DNA of 64,000 nt. Origin: Actinomycetes bacterium (GTDB lineage: Bacteria; Actinomycetota; Acidimicrobiia; Acidimicrobiales; RAAP-2). The stretch is from contig JAJZVL010000002.1 in assembly GCA_021845725.1 (NCBI GenBank), positions 1-64,000 on the forward strand. The letters are read 5' to 3'. The notes below the pieces were generated by a model. The model was not told the DNA's origin. It worked only from the letters and a program-made list of their open reading frames with translations, and searched no databases. Both the position numbers and the translations under genes were made by a program. Positions 1 to 64,000 of this stretch are shown piece by piece (position 1 is the first letter of the stretch; each line of letters starts with the position of its first letter).

Positions 1-303
1 ACCCACCGTCGACCGCTCGTGATCGGCCCGTACCCAGTGGCCACCGAGCTGGCCAGCTTCGGCTTCCGGTGGTTCACGGACTCCGCGGCGGACCTCTCCC
101 GGCTGGAGGAATGGCTGGATGCACCCGGTCCGGCGCTCGTGGAGCACAATGCGTCCGTGGCGCGGCGGTGCTTCGCGCTCGGCTCGCTGCCGGCCAAGCT
201 GCGTGCCGTCATCGCCTCACTCGGACCGCCACTCGGACCGCCACTCGGACCGCCACTCGGACCGCCACTCGGACCGCCACACGGACCGCGCGCGAATCGT
301 TAG
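1..303 (+). CDS. Glycosyltransferase, C-terminal fragment (gene enters from the left edge)
   Basis: An open frame in phase 1 runs from the first base to a TAG at 301-303, so only the last ~100 residues of a protein are visible. The stretch reading RPLVIGPYPVATEL, followed by FGFRWF and an ALVEHNASVARRCFAL segment, resembles the tail of GT-B glycosyltransferases of the GT4 group, where the donor-site helix is followed by a short C-terminal helix. That assignment is inference from a short fragment without catalytic residues. The last 30 residues are a low-complexity GPPL run encoded by a 12-bp tandem repeat, so the natural C-terminus may have been extended by repeat expansion. Confidence 0.5.
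   Translation, partial: THRRPLVIGPYPVATELASFGFRWFTDSAADLSRLEEWLDAPGPALVEHNASVARRCFALGSLPAKLRAVIASLGPPLGPPLGPPLGPPLGPPHGPRANR
220..279. repeat. 12-bp tandem repeat, five perfect copies
   Basis: The unit CTCGGACCGCCA repeats five times without mismatch and is followed by a decayed sixth copy. Because 12 is a multiple of three, the repeat stays in frame and adds GPPL units to the end of the glycosyltransferase. Copy number is likely to vary between strains. Confidence 0.95.
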
Positions 304-312
304 CGTCACTTC

Positions 313-984
313 GTGGCGTCGGCGCAGTCCAGTGAGCTCCGCGCGAGCGGTTCCCGAACGAGCCCGTCACGACGCCTCAGCGGGGGAGAGCGGCGGCGCC
401 AGCTCTCGGCGGTCGCCCTCCGGCTCTTCGCCGAGCGCGGCTACGAGTCGACCACGATGGACGAGATCGCCGAGGCCGCCGGCGTCACCAAGCCCCTCGT
501 CTACCAGCACTTCTCGTCGAAGCGGGCGTTGTACCTGGAGCTCGTCGACTCGGTGACCGAAGAGCTCCTCGCGACGATCTCGGCCGCGACGGCGGCGGCG
601 GCTGGGCCACGCGAGCAGGTAGAGGACGGGTTCACGGCGTATTTCCGCATGGTCGTCACGCACGAGACAGCTTTCCGGCTGCTCTACTCGAGAAGCAGCC
701 CGACCGACCCCGACCTGGGCGTCGCGCTTCGCAAGGTCGAGGACGCGATCGCCGTGGCGATCGACCCGCTCATCGCTGCGGGTCTTGATCCTGCCCACCG
801 CCGGTTCCTCGCGCATGCCGTCGTGGGCATGGCCGAAGGAGCGAGCCGCCACTGGATCGAGACGCAGGCCGAAAGGTCGGACCGCTCGGGCGACGCGGGC
901 TGGCTGGGTGCAGAAGCGCAGCGCCTCGCACGGCGTCTCGCCGAGCTGGCATGGGCCGGGCTGCGCGCGGTCCACGCAGACTGA
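313..984 (+). CDS. TetR/AcrR family transcriptional regulator
   Basis: A 223-residue protein with a typical TetR helix-turn-helix at about residues 28-75: the run ALRLFAERGYESTTMDEIAE is followed by AAGVTKPLVYQHFSSKRALY. The C-terminal two thirds is the variable ligand-binding domain, so the ligand cannot be named. The chosen GTG start lies 9 bp after the preceding stop; no clear ribosome-binding site is visible and a start further in is possible. Its target is unknown. The nearest downstream gene in the same direction is an Lrp regulator, after a 14-bp direct repeat. Confidence 0.85.
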   Translation: MASAQSSELRASGSRTSPSRRLSGGERRRQLSAVALRLFAERGYESTTMDEIAEAAGVTKPLVYQHFSSKRALYLELVDSVTEELLATISAATAAAAGPREQVEDGFTAYFRMVVTHETAFRLLYSRSSPTDPDLGVALRKVEDAIAVAIDPLIAAGLDPAHRRFLAHAVVGMAEGASRHWIETQAERSDRSGDAGWLGAEAQRLARRLAELAWAGLRAVHAD

Positions 985-1007
985 GACCCGAGCACGGCGA
1001 CCCCGGT

Positions 1008-1035
1008 GCCACGAGCCGGGAGCCACGAGCCGGGA
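1008..1035. repeat. 14-bp direct repeat, two copies, between tetR and lrp
   Basis: GCCACGAGCCGGGA occurs twice back to back in the 83-bp gap between the TetR gene and the Lrp gene. No function is evident. Confidence 0.85.
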
Positions 1036-1067
1036 GCGGCTCCGGCTGGCGGCCTAGCCTGTCAGCG

Positions 1068-1616
1068 GTGGACGGACAACCGCCGCGGCTCGACGCCACG
1101 GATCTTGCCCTGGTGCGGCTCTTGCAGCGCGACGCGCGCCAGACGAACAAGGACCTCGCCGAGGCGGTCGGGATCGCACAGTCGACCTGCCTCGAGCGGG
1201 TCCGAGCGTTGCGGGCGCAGGGGGTGATCAAGGGATGGCACGCGGACATCGACCTCGATGCCATCGGAAGGCCACTACGCGCCATCGTCAGCGTTCGGGT
1301 GCGTCCGAAGACGACGGCATCGGTTCGCGCGTTCCAGCAGGAGATGCTCGCCGCTCCCGAGGTGCTCGCGGTGTGGACGGTCACGGGGGCGGATGACTTC
1401 CTGGTCGAGGTCGCGACGCGCGACGTCGCTCACCTCCGAGACTTCGTCCTCGATCACGTGACGGCGCGCAACGAGGTGGTCGACGCTCGGACGTCCCTCG
1501 TCTACGACCAGGTGCGCGTCTGGGAGACCGCTGCGGGAGAGGGGCTCACCCCCGCGGGAAGCGCACCAGACGCTCGGCAAGCTCCTCCCGGTACGAAGCG
1601 ACGCTCGCCTCCTTGA
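1068..1616 (+). CDS. Lrp/AsnC family transcriptional regulator
   Basis: A 182-residue protein. The N-terminal HTH reads LDATDLALVRLLQRDARQTN, followed by KDLAEAVGIAQSTCLERVRA and GVIKGW, the hallmark of feast/famine regulators. The rest is the RAM (AsnC ligand-binding) domain, including VTGADDFLVEVA. GTG at 1068 is preferred over upstream in-frame codons because the residues before it are low-complexity and lack family similarity. The 3' end overlaps the convergent oxidoreductase gene by 71 bp. Lrp members often respond to amino acids, and this one sits tail to tail with an enzyme of aromatic amino acid breakdown, so control of that gene is a reasonable but untested guess. Confidence 0.88.
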   Translation: MDGQPPRLDATDLALVRLLQRDARQTNKDLAEAVGIAQSTCLERVRALRAQGVIKGWHADIDLDAIGRPLRAIVSVRVRPKTTASVRAFQQEMLAAPEVLAVWTVTGADDFLVEVATRDVAHLRDFVLDHVTARNEVVDARTSLVYDQVRVWETAAGEGLTPAGSAPDARQAPPGTKRRSPP

Positions 1617-4600
1617 CGTGCTCGTAGCCTCGGATGCGGTCTGGCAGCCTCGCGATCTCAGTGGCGAGCGCGAGGTTCGCTGCATCCAGCCTCGACAGGA
1701 CGAGGCCGATCGCTTCGGCGTACTCGGAAGGAAGCTGGCGCTCGGTCCGGCGAAGCTCCGTCCTTCCGAAGGGGTCGAGCAGCGTGCCCCGGACGTGGCG
1801 CGACGCCCTGAGAGCGTGGAGCACCGGGCGCGACCAGCTCCCCAGGCGGATCTTGTGACCCAGCCCCCTCGCGCGCAGCGCCGGGGGGTGCAGCAGCCAC
1901 GTCGTGCCTCCCTCGGATGGGTCGACGGCGGGATAGTCGAGGAGGAGGCGCGCGACTTCGTACTCGTCCTTGTACGCGAGCAGCTTGTGGTACCCGAAGG
2001 CGACACCGGCCGTGAGGCGGCCGTCACCTCCGACGCGTCGCTCGGCCGCCGCGGTCTCCCCCACGAGCCTGGCGAAACGGCGTGCGAGCGCCTCGTCCTG
2101 GTACTCGACCAGGTCGCCGGCGAGCCATTCCAGGTGGCGCCTGCCTGCGGCGGGCAGCGCCGAGAGGTCGATCCCCGACAGGGCGCGAGCACCAGCCTGT
2201 TCAAGGATCGTGATCGGCTCGGCACCGGCTCCGCTGTCTGGCACGCCATTCGCCTCACGGCCGTTGATCGGCAGCCTTTCCCCGCGATCGCGTGTCACGA
2301 CCCAGCGTCGCCCTGCCTCGAAGGCAGCGACGTTGGCGTCGATCGCCACGCCATTGCGCTCGATGGCAGTCCTGATCGACCGAGCAGAGACGGGAAGCAG
2401 TCCGAGCTGGCTCGCCACCCCGAGCAGCACGACGTTCGCAGCGGTCTCGGGCGCGCCGGCCTCATGAGCCACGGCGACGGCATCGAGGAAGGTGGCACGG
2501 TCGTCAGCCGCCGCGGCGGTGAGCACGGTCTCGAGCTCGGCGACCGGAACCTCGCGCGACTCGAGGCCAAGGACCATCGGCCCGCTCAGGCTGGATGCGG
2601 ACGAGCCGACGACCGCCGTGCGGCCCTGCGCCATGCTCGCGAGCACCTTCGGCACGCTCGCGGCCATGAGGTCCGCGGCGAAGAGCACGTCGAGCTCCTC
2701 TTCTCCGAGCACGTTCGTCCGTTCGGCGGCGCCAGGACCGATCCGCAGGTCGGAGATGACCGGGCCGGCCTTCTGCGACAGCCCGGTCTGATCGAGCCCC
2801 CAGACCTCCAGACCCTCGATCAGCGCCGCCCACGCGAGGAGGTGCGCGGACGTGACGACGCCGGTCCCGCCGATCCCTGCGATCCGCACGGTGAGCGCCC
2901 GATCGAGCACGGCCACCGGGGCGTCCGGCACGTCCCGCGCGGCGCTCGTCGTGACGGCAACCTCCACGGGCGCACCCCGTGGATGCCGATGGTTGGCGGG
3001 GCGCGCCTTGACGAGCGTGAAGGCAGGGCAGTCGCCCTTCAGGCACGACCGATCCACGTTGCAGCTGTCGTCGTCGATGCGGGTCTTCGGGCCCAGTGGC
3101 GTGTCGACGGTCTGCAACGACAGGCAATTCGACTTCACTTGGCAGTCGCCGCAGCCCTCGCAGACCCGCTCGTTGATCACGACGCGCTCGGAGGGCTCCG
3201 GTGCGAGACCGCGCTTGCGCGCTCGGCGCAGCTCGGTCGCACACCGCTGGTCGTGGATGAGCACCGTCACGCCGTCGACAGCCGCGAGCTCCTCTTGGAC
3301 GGGGACCACGTCGTCGCGCGAGCGGATCGAGACACCTCGGGGCAGACGCGTACGTCGGTAACGGGAGGGGTCGTCAGTGGTGATCACGACGCGGGCCGCG
3401 CCCTCGAGCAGCACCATGCGCGCGAGGTCGAGCGCGGACGCGGTGCCCCCGACGACCTGCTGGCCGCCCGTCATCGCGGTCGCACCGTTCCAGAGGATCT
3501 TGAAGGTGATCGGCACTCCGGCGGCGACCGCGGCGCGCAAGGCGAGCTGGCCCGAGTGGAAGAAGGTGCCGTCGCCGAGGTTCTGGACCAGATGGCGCTC
3601 CTGGACGAAGGGCTCCATGCCGATCCACTGCGCGCCCTCCCCCCCCATCTGGGTGAGGCCGACGCGACGGCCGACGCGCTCCTCGGGCATGTAATGGATG
3701 ATCGTGTGGCACCCGATGCCTTCCCCCACGAGCGTCCCCTCGGGCACGACGGTGCTCACCGAGTGCGGGCAGCCCGAGCAGAACCACGGGACGCGCGTTC
3801 CGGCTCTCAGCTCGATGTGCTGGCGAGGCTCGGGCAGCTCTTTCACGACGGTGCCAAGGCTGGCTCGCAGAAGGGGCCCGAGGATGCGGGCGATCGACGC
3901 CGAGTCGAGGACGCCATGGCGGGGCACGAGCGGGCGCCCGTCGAGGTCCAGCTTGCCGAGCAGCGCAGGGCTCCGCGGCCGGCGGGCGATCATGGAGAGG
4001 AGCTGGCTCTCCACGAGGTCGCGCCGCTCCTCGATGACGATCACCTGCTCCATACCGTCGGAGATCGCGCGCGCGAACCTCGGGCCGATCGGGAAGGGCA
4101 TCGCGACCTCGCCGAGAACGATGCCGTTGGCGCGTCGCGCGTCCTCCTCGAGTCCGAGGAGACGCAACGCCTCTACCACCTCCGAGTAGACGGTGCCCGC
4201 CGCCACGATTGCCAGACGCGGACGGGGCGCCGCCGAGAGCCGGTTCAGACGGTTCGCGTCGCCGTAGCGGGCCGCTGCTGCGATGCGATCGGTGAGCACG
4301 ACCTGCTCGCGCTCGAGGGTGGCCGGCGTGAGCAGATCACCCGAGACCTGCGGGGTCACGTAGCCCTCGGGCACGGTGGGGTCGCGCCACCGACGCATTG
4401 CCACGGTGCCTTCTGCGTCCGCGACCGACGTGGCGAGCTTGATCCCGACCCACGCGCCCGTAAAGCGCGACAGCGCCACGGCGTGACGGCCCAGGTCGAG
4501 GATCGCCTCGAGCGAGCGGGGAAAGACCACCGGCATGCCCAGGTCCGCGAGCACCGCCTCGGACGCGCTCGGGAGGGTGGAGGACTTGGCGGAGGGGTCG

Positions 4601-5088
4601 TCTCCCACGATCGCGAGCGCGCCGCCGTTCGCAGACGCGCCCGCGAAGCTCGCGTGACGCAGGGCGTCGAGGCTCCGATCGAGTCCTGGCGCCTTCCCGT
4701 ACCACACCCCGAGCACGCCGTCGACTCGCGCCGAGTCGAATGTGCTGGCGAGCTGGCTCCCCATCACCGCCGTCGCGCCGAGCTCCTCGTTGACTGCGGG
4801 GCGATGCAGGATCTCGACGTCGAGCCTCGAGCGCAAGGCGATCTGGAGCTCCTTGTCGAAACCGGCGAGCGGCGACCCCTGGTATCCCGAGACGAAGGCA
4901 GCCGTGTGCCTCCCAGTCGCTCGATCGGCACGAAGCGTGTCGACGAGCACCCGGATGATCGCCTGCACGCCAGACAGGTGCACCCTCGGCACGTCCGGCG
5001 CCCAATGGTCGCCAGGGTCCAGGTCGGCGAGGAGACGGCTGTCGTCACTCACTGCCACCGGTTCAGTATGCGGGGCCTTCGCCGTCAT
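1546..5088 (-). CDS. Indolepyruvate ferredoxin oxidoreductase, fused alpha and beta parts
   Basis: A 1180-residue protein matching the single-chain indolepyruvate:ferredoxin oxidoreductases. These convert aryl-pyruvates (from transaminated Trp, Phe, Tyr) to aryl-acetyl-CoA with thiamine diphosphate and Fe-S clusters. Domain order: N-terminal pyruvate:ferredoxin-oxidoreductase core and TPP domain (FCSGCPHSVST, GIGCHTI, LGDGTFFHSGQLA); a cysteine cluster from about residue 643 (CEGCGDC, then further Cys near CNVDRSC and KGDCP); a gamma-type domain from about residue 736 (GIGGTGVVTSAHLLAWAA); and a C-terminal extension. ATG at 5088 is preferred over an in-frame TTG 18 bp upstream. It lies 188 bp downstream of the acyl-CoA dehydrogenase gene on the same strand, so it may be the last gene of that operon or have its own promoter. 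Confidence 0.93.
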   Translation of the reverse strand: MTAKAPHTEPVAVSDDSRLLADLDPGDHWAPDVPRVHLSGVQAIIRVLVDTLRADRATGRHTAAFVSGYQGSPLAGFDKELQIALRSRLDVEILHRPAVNEELGATAVMGSQLASTFDSARVDGVLGVWYGKAPGLDRSLDALRHASFAGASANGGALAIVGDDPSAKSSTLPSASEAVLADLGMPVVFPRSLEAILDLGRHAVALSRFTGAWVGIKLATSVADAEGTVAMRRWRDPTVPEGYVTPQVSGDLLTPATLEREQVVLTDRIAAAARYGDANRLNRLSAAPRPRLAIVAAGTVYSEVVEALRLLGLEEDARRANGIVLGEVAMPFPIGPRFARAISDGMEQVIVIEERRDLVESQLLSMIARRPRSPALLGKLDLDGRPLVPRHGVLDSASIARILGPLLRASLGTVVKELPEPRQHIELRAGTRVPWFCSGCPHSVSTVVPEGTLVGEGIGCHTIIHYMPEERVGRRVGLTQMGGEGAQWIGMEPFVQERHLVQNLGDGTFFHSGQLALRAAVAAGVPITFKILWNGATAMTGGQQVVGGTASALDLARMVLLEGAARVVITTDDPSRYRRTRLPRGVSIRSRDDVVPVQEELAAVDGVTVLIHDQRCATELRRARKRGLAPEPSERVVINERVCEGCGDCQVKSNCLSLQTVDTPLGPKTRIDDDSCNVDRSCLKGDCPAFTLVKARPANHRHPRGAPVEVAVTTSAARDVPDAPVAVLDRALTVRIAGIGGTGVVTSAHLLAWAALIEGLEVWGLDQTGLSQKAGPVISDLRIGPGAAERTNVLGEEELDVLFAADLMAASVPKVLASMAQGRTAVVGSSASSLSGPMVLGLESREVPVAELETVLTAAAADDRATFLDAVAVAHEAGAPETAANVVLLGVASQLGLLPVSARSIRTAIERNGVAIDANVAAFEAGRRWVVTRDRGERLPINGREANGVPDSGAGAEPITILEQAGARALSGIDLSALPAAGRRHLEWLAGDLVEYQDEALARRFARLVGETAAAERRVGGDGRLTAGVAFGYHKLLAYKDEYEVARLLLDYPAVDPSEGGTTWLLHPPALRARGLGHKIRLGSWSRPVLHALRASRHVRGTLLDPFGRTELRRTERQLPSEYAEAIGLVLSRLDAANLALATEIARLPDRIRGYEHVKEASVASYREELAERLVRFPRG

Positions 5089-5276
5089 GTGAAGCACCCC
5101 GCGCAAGATTTCGCTCGTCCGGCGCGTCGGCGAAGCACACTTCGGCGTCGCGGGCCCACAGAGAACGAAATCGAACGATGCGCGGGATCCGCTGGACCGA
5201 AGAGCAGGGCTGTCGGCCTACGCGGGGGCCGCAGCTCGGCCCCGGAGCGCGGCACTCGATCCACCTCGTTCGCGGT

Positions 5277-6449
5277 TCAGGCAGTGCCCCCGTACCCCAG
5301 GGCGCGGGCGATGACCATGCGGAGCACCTCCGAGGTGCCCTCCCCGATCTCGAGGACCTTGGCGTCCCTGTAGAACCGGCCGACCGGCGTCTCGTTCATG
5401 AACCCGTACCCGCCGAAGATCTGCGTCGCCTCCCTGGCATTCACCATCGCCGCGTCCGACGCGACGAGCTTGGCGATCGCGGCCTCGCGCTTGAACGGCT
5501 TCCCCGCGCTCAACCGGCGGGCAGCGTCGTAGTAGGCGAGACGTGCCACGTGCGTACGAGCGTCCATGTCCGCCAGTTTGAACTGGAGGAACTGGGACTC
5601 GCCGAGCTTTCGCCCGAACGCCTCACGCTCGGAGAGGTACCGGGCGCACTCGTCGACGCAACCCTGCGCGAGCCCGACCGAGAGCGCGGCGATCGTGATC
5701 CGGCCCTCGTCGAGGACGGTGAGGAACTGGGCGTACCCGCGCCCCTCCTCTCCGAGCAAACTGTCGAGTGGCACGCGGCAGTCGTCGAACGCGAGCTCGT
5801 GGGTGTCGGACGCGCACCATCCCACTTTCGAGTACCCCGGCGCGACCGTGAACCCGGGCGTCCCGGTCGGAACGACGATGGTCGAGATCGACGGCCGAAC
5901 GCCGGCGGATTTCCCGGTGACCGCGGTGACCGTCACGAAGGCGGTGATGTCGGTGCCCGAGTTCGTGATGAACGCCTTGGACCCGTTGACCACCCACGTG
6001 TCGGCCTCGCGTACCGCGGTCGTCCGGGTGCCGGCGGCGTCGGAGCCGCCGCCGGGCTCGGTCAAGCCGAACGCGCCGAGCGCGCTCCCCGCGCACAGGG
6101 AGGGCAGCCATCGTGTGCGCTGCGTCTGGGTCCCGTAGCGGTAGATCGGCATCGCGCCCAGGACGACACCCGCTTCGAGCGTCACCGCGACCGACGAGTC
6201 GACCCGTGCGAGCTCTTCGACTGCGAGGCAGAGCGCGAAGAAGTCGCCGCCCATCCCGCCGTACTCCTCGGGAAAGGGCAGCCCGAAGAGCCCCATCTCC
6301 CCCATCTTCTGGATCAGCGGGTAGGGGAATGCCCGCTGCTCGTAGTACCCGGCGATGACCGGGGCGACCTCTTCTCGGGCAAAACGCTGGACCGTCGCAC
6401 GTAGCTCTTCGTGCTCCACGCTCAGCTCTCCCGCCTCCACTGACGCCAT
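5277..6449 (-). CDS. Acyl-CoA dehydrogenase, short/branched-chain type
   Basis: A 390-residue FAD-dependent acyl-CoA dehydrogenase that forms the trans-2,3 double bond of an acyl-CoA and passes electrons to ETF. Family signatures: FGLTEPGGGSDAAGTRT (flavin and substrate contact), WVVNGSKAFITN, QIFGGYGFMNE and IGEGTSEVLRMVIARA. The putative catalytic base is E370 in the GEGTSE motif. True isovaleryl-CoA dehydrogenases normally have another residue here and place the base elsewhere, so the enzyme looks more like a short or 2-methyl-branched acyl-CoA dehydrogenase. Its position in a leucine-type cluster still makes isovaleryl-CoA a candidate substrate. ATG start; 73 bp downstream of the HMG-CoA lyase gene. 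Confidence 0.92.
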   Translation of the reverse strand: MASVEAGELSVEHEELRATVQRFAREEVAPVIAGYYEQRAFPYPLIQKMGEMGLFGLPFPEEYGGMGGDFFALCLAVEELARVDSSVAVTLEAGVVLGAMPIYRYGTQTQRTRWLPSLCAGSALGAFGLTEPGGGSDAAGTRTTAVREADTWVVNGSKAFITNSGTDITAFVTVTAVTGKSAGVRPSISTIVVPTGTPGFTVAPGYSKVGWCASDTHELAFDDCRVPLDSLLGEEGRGYAQFLTVLDEGRITIAALSVGLAQGCVDECARYLSEREAFGRKLGESQFLQFKLADMDARTHVARLAYYDAARRLSAGKPFKREAAIAKLVASDAAMVNAREATQIFGGYGFMNETPVGRFYRDAKVLEIGEGTSEVLRMVIARALGYGGTA

Positions 6450-6522
6450 CGTCCTTCCTCCTCTGGGCCGGCTCCTCCGCCGTCTCGTACGCCCTATGCC
6501 ACCGTCGGCCCCCGCGCTCGCC

Positions 6523-7524
6523 TCACCCCTCGGACCCCGTCATCTGGTTCCCCTGGCTTATCGGAGCGAGCGCCTGGACGACCTTGGACGGGCTGGGCCG
6601 CCCGAGGCGCTCCGCCATCCACACCGAGGTCTCGACGAGCCCGTCGAGGTCGACGCCGGTCGACACCCCCGCTCCGGCAAGCGCCCAGCAGAGGTCCTCG
6701 GTCGCGAGGTTGCCCGTCGCGCTCTTGGCGAAGGGGCACCCGCCGATCCCGCCCGCCGAGGTGTCGACGGTGGTGACGCCGCACGACAGTGCAGTCAGGG
6801 TGTTGGCCAGTGCCTGGCCGTAGGTGTCATGGAAGTGGACGGCGATGCGATGCGCTGGGACTCCGGCGCGCGCCAGCGCGTCCAGCACGTCGACGACCTG
6901 GCCGGTGGTTGCGACGCCGATCGTGTCGCCGAGGCTCACTTCGTCAGCGCCCATCGCGAGCAGCCGTTCACACACCGAGACCACATCCGCCTCCGCCACG
7001 GATCCCTCCCACGGGTCACCGAAGCACATCGACACGTAGGCCCGGACGCCCAACCCGCCGGCCTTCGCTGCGGTCACCACGGGGACGAACATCTCGAGCG
7101 CCTCGTCCCGGGAGCGGTTCAGGTTCTTCCGGGCGAAGGTCTCGGTCGCGCTGGCGAACACGCAGACGTCGCGAACGCCTGAGGAGACGGCACGCTCGAG
7201 ACCCCTCAGGTTCGGCACCAGCGCGGGGAAGTGCAACGCTGCGCCGTGCACCTGCCCCCGTGTCACACGGAGTGGCTCGAGCAGCGAGAAGACCTCCTCT
7301 GCGTCGGCCAGCTGCGGCACCCACGCGGGATTCACGAAGCTCGACGTCTCGACGGTCGTGAGACCGGCGCCGACGAGGCGCGCCACGAGCTCTGCCTTCA
7401 CACGGGCGGGAACGATCGAGGACTCGTTCTGCAGCCCGTCCCGTGGAGCGACCTCCCAGATCCGCACCGCTGCGGGCAGGTCAGGGCGCCGGTGCACCGG
7501 CGGAAGCCACGACGGGGTCCCCAC
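6523..7524 (-). CDS. Hydroxymethylglutaryl-CoA lyase
   Basis: A 333-residue TIM-barrel lyase that splits HMG-CoA into acetyl-CoA and acetoacetate, the last step of leucine breakdown. Visible motifs: IWEVAPRDGLQNE at the N-terminus (metal and substrate residues), GDTIGVATTGQV, HFHDTYGQALAN (metal His pair), and the catalytic-loop motif GGIGGCPFA with the conserved Cys. GTG at 7524 is chosen because it starts one base after the carboxylase stop and is preceded by GAGGGG with a 10-nt spacer. An upstream in-frame TTG would add a repetitive Arg/Thr tail encoded by the 15-bp repeat and is unlikely. Confidence 0.93.
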   Translation of the reverse strand: MGTPSWLPPVHRRPDLPAAVRIWEVAPRDGLQNESSIVPARVKAELVARLVGAGLTTVETSSFVNPAWVPQLADAEEVFSLLEPLRVTRGQVHGAALHFPALVPNLRGLERAVSSGVRDVCVFASATETFARKNLNRSRDEALEMFVPVVTAAKAGGLGVRAYVSMCFGDPWEGSVAEADVVSVCERLLAMGADEVSLGDTIGVATTGQVVDVLDALARAGVPAHRIAVHFHDTYGQALANTLTALSCGVTTVDTSAGGIGGCPFAKSATGNLATEDLCWALAGAGVSTGVDLDGLVETSVWMAERLGRPSPSKVVQALAPISQGNQMTGSEG

Positions 7525-7525
7525 G

Positions 7526-9631
7526 TCAGCAGTTCCCCTCGACGTGCGGGCCCTCGACGTGCGGTCCCTCGACGTCCGGGCTCCCTGCAGCATCTTCGAC
7601 GTGCCCGAGCAGCTGGTCGAGGCCTACCGGCTGGCCAGGCTTCACGAGCAACTCCGTCACGACACCGTCCACCGGTGCGACGACGACGTGCTCCATCTTC
7701 ATGGCCTCGATCGCGACGAGAGGCTGCCCAGCTCGCACGGCTTCCCCGACGCCGACGTGCACGGCGACGACCACCCCGGGCATCGGGCTCGTGACCGGCC
7801 CCGCCAGGCGTCGCGGTTCGCCGCCTCCTCGCCGGACGTGGTCGCCACAGGAAAACCGCCACGTGTCTCCCCGGTGGCCGACCCAGACATCATTGCCCCG
7901 CGCCGCAGTGCGCCAGGTCCCCGTGGCACCGTCGATCGTCAGCGCGAGCTCGCCCGCACCCCGATCCTGGGCGCGCACCTCGAGCCATGGGCCGTCGTCG
8001 ACCCGTGCGTTCGCGCCGTCCGCGACCCTGCCCTGCACGCCCACGGTCACCGCACGCCCTTCGTGCCCGAGCACGACCTCCCACTGCCTCGGCCCTGCGA
8101 CCGTCCAGCCGTCGGGCACCTCCCATGGGTCGATGACGGGGCCCCTCGGCTCGAGCCCGGCGGCGAGGGCGCACAGGGCAGCGACCGCCGCGTCACGGGT
8201 ATCGGCCTCCTCGGGGGCGGCGAGCTCCGAGAGCGTCCGGTCGACGAGACCGGTGTCGAGGTGCCCTGCGACGACCTCGGGGTGCCCGAGCAGTCTGACG
8301 AGGTAACCCACGTTCGTCGTGATCCCGAGCACGGCCGTCTCCTCGAGGGCTGCACGCAACCTGTCCAATGCCTCCTCGCGGGTGGCCCCCCACGTGACGA
8401 CCTTGGCGAGCATCGGGTCATAGCGCGTCCCCACCGTCCCGCCGGGCACAAGCGCCGCGTCCACGCGCACATGGGGCAGCTGGCGAGCGTCGGGCAGGGA
8501 CGCAGGCAGCGCGACGGCCGCCACCGTGCCGCTCGCAGGCAGAAAGCCTCGCGCAGGATCCTCCGCGTACACCCGTGCCTCGACGGCGTGCCCGCGACAC
8601 GCGATCGATGCCGGAAGGGTGCGCGGGGGTGGGAAGGCCGGCGCTGTGCGGACATCGTGAACCACCGGCAGTGGCTCTCCCGCCGTCACGCGTAGCTGCC
8701 ACTCGACGAGGTCGATCCCCGTGACCGTCTCGGTGACCGGGTGCTCGACCTGCAGGCGAGTGTTCATCTCCATGAAGTAGTACTCGTCAGGCCGGTCGCC
8801 CGGGACGATGAATTCCACGGTCCCGGCTCCGACATAGCCGCAGGACCTCGCGACCGCGAGGGCACTCTGCGACATCGCTGCTCGCATCGCGTCGTCGACG
8901 AAGGGGGAGGGGCTCTCCTCCACGATCTTCTGGTGGCGTCGCTGCAGGCTGCACTCACGCTCGCCGAGGTGCACCACGTTGCCGTGCGCGTCCGCGAGCA
9001 CCTGCACCTCGATGTGGCGCGGGTGCTCGACCCAGCGCTCCACGAAGATGGTGTCGTCGCCGAACGCGTTCTTGGCTTCACGGCGCGCCGCCGTGATCGA
9101 GGATCGGAGGTCCTCGAGAGCCGCCACGCGCCGCATGCCCTTCCCCCCGCCGCCCGCGGCCGGCTTGAGCAGCACCGGGAATCCCACGTCGAGCGCGGCG
9201 GCCACCAGCTCCTCGTCGCCCATGCCCGGACGCCCGGTCCCCGGAACGACAGGGACCCCCGCCGCCGCAGCGGTCTGCTTCGCGCGGATCTTGTCCCCCA
9301 TCGTCTCGATGGCTGCCGGCGGCGGACCAACCCACAGCAGGCCCGCTTCGATGACGGCCCATGCGAGCACCGGGTCTTCCGAGAGGAAGCCGTAGCCGGG
9401 GTGAACCGCGTCTGCACGCGCCAACGCCGCGGCAGCGACGATCGCGTCCGCGTCGAGGTAGCTGTCCACCCGATAGGCGGTGTCCGCGGCCAGGACGTGG
9501 GGGGCGCCCGCGTCGTCGTCGGCGTACACGGCGATCGAACGGACGCCGAGCGCACGGAGCGTCCGGACGATCCGCACGACGATCTCGCCGCGATTGGCGA
9601 CGAGAACCGAGCCGATCCCTTTCACGCTCAC
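7526..9631 (-). CDS. Biotin-dependent acyl-CoA carboxylase alpha subunit (methylcrotonyl-CoA type)
   Basis: A 701-residue protein with biotin carboxylase and biotin carrier domains. It carboxylates its own biotin with ATP and bicarbonate for the beta subunit encoded upstream. N-terminal [18 protein letters not shown], the ATP-grasp glycine loop [14 protein letters not shown], the catalytic stretch [16 protein letters not shown], and the carrier motif EAMKMEH with biotinylated K645 are all present. The GTG start overlaps the stop of the beta-subunit gene (stop read as TGA within ATGTGAG), implying translational coupling. The C-terminus ends in three repeats of a VEGPH-like pentapeptide from a 15-bp tandem repeat. 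Methylcrotonyl-CoA rather than propionyl-CoA is inferred from the beta partner and the adjacent HMG-CoA lyase. Confidence 0.92.
7536..7580. repeat. 15-bp tandem repeat, three copies, at the end of the carboxylase alpha gene
   Basis: Three units of the form CCCTCGACGTGCGGG (+ strand), the third with a mismatch, encode repeated VEGPH residues at the extreme C-terminus of the alpha subunit. They end 11 bp before the HMG-CoA lyase start. In-frame expansion after the domain end appears tolerated. Confidence 0.9.
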
Positions 9632-11277
9632 ATCCGGAAGATGCCGTAGCCGACATCGTCGAGCGGGGCGTTGCGTGCCGCCGAGAGACCGAGCCCGACG
9701 AGGCGGCGGGTGTCGAGAGGGTCGACGACGCCGTCGTCCCAAAGCCGAGCAGTCGAGTAGTACGGGTTCCCCTGCGCTTCGAACTGCGCACGAATCGGGG
9801 CCTTGAATGCGTCTTCCTCCGCCTCGCTCCAACTGCTCCCCTGGGCTTCGATCTGGTCTCGCCTGATCGTCGAGAGCACCGATGCGGCCTGCTCTCCACC
9901 CATCACCGAGATCCGCGCGTTGGGCCACATCCACAGAAAGCGCGGGCTGTAGGCGCGGCCACACATCGAGTAGTTGCCCGCGCCATAGCTTCCGCCGATG
10001 ACGACGGTGATCTTCGGGACCCTCGCGCACGCAACGGCCGTCACCATCTTGGCGCCATGCTTGGCGATGCCACCCGCCTCGTACTCGCGCCCCACCATGA
10101 AGCCGCTGACGTTCTGGAGGAAGAGCAATGGAATGCGTCGATGATCGCACAGCTCGATGAAGTGCGCGCCCTTCAATGCAGACTCCGAGAAGAGCACCCC
10201 GTTGTTCGCCACCACGCCGACCGGATGGCCCCAGACGTGGGCGAAGCCGCAGACGAGGGTCGACCCGTACAGCGCCTTGAACTCCAAGAAGCGCGAGCCG
10301 TCGACGAGGCGCCCGATCACCTCGCGCACGTCGTAGGCCGTGCGGAGGTCCGTGGGCACGATGCCGTAGAGCTCGGCCGGATCGAACGCCGGCTCCTCGG
10401 CGGTCCGCACCTCCCAGGGAGCGGCCGGCCGCGCGCCGAGGGTCGAGACGATCTCGCGCACCTGTGCCAGCGCATGCTCGTCGTCGTCGGCGAGGTGGTC
10501 GACGACACCGGACCGACGGGCGTGCAGCTCGCCGCCGCCGAGCTCCTCCGCGGACACCGCTTGACCCGTCGCGGCCTTCACGAGCGGCGGTCCTCCGAGG
10601 AAGACCGTGCCCTGGTTCCTCACGATGATCGCCTCGTCGCTCATCGCCGGCACGTAGGCACCACCGGCAGTGCACGAACCGAGCACCGCGGCGATCTGGG
10701 CGATCCCCTGCTCCGACATCGTGGCCTGGTTGTAGAAGATGCGCCCGAAATGCTCCCGGTCCGGGAACACGTCGTCTTGACAGGGCAGGTACGCCCCGCC
10801 CGAATCGACGAGGTAGATGCACGGCAGGCGGTTGGACAGCGCGACCTCCTGAGCACGCAGGTGCTTCTTGACCGTCAGCGGGTAGTACGTGCCACCTTTC
10901 ACCGTTGCGTCGTTCACGACGATGACGCACTCTCTTCGCTCGACCCGCCCGATGCCGCAGATGATCCCCGCCGCGGGCGCCTCGTCGTCGTAGCAACCGG
11001 TCGCCGCGAGCGGCGAGAGCTCGAGGAACGGCGATCCCGGATCGAGGAGGCGAGCCAGCCGCTCCCTCGGGAGAAGCTTCCCTCGTTCGACGTGCCGGCG
11101 GCGAGCCGCTTCGGGTCCACCGACCGCCGCCCGCTCCAGGCGCTCCCGAAGGTCCCTCACGAGGCCGCGATTGCGAGCCGCATTCCCCGCGAAGGTCTGT
11201 GAAGCGGTGTCGATGGCCGAGCGGAGCAGGGGGAAGGGGGGCAGCTCGGGGATCGAGGCGGTTGCCGCCGTGGCCAT
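9628..11277 (-). CDS. Methylcrotonyl-CoA carboxylase, carboxyltransferase (beta) subunit
   Basis: A 549-residue carboxyltransferase with two crotonase-type halves. It transfers carboxyl from biotin to 3-methylcrotonyl-CoA, giving 3-methylglutaconyl-CoA. The segments [49 protein letters not shown] and [16 protein letters not shown] are diagnostic for the methylcrotonyl-CoA branch rather than propionyl- or acetyl-CoA carboxylases. It heads a probable operon with the alpha subunit (4-bp overlap), HMG-CoA lyase and acyl-CoA dehydrogenase. The ATG lies only 9 bp from a palindromic operator and has no clear ribosome-binding site, so the transcript may be leaderless or very short-leadered. Confidence 0.94.
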
Positions 11278-11286
11278 CGTCTTGAT

Positions 11287-11302
11287 GTTAGTGATCGCTA
11301 AC
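11287..11302. promoter_or_regulatory. Palindromic operator between carboxylase beta and tetR
   Basis: GTTAGTGATCGCTAAC is a 16-bp inverted repeat (14 of 16 positions pair; outer half-sites GTTAG and CTAAC are exact). It fills most of a 46-bp divergent gap between the carboxylase beta ATG and the TetR GTG. Size, symmetry and position are typical for a TetR operator controlling its own gene and its divergent neighbour; binding itself is inferred. Confidence 0.7.
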
Positions 11303-11323
11303 GGACCGCGCTAGCCTCGCCCC

Positions 11324-11932
11324 GTGCCTGCTACCTCCACTCGTGCGCGACCTTCTCGCAGCGAGGGACGCAGGCAGCAGATCCTGCGATGCGCCGCGCA
11401 GCTCTTTGCCAGCCGTGGCTTCCACGGCGTCTCCGTCGACGACCTGGGTGCTGCTGCCGGCGTGACCGGTCCAGCCCTCTACCGCCACTTCCGCTCGAAA
11501 GACGACATCCTCTCCGAGTTGCTCGTCTCCACGAGCGAGCACCTCCTCGAGGGCGGGCGCCGGTGCGTCGAGGGTGCACAGGACCCGCGGCGGGCGCTCG
11601 ACGCACTGATCGAGTTCCACGTGGCGTTCGCGCTCGACGAACCGAACGTGATCACCGTCCACCAGCGCGAGCTTTCGAGCCTCCCCCCGCGTGCTCGCCG
11701 CACGGTGCGTGCGCTCCAACATGAGTACGTCCTCGTCTGGGCCGACGTCGTCGAGCGGGTCACGAGCTGCGGCACGGAGCGCGCCATCGCGGCCGCGCAC
11801 GCTGGTTTCGGTCTCATGAACTCGACCCCGCACTCGGCACGGCTCCCGGGCGACGCCATGCCGGCCCTCTTGCGCGAGATGGCGGCCGCGGCGCTGCACG
11901 CGGCGGCTTCTCGGAGCGCCCCCGCCCGCTGA
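11324..11932 (+). CDS. TetR/AcrR family regulator, probable repressor of the carboxylase operon
   Basis: A 202-residue protein. HTH at about residues 18-65: AAQLFASRGFHGVSVDDLG, then AAAGVTGPALYRHFRSKDDI. The remainder is an all-helical ligand domain with a run reading LIEFHVAFALDEPNVITVHQ, seen in TetR proteins of acyl-CoA metabolism. It is divergent from the methylcrotonyl-CoA carboxylase operon with a 16-bp palindrome between them, so repression relieved by a pathway acyl-CoA is the simplest model. GTG start; no ribosome-binding site is seen. Confidence 0.88.
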   Translation: MPATSTRARPSRSEGRRQQILRCAAQLFASRGFHGVSVDDLGAAAGVTGPALYRHFRSKDDILSELLVSTSEHLLEGGRRCVEGAQDPRRALDALIEFHVAFALDEPNVITVHQRELSSLPPRARRTVRALQHEYVLVWADVVERVTSCGTERAIAAAHAGFGLMNSTPHSARLPGDAMPALLREMAAAALHAAASRSAPAR

Positions 11933-11966
11933 GCGCCAGATCTGTCGAAGGCCGGCCTGGCGCTCA
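11930..11966. terminator. Bidirectional hairpin between convergent tetR and CoA-transferase genes
   Basis: TGAGCGCCAG (11930-11939) and CTGGCGCTCA (11957-11966) form a perfect 10-bp stem around a 17-nt loop. The left arm contains the tetR stop codon and the right arm contains the reverse-complement stop of the CoA-transferase B gene. There is no T tract, as is common in high-GC actinobacteria. Confidence 0.65.
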
Positions 11967-12662
11967 GTGCCGATCCCCGACGGCCCGGCGGTCTTCCGAC
12001 GAACCCCCAAGCGCGATCGTCGGGGGCGGCTCGGGCACGAGGAGCTTCGGTTCGGTGGCCGCCTGGACGTCGTCGACGCTGACGCCGGGAGCGACCTCAC
12101 GGAGCACGAGCCCGACCGGGGTCACGTCGATCACCGCGAGATCGGTGACGATCATGTCCACGACACCAGCGCCCGTGAGAGGGAGCGAGCAGCGCTCCAC
12201 GATCTTGAAGGAGCCATCCTTCGCGAGGTGCTCCATCACGACGATCACGCGGCGCACACCGTGGACCAGGTCCATCGCCCCGCCCATCCCCTTCACCATC
12301 TTGCCGGGGATCATCCAGTTCGCCAGATCCCCGGTCGCCGAGACCTGCATCGCGCCGAGCACCGCCGCGTCGACGTGGCCACCACGGATCATCCCGAACG
12401 AGAGCGAGGAGTCGAAAAACGACGCTCCCGGCTCGATCGTGACCGTCTCCTTCGACGCGTTGATGAGGTCGGGGTCCTCGTCGCCTTCATAGGGGTAGGG
12501 CCCCACGCCGAGGATCCCGTTCTCGCTGTGCAGCACCACGTGCACGCCGGGAGGCAGGTGGTTCGAGATCAGCGTCGGCATGCCGATGCCAAGGTTCACG
12601 TAGGCCCCGTCTCGAAGGTCCATCGCCGCCCGGGCCGCGATCTGCTCGTGGGTGAGGCTCAC
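11964..12662 (-). CDS. scoB: 3-oxoacid CoA-transferase, subunit B
   Basis: A 232-residue class I CoA-transferase subunit that moves CoA from succinyl-CoA to a 3-oxoacid such as acetoacetate. The catalytic glutamate motif SENGIL gives E47; upstream is the [17 protein letters not shown] segment, and further on GGAMDLVHG and VMEHLAKDG, all standard in ScoB/AtoA. It overlaps subunit A by 4 bp (ATGA), so the two are co-translated. Next to HMG-CoA lyase, which makes acetoacetate, the pair closes the leucine route by forming acetoacetyl-CoA. The exact acid is inferred from context. Confidence 0.92.
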
Positions 12663-13453
12663 GAGGCTCCTTCCTCTGCGCCAGCGACCCTCGGGCGGAC
12701 CGTGCGCTTCTCGATGGGCTTCTCCCGGCTCGGTTCCGCTCGAACGACCCGCTGGACGAAGATGCCTGGCACGTGCACCCCTGCTGGGTCGAGTGTCCCC
12801 GCAGGCACCAGCTCCTCGACCTCAGCGATCGTCACACGGCCCGCCGTCGCGCAAAGCGGGTTGAAGTTCCGGGTCGACTTGTCGAACACGAGGTTGCCCA
12901 CCGTGTCTCCTCTGCTCGCCCGAACGAGAGCGAAATCAGTGGTGATCGCGCGCTCGAGGACGTAGCGGCGGCCGTCGAACTCGCGCACCTCGCGCGGCGG
13001 CGACGCGACGGAGACCGACCCGTCCGGGGCGTAACGCCAGGGCAGACCCCCCTCGGCGACCAAGGTGCCCACACCTGCCGGGGTGTAGAAGGCGGGGATC
13101 CCGCAGCCGCCGGCGCGAAGCCGCTCGGCGAGCGTCCCCTGGGGGATGAGCTCGACCTCGAGCTCGCCGGCGAGGAACTGGCGGGCAAACTCCTTGTTCT
13201 CCCCGACGTAAGAGCTCGTGACGCGCGCGATGCGATGCTGCTCGAGTAGACGGCCGAGCCCCCAGCCGTCGACACCACAGTTGTTCGAGACGACCGAGAG
13301 ATCGGAGACGCCCTTCTCGACGAGCGCGTCGATCAGGTCGACCGGGACGCCGGAGAGGCCAAACCCTCCGACCGCCAACGAGGCGCCGTCCTCGACATCT
13401 TCGATGGCCGCCGAGGCGCTCTCGACGACCTTGCTCAGCGCCACGGGCCCCAT
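12659..13453 (-). CDS. scoA: 3-oxoacid CoA-transferase, subunit A
   Basis: A 264-residue subunit A with the CoA-binding signature [17 protein letters not shown] near the N-terminus, then [27 protein letters not shown] and [15 protein letters not shown] at 13453 is preceded by GGAG with a 6-nt spacer. It is the first gene of the scoA-scoB operon, and its promoter must lie in the 216-bp gap shared with the divergent HAD gene, which holds no obvious palindrome. Confidence 0.92.
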
Positions 13454-13669
13454 CCATGGCTCCAGGTCGCGCTACGGCCAGCTCCCGTGCGCACAGCACC
13501 AGCCACTGCTCTCGCCTCCCACATGTCGTCTGGCTGCGTGGCGCGCATCGCACCACTCGTCGGCAGCCACCACGCTACCGCCCGACGCGTGCCGCACCCC
13601 TGCCCTGCACGGGTCCTGGTCGTAGCATCCCTCCATGACCACCAAGGAAAAGCACCGAGGGAGCAGGCC

Positions 13670-14407
13670 GTGCTCGGCGCAGTAGTCTTCGACCTCGACG
13701 GGGTGATCCTCGACTCCGAGCAGCTCTGGGACGCGGCGCGCCGCTCGGTCGTGGCCGAGCACGGCGGAGCGTGGCGTGACGACGCCACCAGCGCGATGCA
13801 AGGGATGAGCTCGCCCGAGTGGTCCCGGTACATGCATGACCAGCTGGCCGTGCGCCTCCCGGACGAAGAGATCGTGCGCTTCGTGGTCGCCGACCTCCTC
13901 GCGCGCTACGAGCGCGAGTTGCCGCTCCTTCCCGGCGCTGTCGAGGCCGTCCGCCGCGTGGCGTCGCGATGGCCGCTCGCGCTCGCGACGTCGTCGAACC
14001 GCGTCGTCATCGACAGGGTGCTCGAGCTCTCCGACCTGGTTGGCACCTTCGGCGTGACCGTGTCCTCGGAGGAGGTGGCGCGCGGGAAGCCTTTCCCCGA
14101 CGTGTACCTGGCTGCGGCGCGAATGCTCGGCACCGCCCCCCAGGAATGCGCGGCCATTGAGGACTCGACGAACGGCATCCGGGCGGCGGTCGCCGCACGG
14201 ATGCATGTCGCCGTCGTGCCGAACCCCCACTTCCCCCCGCCCGATGGCGTCTTGAAGAGCGCCGACCTCGTGCTCGCCAGCCTTGACGAGCTGACCGTCG
14301 AGGCGCTCGAGCGGATCGGGGGGATCGAGGGCGACCTCGACGAGGAGGAGGTCGAGTCATTCCCCGCCTCTGACCCCCACTCGGAGTGGGCAGGACCTTC
14401 GAGCTGA
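13670..14407 (+). CDS. HAD-superfamily phosphatase (phosphoglycolate phosphatase / beta-PGM-like)
   Basis: A 245-residue HAD hydrolase. Motif I FDLDGVILD gives nucleophile D8 and D10; motif II is ATSSNR; motif III is around ARGKPFPDVY; motif IV is AIEDSTNGI. A C1-type cap lies between motifs I and II. The GTG at 13670 is chosen because it follows GAGGGAG with a 6-nt spacer and begins the domain directly. The last ~25 residues are an acidic tail (DLDEEEVES). Substrate cannot be read from sequence; members act on sugar phosphates or phosphoglycolate. Confidence 0.85.
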   Translation: MLGAVVFDLDGVILDSEQLWDAARRSVVAEHGGAWRDDATSAMQGMSSPEWSRYMHDQLAVRLPDEEIVRFVVADLLARYERELPLLPGAVEAVRRVASRWPLALATSSNRVVIDRVLELSDLVGTFGVTVSSEEVARGKPFPDVYLAAARMLGTAPQECAAIEDSTNGIRAAVAARMHVAVVPNPHFPPPDGVLKSADLVLASLDELTVEALERIGGIEGDLDEEEVESFPASDPHSEWAGPSS

Positions 14408-14594
14408 TCAGCGGCCGTCGTCGCGGGTCTCACCTCGCTGCGACACGCGAAGTTCCACCGAACGGCGTTGCCGCCCGGCTGAGGTCGGGGCACGACTGCG
14501 TCCACATCCACGACGAAGGTTCCGACGACCATATGAGATCGCCTCGCGAATTTTCCGAGCGGCGCGGCCGGCATCCAGCGCGGAGGCGGTAATC

Positions 14595-14608
14595 TTACGT
14601 TGACGTAA
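14595..14608. promoter_or_regulatory. Inverted repeat in front of the DHA2 exporter
   Basis: TTACGT-TG-ACGTAA is a perfect 6+6 inverted repeat 15 bp upstream of the exporter ATG. The MerR gene that follows the exporter is the obvious candidate to bind it. A site this close to the start codon would act as a block on transcription or initiation rather than as a classical MerR activator site between -35 and -10. Confidence 0.55.
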
Positions 14609-14623
14609 ACCAGAGGACACGAG

Positions 14624-16522
14624 ATGGCAGTGACCAGCAGGACGTCTTCCACAGCGAGCGAGACCCCCGGAGAGGGGTACAAGTGGATCGCCTTGTCGAA
14701 CACCACCCTCGGCATCCTGATGGCGACCATCAACTCGTCGATCATCCTGATCGCTCTGCCCGACATCTTCCGGGGCATCCACATGAACCCACTCGTGTCG
14801 TCGAACACGAGCTACCTGCTGTGGCTCCTCATGGGCTACCTCGTGGTGACCGCCGTGCTCGTGGTGAGCTTCGGACGTCTCGGCGACATGTACGGCCGGG
14901 TTCGGATGTACAACCTCGGCTTCGTCATCTTCACCGCCTTCTCGATCCTGCTCTCGGTGACGTGGATGGCGGGTGGCGCTGGCGCGCTGTGGCTCATCAT
15001 CATGCGCATCCTGCAGGGCGTTGGCGGCGCCTTCCTCTTCGCCAACTCCTCGGCGATCCTGACTGACGCGTTCCCCCGCCACCAGCGGGGCCTCGCGCTC
15101 GGCATCAACAACGTCGCCGCGATCGCCGGATCGTTCCTGGGCCTGATCCTCGGCGGTCTGCTCGGACCGGTCGAGTGGCACCTGGTGTTCGTCGTCTCGG
15201 TGCCCTTCGGGATCTTCGGCACCTTCTGGTCCTACAGCAAGCTGCGCGACATCGGGATGCGCATCCCGACGAGCATCGACTGGTGGGGCAATGCAACGTT
15301 CGCCATCGGGCTCGTCGCCCTCTTGGCAGGCATCACCTACGGCATCATGCCGTATGGGCACGATACGATGGGTTGGACCGACCCCTGGGTCCTGCTCGCA
15401 CTGTTCGGCGGCGCCGCGGTGCTGGTGGTGTTCGCCGTGATCGAGACGAGGGTGAAGAACCCGATGTTCCGCTTGCCGCTGTTCCGGATCCGGGCGTTCG
15501 CTGCCGGCAACATGGCCGCGCTGCTCGCCTCGCTCGGGCGCGGCGGGATGATGTTCATCCTCATCATCTGGCTCCAAGGGATCTGGCTGCCGTTGCACGG
15601 CTACAGCTTCGTCAACACCCCGCTGTGGGCCGGCATCTACATGCTGCCGCTCACCGCAGGCTTCCTCATTGCCGGTCCGGCGTCAGGGTACCTGTCCGAT
15701 CACTTCGGTGCCCGCCCCTTCGCGACCGGAGGCATGGTGGTCGCGGCGATCAGCTTCCTACTGCTGACCTTCCTTCCCATCAACTTCTCGTACGTGTTCT
15801 TCGCGTTGCTGCTGCTCTTGAACGGGCTCGCGATGGGGCTCTTCGCCTCGCCGAACCGCGCAGGGATCATGAACAGCCTTCCGCCGCACCAGCGCGGTGC
15901 GGGGGCCGGGATGTCGGCGACCTTCCAGAACTCGGCGATGGTGCTCTCGATCGGGATCTTCTTCACCCTGATCATCACCGGTCTGGCCTCACACCTCCCC
16001 GCGGAGATGTACCAGGGTCTCGTGCACCAGGGCGTCCCCGCACCCGACGCCACGCGGGTGTCCCACCTGCCACCGACCGCGACCGTCTTCGCTGCCTTCC
16101 TGGGCTACAACCCGGTGAAGAGCCTCCTCGGCCCCGTCCTGGCGCACATGCCGGCGGCGCGGGTGACGTACCTCACGGGAAGGGCCTTCTTCCCACACCT
16201 GATCGCGCACGCCTTCGGTGACGGCTTGCACGAGGCCTTCTACTTCGCGCTCGTGGCGTGCGCAGTCGCAGCGGGGGCCTCGTGGCTGCGCGGCGGGAAG
16301 TACCACTACGTCGAAGGAGCTGAGCTCGGATCCTCCGGCAGGGTCGCAGCGGACGACCGTGCGACCACGTCACTCGGCGAGCTGGGCGTCAACCCCACCT
16401 CCACCAACGGTCGGGCTGCCAACGGTCGGGCTGCCAACGGTCGGGCTGCCAACGGGAACGCCGGCAACGGGGCGAAGGCCGGGCGAACGGGCGGGGCTCG
16501 TGGACGGCGCAGTGCACGCTGA
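14624..16522 (+). CDS. MFS drug/proton antiporter, DHA2 (EmrB/QacA) family
   Basis: A 632-residue membrane protein with about 14 predicted membrane segments. Motif A is present as [17 protein letters not shown], and DHA2-type motifs follow, including [19 protein letters not shown]. Such proteins export drugs or amphipathic compounds with proton exchange; the substrate is not predictable. A periplasmic loop near residues 450-500 precedes the last helices. The C-terminus is a cytoplasmic low-complexity Asn/Gly/Arg/Ala tail from a 15-bp tandem repeat. The start is supported by AGGA 9 nt upstream. It is followed with overlap by a MerR regulator gene, forming a self-regulated export cassette. Confidence 0.9.
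16406..16450. repeat. 15-bp tandem repeat, three copies, in the exporter C-terminus
   Basis: AACGGTCGGGCTGCC occurs three times in tandem with a partial fourth, giving NGRAA repeats in the exporter tail. In frame, and beyond the last membrane helix. Confidence 0.95.
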
Positions 16523-17003
16523 GGGGTCCGACGAGACCAAGGAAGGTGGCGAGCAACTCCACGGCATCGGTGCCGTGGCCGCTCAGACCGGCGTGTCCGA
16601 GAGGACGCTGCGCTACTACGAAGAGATCGGGCTGCTCACCCCCCGGGACCACAGCCCGGGCGGCATGCGCCGCTACTGCAGCGAGGACATCGACCGAGTC
16701 CGGCGGATCCGTGAGCTCCAAACCCTCATGGGGTTCAACTTGGAAGAGATCCGGAGCGTGATCGCAGCCGAGTCCCGCCTCAACACGCTACGCGAGGACT
16801 TCCGCTCGAGCTCGGACAGCGATCATCAGCGCGAAGTCCTCGACGCGGCGCTCCAGGCGCTCGACGAGCTCCGTGATGCGGCGAGGGCGAAGATCGCCGC
16901 GCTCCAGGGATTTCTCGCCGACCTCGACGAGCGCTTCGCGCGTCACCGCCGGAGGCTCGAGGAGCTGCAGGCTGCTCGCGACGCCAAGGAAGAGCACGGA
17001 TGA
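16500..17003 (+). CDS. MerR family transcriptional regulator
   Basis: A 167-residue protein with a MerR winged helix at about residues 24-90: [27 protein letters not shown], then [20 protein letters not shown] and MGFNLEEI. A long coiled-coil dimerisation helix follows ([20 protein letters not shown]). No cysteine cluster is present in the C-terminal part, so it is not a metal or redox sensor of the MerR/SoxR kind; it fits the coiled-coil MerR group seen with multidrug exporters. The start is GTG at 16500 or 16512, both overlapping the exporter stop, indicating coupled expression. Confidence 0.87.
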
Positions 17004-17032
17004 GCGGTCCGGACAAGTGTTCGGACCGCTCA
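17001..17032. terminator. Strong bidirectional hairpin between merR and the VIT1-like gene
   Basis: TGAGCGGTCCG (17001-17011) pairs perfectly with CGGACCGCTCA (17022-17032); three further pairs including one G-T leave a 4-nt loop. The left arm begins with the merR stop codon. Convergent genes on both sides make this a shared terminator. Confidence 0.75.
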
Positions 17033-17037
17033 TAGGG

Positions 17038-17787
17038 TCATCGGGTCCCCACGCCCTTCGCCGCGCTCCCAACGCCGAAGGCGATCGCAGCGGCGATGGT
17101 CGAGAGGGCGAGCTGGCGGAACGCTGAACGAACAGGGGACTTCCCCGTGAAGATCCCCAGTGCCCCACCGACAACGGCGGCCAGGAGACCTGCGGCCACT
17201 ACCGTGGCGATGACCGCCGCCGCGCCGCTGGTCACGAGCCATGGCACCAGCGGCACGGCCGCCCCCAGTGCGAAGGTGGCGAACGACGACGCGGCCGCGA
17301 TGACCGCTGATCCGAGCGAGGACCGGTCGATGCCGAGCTCCTCGCGTGCGTGGGTCTCGACGGCGAGCTCCTCGTCCCTCATCATCGCGCTGGCCAGCCG
17401 GTGCGCCAGGTCGTGGTCGAGACCCCGGCTCTGGTAGATGCCGGCGAGCTCGCGCCGCTCTGCCTCCGGGAACTGCTGGATCTCCCGGCGTTCCTTGTCG
17501 ATCTCGCGTTCGAGCAGCTCGCGCTGGGCCCGCATCGACACGTACTCCCCGATGGCCATCGAGCACGCGCCGGCGGCCAGACCCGCCAGTCCGGCCAGCC
17601 GGACGACGCCGGCGGCCGGGTGCGCACCGGCCATGCCCACGATGAGCGAGACGTTCGTCACGAGCCCGTCGCTGACACCGAACACCGCGGCACGCGCCGC
17701 GCCACCTTGCACGGCACGATGGCGTTCGGGCACGCGCTGCTCGGGTGCGGCCTCCTCGGGTTCCGGTGATCCGCCGGATACCGGCAC
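17038..17787 (-). CDS. VIT1/CCC1-family membrane transporter (iron/manganese)
   Basis: A 249-residue membrane protein. The family core reads AAVFGVSDGLVTNVSLIVGM in helix 1, then GLAAGACSMAIGEYVSMRAQ in helix 2, followed by a charged cytosolic region rich in Glu (LLEREIDKERREIQQFPEAE) that in this family binds metal, then three C-terminal helices. Members export Fe(II) or Mn(II) from the cytosol. GTG at 17787 is chosen because GGAGGT lies four bases upstream; an in-frame GTG at 17880 would overlap the upstream ABC gene. Confidence 0.85.
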   Translation of the reverse strand: MPVSGGSPEPEEAAPEQRVPERHRAVQGGAARAAVFGVSDGLVTNVSLIVGMAGAHPAAGVVRLAGLAGLAAGACSMAIGEYVSMRAQRELLEREIDKERREIQQFPEAERRELAGIYQSRGLDHDLAHRLASAMMRDEELAVETHAREELGIDRSSLGSAVIAAASSFATFALGAAVPLVPWLVTSGAAAVIATVVAAGLLAAVVGGALGIFTGKSPVRSAFRQLALSTIAAAIAFGVGSAAKGVGTR

Positions 17788-17854
17788 AGCTACCTCCACG
17801 GATGGTCGGGGGTGTCCGAGCGTCACGATGCCGTGGGCGGCGACGATCGACGGG

Positions 17855-18979
17855 TCATTGGTCCACTGCACTGCCCACACGCTCGGCCCGGTCGGCGCTG
17901 AACAAGAAACACCCGCCCGACTCCAGCTCGAGACCCACGACGGTGCCCCGGGGCACTCGTCGCTCGCTCACGACTCCCGAGACCCGATGGCCCGCGGGCA
18001 GGTCCACGACCAGCTCGTAGTGACGGCCCCGGAAGGCCGTGTCGGCGACGTGGCCGACGAGATGGGCGGAGCCTCCTTCAGGGTCGCAGAGGCGGACCGC
18101 GGTGGGCCGGATCGCAAGGGATCCATGCTCCTTCGCGTCGCCTGTGGCGAGGCGCACTTGGATCGGTCGGACGCTCGAGAAGGCGACCGGGCCGACCTGG
18201 ACGTGGCCGGGAGCAACACCGTCACCCGTGACCCGCACGTCGAGCTCCGCGCAAAGCCCCGTGAAACGGGCGACGAACAGGCTCGCCGGTGAGCTGTAGA
18301 TCTCTTCTGGCGTCGCCAACTGCACGAGCACGCCGTCGTGGAGCAGCCCCACGCGATCCGCGAGGGCGAACGCCTCCTGCTGGTCGTGGGTGATGTAGAT
18401 CGTCGTCGCGCCGGCCTCGCGTACGAGCGAGGAGATCTCGACGCGCATCCGCTCACGTAGGTCTGCGTCGAGGTTGGAGAGCGGCTCGTCACACAGGAGC
18501 AGTCCCGTGTCTGCGACCAACGCGCGGGCGAGCGCCACGCGCTGCTGCTCGCCGCCCGACAGCTGGGTCGGGAACCGGTCTCCGAGGTGGCCCAGCCCAA
18601 CCCGCTCGAGGATGTCCATGGCCCGGCCCCGGGCCGCGTGGCGGGCGAGCCGACGGCGCCGAAGGGCGAACGCGACGTTGTCGCGAGCGGTCAGGTGGGG
18701 CCACAGCGCATAGTCCTGGAAGACCATGGCCAGGTCACGACGCTCTGGGGGAAGGTGGGTCTTGCCGTCCGCGACGACCGTCGTGCCGATCACGATGCGT
18801 CCGGACGAGAGACGCTCGATGCCAGCGAGCGAGCGCAGCAGCGTCGTCTTCCCGGAGCCCGAGGGGCCGAGAAGGACCATGAACGTCCCTGGCTCCACCG
18901 TGAAGCTGGGCCCACGCAACGCGTGGTTGCCGCCGGGATAGACCTTCGACACCTTTTCGACGACGAGTCGCTCAGCCAC
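17855..18979 (-). CDS. ABC importer ATP-binding protein (FbpC/PotA type)
   Basis: A 374-residue ATPase. Walker A GPSGSGKTT at residues 38-46, Q-loop VFQDYALWPHLTARDN, signature LSGGEQQRVALARAL, Walker B LLLCDEPLSNLD, H-loop ITHDQQEAF. A C-terminal TOBE-type regulatory domain covers the last ~130 residues. The GTG start overlaps the permease stop (GTGGCTGA), so it is translationally coupled. With the permease and binding protein upstream it forms a complete importer of the ferric iron / polyamine / aminoethylphosphonate superfamily. Substrate is discussed under the binding protein. Confidence 0.92.
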   Translation of the reverse strand: MAERLVVEKVSKVYPGGNHALRGPSFTVEPGTFMVLLGPSGSGKTTLLRSLAGIERLSSGRIVIGTTVVADGKTHLPPERRDLAMVFQDYALWPHLTARDNVAFALRRRRLARHAARGRAMDILERVGLGHLGDRFPTQLSGGEQQRVALARALVADTGLLLCDEPLSNLDADLRERMRVEISSLVREAGATTIYITHDQQEAFALADRVGLLHDGVLVQLATPEEIYSSPASLFVARFTGLCAELDVRVTGDGVAPGHVQVGPVAFSSVRPIQVRLATGDAKEHGSLAIRPTAVRLCDPEGGSAHLVGHVADTAFRGRHYELVVDLPAGHRVSGVVSERRVPRGTVVGLELESGGCFLFSADRAERVGSAVDQ

Positions 18980-20795
18980 GGACCGTCGAGCCGATGCGGC
19001 GCCAGCCCTTCGGAGCGAGCACCCGGTAGGCGAGCAGCACGGCGCACACGAGGCACAGCGCGATGGCGACGCCGATGACTGCCTGTGCGAGCCCGAGACC
19101 GAAGTGATAGCCCGCGACATTCAGATTGATCGCCACCGAGAGCGGCGGCGAGCCGGGGGCGTAGAGCAACTGGGACATCGGCAGCTCGAGGAAGATCCCG
19201 CAGAACGTGAAGAGCCACGCCATGACCACCGGGCGCGACACGGCAGGCAACACCCCGCTGAGCCATGCACGCAGTGGTCCCGCGCCGTGCGCGCGGGCGG
19301 CATCGTGGAGCGAGGGCTGCACCTGGGAGACCGGACCGACGAGCACGCGCGCGTTCGTCGGAAGGCTCGAGGCGATGTAGCCGATCACGAGCAGCCAGAC
19401 CGTCTGGTAGATGTCGACCCCGATACGAGAGAGGAAGGGAAGGTTGTATGCGAAGATGTACCCAGCCGCGAAGACCACTCCTGGTAGAGCCACGGTCGCG
19501 AGAAGGAGGAAGTCGAGCATGGCGGCCGAGCGCGTCCGGCGACGCGAGAGGAGCCGGGCCACCATGAAGCCCGCGACGACCGTGATGGACGCGGTGACGA
19601 TCCCGTAGACGAGGGAGCGGTAGATGGGCCCGGACACGCCAGGGATGTGGAGCACGCCCGAGTAATTCGCGAAGGTGATCCTGCTCGACGCTCCGAAGTC
19701 GGCGAGCAGCGATCCGGTCACCGTGCCGACTGCAGGTGCTCCAAGGGCCAATGCGAAGAAGAGCGCGACGCACCCGGTCGCGAGGATCGTGCCCTTCGTG
19801 GAGAGCTGGCGCCGGACCGCTTGGCGCGTCCGCGCCGAGAGCACCGCGTAGGATCTCCCGCGCAGCGCCCTCGCCTGGAGCACGAGCGGCAGCGCGACCG
19901 ACGCGACGAGGACGAGGCCGATCGCGGCCGCTGCGGGGAAGCTCGGGGGAAAGTTGCCGATTGCTGCATAGAGCTGGTACGTGGCAAGGGAGAAGTGAGA
20001 GTTGTAGGCGAGCGTGTACGCGACCCCGAAGTCGCTGATCGCCTCCGCGAACCCGATGGCGAGCGCGGACCAGATTGCCGGGGCGAGGATCGGCAGGACC
20101 AGCCGGAGCGCCGCAGATCTCGACGCGCCATGGACGCGCGCCGCATCCTCGAACTCCTGGCCGAGGCCGGCGAGCGACGCGGTGATGGTGAGGTAGGCGA
20201 ACGGTACGGCGCGCAGCCCGAGCAGCAGCACGACGCCGAACGGACCCATGATCGCGTGTGTGACGAAGGCGGAACCGAGACCGAACCGTGTGAGCACGCC
20301 GTCCTTCACGACGAGCCGCTCCCAGCCGATCCCGGGCAGCCACGAAGGGAGCAGGAGGACGAGCCACATGCCAAGGGAGACGAACCGACGGCCCGGCAGG
20401 CTCGTGCGTCCCGCCAGCCAGGCGATCGGGAGCCCGATCACCAGCCCCAGCAACGCCGCCGAGGCGCTGACCCACAGTGAGTTCACGATCGAGGCAGCCG
20501 TCGTCCCGCTGAAGATCGTCTTCAGGTAGGCCAGCGTGAACCACTGGGGTCCCTGGTCGAAGAGCCTCGGCGAGACCGACAGTGAGAGGAAGCAGGCGCA
20601 GGGCACGAGGATGAACAGGGCGACCAGGCCCCACATCCCGAAGCGCAGTGCGCGCCCCGCCGCTACGAACCGGCTCGCCGTGACCCTTCCGGTGGGCAAT
20701 GGGGACGCCGGAGCGTTGAACCCAGCCCCTTGGCCGCCCGTCGGAGCGGGCACGTCGCGTGCCAAGAGCTCCGCGTCCCGATCGGCGAGGGTCAC
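18972..20795 (-). CDS. ABC importer permease with two fused BPD domains (FbpB type)
   Basis: A 607-residue membrane protein with about 12 helices in two similar halves. Each half has an EAA loop: EFEDAARVHGASRSAALRL in the first and PSLHDAARAHGAGPLRAWLS in the second, so a single chain supplies both translocation domains as in FbpB/PhnU-like systems. GTG start. It follows the binding-protein gene by 43 bp and overlaps the ATPase gene by 8 bp. Confidence 0.92.
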   Translation of the reverse strand: MTLADRDAELLARDVPAPTGGQGAGFNAPASPLPTGRVTASRFVAAGRALRFGMWGLVALFILVPCACFLSLSVSPRLFDQGPQWFTLAYLKTIFSGTTAASIVNSLWVSASAALLGLVIGLPIAWLAGRTSLPGRRFVSLGMWLVLLLPSWLPGIGWERLVVKDGVLTRFGLGSAFVTHAIMGPFGVVLLLGLRAVPFAYLTITASLAGLGQEFEDAARVHGASRSAALRLVLPILAPAIWSALAIGFAEAISDFGVAYTLAYNSHFSLATYQLYAAIGNFPPSFPAAAAIGLVLVASVALPLVLQARALRGRSYAVLSARTRQAVRRQLSTKGTILATGCVALFFALALGAPAVGTVTGSLLADFGASSRITFANYSGVLHIPGVSGPIYRSLVYGIVTASITVVAGFMVARLLSRRRTRSAAMLDFLLLATVALPGVVFAAGYIFAYNLPFLSRIGVDIYQTVWLLVIGYIASSLPTNARVLVGPVSQVQPSLHDAARAHGAGPLRAWLSGVLPAVSRPVVMAWLFTFCGIFLELPMSQLLYAPGSPPLSVAINLNVAGYHFGLGLAQAVIGVAIALCLVCAVLLAYRVLAPKGWRRIGSTVRG

Positions 20796-20838
20796 AGGGC
20801 TTCCTCGGACCCAGACGCCGAGACGCCGACCGGAACGC

Positions 20839-21918
20839 TCACTTGGCGATCGTGTTCACGAACCAGCTGTTGATCGATGCCTCTCGCGGCCCCCAGACGT
20901 AGGGGTTCGTGTGCTGGACCTTGACCGAGGAGAGGCTCGGTAGCCCCGGCCGCGGGCTGATGCCCTGGATCACCGGGTAGTAGAGCGAGTCCCCAGTCGG
21001 TGTCCCTGTCTTCATGACCGCCTGGCCGAGCTTGGAGAGGACGAAGCTGGCGAACTTCTTCGCCTCGGCGATCTCGGTCTTTGTCGCCTTCGCGTCGATG
21101 CCGATGTTCGAGGGCAGCATGGTCGTCGGGCTCAGGTACTTCACTTTCAGCGTGGGGTCTGTGTGCTCGGCCCCGATCGCCGCAGTGCTCTGCACGAGGG
21201 CGATCTTGATCTGGCCGCTTGCAAGCGCGGACACCGTCGGACCGTTCGTTGTGTGGATGACCAGGCCGTTGGCCTTCAGCTTTTCGAAGTACCGCTTGCC
21301 CTTTGTGATGCTGCCGAGGTAATTCATCATCCCCGCGATGAACGGGTACGTCGGCCCGGACTGCGAGGGTGTGTTCATCCCGACGTCGCCCTTCCACCTG
21401 GACGACAGGAGTGTGCTCCACGACCTCGGGGGGTTCTTCACCACCTTGGATGTGTAGGCGATCGGCGCCATGAGCGTGATGCCGGTCGGGACGAAGCTCT
21501 CGTCCTTCGGGATGACCTTCTTGCCGAGCGCGTTCCACTTCACCTTGGGCTCGAAGTGCTTCACGAGCATGTGCTCGTCGTCGAGCTCGGCGAACGCTGT
21601 CTGACCGTCCACCCACAGGAGGCCCCAGTGAGGGTTGTTCTTCGACGCCTGGATCTGCGCCAAGAGCGGACCCGTCGAGTTTGTATCGAGCTTGGTCGGG
21701 ATCCCCGTCGCAGCCTGGAAGGCATGCACCATCGCCTGGTCGTACCCCTGGGCCGAGTACACGACGAGCGGCACCTTCTTCTTCCCCTTCTTGGCGGCGA
21801 ACGCAGGAGTCGCACCGGTGGCCGCGCCGACGACGACGGCCGCGCAGACGAGGCCGGCACCGAATGCACGCCGGCGGCGACCTCTCCGACCGCGCCTCAT
21901 CGAATTCGCTTGCCTCAT
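20839..21918 (-). CDS. ABC importer substrate-binding protein (FbpA/PhnS-like)
   Basis: A 359-residue exported protein. The N-terminus has a cluster of Arg (RRGRRGRRRRAF) followed by a hydrophobic stretch and ATPAFA, a Sec or Tat-like signal peptide without a lipobox. The mature part starts VPLVVYSAQGYDQAMVHAFQ and is a type 2 periplasmic-binding fold close to ferric iron and 2-aminoethylphosphonate binders. ATG at 21918 is chosen for its AAGGGAG site 7-8 nt upstream. A run of PHO-box-like repeats lies upstream on this strand, which favours a phosphorus-containing ligand over iron; this is inference. Confidence 0.88.
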   Translation of the reverse strand: MRQANSMRRGRRGRRRRAFGAGLVCAAVVVGAATGATPAFAAKKGKKKVPLVVYSAQGYDQAMVHAFQAATGIPTKLDTNSTGPLLAQIQASKNNPHWGLLWVDGQTAFAELDDEHMLVKHFEPKVKWNALGKKVIPKDESFVPTGITLMAPIAYTSKVVKNPPRSWSTLLSSRWKGDVGMNTPSQSGPTYPFIAGMMNYLGSITKGKRYFEKLKANGLVIHTTNGPTVSALASGQIKIALVQSTAAIGAEHTDPTLKVKYLSPTTMLPSNIGIDAKATKTEIAEAKKFASFVLSKLGQAVMKTGTPTGDSLYYPVIQGISPRPGLPSLSSVKVQHTNPYVWGPREASINSWFVNTIAK

Positions 21919-21995
21919 GCGCTCGCTCCCTTCGGACGGTCTCGTATGTGCCATCGGCCGATCCTCACTCAGTGGCCGCAGCGCACCGTACGCGT

Positions 21996-22050
21996 CGCTG
22001 GTTAACTGCCCGCGACGCGATACTGAACTCCAGCCGTACGGTCGGTGAAC
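21996..22050 (-). promoter_or_regulatory. PHO-box-like 11-nt direct repeats upstream of the ABC importer
   Basis: Read on the minus strand from 22050 downward in steps of 11: GTTCACCGACC, GTACGGCTGGA, GTTCAGTATCG, CGTCGCGGGCA, GTTAACCAGCG. Three of five units start GTT(C/A)A and all are in phase. Streptomyces PhoP binds 11-nt direct repeat units with a GTTCA-type core, so this reads as an operator of four to five units 78 bp upstream of the binding-protein start. Confidence 0.55.
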
Positions 22051-22074
22051 TTCTCGCGACGCCTGCATCAGCGG

Positions 22075-22113
22075 GTGCCGGTACTGCCGGCGCTTCCGGC
22101 ACCTGCCGGCGCT
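22075..22113. repeat. Inverted and direct repeats in the divergent importer/regulator gap
   Basis: GTGCCGG (22075-22081) and CCGGCAC (22096-22102) form an inverted repeat with a 14-nt loop. CTGCCGGCGCT occurs at 22084-22094 and again at 22103-22113 as a 19-bp-spaced direct repeat. They sit between the two PHO-box-like arrays. The rest of the 364-bp gap (21919-22282) shows no gene. Confidence 0.6.
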
Positions 22114-22132
22114 GAGGCACGGTTCTGCGAGA

Positions 22133-22187
22133 GTTCACCCCGGGTTCATCCGCGCGTTGCGGTTGCGTCGCGCCCCGTTCATCTGCA
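22133..22187 (+). promoter_or_regulatory. PHO-box-like 11-nt direct repeats upstream of the response regulator
   Basis: In 11-nt steps from 22133: GTTCACCCCGG, GTTCATCCGCG, CGTTGCGGTTG, CGTCGCGCCCC, GTTCATCTGCA. The first two units are adjacent near-perfect copies and the fifth returns exactly in phase. The array ends 95 bp before the response-regulator GTG and points toward it, consistent with autoregulation by a PhoP/RegX3-type protein. Confidence 0.65.
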
Positions 22188-22282
22188 ACTCGTAGGGTTC
22201 TCGCGATGAGGCGGCAGGAATTGGTCGTCACGCCACTCCACCGTCCGTGGCTGCGGGCCGCGGGAAGGCAGGAGGGCGCAGC

Positions 22283-23065
22283 GTGACCGTCGCTGGCGAC
22301 CGGACCGGCGGACGGGACAGGTCCGGGGTGCCCCGGGGATCCCTGCATGGTGGAGGGACGGCACCGAGCACCGCGTCACGACCCTGTCCCCTCGTCCTCG
22401 TCGTCGACGACGAGGCCTCCTACGGCCAGGCGCTCATCTCGGGGCTCGGCCAGGAAGGGTTCTCGGTAGAGGTTGCCAGAGACGGGCACGAGGCGCTCCG
22501 GTTGTTCACCCGAACCCGCCCTGACCTCGTGCTGCTCGACGTCATGCTCCCCGACCAGTCCGGCGTGGGGCTCTGCGAGCGATTGCACGCCGCCGCGTCG
22601 GTGCCCATCATCTTTGTGAGTGCCAGGGGGTCCGAAGCCGACATCGTGCTCGGCCTCGAGGCAGGCGCGGCGGACTACATCGCCAAACCGTTCCATCTGC
22701 GCGAGCTGGTGGCACGGATGCGTGCGGTGCTCCGGCGCGGCGCGGAGCTCCCAGTGCAGCGCGACGAGGTGCTCGCAGGCGGCCCCGTCCGCCTCGACAC
22801 CGTCCGTCGGGAGGTCCGCGTCGGGGGCCGGCCGGTAGACCTCTCGCGCAAGGAGTTCGACCTCCTCGCCATGCTCTTGCGTCACCCTGGCCTGGTCGTC
22901 ACCCGAGAGCAGTGCATCGATCAGGTGTGGCGGAGCCAAGACCTCACGGACACCAGGACGCTCGACACGCACGTCAAGCGACTGCGCTCCAAGATCGAGC
23001 TCGACCCCGCCAACCCACGACACCTCGTGACCGTCCGCGGGGTGGGCTTCCGCTTCGATCCTTGA
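22283..23065 (+). CDS. OmpR/PhoB-family response regulator (PhoP/RegX3-like), without a linked kinase
   Basis: A 260-residue two-domain regulator. Receiver domain from about residue 37: acidic pair D42-D43, phospho-acceptor D86 in LVLLDVMLPDQSG, switch Ser in FVSARG, and K in YIAKPF. The C-terminal winged helix has RKEFDLLAMLLRHPGLVVTR, DTRTLDTHVKRLRSKIE and VRGVGFRF. GTG at 22283 is chosen for GGAGG with a 7-nt spacer; it leaves a 36-residue unstructured N-terminal extension that is unusual for the family. No histidine kinase gene is adjacent. Flanking PHO-box-like repeats suggest phosphate-starvation control. Confidence 0.9.
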   Translation: MTVAGDRTGGRDRSGVPRGSLHGGGTAPSTASRPCPLVLVVDDEASYGQALISGLGQEGFSVEVARDGHEALRLFTRTRPDLVLLDVMLPDQSGVGLCERLHAAASVPIIFVSARGSEADIVLGLEAGAADYIAKPFHLRELVARMRAVLRRGAELPVQRDEVLAGGPVRLDTVRREVRVGGRPVDLSRKEFDLLAMLLRHPGLVVTREQCIDQVWRSQDLTDTRTLDTHVKRLRSKIELDPANPRHLVTVRGVGFRFDP

Positions 23066-23085
23066 GGGGCGAAGCCGGTCGGTCC

Positions 23086-23104
23086 ATGCTGGAACTGCCA
23101 GCAT
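23086..23104 (+). terminator. Hairpin after the response regulator
   Basis: ATGCTGG (23086-23092) and CCAGCAT (23098-23104) form a perfect 7-bp stem with a 5-nt loop, 20 bp after the stop codon. Confidence 0.5.
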
Positions 23105-23197
23105 CGGCAGAGCCGCTGTTTCCCGCTCGGGGCCATCGGCGCGTACGCCCTCGGCCTCGACACCGAACGAGGCGGTCCAGATGCTGATCTACAGGCT

Positions 23198-24466
23198 GTG
23201 ACTGGCGCACGCGGTCGCACCGGGCACAACGTGGACCTCCGCCGGATCCTCTTCGCCCGTGGCGCTCGGGGGCTCACCTCGGGGTACTTCGCCGTGGTCC
23301 TCGGCGTCGAGCTGCACCACCAGAGACTGTCGGGCATCGAGGTCGGGCTCGTGCTCGGGGCTGTCCTCGGCGGTGCGGCGTTCGCCCTGCTCGGGGTGCG
23401 GCGCTTCGCCGACGGCGTTGGTCGTCGGCGCTGCTACCTCGCCGGATACCTTGCCCAGTCGGTGGCGGGCCTCGTCCTCGTCCTCTCGCCGTGGTGGTGG
23501 CTGCTCGTCCTCGTCGGCCTGACCGGAGCGCTTTCGGGCGAGATCATCGACTCGGGCCCCTTCGGTGCGCTCGAGCAGGTCATGCTCACGACCGCCGTCA
23601 CCGAGGAGCGGCGACTGCGCACCTTCACCAGCTACGGCGCGGTCGGAACCGCGACGGGCGCGCTGGGCGCGCTCGGCGCCGGGCTGCTCGAGCTCGTCGG
23701 CCCCGGCGCCATCGGCCGGTCGAGCTTCCTCCCGATCATCCCGCTGGCGCTGTTCGGGGCAGCGTGCGCCTGGGGGCTGTCCGCTCGCGTCGAGCACGTC
23801 GCGATCGACGTCACGACCGGGTCGCCCGCACCGACCAGAGCCGGCCGGCCCGCTGGCAGCGAGACCCGCCAGATCGTGCACCGTCTCTCGGCCCTGTTCG
23901 CCCTCGACTCGTTCGGAGCCGGCTTCACGGTGCAGGCCTTCGTCGCCTACTGGCTCGCCGCCCGCTTCGACGCGGGCACGCTCTCGATCGGGATCATCTT
24001 CTTCGGGCTCGGAGTGCTCCAGACGTTCTCGATGATGGTGGCCGGTCGCCTCGGCGCACGGTTCGGGCTGCTGGCGACGATGGTGTTCACGCACCTGCCC
24101 TCGAACGGGTTCCTCGCCGCCATCGCCTTCGCCCCGAGCCTGCCGGTTGCCGCGGTGCTGCTCTGCCTTCGAGCCTCCCTGTCGCAGATGGACGTACCGA
24201 CGCGCAACGCCTATGTCATGGCCCTCGTCCCAGCCGAGCACCGGACCGACGCCGCGAGCACGACCGGCGTCGCCCGGCTTCTCGCGCGCCCGCTCGGTCC
24301 GCTGCTGGCGGGCGCGGCCCAGACCCTGGCCCTCGGCGCACCCTTCCTCATCTCCGGGGCGCTGAAAGGCATCTACGACGTCAGCCTGTGGCTGTGGTTC
24401 CGGCGCGTCCCGCTTCCTGATGGGAACCCGTCCGTGCGAGGCGAGCCGAAGGAGCAAACACATTGA
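23198..24466 (+). CDS. MFS transporter, unassigned subfamily
   Basis: A 422-residue membrane protein with about 10-12 helices. The N-terminal half carries [19 protein letters not shown] and the loop [17 protein letters not shown], a motif A variant; the central cytosolic loop is short and Arg-rich. Later segments ([38 protein letters not shown]) match uncharacterised actinobacterial MFS permeases. The substrate is unknown. GTG start. It lies alone downstream of the response regulator and converges with methylglyoxal synthase, overlapping it by 86 bp. Confidence 0.82.
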
Positions 24467-25214
24467 ACAACCGCCTGAACGAGGCAGCGACGACATGAAA
24501 TGGATGACCCGTGATGAAATGGATGACCCGTGCCCGACCGAAGACCGCCCGGATCGCGTGCCGCGCCGGACAAACGTGCCGGGACTCTCCAAAGAGCCCG
24601 CCCGCGCCCCCTGCGCCGTCCGTAGCGGGCGTCGCTACGCGGGTCCTGTCGGCGCTGCCTTGGGTCGTGAGAAGCGCCCGGCCTCGGAGCTTCGCCGAAC
24701 CACTGCCGGCAGACGACCTCAGGCGGCGTAGCCGGTCGGCGCCGGTGTCGTCGCGAACCGCCGAGGCGATGCGGCGGGCGGTCGATGCCTCGTAGCCCGA
24801 CCCGAGCAGCGAGGAGGAGACGAGGTAGTCCGCCGTTGCGCGGTTGGAGGCGGCCGGCACGTTCCAGACCACTGCGATGCGCAGCAGTGCCCTCACGTCG
24901 GGATCGTGCGGCTGGGCTTCGAGCGGGTCCCAGAAGAACACCAAGAGGTCGATCCCTCCCTCGGCGATGCGCGCGCCGATCTGGAGGTCGCCGCCGAGCG
25001 GACCGCTGCGCAGGAGCTCCACATCCAACGCGAGCTCGCGTTCGAGCAGGCGTCCCGTGGTCCCCGTGGCGACCAAGCGGTGCCGGGCGAGCAGGTCACG
25101 GTTGAAGCGCGCCCAGTCCAACAGGTCGGGCTTGCAGTTGTCGTGCGCCACCATCGCGATGCGCCGTCGACGGTGGGGCGGTGCTGGCTCCGGGCGGTGG
25201 TCCATGCCCACCAC
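24381..25214 (-). CDS. mgsA: Methylglyoxal synthase with an unusual C-terminal extension
   Basis: Residues ~17-150 match MgsA, which converts dihydroxyacetone phosphate to methylglyoxal and phosphate: [66 protein letters not shown] and [14 protein letters not shown]. These include the catalytic Asp and phosphate-binding Lys/Thr/Ser residues. The usual length is 130-155 residues; here the frame continues to 277 with Arg/Ala/Gly-rich sequence lacking family similarity. The tail contains a 19-bp duplication and overlaps the convergent MFS gene. The start could be ATG 25214 or 25205. The enzyme call is firm; the reality of the tail is not. Confidence 0.85.
24495..24532. repeat. 19-bp perfect tandem duplication
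   Basis: ATGAAATGGATGACCCGTG occurs twice without gap just after the MFS stop and inside the methylglyoxal synthase tail. Nineteen is not a multiple of three, so the duplication shifted the reading frame of anything translated through it. Confidence 0.97.
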
Positions 25215-25347
25215 GTTGCCCGGTCGAGACGAACGTGCCGTGACCCAGCCGCGAATTCCGGATGAAACGTCTGCGCGTGGACCCCGGCTTGCTCGAGGTG
25301 CAGTCCAGCTCGCCGAACGGACTCAGCCGCGTCCTCCCATGCTGGCG

Positions 25348-26562
25348 CTACTGGATGTGCACCCCAGAGATGGCCCGGGCGATCACCAGTCGCTGGATCT
25401 CGCTCGTCCCTTCGAAGATGGTGTAGATCTTCGCGTCGCGGTACCAGCGCTCGACAGGGTTCTCGCGGACGTACCCGTAGCCGCCGAGGATCTGGATCGC
25501 CTGCTCGGTGACCCACACCGCCGTCTCTCCAGCGAAGAGCTTGGACTGGGAACCCTCTCCGGCCTCGAACTTCTTACGGTTCGCGGCCATCCAGGCGGCC
25601 CTCCAGCACAGGAGCCGTGCCGCGTCCGTGCGCATCTTCATATCTGCGAGCTTGAACGCAATGGCTTGGTTCTCGATGATCGCCCGGTTGAACTGCCTGC
25701 GTTCCTTCGCGTAGTCGAGCGCGTGCTCGTACGCGGCGCGCGCGATGCCCACGGCCTGGGCCCCCACCGACGGGCGCGACAGCTCGAACGTCGCCATCGC
25801 CGCCTGGGACGACGTGCGCACGCCTTCCCTCGCCCGCGCGAGCCGCTCGTCCAACTTCTCCTTGCCCCCGAGAAGACAACGACCCGGGACCCGGCAATCG
25901 TCGAGGACCACCTCCGCGGTGTGCGATGCCCGAATGCCCATCTTCTTGAACTTCTGCCCCTGGCTGATCCCCGGGGTCCCCTCGGGGATCACGAAGCTCG
26001 CCTGGCCCCGGGCGCCGAGCGCGGGTGTCACCGAGGCGACGATGACATGGATGTTCGCAAGGCCGCCGTTCGTGATCCACGTCTTCGTGCCGTTGAGCAC
26101 CCACTCGTCCTTCGCCTCGTCGTAGACGGCACGGGTCTTGAGCGAGGACACGTCAGAGCCGGCGTCGGGCTCCGAGACACCGAACGCGGCGAGCTTGACG
26201 TCGTCAGGGGTCCCGAAGCACTGCGGGATCCACTCGGCCTGCTGCTCGGGCGTGCCGTTCCCGAAGATCCCGACGACCGCGAGCGTCGACCCGAAGATCG
26301 CCAGGGCGATCCCCGCGTCGCCCCAGCTCATCTCCTCGTTGACCAACAGCAGCGTGAGACCGGTCGGATCGAGGAAGGCGTTCGCGGCGAAGTCGAAGGA
26401 GTACAGCCCGATCTTCGCCGCCTCCTCGATGATGGGCCAGGGCGTCTCCTCACGCTCGTCCCATTCGTGGGCCGCAGGGCGGACGACGTCCTGCGCGAAG
26501 TCGTGGACCCACTTCTGGATCTGCAGCTGCTCCTCGTTGAGCTCGAGGGAGAAGTCGGCCAT
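25348..26562 (-). CDS. Acyl-CoA dehydrogenase
   Basis: A 404-residue FAD enzyme of beta-oxidation type. Signatures: AAFGVSEPDAGSDVSSLKTR, WVLNGTKTWITNGG, KKMGIRASHTAEVVLDD, QILGGYGYVRENPVERWYRD and the catalytic segment TIFEGTSEIQRLVIARAI, giving putative base E384. It is different in sequence from the acyl-CoA dehydrogenase of the leucine-type cluster and is not in an operon. ATG at 26562 is preferred over an upstream GTG-like extension because AAGGAG lies 8-10 nt before it. An 18-bp inverted repeat sits 64 bp upstream. Confidence 0.92.
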   Translation of the reverse strand: MADFSLELNEEQLQIQKWVHDFAQDVVRPAAHEWDEREETPWPIIEEAAKIGLYSFDFAANAFLDPTGLTLLLVNEEMSWGDAGIALAIFGSTLAVVGIFGNGTPEQQAEWIPQCFGTPDDVKLAAFGVSEPDAGSDVSSLKTRAVYDEAKDEWVLNGTKTWITNGGLANIHVIVASVTPALGARGQASFVIPEGTPGISQGQKFKKMGIRASHTAEVVLDDCRVPGRCLLGGKEKLDERLARAREGVRTSSQAAMATFELSRPSVGAQAVGIARAAYEHALDYAKERRQFNRAIIENQAIAFKLADMKMRTDAARLLCWRAAWMAANRKKFEAGEGSQSKLFAGETAVWVTEQAIQILGGYGYVRENPVERWYRDAKIYTIFEGTSEIQRLVIARAISGVHIQ

Positions 26563-26625
26563 CTGCGCGCGCTCCTTCGTACCACCCCTGCCGCCACCAG
26601 GGGACCACACGGTTGTCGATCGTGA

Positions 26626-26643
26626 GGTTACTCAAAGGTAACC
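26626..26643. promoter_or_regulatory. Inverted repeat upstream of the second acyl-CoA dehydrogenase
   Basis: GGTTAC-TCAAAG-GTAACC: two perfect 6-bp arms with a 6-bp spacer, in the promoter region of the acyl-CoA dehydrogenase. It resembles a TetR-type operator in size, but no regulator gene is adjacent. Confidence 0.45.
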
Positions 26644-26782
26644 GTCAAGAGGTCGGCAGCTCTCCGGGCACGGCCGGCACGGATCGCCTGACCGGCAGCT
26701 CCCAGGGCGCGCGAACCAGCACGCAGGAGCGTACGAAAACGCGGATGACCGCCTGGGCGGCCCCAGGGCAGGCGGTGCCAGG

Positions 26783-26989
26783 TCAGCTGCTCGGTCGGAC
26801 GTCCTTCGCCATGAGGCCCTTGGGGCCCTCCTCCACGCTGAACTCCACCTGCTGCCCCTCTTCGAGCACCCGGTAGCCGTTCATCTGAATCGCGGTGTGG
26901 TGCACGAACACGTCGGCGCCCCCGTCAGGCTGCGAGATGAACCCGTAGCCCTTCTCCGCGTTGAACCACTTGACCGTCCCCGATGCCAC
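26783..26989 (-). CDS. Cold-shock domain protein (CspA family)
   Basis: A 68-residue single CSD protein that binds single-stranded nucleic acid and melts RNA structure. RNP1 KGYGFIS and RNP2 VFVHHTAI are both intact after the canonical [11 protein letters not shown] start. Length is standard. GTG start preceded by AAGGGG with a 9-nt spacer. The gene is monocistronic; the 181-bp upstream gap to cysS shows no clear structured leader. Confidence 0.96.
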
Positions 26990-27170
26990 GGTGGCGATCC
27001 CCTTTCATCCTGCTGCTTCTCCATGCGTGAGCTGGCGGGGCCTGCACCGACGGGCCGACGTCGACCCCGGTGCCGGTGCACCGGCGCTCCGTTGCGGCAA
27101 GGACGCTAGTACACGGGACGGCACGCGGGCGTGAGCGACAGGGGGAAGGCATTCGGGGCCGTGCCCGGCG

Positions 27171-28565
27171 TCAGCGGCGCACGATCGTCCCGTCGGGCCC
27201 GTCCTCCACCGTCCAACCGGCTGCGACGAGCTCGTCGCGCAGCGCGTCCGCACGCTCGAAGTCGCGCGCTCGGCGCGCTGCGTCACGCTCGGAGACGAGC
27301 CTCTCGGTCGCCTCGTCGACCTCGCCGGCGGTGCCACGCAGGCGGAGCCCCAGCGCGCCGCACAGCAGGGCGACCGTGGAACCGAGACGCTGCGCGGCTG
27401 GCATCTCACCGGCGTCTGCGGCCGCGTGCGCGCGGTTCACCAGCTCGAAGACGAGCCCCATCGCCGCTGCAGTGTCGAGATCGTCGTCCATGTGGGCGCA
27501 GAAGCGTGAGACCGCATCCTGGTCCACCCCGGCCGGCGCGGCGGCGACCGAGTGCTCGCGCACGACTGGGCTGCCCATCGAGTCGGCCAGCGACAGCCGG
27601 CGCGCCAGCGCGTCGAGCCGGTCGAGTGCTTTCTCCGCATCCGCGATCGTCTCGGGGGTCACCTCGATGGGCGACGAGTAGTGTGCACGCACGACGAGGA
27701 GCCGGTAGGCGCGAGCATCGCCGCGCTCGAGGAGCTCGGCGATCGTCGTGAAGTTCTCGAGAGACTTCGACATCTTCTCGCCGCCGACCGTCACCCAGCC
27801 GTTGTGCAGCCAATGGTGGGCGAAGTCCTTCCCCACTGCGACGGCCTGGGCGCGCTCGTTCTCGTGGTGAGGGAAGATCAGGTCCTGGCCGCCGCCGTGC
27901 AGGTCGAAGCCCTCGCCGAGCAGGCTGAGCGACATCACGACGCACTCGGTGTGCCACCCAGGACGTCCCTCGCCCCAAGGGGAGGGCCACGTGGGCTCGC
28001 CGGGCTTGGCCTTCTTCCACAGGGCGAAGTCGAGCGGCGAGCGCTTCTGCGCGGAGCTCTCCACGCGTGCCCCTGCTCGCAGCGACTCGAGCGGCTGGTG
28101 CGCGAGCAATCCATACCCGTCGATCGTGTCCACCTGCAAGTAGACCCCATCGTCGGTCTCGTAGGCCGAGCCTCGGGCGACGAGCTCGGCGACGAGATCG
28201 ACCATGCCCTGGATGTAGGCCGTCGCATGGGGCACGGCGGTCGGACGGAGCACCTCCAGGGCGTCCATGGCCTCCCACCATCGGGCCTCGTACTCGGCCG
28301 CGATCTCCGACTCCCGGCGCCCTTCCCGGGCCGCGCGCTCGATGATGTGGTCGTCGATGTCGGTGACGTTGGAGACGTGCACCACGTCGAGCCCGGTGAA
28401 CGTGAGGTACCGGCGCAGGACGTCGAAGACCAGCATGAAGCGCCCGTGGCCAAGGTGCGGCACTTCGTAGACGGTCGGCCCGCAGACGTACATCGAGAAG
28501 CGGCCGGAGTCGCGCAGCGCCAACGGGCGGACCGAGCCGGTGGCCGTGTCGTGGAGCCGCAGCAT
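27171..28565 (-). CDS. cysS: Cysteinyl-tRNA synthetase
   Basis: A 464-residue class I synthetase charging tRNA-Cys. YVCGPTVYEVPHLGHGR contains the zinc Cys and the HIGH-equivalent HLGH; WHTECVVM and GGGQDLIFPHHENE supply the other zinc ligands; the KMSKS loop is GEKMSKSLENF. The C-terminal DALR-type region and the short winged part (DALRDELVAAGWTVEDGPDG) are present, so this is CysRS rather than the mycothiol ligase MshC, which ends earlier. It is divergent from valS with only 20 bp between the two ATG codons. Confidence 0.94.
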   Translation of the reverse strand: MLRLHDTATGSVRPLALRDSGRFSMYVCGPTVYEVPHLGHGRFMLVFDVLRRYLTFTGLDVVHVSNVTDIDDHIIERAAREGRRESEIAAEYEARWWEAMDALEVLRPTAVPHATAYIQGMVDLVAELVARGSAYETDDGVYLQVDTIDGYGLLAHQPLESLRAGARVESSAQKRSPLDFALWKKAKPGEPTWPSPWGEGRPGWHTECVVMSLSLLGEGFDLHGGGQDLIFPHHENERAQAVAVGKDFAHHWLHNGWVTVGGEKMSKSLENFTTIAELLERGDARAYRLLVVRAHYSSPIEVTPETIADAEKALDRLDALARRLSLADSMGSPVVREHSVAAAPAGVDQDAVSRFCAHMDDDLDTAAAMGLVFELVNRAHAAADAGEMPAAQRLGSTVALLCGALGLRLRGTAGEVDEATERLVSERDAARRARDFERADALRDELVAAGWTVEDGPDGTIVRR

Positions 28566-28585
28566 GAAGGTACGGTAACGCAGTC
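28566..28585. promoter_or_regulatory. 20-bp divergent gap between cysS and valS with overlapping -10-like hexamers
   Basis: Reading toward valS, TACGGT (28571-28576) ends 9 bp before the ATG; reading toward cysS, TACCGT (28577-28572) ends 6 bp before its ATG. Both fit the TAnnnT form of actinobacterial -10 elements at the spacing expected for leaderless transcripts. No ribosome-binding site fits in the gap for either gene. Confidence 0.45.
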
Positions 28586-31321
28586 ATGTCCGCTCCGAGC
28601 GAAGAGCCCGAGACCACCCGGCCGTCACCCGACGAGACGCACGACACGCGCGCGGTGCCCGCGGTGCGCGCGGTGCGCATCCCGGACAAGCCGACCGTCG
28701 ACGGCTTGGAGACGAAGTGGGGCGAGGTGTGGGAGGCGACCGGCACCTACCGGTTCGACGGGGACGCCCCCTCCGGGCGGGTCTTCGCCATCGACACGCC
28801 CCCTCCCACGGTGTCCGGCGCGCTCCACATCGGGCACGCGATGTCCTACACCCACACCGACGTCACCGCGAGGTTCCAGCGCATGCGCGGGAAGGCCGTG
28901 CTGTACCCGATGGGGTGGGACGACAACGGGCTCCCCACCGAGCGCCGAGTGCAGAACTACTTCGGCGTGCGCTGCGACCCCGACCTCCCCTATGACCCCG
29001 GGTTCGAGCCGCCGCCGCAGCCCGGCAAGGAGCTCCTCGCGATCTCCCGGCCGAATTTCGTCGAGCTCTGCCACCGCCTGACCGCCGAGGACGAGCGTGC
29101 CTTCGAGCACCTCTGGCGGACGCTGGGTCTCTCGGTGGACTGGAGCCGCACCTACACCACCATCGGAGACGTCGCGCGCAGGGCGTCTCAGCGGGCGTTC
29201 CTCCGCATGCTCGAACGCGGCGAGGTCTACCACCACGAGGCCCCGACCCTCTGGGACGTCGACTTCGGCACGGCGGTCTCGCAAGCCGAGCTCGAAGACC
29301 GGGAACGTCCGGGCGCCTACCACCGGATCCGCTTCAGGCTGGTGGACCTCGACAGCCCCTCTTCGGTCGAGATCGAGACGACGCGGCCCGAGCTCCTCCC
29401 TGCCTGCGTGGCGCTTGTCGCGCACCCCGACGACGCCCGCTACCGCCCGCTGTTCGGGCACACCGCGTCCACCCCGCTCTTCGGCGTGCACGTGCCTGTG
29501 CTCGCGCACCCGCTCGCCGACCCCGAGAAGGGGACCGGGATCGCGATGGTCTGCACCTTCGGCGACACGACCGACATCGCGTGGTGGCGAGAGCTCGAGC
29601 TGCCCACGCGCACGGTGATCGGGCGCGACGGACGCCTCGAGCCCGTACCGTGGGGTGCCCCGGGCTGGGAGTCCGACGACCTCGACCGTGCGCTCAGCGC
29701 GTACGGCGAGCTGGTCGGCCGCACCGTCCGGCAGGCTCAGGAGCACATCGTGGAGCTCCTGGCCCGCTCGGGCGACCTCGTCGGAGAGCCCCGCCCGATC
29801 ACCCACCCGGTCAAGTTCTACGAGAAAGGCGAGCACCCCCTCGAGATCGTCTCGTCGCGCCAGTGGTTCGTGCGGACCCTGCGCCTGCGGGAGCGACTCC
29901 TGCGGCGCGGCGACGAGCTCCGGTGGCATCCCCCGTTCATGGCGCACCGCTACCGCGCGTGGGTCGAGGGCCTGAACAGCGACTGGAACATCAGCCGCCA
30001 GAGGTTCTTCGGGGTTCCATTCCCGGTGTGGTACGCAGTCGATGACGACGGCACCGTGCGCTACGACGCGCCGCTGGTCCCCTCCGAGGGCTGCCTGCCC
30101 GTCGACCCTTCGACCGACGCCCCCGACGGCTGGGACCCGGACCGGCGCGGCCAGCCCGGTGGGTTCGTTGGCGACCCCGACGTGATGGACACCTGGGCGA
30201 CGTCGTCGCTCACGCCCATGATCGCAGGGGGATGGGAGGAAGACCCCGACCTCTTCGCCCGGGTCTTTCCCTTCGACCTGCGCCCGCAGGCGCACGAGAT
30301 CATCAGGACCTGGCTCTTCTCCAGCGTGGTGCGCTCCGAGCTCGAGCTCGGGGTGCTCCCATGGACCGACGCCGCCATCTCCGGCTTCGTCGTGGACCCC
30401 GATCGAAAGAAAATGTCCAAGTCCAAGGGCAATGCGACGACGCCGCTGCCCTACCTCGAACGCCACGGGGCCGACGCCGTCCGCTACTGGGCGGCCAGCG
30501 GCAAGCTCGGCACCGACACCGCCCTCGACGAGGGACAGATGAAGGTCGGGCGGCGCCTCGCGATCAAGATCCTCAACGCGTCGAAGTTCGTGCTCGGACG
30601 CGTGGGCGACGCAGGAGACGCAGACGGGACGGCACACGCCGGGAAGGACGGTCAGCTGCTCGGCCCGCGCGTCACCGAGCCGATCGACCGGGACCTCCTG
30701 CGCCGACTCGGAGGCGTCGTCCAAGAGGCGACCAGCGCGCTCACCGGCTACGACCACTCGCGCGCGCTCGAAACGACCGAGAGCTTCTTCTGGTCGTTCT
30801 GCGACGACTACCTCGAGCTCGTGAAGCTTCGCTCCTACGGCGAGCCGGGCGACGCTGCGGCCGCTTCGGCGCGAACGACCCTCTCCCTCGCCCTGTCCGT
30901 GCAGCTCCGCCTCTTCGCTCCCTTCCTCCCGTACGTCACCGAGGAGGTCTGGAGCTGGTGGCAGACGGGCTCGGTCCATCTCGAGCCCTGGCCGGACGTC
31001 TCCGTGGAGCTCGCACCGCTCGTACGCAGCGCCAAGCGCGAACCCGGTCACGACGAGGCGGTCATCGACTGGGGCGAGGCCCCGGTGCTCGACGACGTCT
31101 CGGCCGTCCTGGCAGCGGTCCGCAAGGAGAAGACCACCCAGAAGAGGTCGATGCGGGCACGGGTTGCCAGCCTCACGGTGGTCGACCGCGCGGAGCGCCT
31201 GGAGCGCCTGCGCTCGGCACGCAGCGATCTTCTCGATGCCGGCGGCGTCGAGCCCGGCGGGCTCGTCCTGGAAGAGGGCGAGCCTTCGTCGATATCGGTC
31301 GTCCTCGACTCCAGCGCGTAG
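28586..31321 (+). CDS. valS: Valyl-tRNA synthetase, archaeal-like type
   Basis: A 911-residue class I synthetase charging tRNA-Val. The HIGH region is TPPPTVSGALHIGHAM (HIGH at residues 81-84) and the KMSKS loop is DRKKMSKSKGN near residue 610. The editing domain lies between (ETTRPELLPACVALVAHPDD). The forms PPPTVSG and MGWDDNGLPTERRVQNYFGV are those of the archaeal/Rickettsia-like ValRS branch, whereas most bacteria have PPPNVTG; a typical bacterial C-terminal coiled coil is not evident. The start is ATG at 28586. Confidence 0.93.
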   Translation: MSAPSEEPETTRPSPDETHDTRAVPAVRAVRIPDKPTVDGLETKWGEVWEATGTYRFDGDAPSGRVFAIDTPPPTVSGALHIGHAMSYTHTDVTARFQRMRGKAVLYPMGWDDNGLPTERRVQNYFGVRCDPDLPYDPGFEPPPQPGKELLAISRPNFVELCHRLTAEDERAFEHLWRTLGLSVDWSRTYTTIGDVARRASQRAFLRMLERGEVYHHEAPTLWDVDFGTAVSQAELEDRERPGAYHRIRFRLVDLDSPSSVEIETTRPELLPACVALVAHPDDARYRPLFGHTASTPLFGVHVPVLAHPLADPEKGTGIAMVCTFGDTTDIAWWRELELPTRTVIGRDGRLEPVPWGAPGWESDDLDRALSAYGELVGRTVRQAQEHIVELLARSGDLVGEPRPITHPVKFYEKGEHPLEIVSSRQWFVRTLRLRERLLRRGDELRWHPPFMAHRYRAWVEGLNSDWNISRQRFFGVPFPVWYAVDDDGTVRYDAPLVPSEGCLPVDPSTDAPDGWDPDRRGQPGGFVGDPDVMDTWATSSLTPMIAGGWEEDPDLFARVFPFDLRPQAHEIIRTWLFSSVVRSELELGVLPWTDAAISGFVVDPDRKKMSKSKGNATTPLPYLERHGADAVRYWAASGKLGTDTALDEGQMKVGRRLAIKILNASKFVLGRVGDAGDADGTAHAGKDGQLLGPRVTEPIDRDLLRRLGGVVQEATSALTGYDHSRALETTESFFWSFCDDYLELVKLRSYGEPGDAAAASARTTLSLALSVQLRLFAPFLPYVTEEVWSWWQTGSVHLEPWPDVSVELAPLVRSAKREPGHDEAVIDWGEAPVLDDVSAVLAAVRKEKTTQKRSMRARVASLTVVDRAERLERLRSARSDLLDAGGVEPGGLVLEEGEPSSISVVLDSSA

Positions 31322-31394
31322 GGTTCCCATGGGGGCTCCCTCGGCGAACGCAGGGCCGGACCTCGGCATGTGGGCGAGCGGGGATGCGGGACTG

Positions 31395-31419
31395 GGGTAT
31401 AGGAGTGACCTGCGGAGGA
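31395..31419 (+). promoter_or_regulatory. Possible sigma-B/F type -10 and downstream ribosome-binding site
   Basis: GGGTAT at 31395-31400 matches the -10 hexamer used by sigma-B/F family factors, and GGAGGA follows at 31414-31419 in front of a small frame. No matching GTTT-type -35 is found at the expected distance, so the promoter call is weak. Position ahead of a sigma-factor operon would fit autoregulation. Confidence 0.25.
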
Positions 31420-31426
31420 CTCGCCC

Positions 31427-31531
31427 ATGAGCAGTCGAGGTTGCACGCACGCGTCAGTGGCCAAGGCTCGCCCTCGCGGCGTTTCCGCCACGCGGGTCCC
31501 GAAGCGGCCCGCGTCGGAAGAACCGAGGTAA
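31427..31531 (+). CDS. Candidate small protein (34 aa) ahead of the partner-switching operon
   Basis: ATG at 31427 has GGAGGA 7 nt upstream and the frame closes at TAA 31529-31531, 28 bp before the anti-sigma antagonist start. The product is strongly basic (many Arg and Lys, one Cys) and has no recognised domain. It could be a leader peptide, a small regulator or chance. The good ribosome-binding site is the main support. Confidence 0.3.
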   Translation: MSSRGCTHASVAKARPRGVSATRVPKRPASEEPR

Positions 31532-31559
31532 GAGGACGAGGTAAAGGAGCGGTAACCGA

Positions 31560-31913
31560 ATGGACCAGACCTTCAAGATCGGGGACGAGGAGGCCGACGG
31601 CATCCCGGTCGTCTCGCCGGCCGGCGAGATCGACGTCGCCACCGCGCCACCGCTGCGCGACCGTCTGCAGGCGCTCAGCGCCTCGGGCAAGCCGACCGTC
31701 GTCGTGAACCTCCTCGGGGTCACCTTTCTCGACTCCACCGCGCTCGGGGTGCTGGTTGCCGCGCTCAAGCGCAGCCGCGAGGCCGGCGGCGACCTCCCCC
31801 TCGTCATCGACGAGCCGCGCATCCTGAGGGTGTTCGAGATCACCGGCCTGACCGGCGTCTTCTCGATCTTCGGGAGCGTCGGAGCAGCGCTCGAGAGCGT
31901 GAGGCGCACATGA
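31560..31913 (+). CDS. Anti-sigma factor antagonist (STAS domain, RsbV-like)
   Basis: A 117-residue single STAS domain. The phosphorylation-site loop reads TFLDSTALGVLVAALKR, with the Ser after Asp as the residue that RsbW-type kinases phosphorylate. Unphosphorylated antagonist binds the anti-sigma factor and frees sigma. It is the first gene of a three-gene operon with an anti-sigma factor (ATGA overlap) and a sigma factor. AGGAG lies 9 nt before the ATG. Confidence 0.92.
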   Translation: MDQTFKIGDEEADGIPVVSPAGEIDVATAPPLRDRLQALSASGKPTVVVNLLGVTFLDSTALGVLVAALKRSREAGGDLPLVIDEPRILRVFEITGLTGVFSIFGSVGAALESVRRT

Positions 31914-32314
31914 GCGAGCGAAAGGCGGGCACCATCTCGGTCGAGCTCTCGATCCCGGTCCAGGCCGACCTCGTCGTGCTCGCGCGGCTGGCGGCCGCGA
32001 CGCTCGCAAGTCGCGCCGGGTTCGGGGTCGAAGACATCGAGGACCTGCGGCTGGCGGTCGAGGAGCTGTGCCTCTCGCTCGTCGAAGGGCGCGAGGACGG
32101 CAGGCTCCATCTGAGCTACGAATGCGAAGGTGACGCGATCGAGGTGGCCTGCTGGTACGAGGACGACCACATGGCGAGCAGCGCGCGCCGGACGACAGCG
32201 GACGACCTTTCATTGAAGATCCTCGACGCACTCGTCGACGAGCACGGCCACCGGCTCCGGGATGGGCGCACCGGTGCCTGGTTGCGCAAGCGTCGATCCG
32301 ACAGGGCGGTTTGA
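31910..32314 (+). CDS. Anti-sigma factor, RsbW-like ATPase domain
   Basis: A 134-residue GHKL (HATPase) domain protein. The N-box region reads EDIEDLRLAVEELCLSLVEG, with the Glu that coordinates Mg-ATP in RsbW/SpoIIAB. The G-box is weakly conserved around DDLSLKILDALVDEH, so kinase activity is likely but less certain than sigma binding. It overlaps the antagonist gene by 4 bp and is followed 7 bp later by the sigma gene, giving the classical RsbV-RsbW-sigma order. Confidence 0.85.
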   Translation: MSERKAGTISVELSIPVQADLVVLARLAAATLASRAGFGVEDIEDLRLAVEELCLSLVEGREDGRLHLSYECEGDAIEVACWYEDDHMASSARRTTADDLSLKILDALVDEHGHRLRDGRTGAWLRKRRSDRAV

Positions 32315-32321
32315 CGATGAC

Positions 32322-33158
32322 ATGTTGACGGACGAGGCACCCAGCCAGGGGGATGGCACGAAGGCACTGTTCTTCGAGCTCGCCGCCAGCCGAGACCCTG
32401 CAGTCCGGGACCGGCTCGTCACCGCGCACCTCGGGCTCGCCCACCAGCTCGCGCGCCGCTACGTCAACCGTGGGGAGCCGTACGAGGACCTGGTGCAGGT
32501 GGCATCCCTCGCCATCGTGAAGTCGGTCGACCGTTTCGACCCACATCGGGGCATCGAGTTCACGACCTTCGCGACGCGCACGGTGATCGGAGAGCTGAAG
32601 CGCCACTTCCGAGACAAGGGGTGGGCGGTCCGGGCCCCGCGCCGGGTGCAAGAGCTCTACCTCGAGCTCGGCAAGGCGACCGAGACGCTCTCGCAACAGC
32701 TCGGTCGCTCCCCGACCGTGAGCGAGCTCGCCACGGCCACGGGCGCGACGGAAGAAGCCGTTCTCGAGGCGCTCGAAGCCGGCCAGGGGTACCGAACGGC
32801 CTCGATCGACGCGACCGGACGCAACGAGGAGCCGCTCGCCTCCCACCTCGGCGGAGAGGACGCCTCGCTCGGCGCCATCGAAGACCGCGAGCTCCTCGCG
32901 CCGGCCCTTTCCGCGCTTGCGCCGCGTGAGCAGCTGATCCTCCAGCTTCGCTTCGCCTACGGCCTCACCCAGTCGGAGATCGCCGCTCGAGTCGGCATCA
33001 GCCAGATGCACGTCTCGCGGCTCCTCGCCGCAAGCCTGAAGCGACTGCGTTCGAGCGTCACCGAGGCCGGCGCCGGCTCCACCGATCGGGACGGACAGGC
33101 GGAGCCCGAGGTGCACAGAGCGTGTACTCCGGCGCACGAGGGCCGCGCCGCGTCATGA
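32322..33158 (+). CDS. RNA polymerase sigma factor, SigB/SigF/SigG family
   Basis: A 278-residue group 3 sigma-70 factor. Region 2: AHLGLAHQLARRYVNRGEP, YEDLVQVASLAIVKSVDRFD and GIEFTTFATRTVIGELKRHF. Region 3: QELYLELGKATETLSQQLGR. Region 4: LAPREQLILQLRFAYGLTQS followed by EIAARVGISQMHVSRLLAAS. It directs stress-response promoters in this family. ATG at 32322 lies 7 bp after the anti-sigma stop without its own clear ribosome-binding site, so translation is probably coupled. The last ~30 residues are a non-conserved tail. Confidence 0.92.
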   Translation: MLTDEAPSQGDGTKALFFELAASRDPAVRDRLVTAHLGLAHQLARRYVNRGEPYEDLVQVASLAIVKSVDRFDPHRGIEFTTFATRTVIGELKRHFRDKGWAVRAPRRVQELYLELGKATETLSQQLGRSPTVSELATATGATEEAVLEALEAGQGYRTASIDATGRNEEPLASHLGGEDASLGAIEDRELLAPALSALAPREQLILQLRFAYGLTQSEIAARVGISQMHVSRLLAASLKRLRSSVTEAGAGSTDRDGQAEPEVHRACTPAHEGRAAS

Positions 33159-33199
33159 TCCCCGGTCACCGTGTGCGGGCCGCCAGGGTGCCCGGGAGC

Positions 33200-33349
33200 A
33201 CCTCCCAATAGCGTCGAGCCGCCGCCCCGGGCAAGTTCGAGTAGTAGATGCTCCCCGAGCTCGAGACCAGCTCCGAACCGGCGCTGGCACACGACGCGTC
33301 CACCAACGCGCTGATCCGGCGCTACCGAGCACTCGAGCAGCACGGCTGA
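33200..33349 (+). pseudogene. pgi: Remnant of glucose-6-phosphate isomerase (C-terminus)
   Basis: From 33248 a short frame reads [20 protein letters not shown] then [13 protein letters not shown] and stops at 33347-33349. The run [13 protein letters not shown] is the conserved Pgi C-terminus (HDSSTNGLINRYK in E. coli), and ILPEL precedes it in intact enzymes. Just upstream, two TAG stops interrupt the frame and scattered pieces recall the QWGVELGK motif, but with lost bases. No further Pgi sequence remains before the sigma gene. It lies directly ahead of gnd and pgl, so it is best read as the decayed tail of a former pgi in the same sugar-phosphate cluster. Confidence 0.6.
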
Positions 33350-33429
33350 AGGTCGGCGCCGCCCCTCGCAGCTGGCACGGCTCCCGGGGCGCCGGGCGAC
33401 CTCGGTGGTGCCCGGCGTAGGGTGGCGTC

Positions 33430-34467
33430 ATGGCCACGAAGAACCCGATGCAGCTCGGCATGGTCGGCCTCGGCAGGATGGGCGCCAATCTGGTCCGACG
33501 CCTGATCCGAGACGGTCACCGCACCGTCGTCTTCGACGTCGACCCCCGCGCCGTCGAGGCGCTCGAGCCGGACGGTGCGACGGGTGCGTCCTCGCTCGCC
33601 GATCTCGCAGCCAAGCTCGACCCGCCGCGTGCGGTGTGGCTCATGCTGCCTGCGGCCATCGTGGGCTCGGCGCTCGACGAGCTCACCGACACGCTGGAAC
33701 CCGGCGACACGGTGATCGACGGAGGAAACTCCTACTACCGCGACGACATCGCTCGAGCGAAGGCGCTCTCAGGACGCGGCATCCACTTCGTCGACTGCGG
33801 GACGAGCGGCGGGGTGTGGGGGCTCGAGCGTGGCTACTGCCTCATGATCGGCGGCGAGGACGCCCCGGTTCGCAGGCTCGACCCGATCTTCAAGACGATC
33901 GCCCCGGGTCGCGCCAGTGCTCCGCTCACGCCCGGCAGATCGCGCGAGGACGGGACGGCGCCCGACGGCTACCTCCACTGCGGACCGAGCGGCGCGGGCC
34001 ACTTCGTGAAGATGGTCCACAACGGCATCGAGTACGCGATGATGGCCGGCATCGCCGAGGGACTGAGCATCATCGGGCACGCCGACGCGGGCACGAAGCC
34101 CCAGGAGACCGACGCGGAGACCGCGCCGCTGCGCGATCCCGAGGCGTACCGCTACTCGATCGACATCGCGGAGGTGGCAGAGGTGTGGCGGCGAGGTTCG
34201 GTCGTCGGGTCGTGGCTGCTCGACCTCGTGGCGGACGCGCTCGCACGAACAACCGAGCTCGCGCAGTTCGCCGGCCGCGTGTCGGACTCGGGGGAGGGCC
34301 GCTGGACGGTGCTCGCCGCGGTCGACGAGGGGGTGCCGGCGCCCGTGATCACTGCATCGCTCTTCGAGCGGTTCGAGTCACGCAGCCGCGGAGAGCTCAC
34401 GGGAAAGCTCCTCTCTGCGATGCGCAGCGAGTTCGGCGGTCACGCCGAGAAGCCTGCTGGACCGTAG
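33430..34467 (+). CDS. gnd: 6-phosphogluconate dehydrogenase, decarboxylating (short NAD-type)
   Basis: A 345-residue enzyme converting 6-phosphogluconate to ribulose 5-phosphate. Rossmann GLGRMGANLVRRLIRDGH at the N-terminus; catalytic and substrate residues in DGGNSYYRDD, TSGGVWGLERGYCLMIGG and CGPSGAGHFVKMVHNGIEY with the catalytic Lys. The length (about 300-350) marks the short GndA/GntZ class, which often uses NAD, rather than the 470-residue NADP enzyme. It lies 8 bp upstream of pgl in the same operon. Confidence 0.93.
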   Translation: MATKNPMQLGMVGLGRMGANLVRRLIRDGHRTVVFDVDPRAVEALEPDGATGASSLADLAAKLDPPRAVWLMLPAAIVGSALDELTDTLEPGDTVIDGGNSYYRDDIARAKALSGRGIHFVDCGTSGGVWGLERGYCLMIGGEDAPVRRLDPIFKTIAPGRASAPLTPGRSREDGTAPDGYLHCGPSGAGHFVKMVHNGIEYAMMAGIAEGLSIIGHADAGTKPQETDAETAPLRDPEAYRYSIDIAEVAEVWRRGSVVGSWLLDLVADALARTTELAQFAGRVSDSGEGRWTVLAAVDEGVPAPVITASLFERFESRSRGELTGKLLSAMRSEFGGHAEKPAGP

Positions 34468-34475
34468 GCCCGCCC

Positions 34476-35147
34476 GTGCACCACGAGCTGATCGTCTTCG
34501 ACGACCTCGGCGCGCTCTCCAGGGCCGCTGCCCGCTCCGTGGTCGACCTCGCCCACGAAGCGGTCGTCCAGGACGGCACGTTCCATTTCGCCGTGAGCGG
34601 CGGTACGACGCCCTGGCAGATGTTCGCCGTGCTGGTCACCTTGGACATGCCCTGGGAGCGCACGGTCATCTGGCAGGTCGACGAGCGCGTCGCGCCCGGA
34701 GACGACCCCGACCGCAATCTCGCGCACTTGCGCGAGGCGCTGGGAGACGAGGCGGCGACGGTGCGCCCGATGCCAGTGGAGGATGCCGATCTCGATGCCG
34801 CCGCCGCCCGCTACGGGGCTGCGCTGCCCCAGCAGCTGCACCTGGTGCACCTCGGCCTCGGCCCGGACGGCCACACGGCGTCCCTCGTCCCGACAGACCC
34901 CGTCCTCTCGGTGCAGGACCTCCCGGTAGCGCTCACCGCAGCCGCGTACAAAGGCCGGCGGCGCATGACGCTCACCTACCCGGGGATCAAGCGTGCTCGT
35001 CGCCTGCTGTGGCTCATCAGCGGCCCCGACAAGCGCTGGGCTCTCGAAAAGCTTCTCGCATCAGACCCCTCGATCCCCGCAGGGCGAGTGGAGGCAGGGT
35101 CGTCGGTCGTCATGGCCGACCGCCCCGCGGCGCCAGGCAACGCCTGA
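34476..35147 (+). CDS. pgl: 6-phosphogluconolactonase
   Basis: A 223-residue enzyme of the NagB/RpiA/PGL fold that hydrolyses 6-phosphogluconolactone. Motifs: FAVSGGTTPWQMFAVL (phosphate loop), WQVDERVAPGDDPDRNL and HLGLGPDGHTASLVP. GTG at 34476 begins the domain and follows the gnd stop by 8 bp. No zwf gene (glucose-6-phosphate dehydrogenase) is present in the window, so the lactone source must be encoded elsewhere. Confidence 0.92.
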   Translation: MHHELIVFDDLGALSRAAARSVVDLAHEAVVQDGTFHFAVSGGTTPWQMFAVLVTLDMPWERTVIWQVDERVAPGDDPDRNLAHLREALGDEAATVRPMPVEDADLDAAAARYGAALPQQLHLVHLGLGPDGHTASLVPTDPVLSVQDLPVALTAAAYKGRRRMTLTYPGIKRARRLLWLISGPDKRWALEKLLASDPSIPAGRVEAGSSVVMADRPAAPGNA

Positions 35148-35152
35148 CCTGA

Positions 35153-35824
35153 TCACCACCCGCCGCCCCCGGGATGCACCCTCTCGGCGCGCCCGCCCCG
35201 GCCCACGATCACCTCGCTGACCATCTCGGGAGGGAACAGGCCGTGCTCCACCACTCCCAGGACCCCGCGCAGCGTGCGGGCCAGCCATTGCGGGTCGTCC
35301 ACGGCACCCAGGTAGTCGCAGATGACGCCATGGTCGGGGCTCCGTCCAGCGTCGCGCCTGCGGACCGGCCCGACGGCCTCGAGCCGGCGGAGCGTGGAGG
35401 CCAGACCGAAGGCGACCAGCTCGAGGGGCACGGGCGGACGGAGCGCGCGAACCAGCTTCGACGAGTCCACGATCACGACGAAGCGGTCAGCAGCTGATGC
35501 CACGAGCTTCTCACGGGTGTGGGCGCCACCACCACCCTTCACGAGCCACCCGTCCGGTGCGACCTCGTCGGCTCCGTCGATGGCGATGTCGAGGTGCAAG
35601 AGCGAGGAGAACCGCTCGACTCGCAGGCCGGCCTCCCGAGCCAGGACCTCGGTGCGCGGCGAGGTCACGGCGCAGCGAACGTCCAGGGAGCGGGCGGCCA
35701 GCGCCGGCACGAGGTACGCGACGGTCGTGCCGGTCCCGAGCCCGACGGACATCCCGTCCTCGACCAGCTCTGCCGCGGCCTGCGCCGCGGCACGCTTTTC
35801 GTGTTCTGCCGTGGTCACAGCCAT
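35153..35824 (-). CDS. rpiA: Ribose-5-phosphate isomerase A
   Basis: A 223-residue isomerase interconverting ribose 5-phosphate and ribulose 5-phosphate. Phosphate loop GLGTGTTVAYLVPAL, catalytic DIAIDGADEV and KGGGGAHTREKLVA are all intact. It converges with pgl with only 5 bp between stops. ATG at 35824 fits the family N-terminus. It takes the product of the neighbouring gnd enzyme. Confidence 0.93.
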   Translation of the reverse strand: MAVTTAEHEKRAAAQAAAELVEDGMSVGLGTGTTVAYLVPALAARSLDVRCAVTSPRTEVLAREAGLRVERFSSLLHLDIAIDGADEVAPDGWLVKGGGGAHTREKLVASAADRFVVIVDSSKLVRALRPPVPLELVAFGLASTLRRLEAVGPVRRRDAGRSPDHGVICDYLGAVDDPQWLARTLRGVLGVVEHGLFPPEMVSEVIVGRGGRAERVHPGGGGW

Positions 35825-35831
35825 CCATTGT

Positions 35832-35862
35832 CCCGTGCCCCCGGAGGGACGCCGGGGACGGG
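35832..35862 (-). terminator. Hairpin between glgX and rpiA
   Basis: CCCGTGCCCCCGG (35832-35844) pairs with CCGGGGACGGG (35852-35862) with two unpaired bases and a 7-nt loop. It lies after the glgX stop and before the rpiA start on the minus strand. Confidence 0.45.
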
Positions 35863-35882
35863 AACCGGCCGAAGAGTGCCCA

Positions 35883-38003
35883 TCACCGGCGCTGGTGCGG
35901 TGCCCTGCGGCCCGGCGCGACGAGGAGCGTGCAAGCCCGCGCCGGGGCGCGGAAGGGCTTCGCCGGCTCGACATGGGAGCCGACCACCAGTTCCTCGGCG
36001 GTGTCGAGCGCGACCGTCCAGCGCGCCACCCCGTGGCGCGGAAGGCGCCAGTCGATCGACTCGTCGTGCGCATTGAGCACGAGGAGGAACCGGTCGTCGG
36101 TCACCTGCCTGCCGCGCTCGTCGCGGTCGGGGATCGCGTCGCCGTTGAGGAAGACGGCGACCGACTTGGCAAAACCCGACTCCCAGTCGGCATCGTCCAT
36201 CTCCGCCCCGTCGGGCCGGAACCAGGCGATGTCGGGCGTGCCGCGGATCGGCCGGCCCTGGAACCACCGGCGTCGCCGGAAGATCGGGTGCTCACGCCGG
36301 AGGGCGATCACACGGCGGGTGAAGGCGAGGAGCTCGTCGTCCGCGCGGAGCCAGTCGAACCACGACACCTGGTTGTCCTGGCAGTAGGCGTTGTTGTTCC
36401 CGCGCTGGGTGCGTCCGATCTCGTCACCGCCGAGCAGCATCGGCACGCCCTGGGAGAGGAACAGGGTGGCGAGCAGGTTCCGCTGCTGGCGCCGTCGGCA
36501 GGCGAGGATCGCGGGATCGTCGCTCGCGCCCTCGGCGCCGCAGTTCCACGATCGGTTGAAGCTCTCGCCGTCGCGGTTGCCCTCGCCGTTGGCCTCGTTG
36601 TGCTTCTCGTTGTAGGAGACGAGGTCGGCAAGCGTGAAGCCGTCATGGGCGGTCACGAAGTTGATGCTGGCGACCGGACGGCGCGAGTCGGACTGGTACA
36701 GATCGGAGCTGCCCGTCAGCCTCGACGCGAGCTCGGGGAGCGTCGCGGGCTCGCCGCGCCAGAAGTCGCGGACGGTGTCGCGGAACTTGCCGTTCCACTC
36801 CGACCAGACCGGAGGGAAGTTGCCGACCTGATAGCCGCCCTCGCCGACGTCCCAGGGCTCCGCGATGAGCTTCACCTGGCTCACGATCGGGTCCTGCTCG
36901 ATGAGGTCGAAGAATGCCGAGAGCCGGTCGACCTCGTGGAATTGACGCGCGAGCGACGCGGCGAGGTCGAAGCGGAACCCGTCGACGTGCATCTCGGAGA
37001 TCCAGTAGCGCAGCGAGTCCATGATCAGCTGGAGGCTTCGCGGGTGGCGGACGTTCAAGCTGTTGCCGGTCCCGGTCGTGTCGTAGTAGTGCCGCGGGTC
37101 GTCGGGCACGAGCCGGTAGTACGCGCGGTTGTCGATGCCCTTGAACGACAGTACCGGGCCAAGGTGATCGCCTTCTGCGGTGTGGTTGTAGACGACATCG
37201 AGGATCACCTCGATGCCTGCGTCGTGGAGCGCCCAGACCATCGTCTTGAAGTCCTGAACCTGCTGGCCGAGGTCGCCCGAGGCGTACTCGTTGTGCGGGG
37301 CGAAGAACCCTATCGAGTTGTAGCCCCAGTAGTTCCGCAGGCCCCGCTCGACGAGGGGCGCGTCGTGGACGAACTGGTGCACGGGCAGCAGCTCCACCGC
37401 GGTGACACCGAGCGCGCGCAGGTAGTCGATCGCCACCGGGTGCGCGAGCCCGAGGTACTTGCCTCGAAGGCGCGGAGGGATCTGGGGGTGCCCGACCGTG
37501 AAGCCCTTCACGTGGACCTCGTAGATGACGGTGTTGTGCAGCGGAGTGCGGGGCGGTCGGTCCGAGCCCCAGTCGAAGTACGGGCTGTGGACGACGCTCT
37601 TGGGGACGTGGGGGGCACTGTCACGGTCATTGCGCGCTTCCTCGTCGCCGGGGACGGAGCCGAAGCAGGCGGGATCCCAGTCGACCGCGCCGGCGATCGC
37701 CTTCGCGTAGGGGTCGATCAGCAGCTTGTTCGGGTTGCACCGCAGTCCCTGCGCGGGGTCCCAGGGGCCGTGGACGCGGTAGCCATAGCGCTGGCCGGGC
37801 CCGACACCTGGCAGGTACGCGTGCCAGCAGTGGGCGTCCACCTCCTCGAGAGGCACACGTGTCTCCCGCCCCTCGTCCGCCAGGAGGCACAGGTCGACCC
37901 CCTCGGCAACCTCCGTGAAGACCGAGAAGTTCGTGCCCGCGCCGTCGTACGTCGCCCCCATCGGGTAGGCACGGCCGGGCCATGCCTCCACATGGTCAGC
38001 CAC
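35883..38003 (-). CDS. glgX: Glycogen debranching enzyme (GlgX/TreX type)
   Basis: A 706-residue protein: N-terminal CBM48 ([20 protein letters not shown]), then a GH13 subfamily 11 barrel. Catalytic segments: [15 protein letters not shown], nucleophile Asp in [15 protein letters not shown], acid Glu in [17 protein letters not shown], and [20 protein letters not shown]. It hydrolyses alpha-1,6 branches of glycogen or limit dextrin, supplying linear chains to the phosphorylase encoded 27 bp upstream. GTG start. Confidence 0.94.
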
Positions 38004-38030
38004 AGGACCTCGCTGCTCCTCGCATCGTGC

Positions 38031-39821
38031 TCAGACGCCGAGCGCGGGACGGTACGCCCGCCGCACGTACTCCTCGACCATCCGGTGGGCCGAGAAGTAG
38101 GACGCGTTCAGCGCGATGGCATAGCGCCCGACCGCCGAGAATGCGTCTGGGTCCTTGTAGTAGAGGGGGGCGACGATCGTCTCGAGCGTTCTGTAGATGC
38201 GCTCGGCATCCTGGTCCTGCGAGCCGCTCTGTCCGCCGGCTTCCGTCCGTTCACCGAGGCCGGTCTCCTTTCCGGCGTCGTCCCCGATGCCCTCGGGCGC
38301 GTCGATCGCCCACCCCGTGACCCCCTGGACCCATCCTTCGAGCCACCACCCGTCGAGGGTGCTCAGGCTCGGCACCCCGTTCAGCGCCGCCTTCATCCCG
38401 CTCGTGCCGGAGGCCTCGTTCGGAGGGGTCGGGGTGTTCAGCCACACATCGGCTCCCGCACAGAGCAGGCGGCCGAGCTCCATCCCGTAATTCTCCACGA
38501 ACGCGATGGTCACCCTGCGCGGGGAAGCCGCCGCCACCGACATCACATGATGGATCATCTGCTTCGCCTCGTGGTCACCAGGGTGCGCCTTCCCGGCGAA
38601 GACGACCTGGAGCGGCGCGCACTCGGCGATCGCGGCGAGACGGTCCGGATCGGCGAGCACCAGGTCGTTGCGCTTGTAGGCCGCGAACCGCCGTGCGACG
38701 CCGATGGTGAGCACGTCCGGGCGCAGGCCGATGCCCGCGCGCCGACGAACCTCCGCGCACATCCGGCTCTTGTTCTTCTCGTGCGCCGCGCGCAGCTCGG
38801 CGAGCGGGATGCCGGACGCGCAGCGGAGCCGCTGGCTGTCCTGGCGCCAGCCCGGCAGGCGCCGGTCGAAGAGCTCCGCGGTCGCGGGCGCCGCCCACGA
38901 GACGCTGTGCACGCCGTTCGTGATCGCCTCGACCGGCTGCCACGGGAACATCTCGTGCGTCACCTCACGGTGCCGGAGGGACACCCCGTTCACGAAGCCC
39001 GCACTGCGCATGCCGAGCACGGTCATGTTCAGCGTGCCGTCGTCCTCCAAGCATCCCAGACCGGCCAGGGCGTCGAGCACCGGTCTTCCGAGCACTGCGT
39101 CGGCGACGTCCCGGGAGAACCGGTCGTGCCCAGCGGGAACCGGCGTGTGGGTGGTGAAGACGCACCGTCGCCGCACGGCGTCGAGGTCCGCCTGCGCTGC
39201 TCCGAGGAGGGAGCCCGACAGCGCGCCGGCGGGATCGAACCCCGCGACGCGCCGTGCGAGCAGTGCCACCGCGACGAGGGAGCCGTGCCCCTCGTTCAAA
39301 TGATGGACCTTGATGCCCTGGTAGCCGAGCGTGTCGAGGGCAAGCGGACCGCCAAGACCGAGCACCGCCTCCTGGCGCAGGCGCTCGTATGGCTCGCTCG
39401 CGTACAGCCGATCGGTGATCTGGCGGTCTTCGGGTGCGTTCTCCTCCACGTCGGTATCGAGGAAGTGGACCGGCACGCGGTGGCCGTCGATGCCCTCGAC
39501 CATCGTGCGCCACACGCGCAGCTCCACCCGCCGTCCTGAGATCACGACGGCGACGCGTACCGGCAGCTCCTCGAGCTCGGACGACGGGGACCACTCGACG
39601 GGCGCTTCGTGCTGCTCGCCACCTGCGGTCGACTGGTCGAAGAACCCATGGGCGTACAAGAGCGTCACGGCACCGAGCGGCAGGCCTCGATCGGCGGCTG
39701 CCCGAACGTGGTCGCCCGCCAGTACGCCCAGCCCACCGCTGAAGGTCGGCAACCGGTCGTCGAGGGCGATCTCCATCGAGTAGTACGCGATGGTCACGGG
39801 GGGCTGGTCCAGACGTGCCAC
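38031..39821 (-). CDS. glgP: Alpha-glucan phosphorylase, short type
   Basis: A 596-residue member of the short GlgP/MalP class (about 550-860 aa) found in thermophiles and actinobacteria, releasing glucose 1-phosphate from alpha-1,4-glucans. N-terminus IAYYSMEIALDDRLPTFSGG; VHHLNEGHGSL; RFAAYKRNDLVL; and NEASGTSGMKAALNGVPSLS, in which the Lys should hold pyridoxal phosphate. A low-complexity Gly/Gln insert (residues ~510-530) is unusual. GTG start. Operon with glgX; the intergenic side faces the SpoIIE phosphatase gene. Confidence 0.92.
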   Translation of the reverse strand: MARLDQPPVTIAYYSMEIALDDRLPTFSGGLGVLAGDHVRAAADRGLPLGAVTLLYAHGFFDQSTAGGEQHEAPVEWSPSSELEELPVRVAVVISGRRVELRVWRTMVEGIDGHRVPVHFLDTDVEENAPEDRQITDRLYASEPYERLRQEAVLGLGGPLALDTLGYQGIKVHHLNEGHGSLVAVALLARRVAGFDPAGALSGSLLGAAQADLDAVRRRCVFTTHTPVPAGHDRFSRDVADAVLGRPVLDALAGLGCLEDDGTLNMTVLGMRSAGFVNGVSLRHREVTHEMFPWQPVEAITNGVHSVSWAAPATAELFDRRLPGWRQDSQRLRCASGIPLAELRAAHEKNKSRMCAEVRRRAGIGLRPDVLTIGVARRFAAYKRNDLVLADPDRLAAIAECAPLQVVFAGKAHPGDHEAKQMIHHVMSVAAASPRRVTIAFVENYGMELGRLLCAGADVWLNTPTPPNEASGTSGMKAALNGVPSLSTLDGWWLEGWVQGVTGWAIDAPEGIGDDAGKETGLGERTEAGGQSGSQDQDAERIYRTLETIVAPLYYKDPDAFSAVGRYAIALNASYFSAHRMVEEYVRRAYRPALGV

Positions 39822-40104
39822 GACGCCCGACGCTACCGGACGCCGCGCACGGCGCAGCGACGCTGCCGCGGTCCCAAGGTGGTCCGCGGCCGGCGCGCAC
39901 GGCGGCCGTGACAGCTCTGTGCCACGTAGGAGCTAGTGTCGGCACATCGGCGACCCCTTCGTAGCGACCGCTGCAGGTCCCCAGAAGGCCCGACCAGCTG
40001 GGGCTGGCGAGCCGCATTCGTCAGACGGCGCCGCACACGCCTCGCGAGGCGAACGGCCGGCTCGCAGGCGTCCGGTCCACCTCGTCACCATCCTCGTCAG
40101 CACC

Positions 40105-41631
40105 GTGGGCGCCATCGTGATCGCCTCGCTGGCCTGGCTGACCGGCGTCGTCAACTCCCACACTCAGTCGCACCTCTTGAGCATCCAGACCGACGCCGCA
40201 GGCGTGCTTCTCGGCGAAGGCGTGTCCCTCATCCAGACACCGCTCACGACGGCGGCCGCAGTGGCCCAGGCAAGCCACGGCGACATTGCCGCGGTCGAGC
40301 GCTCGATCGGTGCCGACGCCGGCGCGCAGCCACGGCTCTTCCGGTCGTTCTCGTTGTGGGAGCTCACCGCTCGAGGCCCGGTGCGGCTCATGGAGGTGGG
40401 CCGGCGCACATCCCTGAGCGCCAGCGCGGCGACTTTCGCGCCGGTGGTGTCGAGGATCCATGCCCCGCAGGAGCTCACCGTCGTCGACCTCCACGGCTCG
40501 CCTCCACGGCTGGACTGTGCCCTGGAGGCCATGGGTACACCGGCGTACGTCGTGCTCGCAGACGTGGCGCTCCCGCTGGGGCGACACGCGATCATCCCAC
40601 GGTCACCGGCGTTCCGCGACCTCGAGTTCGCCCTCTACCTCGGCTCCCGGCCGCGCGCCGATCGCTTGCTCGAGGCGACGTCGCCACCACCGCCGGTGCG
40701 CGGGGCGACCGCCAGCGTCCGTGTGCCGTTCGGCACGACCGCGCTCGACTTCGTCGCCTCGCCGCGCCGTCCTCTCGACGGTGGCCTCCTGCCTGCGCTG
40801 CCGTGGATCGTCGGAGCCGTCGGGGCCGCGCTCTTGGCCGCCGCAGCCGTCACGACGCAGTGGCTCATGCGACGGCGCCAGACTGCCGAGCTCCTCGCCC
40901 GCGAGAACCTCCGGCTCTACGCACAGCAGCGCTCGATCTCCGAGGTGCTCCAGAACGCCCTCCTCCCGAAGCGCCTGCCCTCCGTGCCGGGGATCGCGTT
41001 GGCAGCGCGCTACGTGCCGGGGGACACCACGGCCGACATCGGTGGCGACTGGTACGACGTGGTCCGCTGCGATGACAGGTCCTTCCTCTTCGCGGTCGGC
41101 GACGTCTCGGGCCGCGGCGTTCCGGCCGCGAGCATCATGGCCTCCCTGCACTACGCGATCCGGGCCTACGCGGCGCAAGGCGACCACGCGGCGACGATCC
41201 TGCACAAGCTCACGTCGCTGCTGGACGTGGCGCGAGACGGCCACTTCGCCACGGTCCTCCTGGGTCATGTGGACGTTCCCGGCCACCGGCTGACTCTGGT
41301 CAATGCCGGCCACCTGCCGCCGCTCGTCGTCTCGGACGGAGGCGCCCACTTCGTCCATGTCGTCCCCGGCGCCCCCATCGGCGTCGTCGAGGGCGTCCGG
41401 TACGTGCCATACACCGTGCGCGTCGCGCCTGGCTCGTCGGTGCTCGCCTACACCGACGGCTTGGTCGAACGCCGGGGTGAGCTCCTCGACACAGGCATGG
41501 CTCGTCTGCAACAGGTGGTGAGCGTGGTGCCCGAAGCTCCCGAGCGGCTTCTCGACCGTGTGATCTCGACGCTCACCTCCGACGCCGCCTTCGACGACGT
41601 CGCCCTGCTCGCGATGCGGTGGACCGAGTGA
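40105..41631 (+). CDS. Membrane-bound SpoIIE-type PP2C phosphatase
   Basis: A protein of 508 residues from the GTG at 40105. It has an N-terminal hydrophobic segment (GAIVIASLAWLTGVV), a ~200-residue extracytoplasmic sensor region, a second helix (ALPWIVGAVGAALLAAAAV), then a SpoIIE/PP2C domain: GDTTADIGGDWYDVV with metal Asp, AVGDVSGRGVPAASIMASLH, VLLGHVDVPGHRLTLVNAGH, YTDGLVERRGE and AFDDVALLAM. Such enzymes dephosphorylate anti-sigma antagonists. The true start is uncertain: the frame is open back to 39937 with plausible protein (Arg-rich then LVTILVST) but no ATG, GTG or TTG. Confidence 0.88.
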   Translation: MGAIVIASLAWLTGVVNSHTQSHLLSIQTDAAGVLLGEGVSLIQTPLTTAAAVAQASHGDIAAVERSIGADAGAQPRLFRSFSLWELTARGPVRLMEVGRRTSLSASAATFAPVVSRIHAPQELTVVDLHGSPPRLDCALEAMGTPAYVVLADVALPLGRHAIIPRSPAFRDLEFALYLGSRPRADRLLEATSPPPPVRGATASVRVPFGTTALDFVASPRRPLDGGLLPALPWIVGAVGAALLAAAAVTTQWLMRRRQTAELLARENLRLYAQQRSISEVLQNALLPKRLPSVPGIALAARYVPGDTTADIGGDWYDVVRCDDRSFLFAVGDVSGRGVPAASIMASLHYAIRAYAAQGDHAATILHKLTSLLDVARDGHFATVLLGHVDVPGHRLTLVNAGHLPPLVVSDGGAHFVHVVPGAPIGVVEGVRYVPYTVRVAPGSSVLAYTDGLVERRGELLDTGMARLQQVVSVVPEAPERLLDRVISTLTSDAAFDDVALLAMRWTE

Positions 41632-41677
41632 GAAGCGACCCGACCTTCCCCCGCCGCGTTGCCCGCCCCATCAGGCC

Positions 41678-42568
41678 TCAGCGGGCGACCTTCGCCTCCC
41701 CGCTGGAGTAGTCGTAGAACCCCCGTCCGGTCTTCTTGCCGAGGAGCCCCGCGTCCACCATGCGTGCGAGCAGCGGCGGCGCGGCATAGAGCGGCTCCTT
41801 GAACTCGTCGTACAACGAGTTGGCGACAGCCATCGTCGTGTCGAGGCCGATGAGGTCGGTGAGCGCGAGGGGGCCCATCGGATGCGCGCAGCCCTTCACC
41901 ATCCCGGTGTCGATGTCTTCGGGGGTGGCGAAGCCCGACTCCATCATGCGGATCGCTGAGAGCAGGTATGGGATGAGGAGCGCGTTGACGATGAAGCCAG
42001 CGCGGTCCTTCGAGCGGATCGCGTGCTTGCCGAGCGCGTCGACCGCGAACTGCTCGGCACGCTCGATGGCCTCGTCCGAGCTGAGGAGGGAGGCGACCAC
42101 CTCGACCAGCGGCAGGATCGGCACGGGGTTGAAGAAGTGGAGCCCGACGACCTGCTCGGGGCGCTGGGTCGCCATCGCGAGCTTCATGATGGGGATGGAC
42201 GAGGTGTTGGAGGTCAGCAGGGCGTCGGGAGCCTCGACCACCTTGTCCAAGGCCTCGAATACCCGCACCTTCTCGGGCTCCGCCTCGACGACGGCTTCGA
42301 CGACCAGCTGGGAGTCGCCAAGGGCTCCGATGTCCGTGACGAGCTGGATGCGCCCGAGCGCCGCCTCTCCCTCCTCCTCGGAGAGCTTCCCGGCGGAGAC
42401 AGCTCGCCGGATCGACGTCTCGATGCGGCTTCGCCCGCGTGCGAGGGCACCGGGGTCGAGCTCAACCACCGTCACCGACCGTCCCTTGCGCGCGCACACT
42501 TCGGCAATGCCCGAGCCCATGAGCCCGCACCCGACGACGCCGACTCGCTGGATGCTCTCCGCTCCCAT
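41678..42568 (-). CDS. 3-hydroxybutyryl-CoA dehydrogenase (Hbd/PaaH type)
   Basis: A 296-residue NAD(P)-dependent 3-hydroxyacyl-CoA dehydrogenase. Rossmann motif [20 protein letters not shown]; catalytic His in [17 protein letters not shown]; conserved Ser/Asn in [10 protein letters not shown]-terminal [17 protein letters not shown] and [16 protein letters not shown]. It oxidises 3-hydroxyacyl-CoA to 3-oxoacyl-CoA in beta-oxidation or butanoate metabolism. ATG at 42568 follows AGAGGTGG by 5 nt. It stands alone, with a 9-bp minisatellite in its upstream region. Confidence 0.92.
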
Positions 42569-42598
42569 CACGACCACCTCTCTTCTGTCTCGGCCTCT

Positions 42599-42715
42599 CG
42601 GGCGCTTCGGACTGCTCGGGCTGTTCGGACTGTTCGGGCGCTTCGGACTGCTAGGGCTGTTCGGACTGCTCGGGCTGCTCGGGCTGTTCGGACTGTTCGG
42701 ACTGTTCGGGCGCTT
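42599..42715. repeat. 9-bp minisatellite, 13 degenerate copies, in a divergent promoter gap
   Basis: Thirteen units of the form CGG(G/A)C(T/G)G/C(T/C)T, e.g. CGGACTGCT, CGGGCTGTT, CGGACTGTT, CGGGCGCTT, run without gap between the divergent hydroxyacyl-CoA dehydrogenase and F420-type reductase genes, starting 31 bp from the former. The 297-bp gap holds no other gene. Confidence 0.95.
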
Positions 42716-42874
42716 CGGGGGTGTCCTCGCGGTCCGTTTCGGCCTCGAAGCATGCTAGCGGTGCGGCCATCACCAGCCCACTCGGACGAAGGGGCCAACG
42801 GCGCGTCGCCGAGCCCAGCGGGTATCGTCCGACAAGCTGACAACGCTGCGCCGACGGCCAGAAGGAGGTCCGAC

Positions 42875-43345
42875 ATGCCCCTCACCGGAGAGTACGAGCC
42901 GTCGACGTCGGAGTGGGTACGCGACCAGGTCGCTGAGTACGAGCGTTCTGGCGGGACGCGCGCCAACACGCTGCGGGACACCGGCTTGCCGGTCGTCATC
43001 GTCACGACGAGGGGAGCCAAGACGGGCAAGCTCCGCAAGTTCGCTCTCATGCGCGTCGAGCATGACGGTGAGTACGCGCTCGTCGCCTCGAAGGGAGGCG
43101 CCCCGGAGCACCCGCAGTGGTACTGGAACGTCAAGGCCGACCCCACGGCACTCATGATCCAGGACGGCCCCGAAGCCTTCGACTACGTCGCACGCGAGGT
43201 GGCCGGCGAGGAGAAGGCCGAGTGGTGGGCTCGGGCGGTCGCTGCGTTCCCCCCCTATGCCGAGTACCAGGCGAGCACCACACGGGAGATCCCGGTGTTC
43301 GTCGCCCGCCGCGCGGACGGCTGGACGGAGGGGCGCTCGTCCTGA
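42875..43345 (+). CDS. Deazaflavin (F420)-dependent nitroreductase family protein (DDN/DUF385)
   Basis: A 156-residue single-domain protein of the split beta-barrel F420/FMN family typified by mycobacterial Ddn. [20 protein letters not shown] is the signature for cofactor phosphate binding, followed by [37 protein letters not shown] and [10 protein letters not shown]. Members reduce quinones or nitro compounds, often as membrane-associated quinone reductases. The start is well supported by AAGGAGG with a 6-nt spacer. It implies F420 biosynthesis in the host. Confidence 0.92.
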
Positions 43346-43393
43346 CGCGAAGGGGCGCACGAACGCGACGCGCGACAGCGGAGACCGCCCTCC

Positions 43394-44665
43394 TCACTCC
43401 CCCTGGTCGTCCCGGCCCTCGTCGTCGCCCACTCGGCCGGGATCTTCCTCCGCCGTTTCCTCCTCCTGCCGCTTTTCTTGCTGCTCCGTTTCCTTCGGTG
43501 ATTCCCGCGACGCGTGGCGCGCGTGGTCGTCGTGTGCGCTGCGGTGCATGAGGGTGGCCGCGATGCCCGTGAGCCGCGCCGGCGTCGGCGTGCGGTGCTG
43601 CACGACGACGAGTGCCAGGCTGCCGATCCCAGCCATCCCGAGCGTGGTGACGAGCCGGTAGATCACCGTGGCCACGACGGCGTCACCAGGTGGGGTTCCC
43701 GCAAGGGTGAGCGCACCGATCATGCCACCTTCGACGAACCCGATGCCGCCCGGCACCGGTGCGAGCGCACCGGCGATCTGCGCGACTGCGTACGCGAACA
43801 ACAGCGCTCTCCACGGCACCGGCAGGGCCACGATCGCGAACCCGGTCGCCAGCACCGCGACGTCGAGCATCCAGTTGAGGACGCTGAGCACGTACACCTG
43901 CGCGCCGCCCGAGACCGTCGCCCGGAAGTGCGAGACGTCGCCGGCATGATGGACCACACGCCGTGCCAGGCCCAGCCCGGGCAGGCGTCGCTCTTGCTCG
44001 AGCCAATCTTGGACCGCGGCGAGATGGTGCGCGATGGCGACGCCCGCAACGGCGGCGCCACCGAGAAGCACCAGCAGGCCGACGAACGGCCCCGGGCCCA
44101 GCAGCCCGGCGACGGCAGCACCGACCAGGCAGAGGAACAGCACGGAGATCCCGGCAGCGAAACCACCGGCGAGCACAGTCCACAGTGCGAGCGGGAGCGG
44201 CACGCCGTGGCGGCGATACTGGCTGACCAGCCACCCGCTCGAGGGGGCGATGCCACCCGGCACCAGATTGGAGATCCCGGTGGCCGCGACCGTCAGGCTC
44301 ACCACCGTCCGGCGCGTCATGTGCGCCCCGCCGGCCGCGAGCAGCCGCCGCTGCACCAGCGCGTAGGCGAAGAACGAGACCGCTTCCGCGGCGAACGCCG
44401 CGGGCAGCCACACGAGCCCGGCAGGGCTGATGCGGTGGACGGCCGTGCCGAGATCTCCCCGGATGCGATAGAGGAGGAGCCCGAAGGCAGCCAAGATCAC
44501 GACGAGGAGGAGGGCTTTCGGCGGTGGCAGCCAACGCGGCCAGCGCCACTTGCCGACGTGGTGGCCCGCGGGCCCGGGGGAGCCCGGTGCCTCGCCGGCC
44601 GCACCGCCGTGACCCGTCGGCGAGACCGGCACCGTTGGCAGGAGAGCGGGATCGCCGACAGCCAT
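43394..44665 (-). CDS. UPF0104 / lysylphosphatidylglycerol synthase-type integral membrane protein
   Basis: A 423-residue protein with about eight membrane helices. The family core reads VSLTVAATGISNLVPGGIAP, then SGWLVSQYRRHG, and AQIAGALAPVPGGIGFVEGG near the C-terminus, as in YbhN/AglD and the flippase part of MprF. There is no C-terminal synthase domain, so it may flip or move lipids rather than aminoacylate them. The cytosolic C-terminus is strongly charged (Glu/Lys/Arg/Asp). ATG at 44665; a proline/glycine-rich N-terminal tail precedes the first helix. Confidence 0.82.
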   Translation of the reverse strand: MAVGDPALLPTVPVSPTGHGGAAGEAPGSPGPAGHHVGKWRWPRWLPPPKALLLVVILAAFGLLLYRIRGDLGTAVHRISPAGLVWLPAAFAAEAVSFFAYALVQRRLLAAGGAHMTRRTVVSLTVAATGISNLVPGGIAPSSGWLVSQYRRHGVPLPLALWTVLAGGFAAGISVLFLCLVGAAVAGLLGPGPFVGLLVLLGGAAVAGVAIAHHLAAVQDWLEQERRLPGLGLARRVVHHAGDVSHFRATVSGGAQVYVLSVLNWMLDVAVLATGFAIVALPVPWRALLFAYAVAQIAGALAPVPGGIGFVEGGMIGALTLAGTPPGDAVVATVIYRLVTTLGMAGIGSLALVVVQHRTPTPARLTGIAATLMHRSAHDDHARHASRESPKETEQQEKRQEEETAEEDPGRVGDDEGRDDQGE

Positions 44666-44727
44666 CCCCGAGAGTATTCCCCGCTCCCGCCCAGCCCAGG
44701 GCGTACGCCCTCGGACGGCGAGCGAAG

Positions 44728-46260
44728 CTACTGACCCGGAGGCGGGTGGAGCGCTGCTGTCAGCACCGCCCGCATGATGGGTCCCGCCGTGGTCGCTCCG
44801 TAGGTGCCCGACGGCTGGAAAGGCACCAGGACGCAGACCGCCACCTCGGGGTGTGTGTACGGCGCGAACCCGATCATCCAATCGTGGATATCGGCTGTGA
44901 GGTTCGGGAGGCCGGTCTGCGCGGTGCCGGTCTTCACCGCGACCCTGAGCGACGGGGGGAAGATGCCGTACGCGGTCCCGTCGGGCGCAGTCGCGACCGT
45001 CTGCATCAGCCTGCCGACCTGAGCAGCCGCAGAGGCGGTCATCGCGTGCTTGTAGACCGTCGGGTGGTAGCGCTTCACGACCTGGCCGTTGGAGTCCCGG
45101 ATGACGGAGAGGACGTGGGGCGTCATGAGGTTGCCGCCGTTGGCGACCGCCGCGGCGACCATGGCCTGCTGGAGCGCGGTCGCCTTCACGTCCTGCTGCC
45201 CGAAGGCGGAGTACGCGAGCCCCGGCGGTCCGAGCTTTGTCGGCGCGAATGTCCCCGGAGCCGGGAAGGTCGACGCGGCGACGAAGTCAGGAAGGTCGAT
45301 CGGCGGTCTCTGGTTGTAGCCGAAGAGGTCTGCCTGGCGAGAAAGGACTGTGCCACCCAGGGCGAGGCCGAGGTTTGCATATCCGGGGTCGCACGACGGC
45401 GGGAGCATCTGGGCGATGGTGCCACCGCACGGCGTGGCGCCAGCCGGACTTGTCGCGTCGTTGCAGAGCAGCTTTGTCGAGTCGGGCAGCGTGGTGCACC
45501 TGTGCGTCGGATAGTCGAAGCTCTCGAGCGACGGCTTCAGGTTGTAGACGGCGGTGGTGGTGACGACCTTGAAGGTCGAGCCCGGAGGCTCCGGGTCGTA
45601 GGTCGCAACCGGGGCACCCGGATAGAAGCCCTCGTGGTCGGGAACTGTGAAGTCTGCGTGGCCCGCCGCCTTCTCCGTCGCGATGTTCGGCGAGACGAGC
45701 GGATTCGGTGTGTAGGTGGGGTTCGAGGCCATCGCCAGGACCGCTCCTGTCTGCGGCTTCAGCACGACGATGGCGCCGTCCTTGTTCGCAGAAGGGATGG
45801 TCGTGAGCTCGTGCTCGGCGAACGCCTGCAGGTAGGGCTCGACCGTGAGGGAGACCGAGTCGGTGGTCGGAGGGGGGGGTGTGAGGACCTGCCCCAGGTT
45901 CTGCGGCGACTGTGCGTGGGGTACGAGCCACTGGTTGTACTCGCCCTCCACCCCGTTCGTGCCGTAGTAGGGGGAGTCGTAGCCGACGATCTGGGAGAAC
46001 AGCGACCCCGTCGGGTACTGGCGTAGGTACTCGTAGGGGCCAGAGCCCTTGGGAGCCTTCACCGAGCGGGCCAGGATCTCGCCGTTGGCGGCAAGGATGT
46101 CACCACGCAGGTTGTCGAACCGGCTCGCTGCGACCCGCGGGTTTGTCGGCGACGAGTCGAGGGCATGCGCTTGGCGCATCTGGATGTTGACCAGCTGAGC
46201 GAGGACGAGCCCGAAGCACACGGCCAGCACGACCCCCAGCCAACGGATCCGGCGTCCCAA
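44728..46260 (-). CDS. Class B penicillin-binding protein (PbpA/FtsI-like transpeptidase)
   Basis: A 510-residue single-pass membrane protein: TM helix at residues 7-22, a small N-terminal pedestal domain, then the transpeptidase domain. Nucleophile S228 in PGSTFKVV (SxxK), second motif S289-C290-D291 (SxD, as in many PBP2 proteins), and third motif KTG in VKTGTAQT. It cross-links peptidoglycan during growth or division. No FtsW/RodA partner is adjacent. The start is an unusual TTG at 46260, directly after an in-frame TAG, preceded by a GGGGGGAAG stretch. The 203 bp upstream (46261-46463) show no recognisable gene. Confidence 0.9.
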   Translation of the reverse strand: MGRRIRWLGVVLAVCFGLVLAQLVNIQMRQAHALDSSPTNPRVAASRFDNLRGDILAANGEILARSVKAPKGSGPYEYLRQYPTGSLFSQIVGYDSPYYGTNGVEGEYNQWLVPHAQSPQNLGQVLTPPPPTTDSVSLTVEPYLQAFAEHELTTIPSANKDGAIVVLKPQTGAVLAMASNPTYTPNPLVSPNIATEKAAGHADFTVPDHEGFYPGAPVATYDPEPPGSTFKVVTTTAVYNLKPSLESFDYPTHRCTTLPDSTKLLCNDATSPAGATPCGGTIAQMLPPSCDPGYANLGLALGGTVLSRQADLFGYNQRPPIDLPDFVAASTFPAPGTFAPTKLGPPGLAYSAFGQQDVKATALQQAMVAAAVANGGNLMTPHVLSVIRDSNGQVVKRYHPTVYKHAMTASAAAQVGRLMQTVATAPDGTAYGIFPPSLRVAVKTGTAQTGLPNLTADIHDWMIGFAPYTHPEVAVCVLVPFQPSGTYGATTAGPIMRAVLTAALHPPPGQ

Positions 46261-46463
46261 CTAGCTTCCCCCCCAGGCCGGCCCCGGCAGCGCGACGTTG
46301 CCCGGCACCGGGAAGAGCCTGTTCTTCCGCCAAGCGGCGAATGCCTGCGTCACAGCTTCCGAGCAGCTAGGCAAGACACGGTCGCATCGTAGAGCACGCC
46401 GACGCCGTGGCTGGGCGCGACCTCGAGGTCGACCCGGATCAACCGTCGGATCCGACCGTGCGG

Positions 46464-47114
46464 TCACCCGGTGACCGCGCTCTGGGTGCCGCGATGGTCT
46501 CGGGAGTAGAGCTCGACCGCCCGCCAGCAGTACCACGCGACCACTGACCGGTATGGCCGGTACGAGTCGCCGAGCGGGTCCAGCTCCCGGGCGCTCGGTC
46601 GTGGCACGCTCCACGCGAGGCCGTAGCCGCGACGGACCCCGAGGTCCCCCGTCGGCCAGACGTCGAGCCGGCGGAGCTGGAACATGAGGAACATCTCCGC
46701 CGTCCACTTGCCGATGCCCCGCACACTGGAGAGGCGTGCGATGACCTCCTCGTCACCTGCTCGGTCGAGCTCCCCGCGTTCGAGCACGATGGCGCCGTCG
46801 AGCACCTTCGACGCCAGATCGCGCAACGACGCCGCCTTCGTGGCGGACAGCCCCACCGAGCGAAGCTGCGCGTCGGAGAGCTCGAGGAGCCGCCGGGGCT
46901 CCGCTCCGCCCCCCATGCATGTGAGCAGCCGGCCGTGGATGGCCGCGGCGGCGGAGCCGGCGAGCTGCTGGTAGACCACCGCACGCGCCAGCGCGTCGAA
47001 ATGGCTCCCGGCGGGCGGCCGCAGCCGCGGCGCACCGACCTGTTCGTAGAGCCGGGCGATCACCGGGTCGCGCCCGGCGAGAATGCGAGCGGCCCCGGCG
47101 TACGAAATGCTCAT
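46464..47114 (-). CDS. alkA: DNA-3-methyladenine glycosylase II (AlkA-like, HhH-GPD)
   Basis: A 216-residue base-excision glycosylase lacking the N-terminal extra domain of E. coli AlkA. AVVYQQLAGSAAAAIHGRLL starts the HhH-GPD fold; the helix-hairpin-helix is LSSVRGIGKWTAEMFLMF and the catalytic Asp follows in DVWPTGDLGVRRGYGL. It excises alkylated purines. It overlaps the alkyltransferase-like gene by 4 bp (ATGA), so two alkylation-damage functions are co-expressed. The ATG is the first codon after that overlap. Confidence 0.9.
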   Translation of the reverse strand: MSISYAGAARILAGRDPVIARLYEQVGAPRLRPPAGSHFDALARAVVYQQLAGSAAAAIHGRLLTCMGGGAEPRRLLELSDAQLRSVGLSATKAASLRDLASKVLDGAIVLERGELDRAGDEEVIARLSSVRGIGKWTAEMFLMFQLRRLDVWPTGDLGVRRGYGLAWSVPRPSARELDPLGDSYRPYRSVVAWYCWRAVELYSRDHRGTQSAVTG

Positions 47115-47500
47115 CCCGCCACCCGTGCCCGGGCGAGGTCCACCCGGCCACCGCGCAGCGGCACACCCTCGCGCCGTAGCCAGGCACGCTGGGCATCACC
47201 CATGGGGACCGAGCCGTCCGCTCGGACCACGCGGTGCCAGGGCACCCGCTCGCGCGTCGAGGCAAGCACGCGGCCGACGAGGCGCGGAGCCTTCGGGTCG
47301 ACGTCTCCGAACGTGCGCACGAACCCCGGCGGGATGGCGCGCACCGTCGCGAGGATCTGCGCGGCTCGCTGGCCGGGAAGCAGTGAGCAGGAAGGGCCGA
47401 CCGGGCACGAGGGCGCCTCGACGCTGCGGTCCGCCACCGACGCCACCCCCCTCGGCGACGTGGTGCAGCGCCCATCCTCAGAGCACCGTTCGCTCGTCAT
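47111..47500 (-). CDS. Alkyltransferase-like protein (ATL), Cys replaced by Trp
   Basis: A 129-residue protein of the Ogt C-terminal fold. It keeps the DNA-binding and Arg-finger segment (PRLVGRVLASTRERVPWHRVV) and ADGSVPMGDAQRAWLRREGV, but the active-site PCHR is PWHR, so it cannot accept an alkyl group. ATL proteins with PWHR bind O6-alkylguanine and hand the lesion to nucleotide excision repair. The N-terminal ~40 residues are non-conserved and Cys-rich, and the real start may be later. It is the first gene of a pair with alkA. Confidence 0.85.
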   Translation of the reverse strand: MTSERCSEDGRCTTSPRGVASVADRSVEAPSCPVGPSCSLLPGQRAAQILATVRAIPPGFVRTFGDVDPKAPRLVGRVLASTRERVPWHRVVRADGSVPMGDAQRAWLRREGVPLRGGRVDLARARVAG

Positions 47501-47578
47501 GCGGAGCGAGTGTAGGAGGCCGGCTGCGCTCGCCTTCGACGCCACCCCTGCTGCCGGTATGCCCGTGTCGCCTCGCAC

Positions 47579-47675
47579 CTCGGGCTCGCGACGCACCTCG
47601 GGCTCCCGTCCGCCTCGGGCTCGCGTCCGTCTCGGGCTCGCGTCCGTCTCGGGCTCCCGTCCGCCTCGGGCTCCG
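47579..47675. repeat. 17-bp tandem repeat, about five and a half copies
   Basis: Units such as CTCGGGCTCGCGTCCGT and CTCGGGCTCCCGTCCGC repeat from 47597, preceded by an 18-bp variant and followed by a partial copy. They lie in the 314-bp divergent gap (47501-47814) between the ATL gene and the ABC exporter, where the promoters of both operons must be. Nothing else is visible in that gap. Confidence 0.92.
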
Positions 47676-47814
47676 GCCCGCGCGGTCATCGAGGCACACG
47701 CCGGGTGAACGGGGCGAGGGCAGCGGGGGCGTCCGCGGGTCCCGGTGCGGGGCACCCGAGCACAGGGCCGTTCGGCCCTTGTGCCGACACCGCGGACAGG
47801 GCCAGTCTCGATAC

Positions 47815-48846
47815 GTGGCCACACCTACGACGACGCTTGCCGCGCCTCTCGCCGCACCTGCGACCGCATCGGGCGCGACGCTCGCCGTCGAGGCGTCGAA
47901 CCTCGTCAAGCGCTACGGCGACGTCGAGGCAGTGAAGGGTGTCTCCTTCGACGTCGGCCGCGGCGAGATCTTCGCCCTGCTCGGCCCGAACGGCGCCGGA
48001 AAGAGCACCACCATCAAGATGCTCTGCACGCTCGCGCTCCCGAGCGGCGGCACGGCCAGGGTCAGCGGCTTCGACGTCCGGCGCCAGCCGAAGGCGGTCC
48101 GCCGACGCATCGGCCTCGTGTTCCAAGAGCAGACGCTCGACGAGCAGCTCACCGCAGAGGAGAACCTCCGGTTCCACGCCGTGCTCTACCGCGTGCCGAG
48201 GGATGAGGTCGACGCCCGCATCGACCGGGTCCTTCGGCTCGTGGCGCTCGAAGGGCGCCGGAAGGACCTGGTCTCGACCTTCTCCGGTGGAATGGCCCGG
48301 AGGCTCGAGATCGCTCGAGGCATGCTCCACACCCCCGCCGTGCTGTTCCTCGACGAGCCGACCGTCGGTCTCGACCCTCAGACCAGGGCCCTCATGTGGG
48401 ACGACGTCACGCGCCTTCGCAAGGAGGAAGGCGTGACGATCCTGCTCACGACGCACTACATGGACGAGGCGGAGTATGCGGACCGCATCGCCATCATCGA
48501 CCACGGCCAGATCGTCGCGCTCGACAGCCCGGACGCGCTCAAGCGCAAGGTGGGTCAGGACACCGTCGAGCTCACCACGGCGGACAACGCCCTGGCGGTG
48601 TCGCGCCTGGCCGCCGCCGGGTACCGGTGCCAAGAGGGCGAGGAGGCGGTTGTCGTGTTCACGACCGACGGCGAGTCGCAGGTCGCGCGGCTCATCGAGA
48701 TCGCACGCGTCCCGGTGAGCAACGTCCACGTCCACCGGCCCACGCTCGACGACGTCTTCTTGCACTTCACGGGGCGTCAGATCCGAGAGGACCAAGGGGA
48801 GCGGATGCTGTCGATGGCCGTGCGCGCACGAGCAGGGCGGCGCTGA
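47815..48846 (+). CDS. ABC exporter ATP-binding protein (DrrA family)
   Basis: A 343-residue ATPase. Walker A GPNGAGKSTT, Q-loop VFQEQTLDEQLTAEENL, signature FSGGMARRLEIARGM, Walker B AVLFLDEPTVGLDPQTR, and the H-loop TTHYMDEAE typical of drug-resistance exporters of the daunorubicin type. The C-terminal ~80 residues are the DrrA-type extension with RPTLDDVFLHFTGRQIRED. GTG at 47815 gives an Ala/Thr-rich leader of ~25 residues before the domain. Operon with the permease two bases downstream. Confidence 0.92.
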   Translation: MATPTTTLAAPLAAPATASGATLAVEASNLVKRYGDVEAVKGVSFDVGRGEIFALLGPNGAGKSTTIKMLCTLALPSGGTARVSGFDVRRQPKAVRRRIGLVFQEQTLDEQLTAEENLRFHAVLYRVPRDEVDARIDRVLRLVALEGRRKDLVSTFSGGMARRLEIARGMLHTPAVLFLDEPTVGLDPQTRALMWDDVTRLRKEEGVTILLTTHYMDEAEYADRIAIIDHGQIVALDSPDALKRKVGQDTVELTTADNALAVSRLAAAGYRCQEGEEAVVVFTTDGESQVARLIEIARVPVSNVHVHRPTLDDVFLHFTGRQIREDQGERMLSMAVRARAGRR

Positions 48847-48848
48847 CG

Positions 48849-49721
48849 ATGGCGACGACCCCCCTTTCCGTGCGTCCGTCCACGCCGAGCCTGCTCGACG
48901 AGCGCGGTGACCTGGTCGCGGAGCTCCGAACCATCGGCATGGTGTGGGAGCGTGAGCTGATCCGCTTCGTCAGGACCCGGACGCGGATCCTCTCGAGCTT
49001 CGTCCAACCGATCTTGTTCCTGTTCGTCCTCGGCTACGGGATGACGACCCTCGTCGGGTCGACCGAAGGCTTCACATTCAAGAAGTTCGTCTTTCCCGGT
49101 ATCGTCGCGATGTCGGTCGTCATGACCGCGATCTTCTCGGCGATCTCCATCGTGTGGGACCGAGAGTTCGGGTTCCTACGCGAGATGGTCGTGGCTCCCG
49201 TCAGCCGCTCCTCGCTCGTCATCGGAAAGACGCTCGGGGGCGCGAGCATTGCGACCGTCCAGGGCACGATCATGCTGGCGCTGGCTCCGCTCATCGGAGT
49301 GCACCTCACTGCCACCCTGGTCGGACAGGTGATCGGCCTCGAGCTGCTCATGGCAGTGGGCTTGACGAGCTTCGGGGTGTTCGTCGCCAGTCGCATCCAG
49401 CGGATCGAGGCCTTCCAGGTCGTGATGCAGCTCCTGCTCTTCCCCATGCTCTTCCTCTCCGGAGCGCTGTTCCCACTGAAGGGGCTTCCCACCTGGCTCG
49501 CCGTCCTCACCCGGCTGAACCCGGTCACCTACGCAGTCGACCCCCTGCGCCGGGTGGTCTTCGCCGTCCAGGCGGTGCCGCCAGCAGCGGCCGCTCGCTT
49601 CTCCACCGGCATCAGCCTCTTCGGAACCATGCTCTCGCTGTCCGCAGAGATCGGGATCTTCTGTGTGTTCACGGCCGTGTTCCTCGCCCTTGCGATCGTC
49701 GGTTTCGGGAAGCCCGAATGA
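48849..49721 (+). CDS. ABC-2 type permease (DrrB family)
   Basis: A 290-residue membrane protein with six predicted helices and a cytosolic N-terminus. WERELIRFVRTRTRILSSFV, QPILFLFVLGYGM, VWDREFGFLREMVVAPVSR and FPLKGLPTWLAVLTRLNPVT are typical of the ABC-2/DrrB fold. With the preceding ATPase it forms an exporter for drugs or lipids; the substrate is unknown. ATG directly follows the ATPase stop. The 3' end overlaps the Bpa-like gene by 4 bp, so the proteasome-related gene is in the same transcript. Confidence 0.92.
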   Translation: MATTPLSVRPSTPSLLDERGDLVAELRTIGMVWERELIRFVRTRTRILSSFVQPILFLFVLGYGMTTLVGSTEGFTFKKFVFPGIVAMSVVMTAIFSAISIVWDREFGFLREMVVAPVSRSSLVIGKTLGGASIATVQGTIMLALAPLIGVHLTATLVGQVIGLELLMAVGLTSFGVFVASRIQRIEAFQVVMQLLLFPMLFLSGALFPLKGLPTWLAVLTRLNPVTYAVDPLRRVVFAVQAVPPAAAARFSTGISLFGTMLSLSAEIGIFCVFTAVFLALAIVGFGKPE

Positions 49722-50176
49722 GCGCCGACCCTCTTCGCACCGGGACAGGGGACGCAGACGACCAGGAGTCCGGGGGCAGGAGCGCCGCGTCTGGTGCGGT
49801 GGACGAGCAGGAGCTCGAAGCACAGCGGGTGCGGCGACCAGGCGAGCTCTGGAGGATCGAGGGATCGGTGTCCGCGGTGCGCGCGGAGATCGGCCAGCTC
49901 ACGTCGCTCGACGACGAGGCCTTGCGCACCCGCATCGCAGAGCTCGAACGCCGCTGGCGTGCCGAGCTCGTCGCCGTTCTGCCCGAGTCGGTCGTACCCG
50001 AGCTCCACGAGTACTTCGACTGGCTGGGCGAGGTGCCTCCGCACGTCTCGGAAGTTCGCATCGGCCTCGCACAGCTCGCGGGCTGGCTCGACGGGATCAT
50101 CGTGGGGCTCGGCGTCTCGGTCAGCGGCGAGGGTTCGGGGGAAGGTGGCCTGGCGGTCGGCCAAGGGTCCCCATGA
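49718..50176 (+). CDS. Bacterial proteasome activator (Bpa)-like protein, without the C-terminal docking motif
   Basis: A 152-residue protein whose central part matches the helical Bpa/DUF2587 domain: RRPGELWRIEGSVSAVRAEI, LRTRIAELERRWRAELVAVL, PELHEYFDWLG and LRIAQAQL-like RIGLAQLAGWLDGIIVGL. Mycobacterial Bpa forms a ring that opens the 20S proteasome through a C-terminal GQYL tail. Here the protein ends soon after the helical core in a Gly/Ser-rich tail finishing GQGSP, so that tail is missing. It may be a Bpa paralogue or one that no longer docks. ATG overlaps the permease stop. Confidence 0.72.
   Translation: MSADPLRTGTGDADDQESGGRSAASGAVDEQELEAQRVRRPGELWRIEGSVSAVRAEIGQLTSLDDEALRTRIAELERRWRAELVAVLPESVVPELHEYFDWLGEVPPHVSEVRIGLAQLAGWLDGIIVGLGVSVSGEGSGEGGLAVGQGSP
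50158..50171. promoter_or_regulatory. Weak DosR-box-like site ahead of the cysteine hydrolase
   Basis: CGGCC-AAGG-GTCCC compares with the mycobacterial DosR core GGGAC-N4-GTCCC at 8 of 10 half-site positions. It lies 51 bp before the ATG, inside the end of the Bpa-like gene. Weak by itself. Confidence 0.2.
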
Positions 50177-50222
50177 CAAGGCGCGGGGACCCCGCACAGC
50201 ATGAAAAGGAGGTCCGGGAGCG

Positions 50223-50774
50223 ATGCGAAGCGCATTGGTAGTGGTGGACATGCTGAACGACTTCATGGATGGCGTTCTCGGCAACCCGGCAGCAACCGGC
50301 ATCGTCGAACCGATCCGCCAGCTCGCCGCCCGCGCCCGCACAACAGCCGACTGGCTCGTCGTCTATGCCTGCGATGCCCACGAGCTCTCGGATGTCGAGC
50401 TCCGGGTCTTCCCTCCTCACGCGATGGCCGGGACCCCTGGCGCGGCCGTCGTCGACGAGCTGGAGCCGCACCACGACGACATCGTCGTTCCGAAGCGTTT
50501 CTACTCCTCCTTCACCCAGACGCGTCTCGAAGACGAGCTGCGCGCACACGACGTCGAGCGCGTCGTCCTGGTGGGTCAGCACACCGACTGCTGTGTGCGT
50601 CACACCGCGTACGACGCGTTCGCCAGGGGCTTCGAGCTCGCCGTCTGCCCTGATGCAACCACCGTTTTCGAGCCTGGTTCAACGGAGCCCCTCGCAGAAC
50701 GACAAGGTCGCGCGCTCGACTACTTGCACACCTACTACGGCGCCCGAATTCTTGGTTCGCACGAGGTGGATTGA
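50223..50774 (+). CDS. Isochorismatase-like cysteine hydrolase (nicotinamidase-related)
   Basis: A 183-residue single-domain cysteine hydrolase. The triad is visible: D9 in ALVVVDMLNDF, K91 in VVPKRFYSSF, and C124 in VGQHTDCCVRHTAYDAF. The metal-binding His of true nicotinamidases is represented by D51/H53 in ACDAHELSDVEL, and the PKRFYS context is typical of the nicotinamidase-related branch. It may deaminate nicotinamide in NAD recycling, but other amides are possible. AAGGAGG lies 10 nt before the ATG. Confidence 0.85.
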   Translation: MRSALVVVDMLNDFMDGVLGNPAATGIVEPIRQLAARARTTADWLVVYACDAHELSDVELRVFPPHAMAGTPGAAVVDELEPHHDDIVVPKRFYSSFTQTRLEDELRAHDVERVVLVGQHTDCCVRHTAYDAFARGFELAVCPDATTVFEPGSTEPLAERQGRALDYLHTYYGARILGSHEVD

Positions 50775-50833
50775 CAGGTGAGGCCTGGCATCTCGGAGAA
50801 GGACGGACGGATCCAGCCGGCGAGGAGGTAACC

Positions 50834-51688
50834 ATGAGGAGATGCACGCGTTGGATGGTGGCGGGAGCGACCGCTGCGATGACCGCTGCAGCAGTTGCCA
50901 GATGCCGTCCAGGCACCCCGCTCTCGAGGAGCTGTGGTCGCGCGCTCGCCCGCGTGCGCGGCCGCCTACGGTACACGGAAGGGAAGATCGAGGGGACGGT
51001 CTACCACCTGCGCGGCCGTGAGCCTGATCCCGCGGTCACAGACCTAACGCTCGCCGACCGCATACGCTCCAGTCTCGGCGACACGGAACGCAAGCTCGAC
51101 CTTCCCCATGTGCACGTCATGGTGGAGCACCACGTCGCGCTGCTCCACGGGGCAGTCGGGACCGAGCACGAAGCGGAGGAGATCGAGCAAGCCGTCGCCG
51201 CCGTTCCTGGCGTCGCCGGGGTCGAGTCGTACCTTCACGTAGGGCTGGGCCCGTGGGACACGCGGCCCTCTGCAGGACGCGGCGTCCACCGGCCGTCAGC
51301 GGCGATGGAGACCCTTCTCGGCGCCGCGGAGAAGGCCGGTGTCTCGTCCACGGCGGCGCCCTTGGTCGTGCGGGGCGTCCTCGCGACGTTCGCGGATCGG
51401 TTGCCCCCCGCCCAACGTGCGCATCTGTCCTCCAACCTCCCCGCGGACGTGCGCCCGCTCTTCACACCACCAAGGCGCCTGCGGGGAGCACCGCCCGCAC
51501 GTTCGGTGCGCGACCTCGTCGGGCGCGTGCTCGTGACCACCTCGGACATGCCGCTGGATCGAGCCGAGGACGTGACGGTGCATGTCGTCCGAGCTCTGCG
51601 CGACCTGGTTCCCGGTGACGTACGCGAGATCGCGGCCGTGCTCCCGAGCGAGCTTCGAGAGCTCTGGGCGTCCCCGGACGCTCCCTGA
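50834..51688 (+). CDS. BON-domain plus DUF2267-domain protein
   Basis: A 284-residue protein. A short hydrophobic N-terminus (WMVAGATAAMTAAAVA) may anchor or export it. A BON domain follows at about residues 70-140 (LADRIRSSLGDTERKLDLPH, VALLHGAVGTEHEAEEIEQA, VPGVAGVESYLHV), then a DUF2267 domain in the C-terminal half (FADRLPPAQRAHLSSNLPAD). BON domains bind phospholipid; DUF2267 has no known role and is frequent in stress clusters. AGGAGG is 4 nt before the ATG. Probable operon partners are the genes on either side. Confidence 0.83.
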   Translation: MRRCTRWMVAGATAAMTAAAVARCRPGTPLSRSCGRALARVRGRLRYTEGKIEGTVYHLRGREPDPAVTDLTLADRIRSSLGDTERKLDLPHVHVMVEHHVALLHGAVGTEHEAEEIEQAVAAVPGVAGVESYLHVGLGPWDTRPSAGRGVHRPSAAMETLLGAAEKAGVSSTAAPLVVRGVLATFADRLPPAQRAHLSSNLPADVRPLFTPPRRLRGAPPARSVRDLVGRVLVTTSDMPLDRAEDVTVHVVRALRDLVPGDVREIAAVLPSELRELWASPDAP

Positions 51689-51813
51689 CGCAACCAGCCG
51701 GCTTCGCGGGGGTCGGAAGACGACCAAGAGGCTGCTGGGGAGCAAGCACCACGGGGCCGCAGTCGCGAAGACGGGGCCGCAGGTCCGCGTTGGCGCATCC
51801 CGCGGGTGGCGGT

Positions 51814-51827
51814 TGGTCTTTGGGCCC
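51814..51827. promoter_or_regulatory. Weak DosR-box-like site ahead of the IPT-domain gene
   Basis: TGGTC-TTTG-GGCCC, 80 bp before the ATG at 51907. The left half is degraded; the right half has the GNCCC form. Confidence 0.2.
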
Positions 51828-51906
51828 TACCGAATGGACCGATCTGCGAGGAACATCAAGGAGAGAAGGAAGACGGAACCAACGGATCGGCAGAACGGCG
51901 ACGACG

Positions 51907-52623
51907 ATGGGCAACGACACCCCTTTCTCGCACCCGCCCGAGCGCGCTCTCGACGCGACGGTTCGTGCGGCCAAACGCGCTCGTGGAGCCGCGGAGGAAG
52001 CTGACGTCCACTCGCCCCGCTCGCCCCACTCGCTGCCACCGAGCCGGCCGAGCGTGAAGGCGCTGCTGCAGGCGAGCGCCGTCGTGGTGGCTGCGCTCGT
52101 TCTCGGCTTCGGAGGCGCGCTCGCGGCGTTGGAGCTGCGCGGGGTACCGGACGTCCCATCACCGGCCCTCGGATCCGGCCAGCCCCGACGTCACGCTGTC
52201 GCGGCGCCTCGTTCGCCCCGTCCGAGCCGGGCGGCGCAGGCGATAGACAGCGCGGCGTCCTCGACCTCGCCGCCGCGCTCGGCGATCCCCTCCTCGGCTT
52301 CTGGGCTGGTCACCGCGCCGAGGAGCCCGGTGCAGGCCGAGGCCCAGGGAGCGCTCGCCGGCTCTGAACCCCATCTCGTCGCGGTCAGCCCGCCTGTCGC
52401 GAGGGCCGGACAGCTGCTGACGATCTCGGGGACCAACTTCTACAGCCCGGACGGGCTGGTCCAGGCATTCGTGGGCGGCACCGGCGCTCCTACTCGCTGC
52501 CCGACTGAGACCGTGTGCGTCGTCACCGTTCCACAGGGGCTGGGGCCGTCGCGGGACCTCCCACTGGCCATCGAGACCGAGGCTGGGACGTCGAACACGC
52601 TCTCCGTCTCCTACGCCGAGTAG
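51907..52623 (+). CDS. Membrane-anchored protein with a C-terminal IPT/TIG domain
   Basis: A 238-residue protein: charged N-terminal cytosolic region, one transmembrane helix at about residues 52-75 (ALLQASAVVVAALVLGFGGA), a long Ser/Pro/Ala-rich extracellular linker, and an IPT/TIG immunoglobulin-like domain at the end (VSPPVARAGQLLTISGTNFY, then CPTETVCVVTVP with a Cys pair). Function is unknown; such domains serve in cell-surface adhesion or binding. ATG at 51907 is chosen as the first Met before the domain architecture; no strong ribosome-binding site is seen. Confidence 0.65.
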   Translation: MGNDTPFSHPPERALDATVRAAKRARGAAEEADVHSPRSPHSLPPSRPSVKALLQASAVVVAALVLGFGGALAALELRGVPDVPSPALGSGQPRRHAVAAPRSPRPSRAAQAIDSAASSTSPPRSAIPSSASGLVTAPRSPVQAEAQGALAGSEPHLVAVSPPVARAGQLLTISGTNFYSPDGLVQAFVGGTGAPTRCPTETVCVVTVPQGLGPSRDLPLAIETEAGTSNTLSVSYAE

Positions 52624-52638
52624 GCGAGATGCGCACGC

Positions 52639-52652
52639 GGGCCATTCGTCCT
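52639..52652. promoter_or_regulatory. DosR-box-like site ahead of the M50-CBS protease
   Basis: GGGCC-ATTC-GTCCT matches GGGAC-N4-GTCCC at 8 of 10 half-site positions and lies 26 bp before the ATG. The M. tuberculosis homologue Rv2625c (Rip3) is a known DosR-regulon member, which raises interest in this site. Confidence 0.35.
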
Positions 52653-52678
52653 CGCAGGTCCGACGGAAAGGGAACCCG

Positions 52679-53809
52679 ATGAAGCAGAGCGCCCGGGTCG
52701 GGACCGTCCGCGGGATCGCGGTGGACGTGCACTGGAGCGTCCTGCTCATCGTCGCCCTGTTCGCATGGGAGCTCGCCGAGTACCAGCTCCCAACGCACCC
52801 GGGCCATCCCGGCACTGCCGACTGGGTGGCCGCGGTGGTCGGGGCGATCGTCCTCCTCCTGTCGCTCCTCGCGCACGAGGTCTCGCATGCGCTCGTCGCG
52901 CGGCACCACGGCGTCCAGACCCGTTCGATCACCCTGTTCGTGTTCGGTGGGGTGACCCAGCTCGAGGGCGAGGCCCACACCCCGAAGGCGGACTTCCGGA
53001 TTGCCGCCGTCGGGCCTGCGACGAGCGCCGCTCTGGCGGGGATCTTCAGAGGCGCTGAGGCGATCGCCAGCGTGCCGACAGGTCACAGCCTCGCCGTCGC
53101 GACGCTGGCGTGGCTCTGGGAGGTGAACCTCCTTCTGGCAGCGTTCAACCTCTTCCCGGCCGCGCCGCTCGACGGAGGTCGGATCCTGCGCGCCGCGTTG
53201 TGGCGGCACTGGGGCAACCGTTCCCGTGCCGCCATCGCAGCCGCCAGCACCGGGCGGTACTTCGGTCTGACCCTCGTCGTTCTCGGTGTGCTCGGTCTCT
53301 TCTACGTCGGCATCACCGCGTTGTGGGCCGCACTGATCGGCTTCTTCCTCTACTCGGGTGCGGTTGCCGAAGAACAGGTCGCACGTCTTCAGAACGCTCT
53401 TGCCGGCCTCGCGGTCCGACGAGTCATGACCCCGGATCCGCCGGCGGTGCGCGGCACAGCCACGCTCGCTGACCTGTTGGAGACCTACCAGCGGCGGCTC
53501 CGCACGAGCGCGCTGATCGTGACGGACGTCGCAGGCTCCCCGACGGGCGTCCTCACCGCTCGAGCCGTCGGCAAGCTGCGCACCCAACAGCTCCGGACGA
53601 CCACGGCGGACCACGTCGCGATCCCGATCACCCTGCTGCCCACGGCTCGGACCGACGAGCCCGCGAGCGTGCTGGTCGAGCGGGTGCTGTCTCACGACGG
53701 ACGCCCTGCGCTGGTGTTCGACGGCACGGGCCGCCTCGCCGGGGTGGTCACCTCGACCGATCTGGAGCGTGCAGCCGCCTACGCGATCGGAGGGAGCATC
53801 GAGGGATGA
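52679..53809 (+). CDS. Site-2-type M50 metalloprotease with C-terminal CBS pair (Rip3-like)
   Basis: A 376-residue intramembrane protease. Zinc site HEVSH at residues 66-70 in LSLLAHEVSHALVARHHGVQ; third ligand in NLFPAAPLDGGRILRAALW. About six helices, then a cytosolic CBS-domain pair (VRRVMTPDPPAVRGTATLAD, LVFDGTGRLAGVVTSTDLER) that likely senses a nucleotide. The arrangement is that of M. tuberculosis Rv2625c/Rip3. The 3' end overlaps the convergent STAS gene by 31 bp. Confidence 0.9.
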   Translation: MKQSARVGTVRGIAVDVHWSVLLIVALFAWELAEYQLPTHPGHPGTADWVAAVVGAIVLLLSLLAHEVSHALVARHHGVQTRSITLFVFGGVTQLEGEAHTPKADFRIAAVGPATSAALAGIFRGAEAIASVPTGHSLAVATLAWLWEVNLLLAAFNLFPAAPLDGGRILRAALWRHWGNRSRAAIAAASTGRYFGLTLVVLGVLGLFYVGITALWAALIGFFLYSGAVAEEQVARLQNALAGLAVRRVMTPDPPAVRGTATLADLLETYQRRLRTSALIVTDVAGSPTGVLTARAVGKLRTQQLRTTTADHVAIPITLLPTARTDEPASVLVERVLSHDGRPALVFDGTGRLAGVVTSTDLERAAAYAIGGSIEG

Positions 53810-54219
53810 TCCTCGCGCCGGCCGTGCCGGACGCGCCGCTCATGGCGCTCGTATCGTTGAAGCCGCGCTCCTTCGCCCTGGGATCCGCTGGGCAGCGAGC
53901 CCAGTGGGCGCAGCCCCCGCAGGCGGCCGGGCTCGAGCCCGGCCCAGCGCAGCTCGACCCCGGCGTGGCGCGCCATCCGCTGAAGATGCACGAACGTGTT
54001 GGCTCCGTCGACGTCGGCGACGCTCAGTCGAGCGACGTCGATCGTGACGGCGCCAGTCCCGTCCGAGAAGAGCAGCTCTGCCGCCTCGAGCAGAGTGTGG
54101 CGTGTCCGGCCGCGAAGGGTCCCGGCGCACTCGAGCGACGCCGGTCCGATGGTCAGCTCCAGCACTGGCGTGACAGCGTCGATATCACGGACATCTTGCA
54201 CGATCACTACCTCCGACAT
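53779..54219 (-). CDS. STAS-domain protein
   Basis: A 146-residue protein; residues ~15-110 form a STAS-like fold (LTIGPASLECAGTLRGRTRH, AAELLFSDGTGAVTIDVARL, SVADVDGANTFVHLQRMARH). At the phosphorylation site the loop reads SVADVDGA with no Ser after the Asp (residue is Gly), so it may not be a kinase substrate, as in MlaB-type or non-phosphorylated STAS proteins. The C-terminal 35 residues are Arg/Gly-rich and overlap the protease gene. The start at 54219 is inferred from domain position. Confidence 0.65.
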   Translation of the reverse strand: MSEVVIVQDVRDIDAVTPVLELTIGPASLECAGTLRGRTRHTLLEAAELLFSDGTGAVTIDVARLSVADVDGANTFVHLQRMARHAGVELRWAGLEPGRLRGLRPLGSLPSGSQGEGARLQRYERHERRVRHGRREDHPSMLPPIA

Positions 54220-54334
54220 CGTGGAGCCGGCGGGCGTGACTCCCAGGGGGGCTCGGGGGCCACGCCCGCCTTCTTCGACTGACCGCCGTTTCGCGGTCTC
54301 CACCGAACATAGGGATCGCCGGCTCGCACGGCCA

Positions 54335-54348
54335 GGGACCAACGTCCC
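54335..54348. promoter_or_regulatory. Perfect DosR-box core upstream of the STAS gene
   Basis: GGGAC-CAAC-GTCCC, with flanking A and T extending the palindrome to 6-bp arms (54334-54349). It equals the published mycobacterial DosR core GGGAC-N4-GTCCC. It lies 116 bp upstream of the STAS start, in the 207-bp gap after the GH65 gene. Confidence 0.45.
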
Positions 54349-54426
54349 TAGTCTTCATTGCGGTTCTGCGGCAGGCCGCAGCGCCGACCGGTGCAGCAGC
54401 CGGCTGCAGCCGATGAGGCGGGTGCA

Positions 54427-56784
54427 TCACCGGGCTGCTCGACCTCGACCCGGCTCTCGTCCCGGCGGCTGCATAGGCGCTGAACGGGCGGCAACGGCAG
54501 AGATCGGCCGCACCTCCTGGCCTTGCCCACGCAGGAGAAGCTCCTCGTCGTAGTGCCACAGCGACAGATCGTCACCCGAAAGCAGCTGGTAGCGAGCCTC
54601 GGAGGGGCGGACGTCGACCTGGAGCCGTCTGCCCTGGTAGCGCATGCGGAACCGCAGCCCTTGCAGACCCTCGGGAAGACGCGGACGCACGACGAGCCGC
54701 GTGCTCTCGATCCGAACGCCTCCGAGACCTTCGACGAGCGCGGTCCACCCGCCTGCGAGGGCCGCCATGTGCAATCCGTCACGGGTGTTGTGCTCGAGAT
54801 CGGCGAGGTCGATGAGCGACGACTCTGCGACGTACTCGTAGGCGAGGCCGAGGTGCCCGGTCTCCGCGGCGATCACCGCCTGGGTGCACGCAGAGAGCGA
54901 CGAGTCCCTCACCGTGATGGGCTCGTAGTAGGTGAAGTTGCGCTCCTTGTCCTCCGCCCTGAAGGCCTCGGGTCGCAGATGCATCGCGAGCACGAGATCG
55001 GACTGCTTCACCACCTGCTTGCGATACAGGTCGAAGTAGTGGAAGTGGAGCATGAGCGGGTACTGGTCGACTCGAGTCCGCGCGAAGTCCCAGACCTCGT
55101 GGTCGGTGAAACCCTGGGCCTGCGGGTGAACCCCGAGACGCTCGTCGTAGGGGATGAACATGTCCCGGGCCGCGTCGCGCCACCACGAGATCTCTTCGTC
55201 GTCGACGTCGAGCGCGGCGGCGCGCGACCGGTGGCGCACGCAGGCATCGGCCGCAGCATGAAGGTTCAACTGGGCCATGAGGTTCGTGTAGACGTTGTTG
55301 TCCGCGAGCGCGCTGTACTCGTCGGGGCCGGTCACCCCGTCGATGCGGAACGAGCCGTCGGCGTGGTGGTGACCGAGAGACCGCCAGAGCCTTGCCGTCT
55401 CGACCAAGAGCTCGAGCCCGACCTCCGCCTCGAAGGCGACGTCGCCGGTCGCCCGGACGTAGCGGACGACCGCGTAGGCGACGTCGGCGGCGACGTGGAA
55501 GGCGGCGGTGCTCGCCGGCCAGTAGCCGGAGCACTCCTGTCCGTCGATGGTGCGCCAGGGGAAAGCCGCGCCCTCGAAACCGAGCTGGCGTGCCCTGGCC
55601 CGAGCGCGTGGCAAGGTCGAGTGGCGCCACCGCAACGCGTCCGCGACCGCCTCGGGGCGCGAGAGCCCGAGCAGCCCGAGGACGTAGATCTCGGTGTCCC
55701 AGAAGGCGTGGCCGTCGTAGCCAGGGCCGGTGAGGCCTTTGGCCGGGATCGGGCGCCCCTCCGCCCTGGCTCCCGCCTGAAGAATGTGGAAAAGCGAGAA
55801 CCGCACCGCCTGCTGGATCTCCGGGTCGCCGTCGAGCTCGACGTCGACGCCGGACCAGTAGTCCTCGAGGAAGGCGCGCTGGGACGCCGCGAGCCCTTCC
55901 CAGCCGATCTGCCGAGCGCTTTGCACTGCTCCCCGCACCTGATCGTGCAGAGCTGGGCGCGACCGCTGCGTGGACCATCCGTAGGCCAGGAACTTGGTCA
56001 TCGCCACGCGCTGCGATGGCTCCAGCGTTGCCGTCACCGTGACACGAGCCACGTCGGCGGACGCCTCCGAGGACGTCGCACTTCCCTCCGGGGCCTCGAT
56101 GACGTGCTCCATCGCCGCAGCGAGCAGGATGCGGCTGCGCCGCACCCGGTGCACCAGCAGGCCTCCCGCCGGCCACGACAGGGATTCTTCGCTCTCGAGC
56201 GTCTGGTCGAGGCTCGCCGAGACCCGAGGGTCGTCCACAGGCCGCGGCGGGAGAGGCTCGTTGGCCACCAGCTCTGACTGGAGGACCACCTGCACCGAGC
56301 GCTCCAGCGGCTCGACGCTGTAGCTGATCGCTGCAACAGCCCGCTCTGCGAATGAGACGAGCCTCGTGGACGAGACACGCACCAACGCCCCTGCCGGGCT
56401 CCGCCATTGGACCTCGCGACGCAGCACACCCGCCTGCAGGTCGAGCGTGCGCACGTGCGACACCAGCTCGCCGTAGCGCACGTCGAAGGGCTCGCCGTCC
56501 ACCAACAGGCGGATGACCTTGCCATTGGTGACGTTCACCACGGTCTGGTCCGCCTCGGGGTAGCCGAAGCCGGGTTCGGGGTAGGGCAACGGACGCAGCT
56601 CGTACACCGAGTTCAGGTACGTGCCAGGGAGCCCATAGGGCTCTCCTTCGTCGAGGTTGCCGCGCATCCCGATGTGCCCGTTGGAGAGCGCGAGAACCGA
56701 CTCGGACTGGGCGAGGACCTCGAGGTCGAGGGTCGACTCGGTCACCACCCAGGGTTCGACGGAGAACGACGGGTGACGGAACAT
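54427..56784 (-). CDS. GH65 disaccharide phosphorylase (trehalose/maltose/kojibiose type)
   Basis: A 785-residue GH65 enzyme: N-terminal beta-sandwich (SESVLALSNGHIGMRGNLDE), then the (alpha/alpha)6 barrel with GPGYDGHAFWDTEIYVL and the general-acid Glu in GVTGPDEYSALADNNVYTN; KQSDLVLAMHL is the phosphate-binding region. It phosphorolyses an alpha-disaccharide to beta-glucose 1-phosphate plus glucose. The gene upstream encodes a beta-phosphoglucomutase-type HAD protein, as in mycobacterial Rv3400-Rv3401, so the product goes on to glucose 6-phosphate. Trehalose is the likely but unproven substrate. ATG at 56784 lies 10 bp after the upstream stop. Confidence 0.9.
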   Translation of the reverse strand: MFRHPSFSVEPWVVTESTLDLEVLAQSESVLALSNGHIGMRGNLDEGEPYGLPGTYLNSVYELRPLPYPEPGFGYPEADQTVVNVTNGKVIRLLVDGEPFDVRYGELVSHVRTLDLQAGVLRREVQWRSPAGALVRVSSTRLVSFAERAVAAISYSVEPLERSVQVVLQSELVANEPLPPRPVDDPRVSASLDQTLESEESLSWPAGGLLVHRVRRSRILLAAAMEHVIEAPEGSATSSEASADVARVTVTATLEPSQRVAMTKFLAYGWSTQRSRPALHDQVRGAVQSARQIGWEGLAASQRAFLEDYWSGVDVELDGDPEIQQAVRFSLFHILQAGARAEGRPIPAKGLTGPGYDGHAFWDTEIYVLGLLGLSRPEAVADALRWRHSTLPRARARARQLGFEGAAFPWRTIDGQECSGYWPASTAAFHVAADVAYAVVRYVRATGDVAFEAEVGLELLVETARLWRSLGHHHADGSFRIDGVTGPDEYSALADNNVYTNLMAQLNLHAAADACVRHRSRAAALDVDDEEISWWRDAARDMFIPYDERLGVHPQAQGFTDHEVWDFARTRVDQYPLMLHFHYFDLYRKQVVKQSDLVLAMHLRPEAFRAEDKERNFTYYEPITVRDSSLSACTQAVIAAETGHLGLAYEYVAESSLIDLADLEHNTRDGLHMAALAGGWTALVEGLGGVRIESTRLVVRPRLPEGLQGLRFRMRYQGRRLQVDVRPSEARYQLLSGDDLSLWHYDEELLLRGQGQEVRPISAVAARSAPMQPPGREPGRGRAAR

Positions 56785-56794
56785 CGTGCCCCGA

Positions 56795-57538
56795 TCAACC
56801 ACGCACGATCAGCTCGGCAAGGTCGGGCACGACGACGTCGGCACCATGGGCCAGGAGGGCCTTTGCCTGCCCGACCCGGTCCACCCCCACCACGAGGCCG
56901 AACCCTCCCGCCCTGCCCGCCTCGACACCGGCGACCGCGTCTTCGAAGACGGCGGCTTGGGTCCGCTCGACGTGAAGCCGTCGTGCCGCCTCGACGTACG
57001 TGTCTGGCGCAGGCTTGCCGGCGAGATGCTCCTCCTTGGCGACGAGCCCGTCCACCAGCGCGTCGAAGAGCCCGTCGAGACCGGCAGCCTGCAGCACGGC
57101 GACGGTGTTCGCACTCGAGGAGACCACAGCGGTCTTGAACGAGCGGCGCCGCACCTCTGCGAGGAATTCGAGCGAGCCCGGGTACACGGTGACCCCGCGC
57201 TGCTTCATGAGGGCCAGCACGAGGTCGTTCTTCCGGTTGGCGATGCCGTACACCGACTCGGTCCCGGGCGGATCGTCCGGGCTGCCCTCTGGAAGGTCGA
57301 TCCCGCGTGCCTGCAGGAAGGCGCGGGTACCGTCGAGACGCGGCTTGCCGTCGACGAAATTGTCATAGTCGGCAACCGCATCGAACGGCACGAACTGCCC
57401 GTCGGGGCCCGCGCGCCGAGCGAGCAGCTCGTCGAACGCCTGCTTCCAGGCGGCGGCGTGCAGCACGGCGGTCTCGGTCAGCACGCCGTCGAGGTCGAAT
57501 AGGCAGGCCGAGATCGTCTGGGGAAGGCGGAGCTCCAC
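56795..57538 (-). CDS. Beta-phosphoglucomutase family HAD protein
   Basis: A 247-residue HAD phosphotransferase. Motif I FDLDGVLTETAVLHAAAW (nucleophile and acid/base Asp pair), cap with YDNFVDGKPRLDGTRAFL, the KNDLVLALM lysine region, motif II VVSSSANT, motif III GKPAPDTYVEAA, motif IV VFEDAVAGVEAGRAG. The DNFVDGKPR cap sequence is characteristic of the actinobacterial beta-PGM branch linked to GH65 enzymes. It isomerises beta-glucose 1-phosphate to glucose 6-phosphate. GTG at 57538 starts the domain. Same operon as the GH65 gene. Confidence 0.9.
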   Translation of the reverse strand: MELRLPQTISACLFDLDGVLTETAVLHAAAWKQAFDELLARRAGPDGQFVPFDAVADYDNFVDGKPRLDGTRAFLQARGIDLPEGSPDDPPGTESVYGIANRKNDLVLALMKQRGVTVYPGSLEFLAEVRRRSFKTAVVSSSANTVAVLQAAGLDGLFDALVDGLVAKEEHLAGKPAPDTYVEAARRLHVERTQAAVFEDAVAGVEAGRAGGFGLVVGVDRVGQAKALLAHGADVVVPDLAELIVRG

Positions 57539-57625
57539 CTGCCCGACACTACGCGAGGTGCCCCGAAGCCATCCCCGAGCCGACCGTCCTTTGCCTTGCC
57601 GAGCATCCCGGGCAAAGATGCACAG

Positions 57626-58291
57626 ATGACGGAGATGAGCGATCGCCCGCCTGCATCGGACCTCGGACAGCGGATCCGCCGGCGGCGGGAGCAGCTCGGG
57701 CTCAGCGTGGAGGACGCTGCGGCCAAGGCCGGTATCGACCCCGGGTACCTCGATTACCTCGAGACTGCGGAGAGCCCGGATCCGAGCCGTGGCACCCTGC
57801 TGCACCTGTCGGTCGCGCTCGACACGTCTGCTGTCGCTCTGCTGGGAGGGGACCGATTGCTTCCGCCAGGCCATCAGCACGAGGCACGGCGGACGACACT
57901 CGTCGACCTCGACGAACCGACCGCGAGAGCGCTCATCGCACCAGGGGGGATCGGCCGAGTCGTCTTCGCGGACGCACGAGGCCCGGTCGCGCTGCCGGTG
58001 AACTTCCGCATGCTCGGGGACAGCATCGTCTTTCGCACCGACGCCACCACGTCGATCGCACGGGGCAGCAGCGGTCGGCGCATCTCCTTCGAGGTGGACC
58101 AGATCGATGACACGTTCTCGACCGGCTGGAGCGTGCTCGTGAGCGGGCTGGCGCACCGGGTGGAGGAGCCCAGCGAGGTGGAGGCCATACGGGCGCTGGA
58201 CCTGGTGGCATGGGCCGGCGGTCCCCGGGAGGCGTTCTTCCGCCTCGAGCCCGACACGATCACCGGCAGGCAGCTCCGAGCGCCCCAGTAG
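57626..58291 (+). CDS. XRE-type HTH fused to a pyridoxamine 5'-phosphate oxidase-like flavin domain
   Basis: A 221-residue protein. N-terminal Cro/XRE HTH at about residues 12-70: LGQRIRRRREQLGLSVEDAA, AKAGIDPGYLDYLE. The C-terminal ~130 residues are a PNPOx-like split barrel (IGRVVFADARGPVALPVNFR, SIVFRTDA, ISFEVDQIDDTFSTGWSVLV, SGLAHRVEEPSEVEAI) of the group that binds FMN or F420. The combination suggests a transcription factor that reads flavin, redox or ligand state. ATG at 57626; divergent from the beta-PGM gene with an 87-bp gap. Confidence 0.83.
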   Translation: MTEMSDRPPASDLGQRIRRRREQLGLSVEDAAAKAGIDPGYLDYLETAESPDPSRGTLLHLSVALDTSAVALLGGDRLLPPGHQHEARRTTLVDLDEPTARALIAPGGIGRVVFADARGPVALPVNFRMLGDSIVFRTDATTSIARGSSGRRISFEVDQIDDTFSTGWSVLVSGLAHRVEEPSEVEAIRALDLVAWAGGPREAFFRLEPDTITGRQLRAPQ

Positions 58292-58310
58292 CCACCCGAC
58301 CGGGGCCGTC

Positions 58311-58565
58311 TCAGTCGCCAGGGTGCGACAGGGCGAGGCGGAGCGCCTTCAGATCGAGCGGGCGGCGAGGTGGACGGACCAGCCTGACGTCGACGACGGT
58401 CGCCTCCTCTCCGAGGTCGTCGGGCACTTCGATGGTCGCGAGCAGCGACGGGGCCAGCTCGACCCGCCGGCCGTCCACGTCGACCTCTCCTCCCTCGACC
58501 TCGTCGGCGAGGGCTCTGAGGAGCCGCGCCACATCTCTGGCTCCAGCAACTTCGAGCACTTGCAC
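58311..58565 (-). CDS. Small amphi-Trp-domain-like protein
   Basis: An 84-residue protein with ARDVARLLRALADEVEGGEVD followed by a beta-strand region (VDGRRVELAPSL, LATIEVPDD), the pattern of small proteins with the amphi-Trp/amphipathic-helix domain; the eponymous Trp residues are not obvious. GTG at 58565 follows a GGGGGG stretch. It converges on the XRE-PNPOx gene and is divergent from the CBS-pair gene. Function unknown. Confidence 0.5.
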   Translation of the reverse strand: MQVLEVAGARDVARLLRALADEVEGGEVDVDGRRVELAPSLLATIEVPDDLGEEATVVDVRLVRPPRRPLDLKALRLALSHPGD

Positions 58566-58600
58566 CCCCCCAGGATCCGGCTGGGATGCCGGCTGCGGTA

Positions 58601-58614
58601 GGGCCGAGAGTCAC
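58601..58614. promoter_or_regulatory. DosR-box-like site ahead of the small amphi-Trp-like gene
   Basis: GGGCC-GAGA-GTCAC (8 of 10 half-site positions against GGGAC-N4-GTCCC), 36 bp before the GTG at 58565 on the minus strand, in the divergent gap shared with the CBS gene. Confidence 0.25.
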
Positions 58615-58689
58615 CTCTTGCCTCCTCGTCCTCCCTTCCCTCGTCGCTCGAGCAGCGTGCTCTCCGCCCGTCGCGCGCCGTGCGCACAG

Positions 58690-58703
58690 ATGACCTTGGG
58701 CCC
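58690..58703. promoter_or_regulatory. DosR-box-like site ahead of the CBS-pair gene
   Basis: ATGAC-CTTG-GGCCC, then T, 37 bp before the ATG at 58740. The right half has the GNCCC form; the left half keeps only GAC. Confidence 0.25.
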
Positions 58704-58739
58704 TTCTCGACGGTCACGTCGCCAGCAACAGTGGTGCTC

Positions 58740-59297
58740 ATGGACCTGACCGTGACAACCAGCTCCGTCGGCAGGGTCATGCATAGCCCGGTCGTCGCGG
58801 TGGACGAGAAGACGACGCTGCGCGAGGCGGCCCGGCTCCTGCGGGACGCCGACATCGGCACCCTCGTGGTGGAGGACGAAGACGAAGAGACGATCGCGGG
58901 GATCGTCTCCGAACGCGACGTGACGCGCGCGCTCGCCGATGGTGCGGACCCCGATGAGGTCTGGGTCGCAGACGTGATGAGCAGGGAGCCTCGGTACGCG
59001 ACCGGCGGTGACCAGGTCAGCACGGCGCTGGACGTCATGCTCGTCGCCGGCATCCGTCACCTCCCGGTCCTCGAAGACGGTGCGATCGTCGGGATCGTGT
59101 CGATGCGCGACCTGCTTGGCTCCGGCATGCGCCTCACCCTGCGCGACGGTGACCTCGCGGAACTGCGGACCTTGCTCGATGACGCGCTCAGGGACCTGAG
59201 CCACGAGATCGCGGATACCGACAATGCCGAGTTCCGGGACATGCTGCGCGAACGACGAGAGCGCTTGCAGCGGGTCAAGGACGCGCTCGGGAGGTGA
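58740..59297 (+). CDS. CBS-domain pair protein (Hrp1-like)
   Basis: A 185-residue cytosolic protein. Two CBS domains: first with VGRVMHSPVVAVDEKTTLRE, GTLVVEDE, IAGIVSERDVTRALADGADP; second with VADVMSREPRYATGGDQVST, HLPVLEDGAIVGIVSMRDLL. A C-terminal helical tail (DNAEFRDMLRERRERLQRVK) adds about 50 residues. CBS pairs bind adenine nucleotides. M. tuberculosis Hrp1 (Rv2626c), a secreted dormancy protein, has a similar plan. ATG at 58740 is preferred over an upstream in-frame GTG. Confidence 0.88.
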   Translation: MDLTVTTSSVGRVMHSPVVAVDEKTTLREAARLLRDADIGTLVVEDEDEETIAGIVSERDVTRALADGADPDEVWVADVMSREPRYATGGDQVSTALDVMLVAGIRHLPVLEDGAIVGIVSMRDLLGSGMRLTLRDGDLAELRTLLDDALRDLSHEIADTDNAEFRDMLRERRERLQRVKDALGR

Positions 59298-59299
59298 CG

Positions 59300-59338
59300 G
59301 CGCGCGAAGCGCGCAGCCTCGAACGCAGCCTCGTTCGA
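59300..59338. terminator. Two consecutive hairpins between convergent CBS and LigD-polymerase genes
   Basis: GCGCGC-GAA-GCGCGC (59300-59314) and TCGAACG-CAGCCT-CGTTCGA (59319-59338) are perfect stems in a 64-bp convergent gap. Either may terminate both genes. Confidence 0.6.
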
Positions 59339-59361
59339 CGCCCGGTCCCCCGGCGCGATCC

Positions 59362-60267
59362 TCAGGTGGCGGCGAAGAGGTCCCCGAGGCGCTCGACACG
59401 CTCGAGCACCGCTGTGGGACCGAAGCGCAGCGAGAGCGGGTTGCGCTCCGCGGCGCATGCCCTCACCTCATCCATGGTGACCGGCGTGGACACCGACGGC
59501 AGCTCGAGCGCGCGCAACGAGTAGGCCGCGACCGTCGTCTTGGCCGGCGCGTTCTGGCTCCAGTCGATGAGCACCTTCCCGGCGCGCAGGTCCTTGCGCA
59601 TCGTGGCGACGACCAGATCCGGATGATCGCGCTCGACGTCACGGGCGACGGCCATTGCCTCCTTGCGTACCGACTCCCAGGGCCACGGCGGCGAAAGCGG
59701 GACGTAGAGGTGCAGCCCCTTCCTTCCACTGGTCTTGGGCCGCATGATCGAGTGGCCGCGCCCGGTCAGGAGGTCGACGAGGAGCTGGAGGACCTCACAG
59801 CACTCGACGATGCCGGCGGGAGCGCCCGGGTCGAGGTCGAACACCATCTGGTCGAACTGCCCGTACTCGGCGGGTCGTTGGCTGCGCCACAGGGGCACAT
59901 GCAGCTCCAATACCGCGAGGTTCGCGGCCCAGACGAGCGACGCGAGGTCGGCGATCGCCGGCGCGTGGATGGTCTCAGCATCTCCGCTTCGGCTCGAGCG
60001 CGGCACGTCGATGACCTGCACCCAGCTCGGGGCTGCGCGCGGGATGCGCTTCTCGAAGAAGACGCCGCGGTCGACTCCGTTGGGGGACCGCACGAAGGTG
60101 ACGGGGCGGCCTGCGAGGTGGGGAAGGAGCAGCGGCGCGATCTTCACGTAGTAGCTGATGACGTCCGCCTTCGTGAAGTTGGCGGCCGGGTAGAGGATCT
60201 TGCCGAGGTTGGTGAGGGCAAGGGGGCGCCCCTCCACCTGAGTCACCGTCTGGCTGGCAGGGCTCAT
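59362..60267 (-). CDS. LigD-type DNA polymerase/primase domain protein (stand-alone Pol)
   Basis: A 301-residue AEP-superfamily polymerase of non-homologous end joining. N-terminus LTNLGKILYPAANFTKADVI; phosphate-binding region with HVPLWRSQRPAEYGQFDQMV; catalytic Asp pair in VFDLDPGAPAG; HxH-type motif GRKGLHLYVPL; third Asp in VLIDWSQNAPAKTTVAAYS. It adds ribo- or deoxyribonucleotides at broken ends. In mycobacteria this domain is fused to the phosphoesterase and ligase; here it is separate but 22 bp downstream of that gene, same strand. ATG at 60267. Confidence 0.93.
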   Translation of the reverse strand: MSPASQTVTQVEGRPLALTNLGKILYPAANFTKADVISYYVKIAPLLLPHLAGRPVTFVRSPNGVDRGVFFEKRIPRAAPSWVQVIDVPRSSRSGDAETIHAPAIADLASLVWAANLAVLELHVPLWRSQRPAEYGQFDQMVFDLDPGAPAGIVECCEVLQLLVDLLTGRGHSIMRPKTSGRKGLHLYVPLSPPWPWESVRKEAMAVARDVERDHPDLVVATMRKDLRAGKVLIDWSQNAPAKTTVAAYSLRALELPSVSTPVTMDEVRACAAERNPLSLRFGPTAVLERVERLGDLFAAT

Positions 60268-60289
60268 CACGGCCGAGGTCCCACCCGGA

Positions 60290-61726
60290 TCAGGGCTCGC
60301 GGACCACGTCCGTCGGCTGCATGTCCCGAAGGCCAAGCCATACGGGTTGTCGCAGCCGTCCTGCGCGCGTCCACTCGCTGAATCGCACCTCCCCTACGAG
60401 CTGGGGCTCCACCCAGGTCGTGCCCGCCGCGTCGGCCCTGGGCACTGGGGTCGCAAAGGGCGAGTCGGGACGACCCAGGAGCGCCAGGAGCGCCAGGAGC
60501 TCGGCGACCGCCTGCACGCCGAACCCGGTCCCCACCTTTCCGGCATAGGCGATCCCGTCGGGACCGGGGATGCCGACCAGGAGCGCCCGAAGTCCCGCAG
60601 GCGAGCTGCTGGAAGCGATGAAGCCGCCGATCACGACGCTCTGGGTATGAGCAAGCTTGACCTTCACCCAGTCAGCGCTTCGCTGGCCCGGACGGTAGGG
60701 GCTGCCCGCTCGTTTGGCCACCACTCCCTCCAGTCCAGCCGCCTTCGCCGCCGCGAGCACGTCCGCCCCAGGACCCTCGTGCGACGGCGGGACCATCCAG
60801 TGCTCACTGCTGAGCCCGAGCCCGTCGAGCATGCGGCGACGTTCGACGTAGGGAAGGCCGATCGTGGCGGAGCCGTCGAGGTGGAGCAGGTCGAACACCA
60901 TGTAGCTGACCGGCACCCACGCAGCGAGGCGACGAGCGCGTGCGGCGTCGTCCACGAGCATGCGCGGCTGGAGCGCCTCGAAGCTCGGACGGCCGGCGGC
61001 ATCGAGCGCGATGATCTCACCGTCGAGCACGGCCTGGTGCGAGCCGAGCACCTCGCCGAGCCCGCTCACCTCGGGATAGGCAGCGGTCCGGTCGTGCTCG
61101 GAGCGCGAGGTGAGACGCACCCTGCCGCCGTCTACGAACGCGATCGTCCGCACACCGTCCCATTTCAGCTCGTAGCGCCAGTCGGTGCCCTGCTCGGTCG
61201 GCAGGTCTCCTGGGACGGCCAGCATCGGCCGGATGCGCGCAGGCAGCGGCTCCCAGTCCTGCGACGCCGGGTCCACGCGGTGGAGCATCCAGTCGTCGCC
61301 TTGCATCCAGAAGAGCACGAATCGCGCGTCGACCCGTGCGCCGTGCAGGTGGAATTTCACCTCACGCGCGGTCCACATGGATGCCTCGTACGTCCCCTTG
61401 TCCCAGATGACGACCTCCCCGGCGCCGTGCTCACCCTTCGCGACGACCGCTTCGAACGAGCCGTGCTCGAGCGGATGGTCGTCCACGTGAACCGCGAGGT
61501 GGTTGGTCTTCGTGTCGGTGGGCAGGCCTTTCGGCACCGCCCAGGACACGTAGACACCGTCGTGCTCGAGGCGCAGGTCCCAGTGGAGCCGGCTGGCGTG
61601 GTGCTCTTGGATCACGAACGACGGCGCCTCCCGTTCCCTCACTCGTCGCGCGCCGACGGTCGTCTCCAGCTCAGGGCTGCGCGCAGGATCGCGCTTGGTT
61701 CGCGAGGAGTCGATCGACGTCCTCAC
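60290..61726 (-). CDS. ligD: LigD-type 3'-phosphoesterase plus ATP-dependent DNA ligase
   Basis: A 478-residue two-domain protein. Residues ~35-150 are the 3'-phosphoesterase (QEHHASRLHWDLRLEHDG with metal His/Asp residues, then HVDDHPLEHGSFE and EVVIWDKGTYE). Residues ~165-478 are the ligase: nucleophile K188 in YELKWDGVRTIAF, VLDGEIIALD, MVFDLLHLDGS, EGVVAKRAGSPYRPG, and the OB-fold WVKVKLAHTQSVVIGGF. It lacks the polymerase domain, which is encoded by the next gene. ATG start; divergent from ku with a 146-bp gap. Confidence 0.94.
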   Translation of the reverse strand: MRTSIDSSRTKRDPARSPELETTVGARRVREREAPSFVIQEHHASRLHWDLRLEHDGVYVSWAVPKGLPTDTKTNHLAVHVDDHPLEHGSFEAVVAKGEHGAGEVVIWDKGTYEASMWTAREVKFHLHGARVDARFVLFWMQGDDWMLHRVDPASQDWEPLPARIRPMLAVPGDLPTEQGTDWRYELKWDGVRTIAFVDGGRVRLTSRSEHDRTAAYPEVSGLGEVLGSHQAVLDGEIIALDAAGRPSFEALQPRMLVDDAARARRLAAWVPVSYMVFDLLHLDGSATIGLPYVERRRMLDGLGLSSEHWMVPPSHEGPGADVLAAAKAAGLEGVVAKRAGSPYRPGQRSADWVKVKLAHTQSVVIGGFIASSSSPAGLRALLVGIPGPDGIAYAGKVGTGFGVQAVAELLALLALLGRPDSPFATPVPRADAAGTTWVEPQLVGEVRFSEWTRAGRLRQPVWLGLRDMQPTDVVREP

Positions 61727-61872
61727 AGGCTACGCGAGCAAGGCGACGGCGGCCGGCGCCACATCGAGATCACCAGGAGGGGAAGGACGTGGAGGGGGAA
61801 ATGACCCAAGACCCTGGTCTTCGGTGCCAGGCTGCTCGTTGAATTGAGCTCTCGGACGACGAAAGGAGCGGC

Positions 61873-62799
61873 ATGACGAGAGCGATCTGGACCGGGTCGC
61901 TCAGCTTCGGCCTGGTGAACGTGCCCGTTGCGCTGTTCAGCGCGACGGAGCAGAGGTCGATCACGTTCAATCAGTTCCAGGCAGGGACCACCGACAGGGT
62001 GCGCAACGAGCGCGTCAACGAGCGCACCGGCGAAGAGGTCGCCTACCAGGACATCGTCAAGGGCTACGACCTGGGAGGCGGCGAGTATGTGCTGCTGAGC
62101 CCTGAGGAGATCGCGGCCGCCGCACCCGGCAGGACGAAGACCATCGACGTCACCGGGTTCGTGGACCTCGCCGAGATCGACCCCGTGTACTTCGACCGGG
62201 CCTATTACGTCGCTCCGCCGTCCAGGGCAGGTCTGGGGGCGGACCGAGCGTACGCACTGCTGCGCGAAGCGATGCTTCGGGCGAACAAGGTCGCTCTGGC
62301 GACGTTCGTGCTCCGCGAGAGGCAGTACCTGGTCTCGATCCGGCCGCGTGCAGACACGCTGGTCCTCGAGACTCTCCTCTACGCCGACGAGGTGCGGGAC
62401 CCGGTCCGCGAGATCGACACGTTGCCAGTGGACGCGCAGTGGTCACCCCAGGAGCTGGACACCGCCGTGCTGCTCATCGACTCGATGACGACCGACTGGG
62501 ACCCCGAGCGCTACCACGACACGTACCGGGAACGGCTCGAACACCTCATCGACGAGAAGCGCGCTGGCAGGATCGTGCCAGCGGCGCCCCAGGCGCCCGA
62601 GGGAGCGCCGGTGATCGACCTCCTCCAGGCGCTCGAAGCAAGCCTTCGCGCAGCCCGGCACTCGGCGACTGCTTCGACCGACGAGCGCGCTGGTGCCAGC
62701 GAGAAGACCGTTGTCGGCGCGACGGGTGCCGGCGACACCGTTGCCACGCCGGCGCCGACGAAGCGAGCCGGTGCGACGGGCCGTCGCAAGGCCTCCTGA
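61873..62799 (+). CDS. ku: Ku protein, DNA end-binding
   Basis: A 308-residue bacterial Ku. IWTGSLSFGLVNVPVALFSA opens the beta-barrel; CxxC-less middle with EVAYQDIVKGYDLGGGEYVL, DPVYFDRAYYVAP, VLRERQYLVSIRP; YHDTYRERLEHLIDEKRAGR ends the core. The C-terminal ~60 residues are basic and Ala/Thr-rich, as in Ku proteins with DNA-binding tails. It recruits LigD to double-strand breaks. AAAGGAG lies 6 nt before the ATG. Confidence 0.95.
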   Translation: MTRAIWTGSLSFGLVNVPVALFSATEQRSITFNQFQAGTTDRVRNERVNERTGEEVAYQDIVKGYDLGGGEYVLLSPEEIAAAAPGRTKTIDVTGFVDLAEIDPVYFDRAYYVAPPSRAGLGADRAYALLREAMLRANKVALATFVLRERQYLVSIRPRADTLVLETLLYADEVRDPVREIDTLPVDAQWSPQELDTAVLLIDSMTTDWDPERYHDTYRERLEHLIDEKRAGRIVPAAPQAPEGAPVIDLLQALEASLRAARHSATASTDERAGASEKTVVGATGAGDTVATPAPTKRAGATGRRKAS

Positions 62800-62816
62800 C
62801 GTCACGAAGCTGACTT

Positions 62817-63518
62817 CTACGAGCCGGCCAGGACCTTCATCACCAGGTCGGTCTCCGCGAGGTTCTCGACAACGGCGTCCGCATCGAGCGCTCGCACCAC
62901 CTCGAAGCCGTCACGCCCGGTCCCGACGATGAGGCATCGAACGCCGCCGGCTCGCGCGCAGCTGAGGTCGCGGGCCGTGTCGCCGACCACCCACACCTCC
63001 TCGGGCAGGTAGGTCTCCCCTCGTCGCTCCTCGACGCGCTCGAGCGCGATCGGCACAAGGGCCTCGCGTTCGGGGTGGTCTGTGCCGTAGGCGCCCACGT
63101 CGGGGTCGAGGTAACGATCGAGGCCGAACGTGCGAACCTTCACGAGCGCGTTCGGCGCGATGTTCCCGGTGAGGAGGCTCTGGCGCACTCCTCGCACCGA
63201 GGAAAGCGCCTCGAGCAGCTCCGGCACGCCGGGGTGGACGATGCCATCGGCGCGCATGCGATCGGCTCCGGCCGCCAGGACCCGCTCTGCCTCCTCCAGC
63301 GCGCGCGGCAGCGCCCGGCGCACATCCTCGGGCGCCAGCCCTGCGAGCAGGAGGAGCTCTCGCAGGATCTCGGGGTCGGTCTTGCCGGCCATCGCGACCC
63401 ATGGCACCTCTGCGAGGCCCGCGGCCCGGCAGGCGCCGAGCTCCAGGGCACGCCGGCCGATGGGGCCGGTTGTGAGCAGCGTGCCGTCGATGTCCCACAG
63501 GACGAGCCGCCGGAGCAT
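62817..63518 (-). CDS. HAD-superfamily phosphatase
   Basis: A 233-residue HAD hydrolase. Motif I VLWDIDGTLLTTGP; cap with AMAGKTDPEILRELLLLAGL; motif II SLLTGNIAPNALVK; motif III Lys is not clearly placed; motif IV VVGDTARDLSCARAGGVR. The DIDGTLL-TGN-GDT pattern resembles phosphoglycolate phosphatase-like proteins of actinobacteria. Substrate unknown. ATG at 63518 begins the domain; GCGAGG lies 8 nt upstream. It converges on ku with 17 bp between. Confidence 0.82.
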   Translation of the reverse strand: MLRRLVLWDIDGTLLTTGPIGRRALELGACRAAGLAEVPWVAMAGKTDPEILRELLLLAGLAPEDVRRALPRALEEAERVLAAGADRMRADGIVHPGVPELLEALSSVRGVRQSLLTGNIAPNALVKVRTFGLDRYLDPDVGAYGTDHPEREALVPIALERVEERRGETYLPEEVWVVGDTARDLSCARAGGVRCLIVGTGRDGFEVVRALDADAVVENLAETDLVMKVLAGS

Positions 63519-63636
63519 CTCCACAGCCTCGCCGCCGCGAGCCGGCCGCGCAACCACGGAGCTCCTGCCCGAGGAGGCGCCCGGGCCGAGCTACCTTGTC
63601 TCGCGGCGAGACGTGACCGAGAAGGGGGCGACATTG

Positions 63637-64000
63637 ATGCAACGTGCCGTGGAGCTCGAGGCTGCAGACGGCATCTGCCCAGCCGCTCTGAGCGTCCCCG
63701 AAGGCGACGGACCCTGGCCGGCAGTGCTCATGTACGCCGACGCCGGAGGGATGCGCGACACGATTCGGCAGATGGGTGAGCGGCTCTCCACGCTCGGCTA
63801 CGTGGTGCTCGTGCCCGACTTCTACTACCGCATCGGGCCCTACGACCCGATCGACATGCGCACCGCATTCGCCACGAAGGAGAGCGCCGAGAAGATGATG
63901 GCGATGATCCAGGGCTACACCGCGGACATGGTGCGGCGAGATGCCCAGGCGTTCGCCGATTACCTGTACTCGGTCCCTCAGAAGAGCCCGGGCGGCATCG
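63637..64000 (+). CDS. Dienelactone hydrolase family protein (cut by the right edge)
   Basis: The visible 121 residues match the DLH/alpha-beta hydrolase N-terminus: AADGICPAALSVPEGDGPWP, AVLMYADAGGMRDTIRQMGE, RLSTLGYVVLVPDFYYRIGP. The nucleophile Cys/Ser elbow and catalytic His lie beyond the window. In this family DAxGGR-like oxyanion sequence is followed by YVVLVPDFYYR, as seen here. AAGGGGG lies 9-10 nt before the ATG at 63637. Substrate unknown. Confidence 0.85.
   Translation, partial: MQRAVELEAADGICPAALSVPEGDGPWPAVLMYADAGGMRDTIRQMGERLSTLGYVVLVPDFYYRIGPYDPIDMRTAFATKESAEKMMAMIQGYTADMVRRDAQAFADYLYSVPQKSPGGI

Follow-up and report, generated by a model that had tools for sequence, protein, structure and literature searches.

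The gap between a divergently transcribed ABC importer operon and an orphan OmpR-family response regulator carries two arrays of 11-nt direct repeats that lie back to back and point outward. On the evidence of their sequence and of the genes that share it, these arrays are probably PHO-type operators that place both the importer operon and the regulator in a phosphate-starvation regulon. The kind of switch is already known; its variant form, in a little-studied lineage, is new. For this lineage, which has been recovered almost entirely through metagenomics and in which the relatives are titled Acidimicrobiales, the arrays would supply a defined phosphate-starvation operator. Positions are given for the window, by which we mean the whole 64-kb stretch of DNA that was analyzed (Table 1).

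Table 1. Features of the window around the divergent gap
Feature	Position	Strand	Details
VIT1-family (iron/manganese) membrane transporter	17038..17880	-	PF01988, E 2.6e-61; overlaps ATPase end
ABC ATPase with TOBE_2 domain	17855..19120 (open frame)	-	PF00005, PF08402; PhnT2-like below cut-off
Fused two-domain ABC permease	18972..20795	-	PF00528 in two stretches; PhnU2-like below cut-off
Substrate-binding protein	20839..21918	-	Pfam SBP_bac_8; signal-peptide-like N-terminus
Candidate -10 box TACGGT	21985..21990	-	16 nt after start of last importer-side unit
Importer-side array, putative PHO type	21996..22050	-	Five 11-nt steps; 1, 3, 5 strong; cores GTTCACC, (GTACGGC), GTTCAGT, (CGTCGCG), GTTAACC (brackets, weak steps)
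Regulator-side array, putative PHO type	22133..22187	+	Five 11-nt steps; 1, 2, 5 strong; cores GTTCACC, GTTCATC, (GTTGCGG), (CGTCGCG), GTTCATC (brackets, weak steps)
Candidate -10 box TAGGGT	22193..22198	+	16 nt after start of last regulator-side unit
Small upstream ORF	22207..22287	+	26 aa; TGA overlaps regulator GTG
Orphan OmpR-family response regulator	22284..23065	+	PF00072, PF00486; likely start GTG 22284
Methylglyoxal synthase gene	24381-25278	-	

Paired repeat arrays and their promoter geometry

The units of the plus-strand array read, in order, GTTCACCCCGG, GTTCATCCGCG, CGTTGCGGTTG, CGTCGCGCCCC and GTTCATCTGCA, and those of the minus-strand array, from 22050 to 21996, read GTTCACCGACC, GTACGGCTGGA, GTTCAGTATCG, CGTCGCGGGCA and GTTAACCAGCG. 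The original prediction had described five in-phase units on each side; the five-step frame was right, but only 6 of the 10 units are strong, each array having three clear units and two weak ones. Its figure of 364 bp for the gap comes close to the 365 bp that we measured from the ATG of the binding protein at 21918 to the GTG of the regulator at 22284. That ATG, which lies behind a GGGAG ribosome site, is the likely start by comparison with L035, the nearest relative (the same record as G049:C23). When the gap was shuffled 20,000 times with dinucleotides preserved, three in-phase GTTMA units never arose on either strand, and no such site occurs in the 64-kb window beyond the two arrays, which confirms both as real.

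Between the arrays, a stretch of ~55 nt at 22066-22122 can fold into a strong hairpin (-31.5 kcal/mol). It is missing in L035, and a fixed inter-array spacing was rejected on that ground. An Rfam search of the window gave zero matches.

Each array is followed by a predicted -10 box at a set distance. From the start of the last unit to the TANNNT hexamer there are exactly 16 nt in all regulator promoters (21/21), importer promoters (12/12) and pstS promoters (3/3; TACCGT in L156, L157 and L159), while this hexamer occupies only ~0.05% of positions in the window. The spacing agrees with array units that overlap the promoter -35 region, as judged from these predicted -10 boxes, and its rigidity provides a usable rule for finding more Pho genes in these genomes.

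The arrays are conserved beyond the window. In L035, importer and regulator are again divergent and both arrays are present; their core letters are identical at 30 of 30 positions, compared with 224 of 267 in the remaining aligned gap. Orthologues of the regulator (65 to 84% identical) were found across the family with varying gene neighbors, among which a flavin-type oxidoreductase gene often occupies the opposite flank, and nearly all of those inspected carry an array of the form GTTCAYC, GRTCAYC, two weak steps, GTTCAYC. Importer orthologues are 55 to 84% identical, and in 12 genomes the gene for the binding protein is preceded by an array with the same word; clear arrays are absent from most of the more distant importers (L041-L056), which tells against the PHO reading. 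Importer and regulator are adjacent only in the window and L035 and lie two genes apart in G027; elsewhere they are separate, and each retains its own array. The idea of a regulator built into the importer locus therefore holds for the window and L035, and nearly so for G027, but not for the rest of the family: what looks like "built-in" regulation is two putative Pho promoters, each conserved independently of the other, that are neighbors only locally.

Phosphate genes that share the arrays

PHO boxes of actinobacteria, such as those for Streptomyces PhoP, are 11-nt direct repeats with the core GTTCACC (PMC4415409), mycobacterial RegX3 recognizes a GT/GTCAcc word (PMC7884335), and the PHO units of Streptomyces glpQ1 and glpQ2 likewise overlap the -35 region (PMC7866108). 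The arrays described here share with these 7+4 units the core word, the 11-nt phase, the head-to-tail orientation, the place over the -35 region and the presence of pstS among the genes served. They differ in having five steps, of which 1, 2 and 5 (or 1, 3 and 5) are strong, in the back-to-back placement of two arrays, and in the very rigid 16-nt spacing from the last unit to TANNNT.

Since resemblance of a word is weak evidence by itself, we ran further tests of PHO identity. In 172 family genomes, the strict tandem GTTCAYC-N4-GTTCAYC gave 56 matches compared with 7 for a reversed control. Downstream genes were read for 30 of the tandem matches and included PstS (L156, L157, L159 and L160) and PHS-type transporters (L163, L165, L167, L169-L171 and L174), for which the best NCBIfam model is the phosphate:H+ symporter, with a score below its cut-off. 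Perfect tandems number only two in the window's own genome, the one in the window and another that precedes a PHS-type transporter gene on contig C140. In G002, an orthologue of the regulator lies directly upstream of pstS-pstC.

The original prediction had called for a PHO-box weight-matrix scan. With a matrix trained only on PstS and PHS sites from other genomes, the regulator array ranked first (32.6) and the importer array second (25.1) among all window positions on both strands, a result that reflects shared motif and gene context and not independent discovery, since the training sites were picked by the same-word pattern. The C140 array scored 41.2 and ten other stretches of the same genome scored no more than 15.4; the scan revealed no array at the canonical senX3-regX3 locus of this genome, a further point against the PHO reading. 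Together with the recurrence of the word and geometry at pstS, these sequence comparisons strongly support reading the arrays as PHO operators, much as had been proposed. PstS (PF12849) was unmatched in the window's own genome, though this genome encodes PhoU and a SenX3-RegX3 pair; the assembly is 92.5% complete, so this result does not prove that PstS is absent.

Two further sites came to light in these scans. The strongest PHO-type array seen in the window's own genome, at C140:1-804 (L069), is flanked by the PHS-type transporter and an arsenate-reductase-like gene. The third-best matrix match in the window lies just upstream of the methylglyoxal synthase gene, which encodes a phosphate-releasing bypass enzyme and is rare, occurring in 3 of the 172 family genomes. 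We dropped this candidate array, as the site is lost in G049 and leaves only a weak echo in G047.

A kinase-less paralogue of RegX3

RegX3 is the phosphate regulator of mycobacteria. The window regulator has a receiver and a winged-helix domain with an intact phospho-acceptor region, and its best PDB match, which is also its closest solved relative, is RegX3 of M. tuberculosis (2oqr; 233 bits), followed by MtrA (187 bits). Contig C78 of the same genome holds a canonical SenX3-RegX3 kinase-regulator pair, whose regulator matches RegX3 at 270 bits and shares 52% identity with the window regulator. In our tree, the M. tuberculosis protein groups with the C78 protein, and the window regulator falls outside this canonical RegX3 clade, in a sister clade formed with its orthologues. 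The recognition helices of the two clades are nearly the same (TRTLDTHVKRLRSKIE in the window-regulator clade and TKTLDVHVKRLRSRIE in the RegX3 clade). No SenX3-type kinase gene was present beside the window regulator or in the inspected orthologue neighborhoods, as expected from the earlier description of a PhoB-type regulator lacking a kinase. The RegX3 matches, the 52% identity to the C78 protein, the sister-clade position and the near-identical helices lead us to regard the window regulator as a conserved kinase-less RegX3 paralogue. The family thus keeps a second RegX3-type regulator, with its own putative PHO array.

The regulator also differs from RegX3 in having a small overlapping ORF in front. 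This ORF starts ~8 nt past the -10 box, which would make its transcript near-leaderless, and recurs at the same place in L136-L154 and L035 with lengths of 24 to about 118 aa. Relatives keep the frame and an ATGA/GTGA-type overlap, and the product often ends in DDAA, while codon-level constraint is weak; the ORF is perhaps a translational coupling device. Tandem pairs of orphan-type RegX3 paralogues were seen at L243 (G057:C134:21389-22926) and L241 (G058:C27).

In the mechanism that we infer, a phosphate signal would lead a phosphorylated RegX3-type protein (the orphan, the C78 RegX3 or both) to occupy each array head to tail and to activate rather than repress. The last bound subunit would sit at the -35 position, 16 nt from TANNNT, and recruit RNA polymerase as PhoB does, with the phosphoryl group probably supplied by SenX3 or by cross-talk. 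The regulator would thereby come under positive feedback or hierarchical control, and the importer genes would be expressed to bring in a phosphorylated organic compound.

It is possible, if not what we favor, that the arrays are PHO operators read solely by canonical SenX3-RegX3 and that the orphan is a target, maybe dedicated to another signal. The canonical clade shares the recognition helix, PHO tandems are present in genera without a close orphan, and G035, with a canonical-type match only, has a weaker importer array that keeps the -10 geometry. However, essentially every orthologue of the orphan retains the array at its own promoter, as autoregulation predicts, and the orphan came to adjoin the importer or pst in separate genomes. 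Genomes taken to lack the orphan are not decisive on the binder, because G057, G058 and G060 proved to contain deep branches of its clade, leaving only G035, which is 81% complete. This alternative alters the identity of the binder and not the nature of the arrays.

The importer and its metal-linked partner genes

Domain matches place the binding protein, permease and ATPase in the iron/phosphonate/sugar-phosphate superfamily, consistent with the original assignment of the importer to the iron/aminoethylphosphonate superfamily. The true start of the ATPase lies inside the 3' end of the permease gene.

Iron was weighed as a substrate by aligning the binding protein with FbpA structures (3kn8, 1qvs and 3kn7). 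Opposite the FbpA ligands H9, E57, Y195 and Y196, the window protein has G, D, T and A, respectively, and a tyrosine pair at the FbpA position is missing from all 30 relatives. Ferric-iron binding through the FbpA ligand set was rejected, as the His, the Glu and the Tyr pair are all missing from a protein that otherwise shares superfamily and fold with the ferric-binding proteins FbpA and HitA. We then compared folds using a structure model built with the 30 relatives (pLDDT 83.5). The best matches were AfuA with glucose-6-phosphate (Z 35.6; rmsd of 2.4 over 303 residues), the vibrio glucose-6-phosphate binder VcA0625 (Z 35.3) and the pyridoxal-phosphate binder P5PA (Z 34.2), with a fructose-6-phosphate (F6P) binder and 4r6y also among the top matches; ferric HitA scored lower (Z 32.8), although the margin of the organophosphate binders is modest (Z 34-36 versus 33).

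AfuA itself long carried an iron-transporter annotation (PMC4546632). P5PA and AfuA hold phosphate in a Ser/Thr-Gly clamp at three helix starts (PMC8427247), and in the window protein helices begin at the invariant stretches S79-T80-G81, S185-G186-P187-T188 and T222-N223, as judged from the model and alignment without residue superposition. The sugar contacts of AfuA are His205, Asp206 and Glu229 (PMC4546632); in the 30-relative alignment there is no conserved His-Asp pair near the expected place, where, at an approximate position, Q241-S242 is found. Compared with the hexose-phosphate importer AfuABC (4r73 and 4r74) and VcA0625 (8x1a), the window system thus has the same binding-protein fold (Z 35-36) and Ser/Thr-Gly-rich helix starts, but only 20% identity, a fused permease, a VIT1 or FTR1-like partner and no evident AfuA sugar ligands.

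A phosphonate substrate had also been proposed. The 2-aminoethylphosphonate importers PhnSTUV and PhnS2 share the subunit make-up of the window importer, the nearest named NCBIfam models for its subunits are PhnS, PhnU2 and PhnT2, and 4r6y is a top fold match; however, all subunits score below the equivalog cut-offs, by far in the case of the binding protein (60.6 bits against a PhnS cut-off of 310). PhnJ of the C-P lyase was absent from 14 of 14 importer genomes, and matches to phosphonatase in these genomes were all below the cut-off. An importer of 2-aminoethylphosphonate under Pho control is therefore highly improbable. With the iron ligands absent, organophosphate binders at the top of the fold matches and neither PhnJ nor an above-cutoff phosphonatase in the 14 importer genomes, a phosphate ester appears to be the likeliest substrate class. 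The system is a strong candidate for an organophosphate importer, one that annotation would otherwise assign to the uptake of iron or phosphonate.

The partner genes complicate this picture. Behind or beside the importer, most relatives have a gene for an FTR1-type membrane protein that resembles COG4280 and matches OFeT_1 weakly; the window has a VIT1 gene, G043 has VIT1 alone, directly behind the importer, and L035 has both, with VIT1 after the FTR1-like gene. The VIT1 and FTR1 families are tied to iron or manganese, so these genes argue against a pure phosphate role and point to iron or manganese. This partnership at most importer loci, like the placement of the binding protein in the FbpA/PhnS superfamily, would suit an importer of iron or manganese that answers to an OmpR-type regulator, with the PHO likeness of the arrays reflecting only a specificity common to the regulator subfamily. 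We consider that reading unlikely given the replaced FbpA ligands, the phosphate-ester binders among the best folds, and the operator word and geometry shared with pstS.

Metal-bound phosphate compounds offer one possibility for reconciling the partner genes with a phosphate-ester importer. Examples are ferric-phosphate and metal-bound phosphate esters, which should be dominant in iron-rich acidic water. A bolder version, to which we give only a slim chance, has the importer take up metal-complexed phosphate compounds during phosphate starvation, the VIT1 or FTR1-like partner handle the metal (by disposal or uptake), and a lineage-specific, self-amplifying kinase-less RegX3 paralogue control the system.

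Importer operons end in a VIT1 or COG4280/FTR1-like gene in the window (17038-17880), at L035:5602-6387, at L058:12117-12875 and at L220 (G043). The two kinds of gene are seemingly interchangeable, which is unexpected for a Pho-controlled importer. In G046 (L226) and G053 (L227), the importer has a regulator-NUDIX pair on one side and the FTR1-like gene on the other. In the window's own genome, C10:918-3877 (L068) keeps the regulator, the NUDIX gene and the FTR1-like gene but lacks the importer, whose three ABC genes lie in the window instead and have apparently moved between loci.
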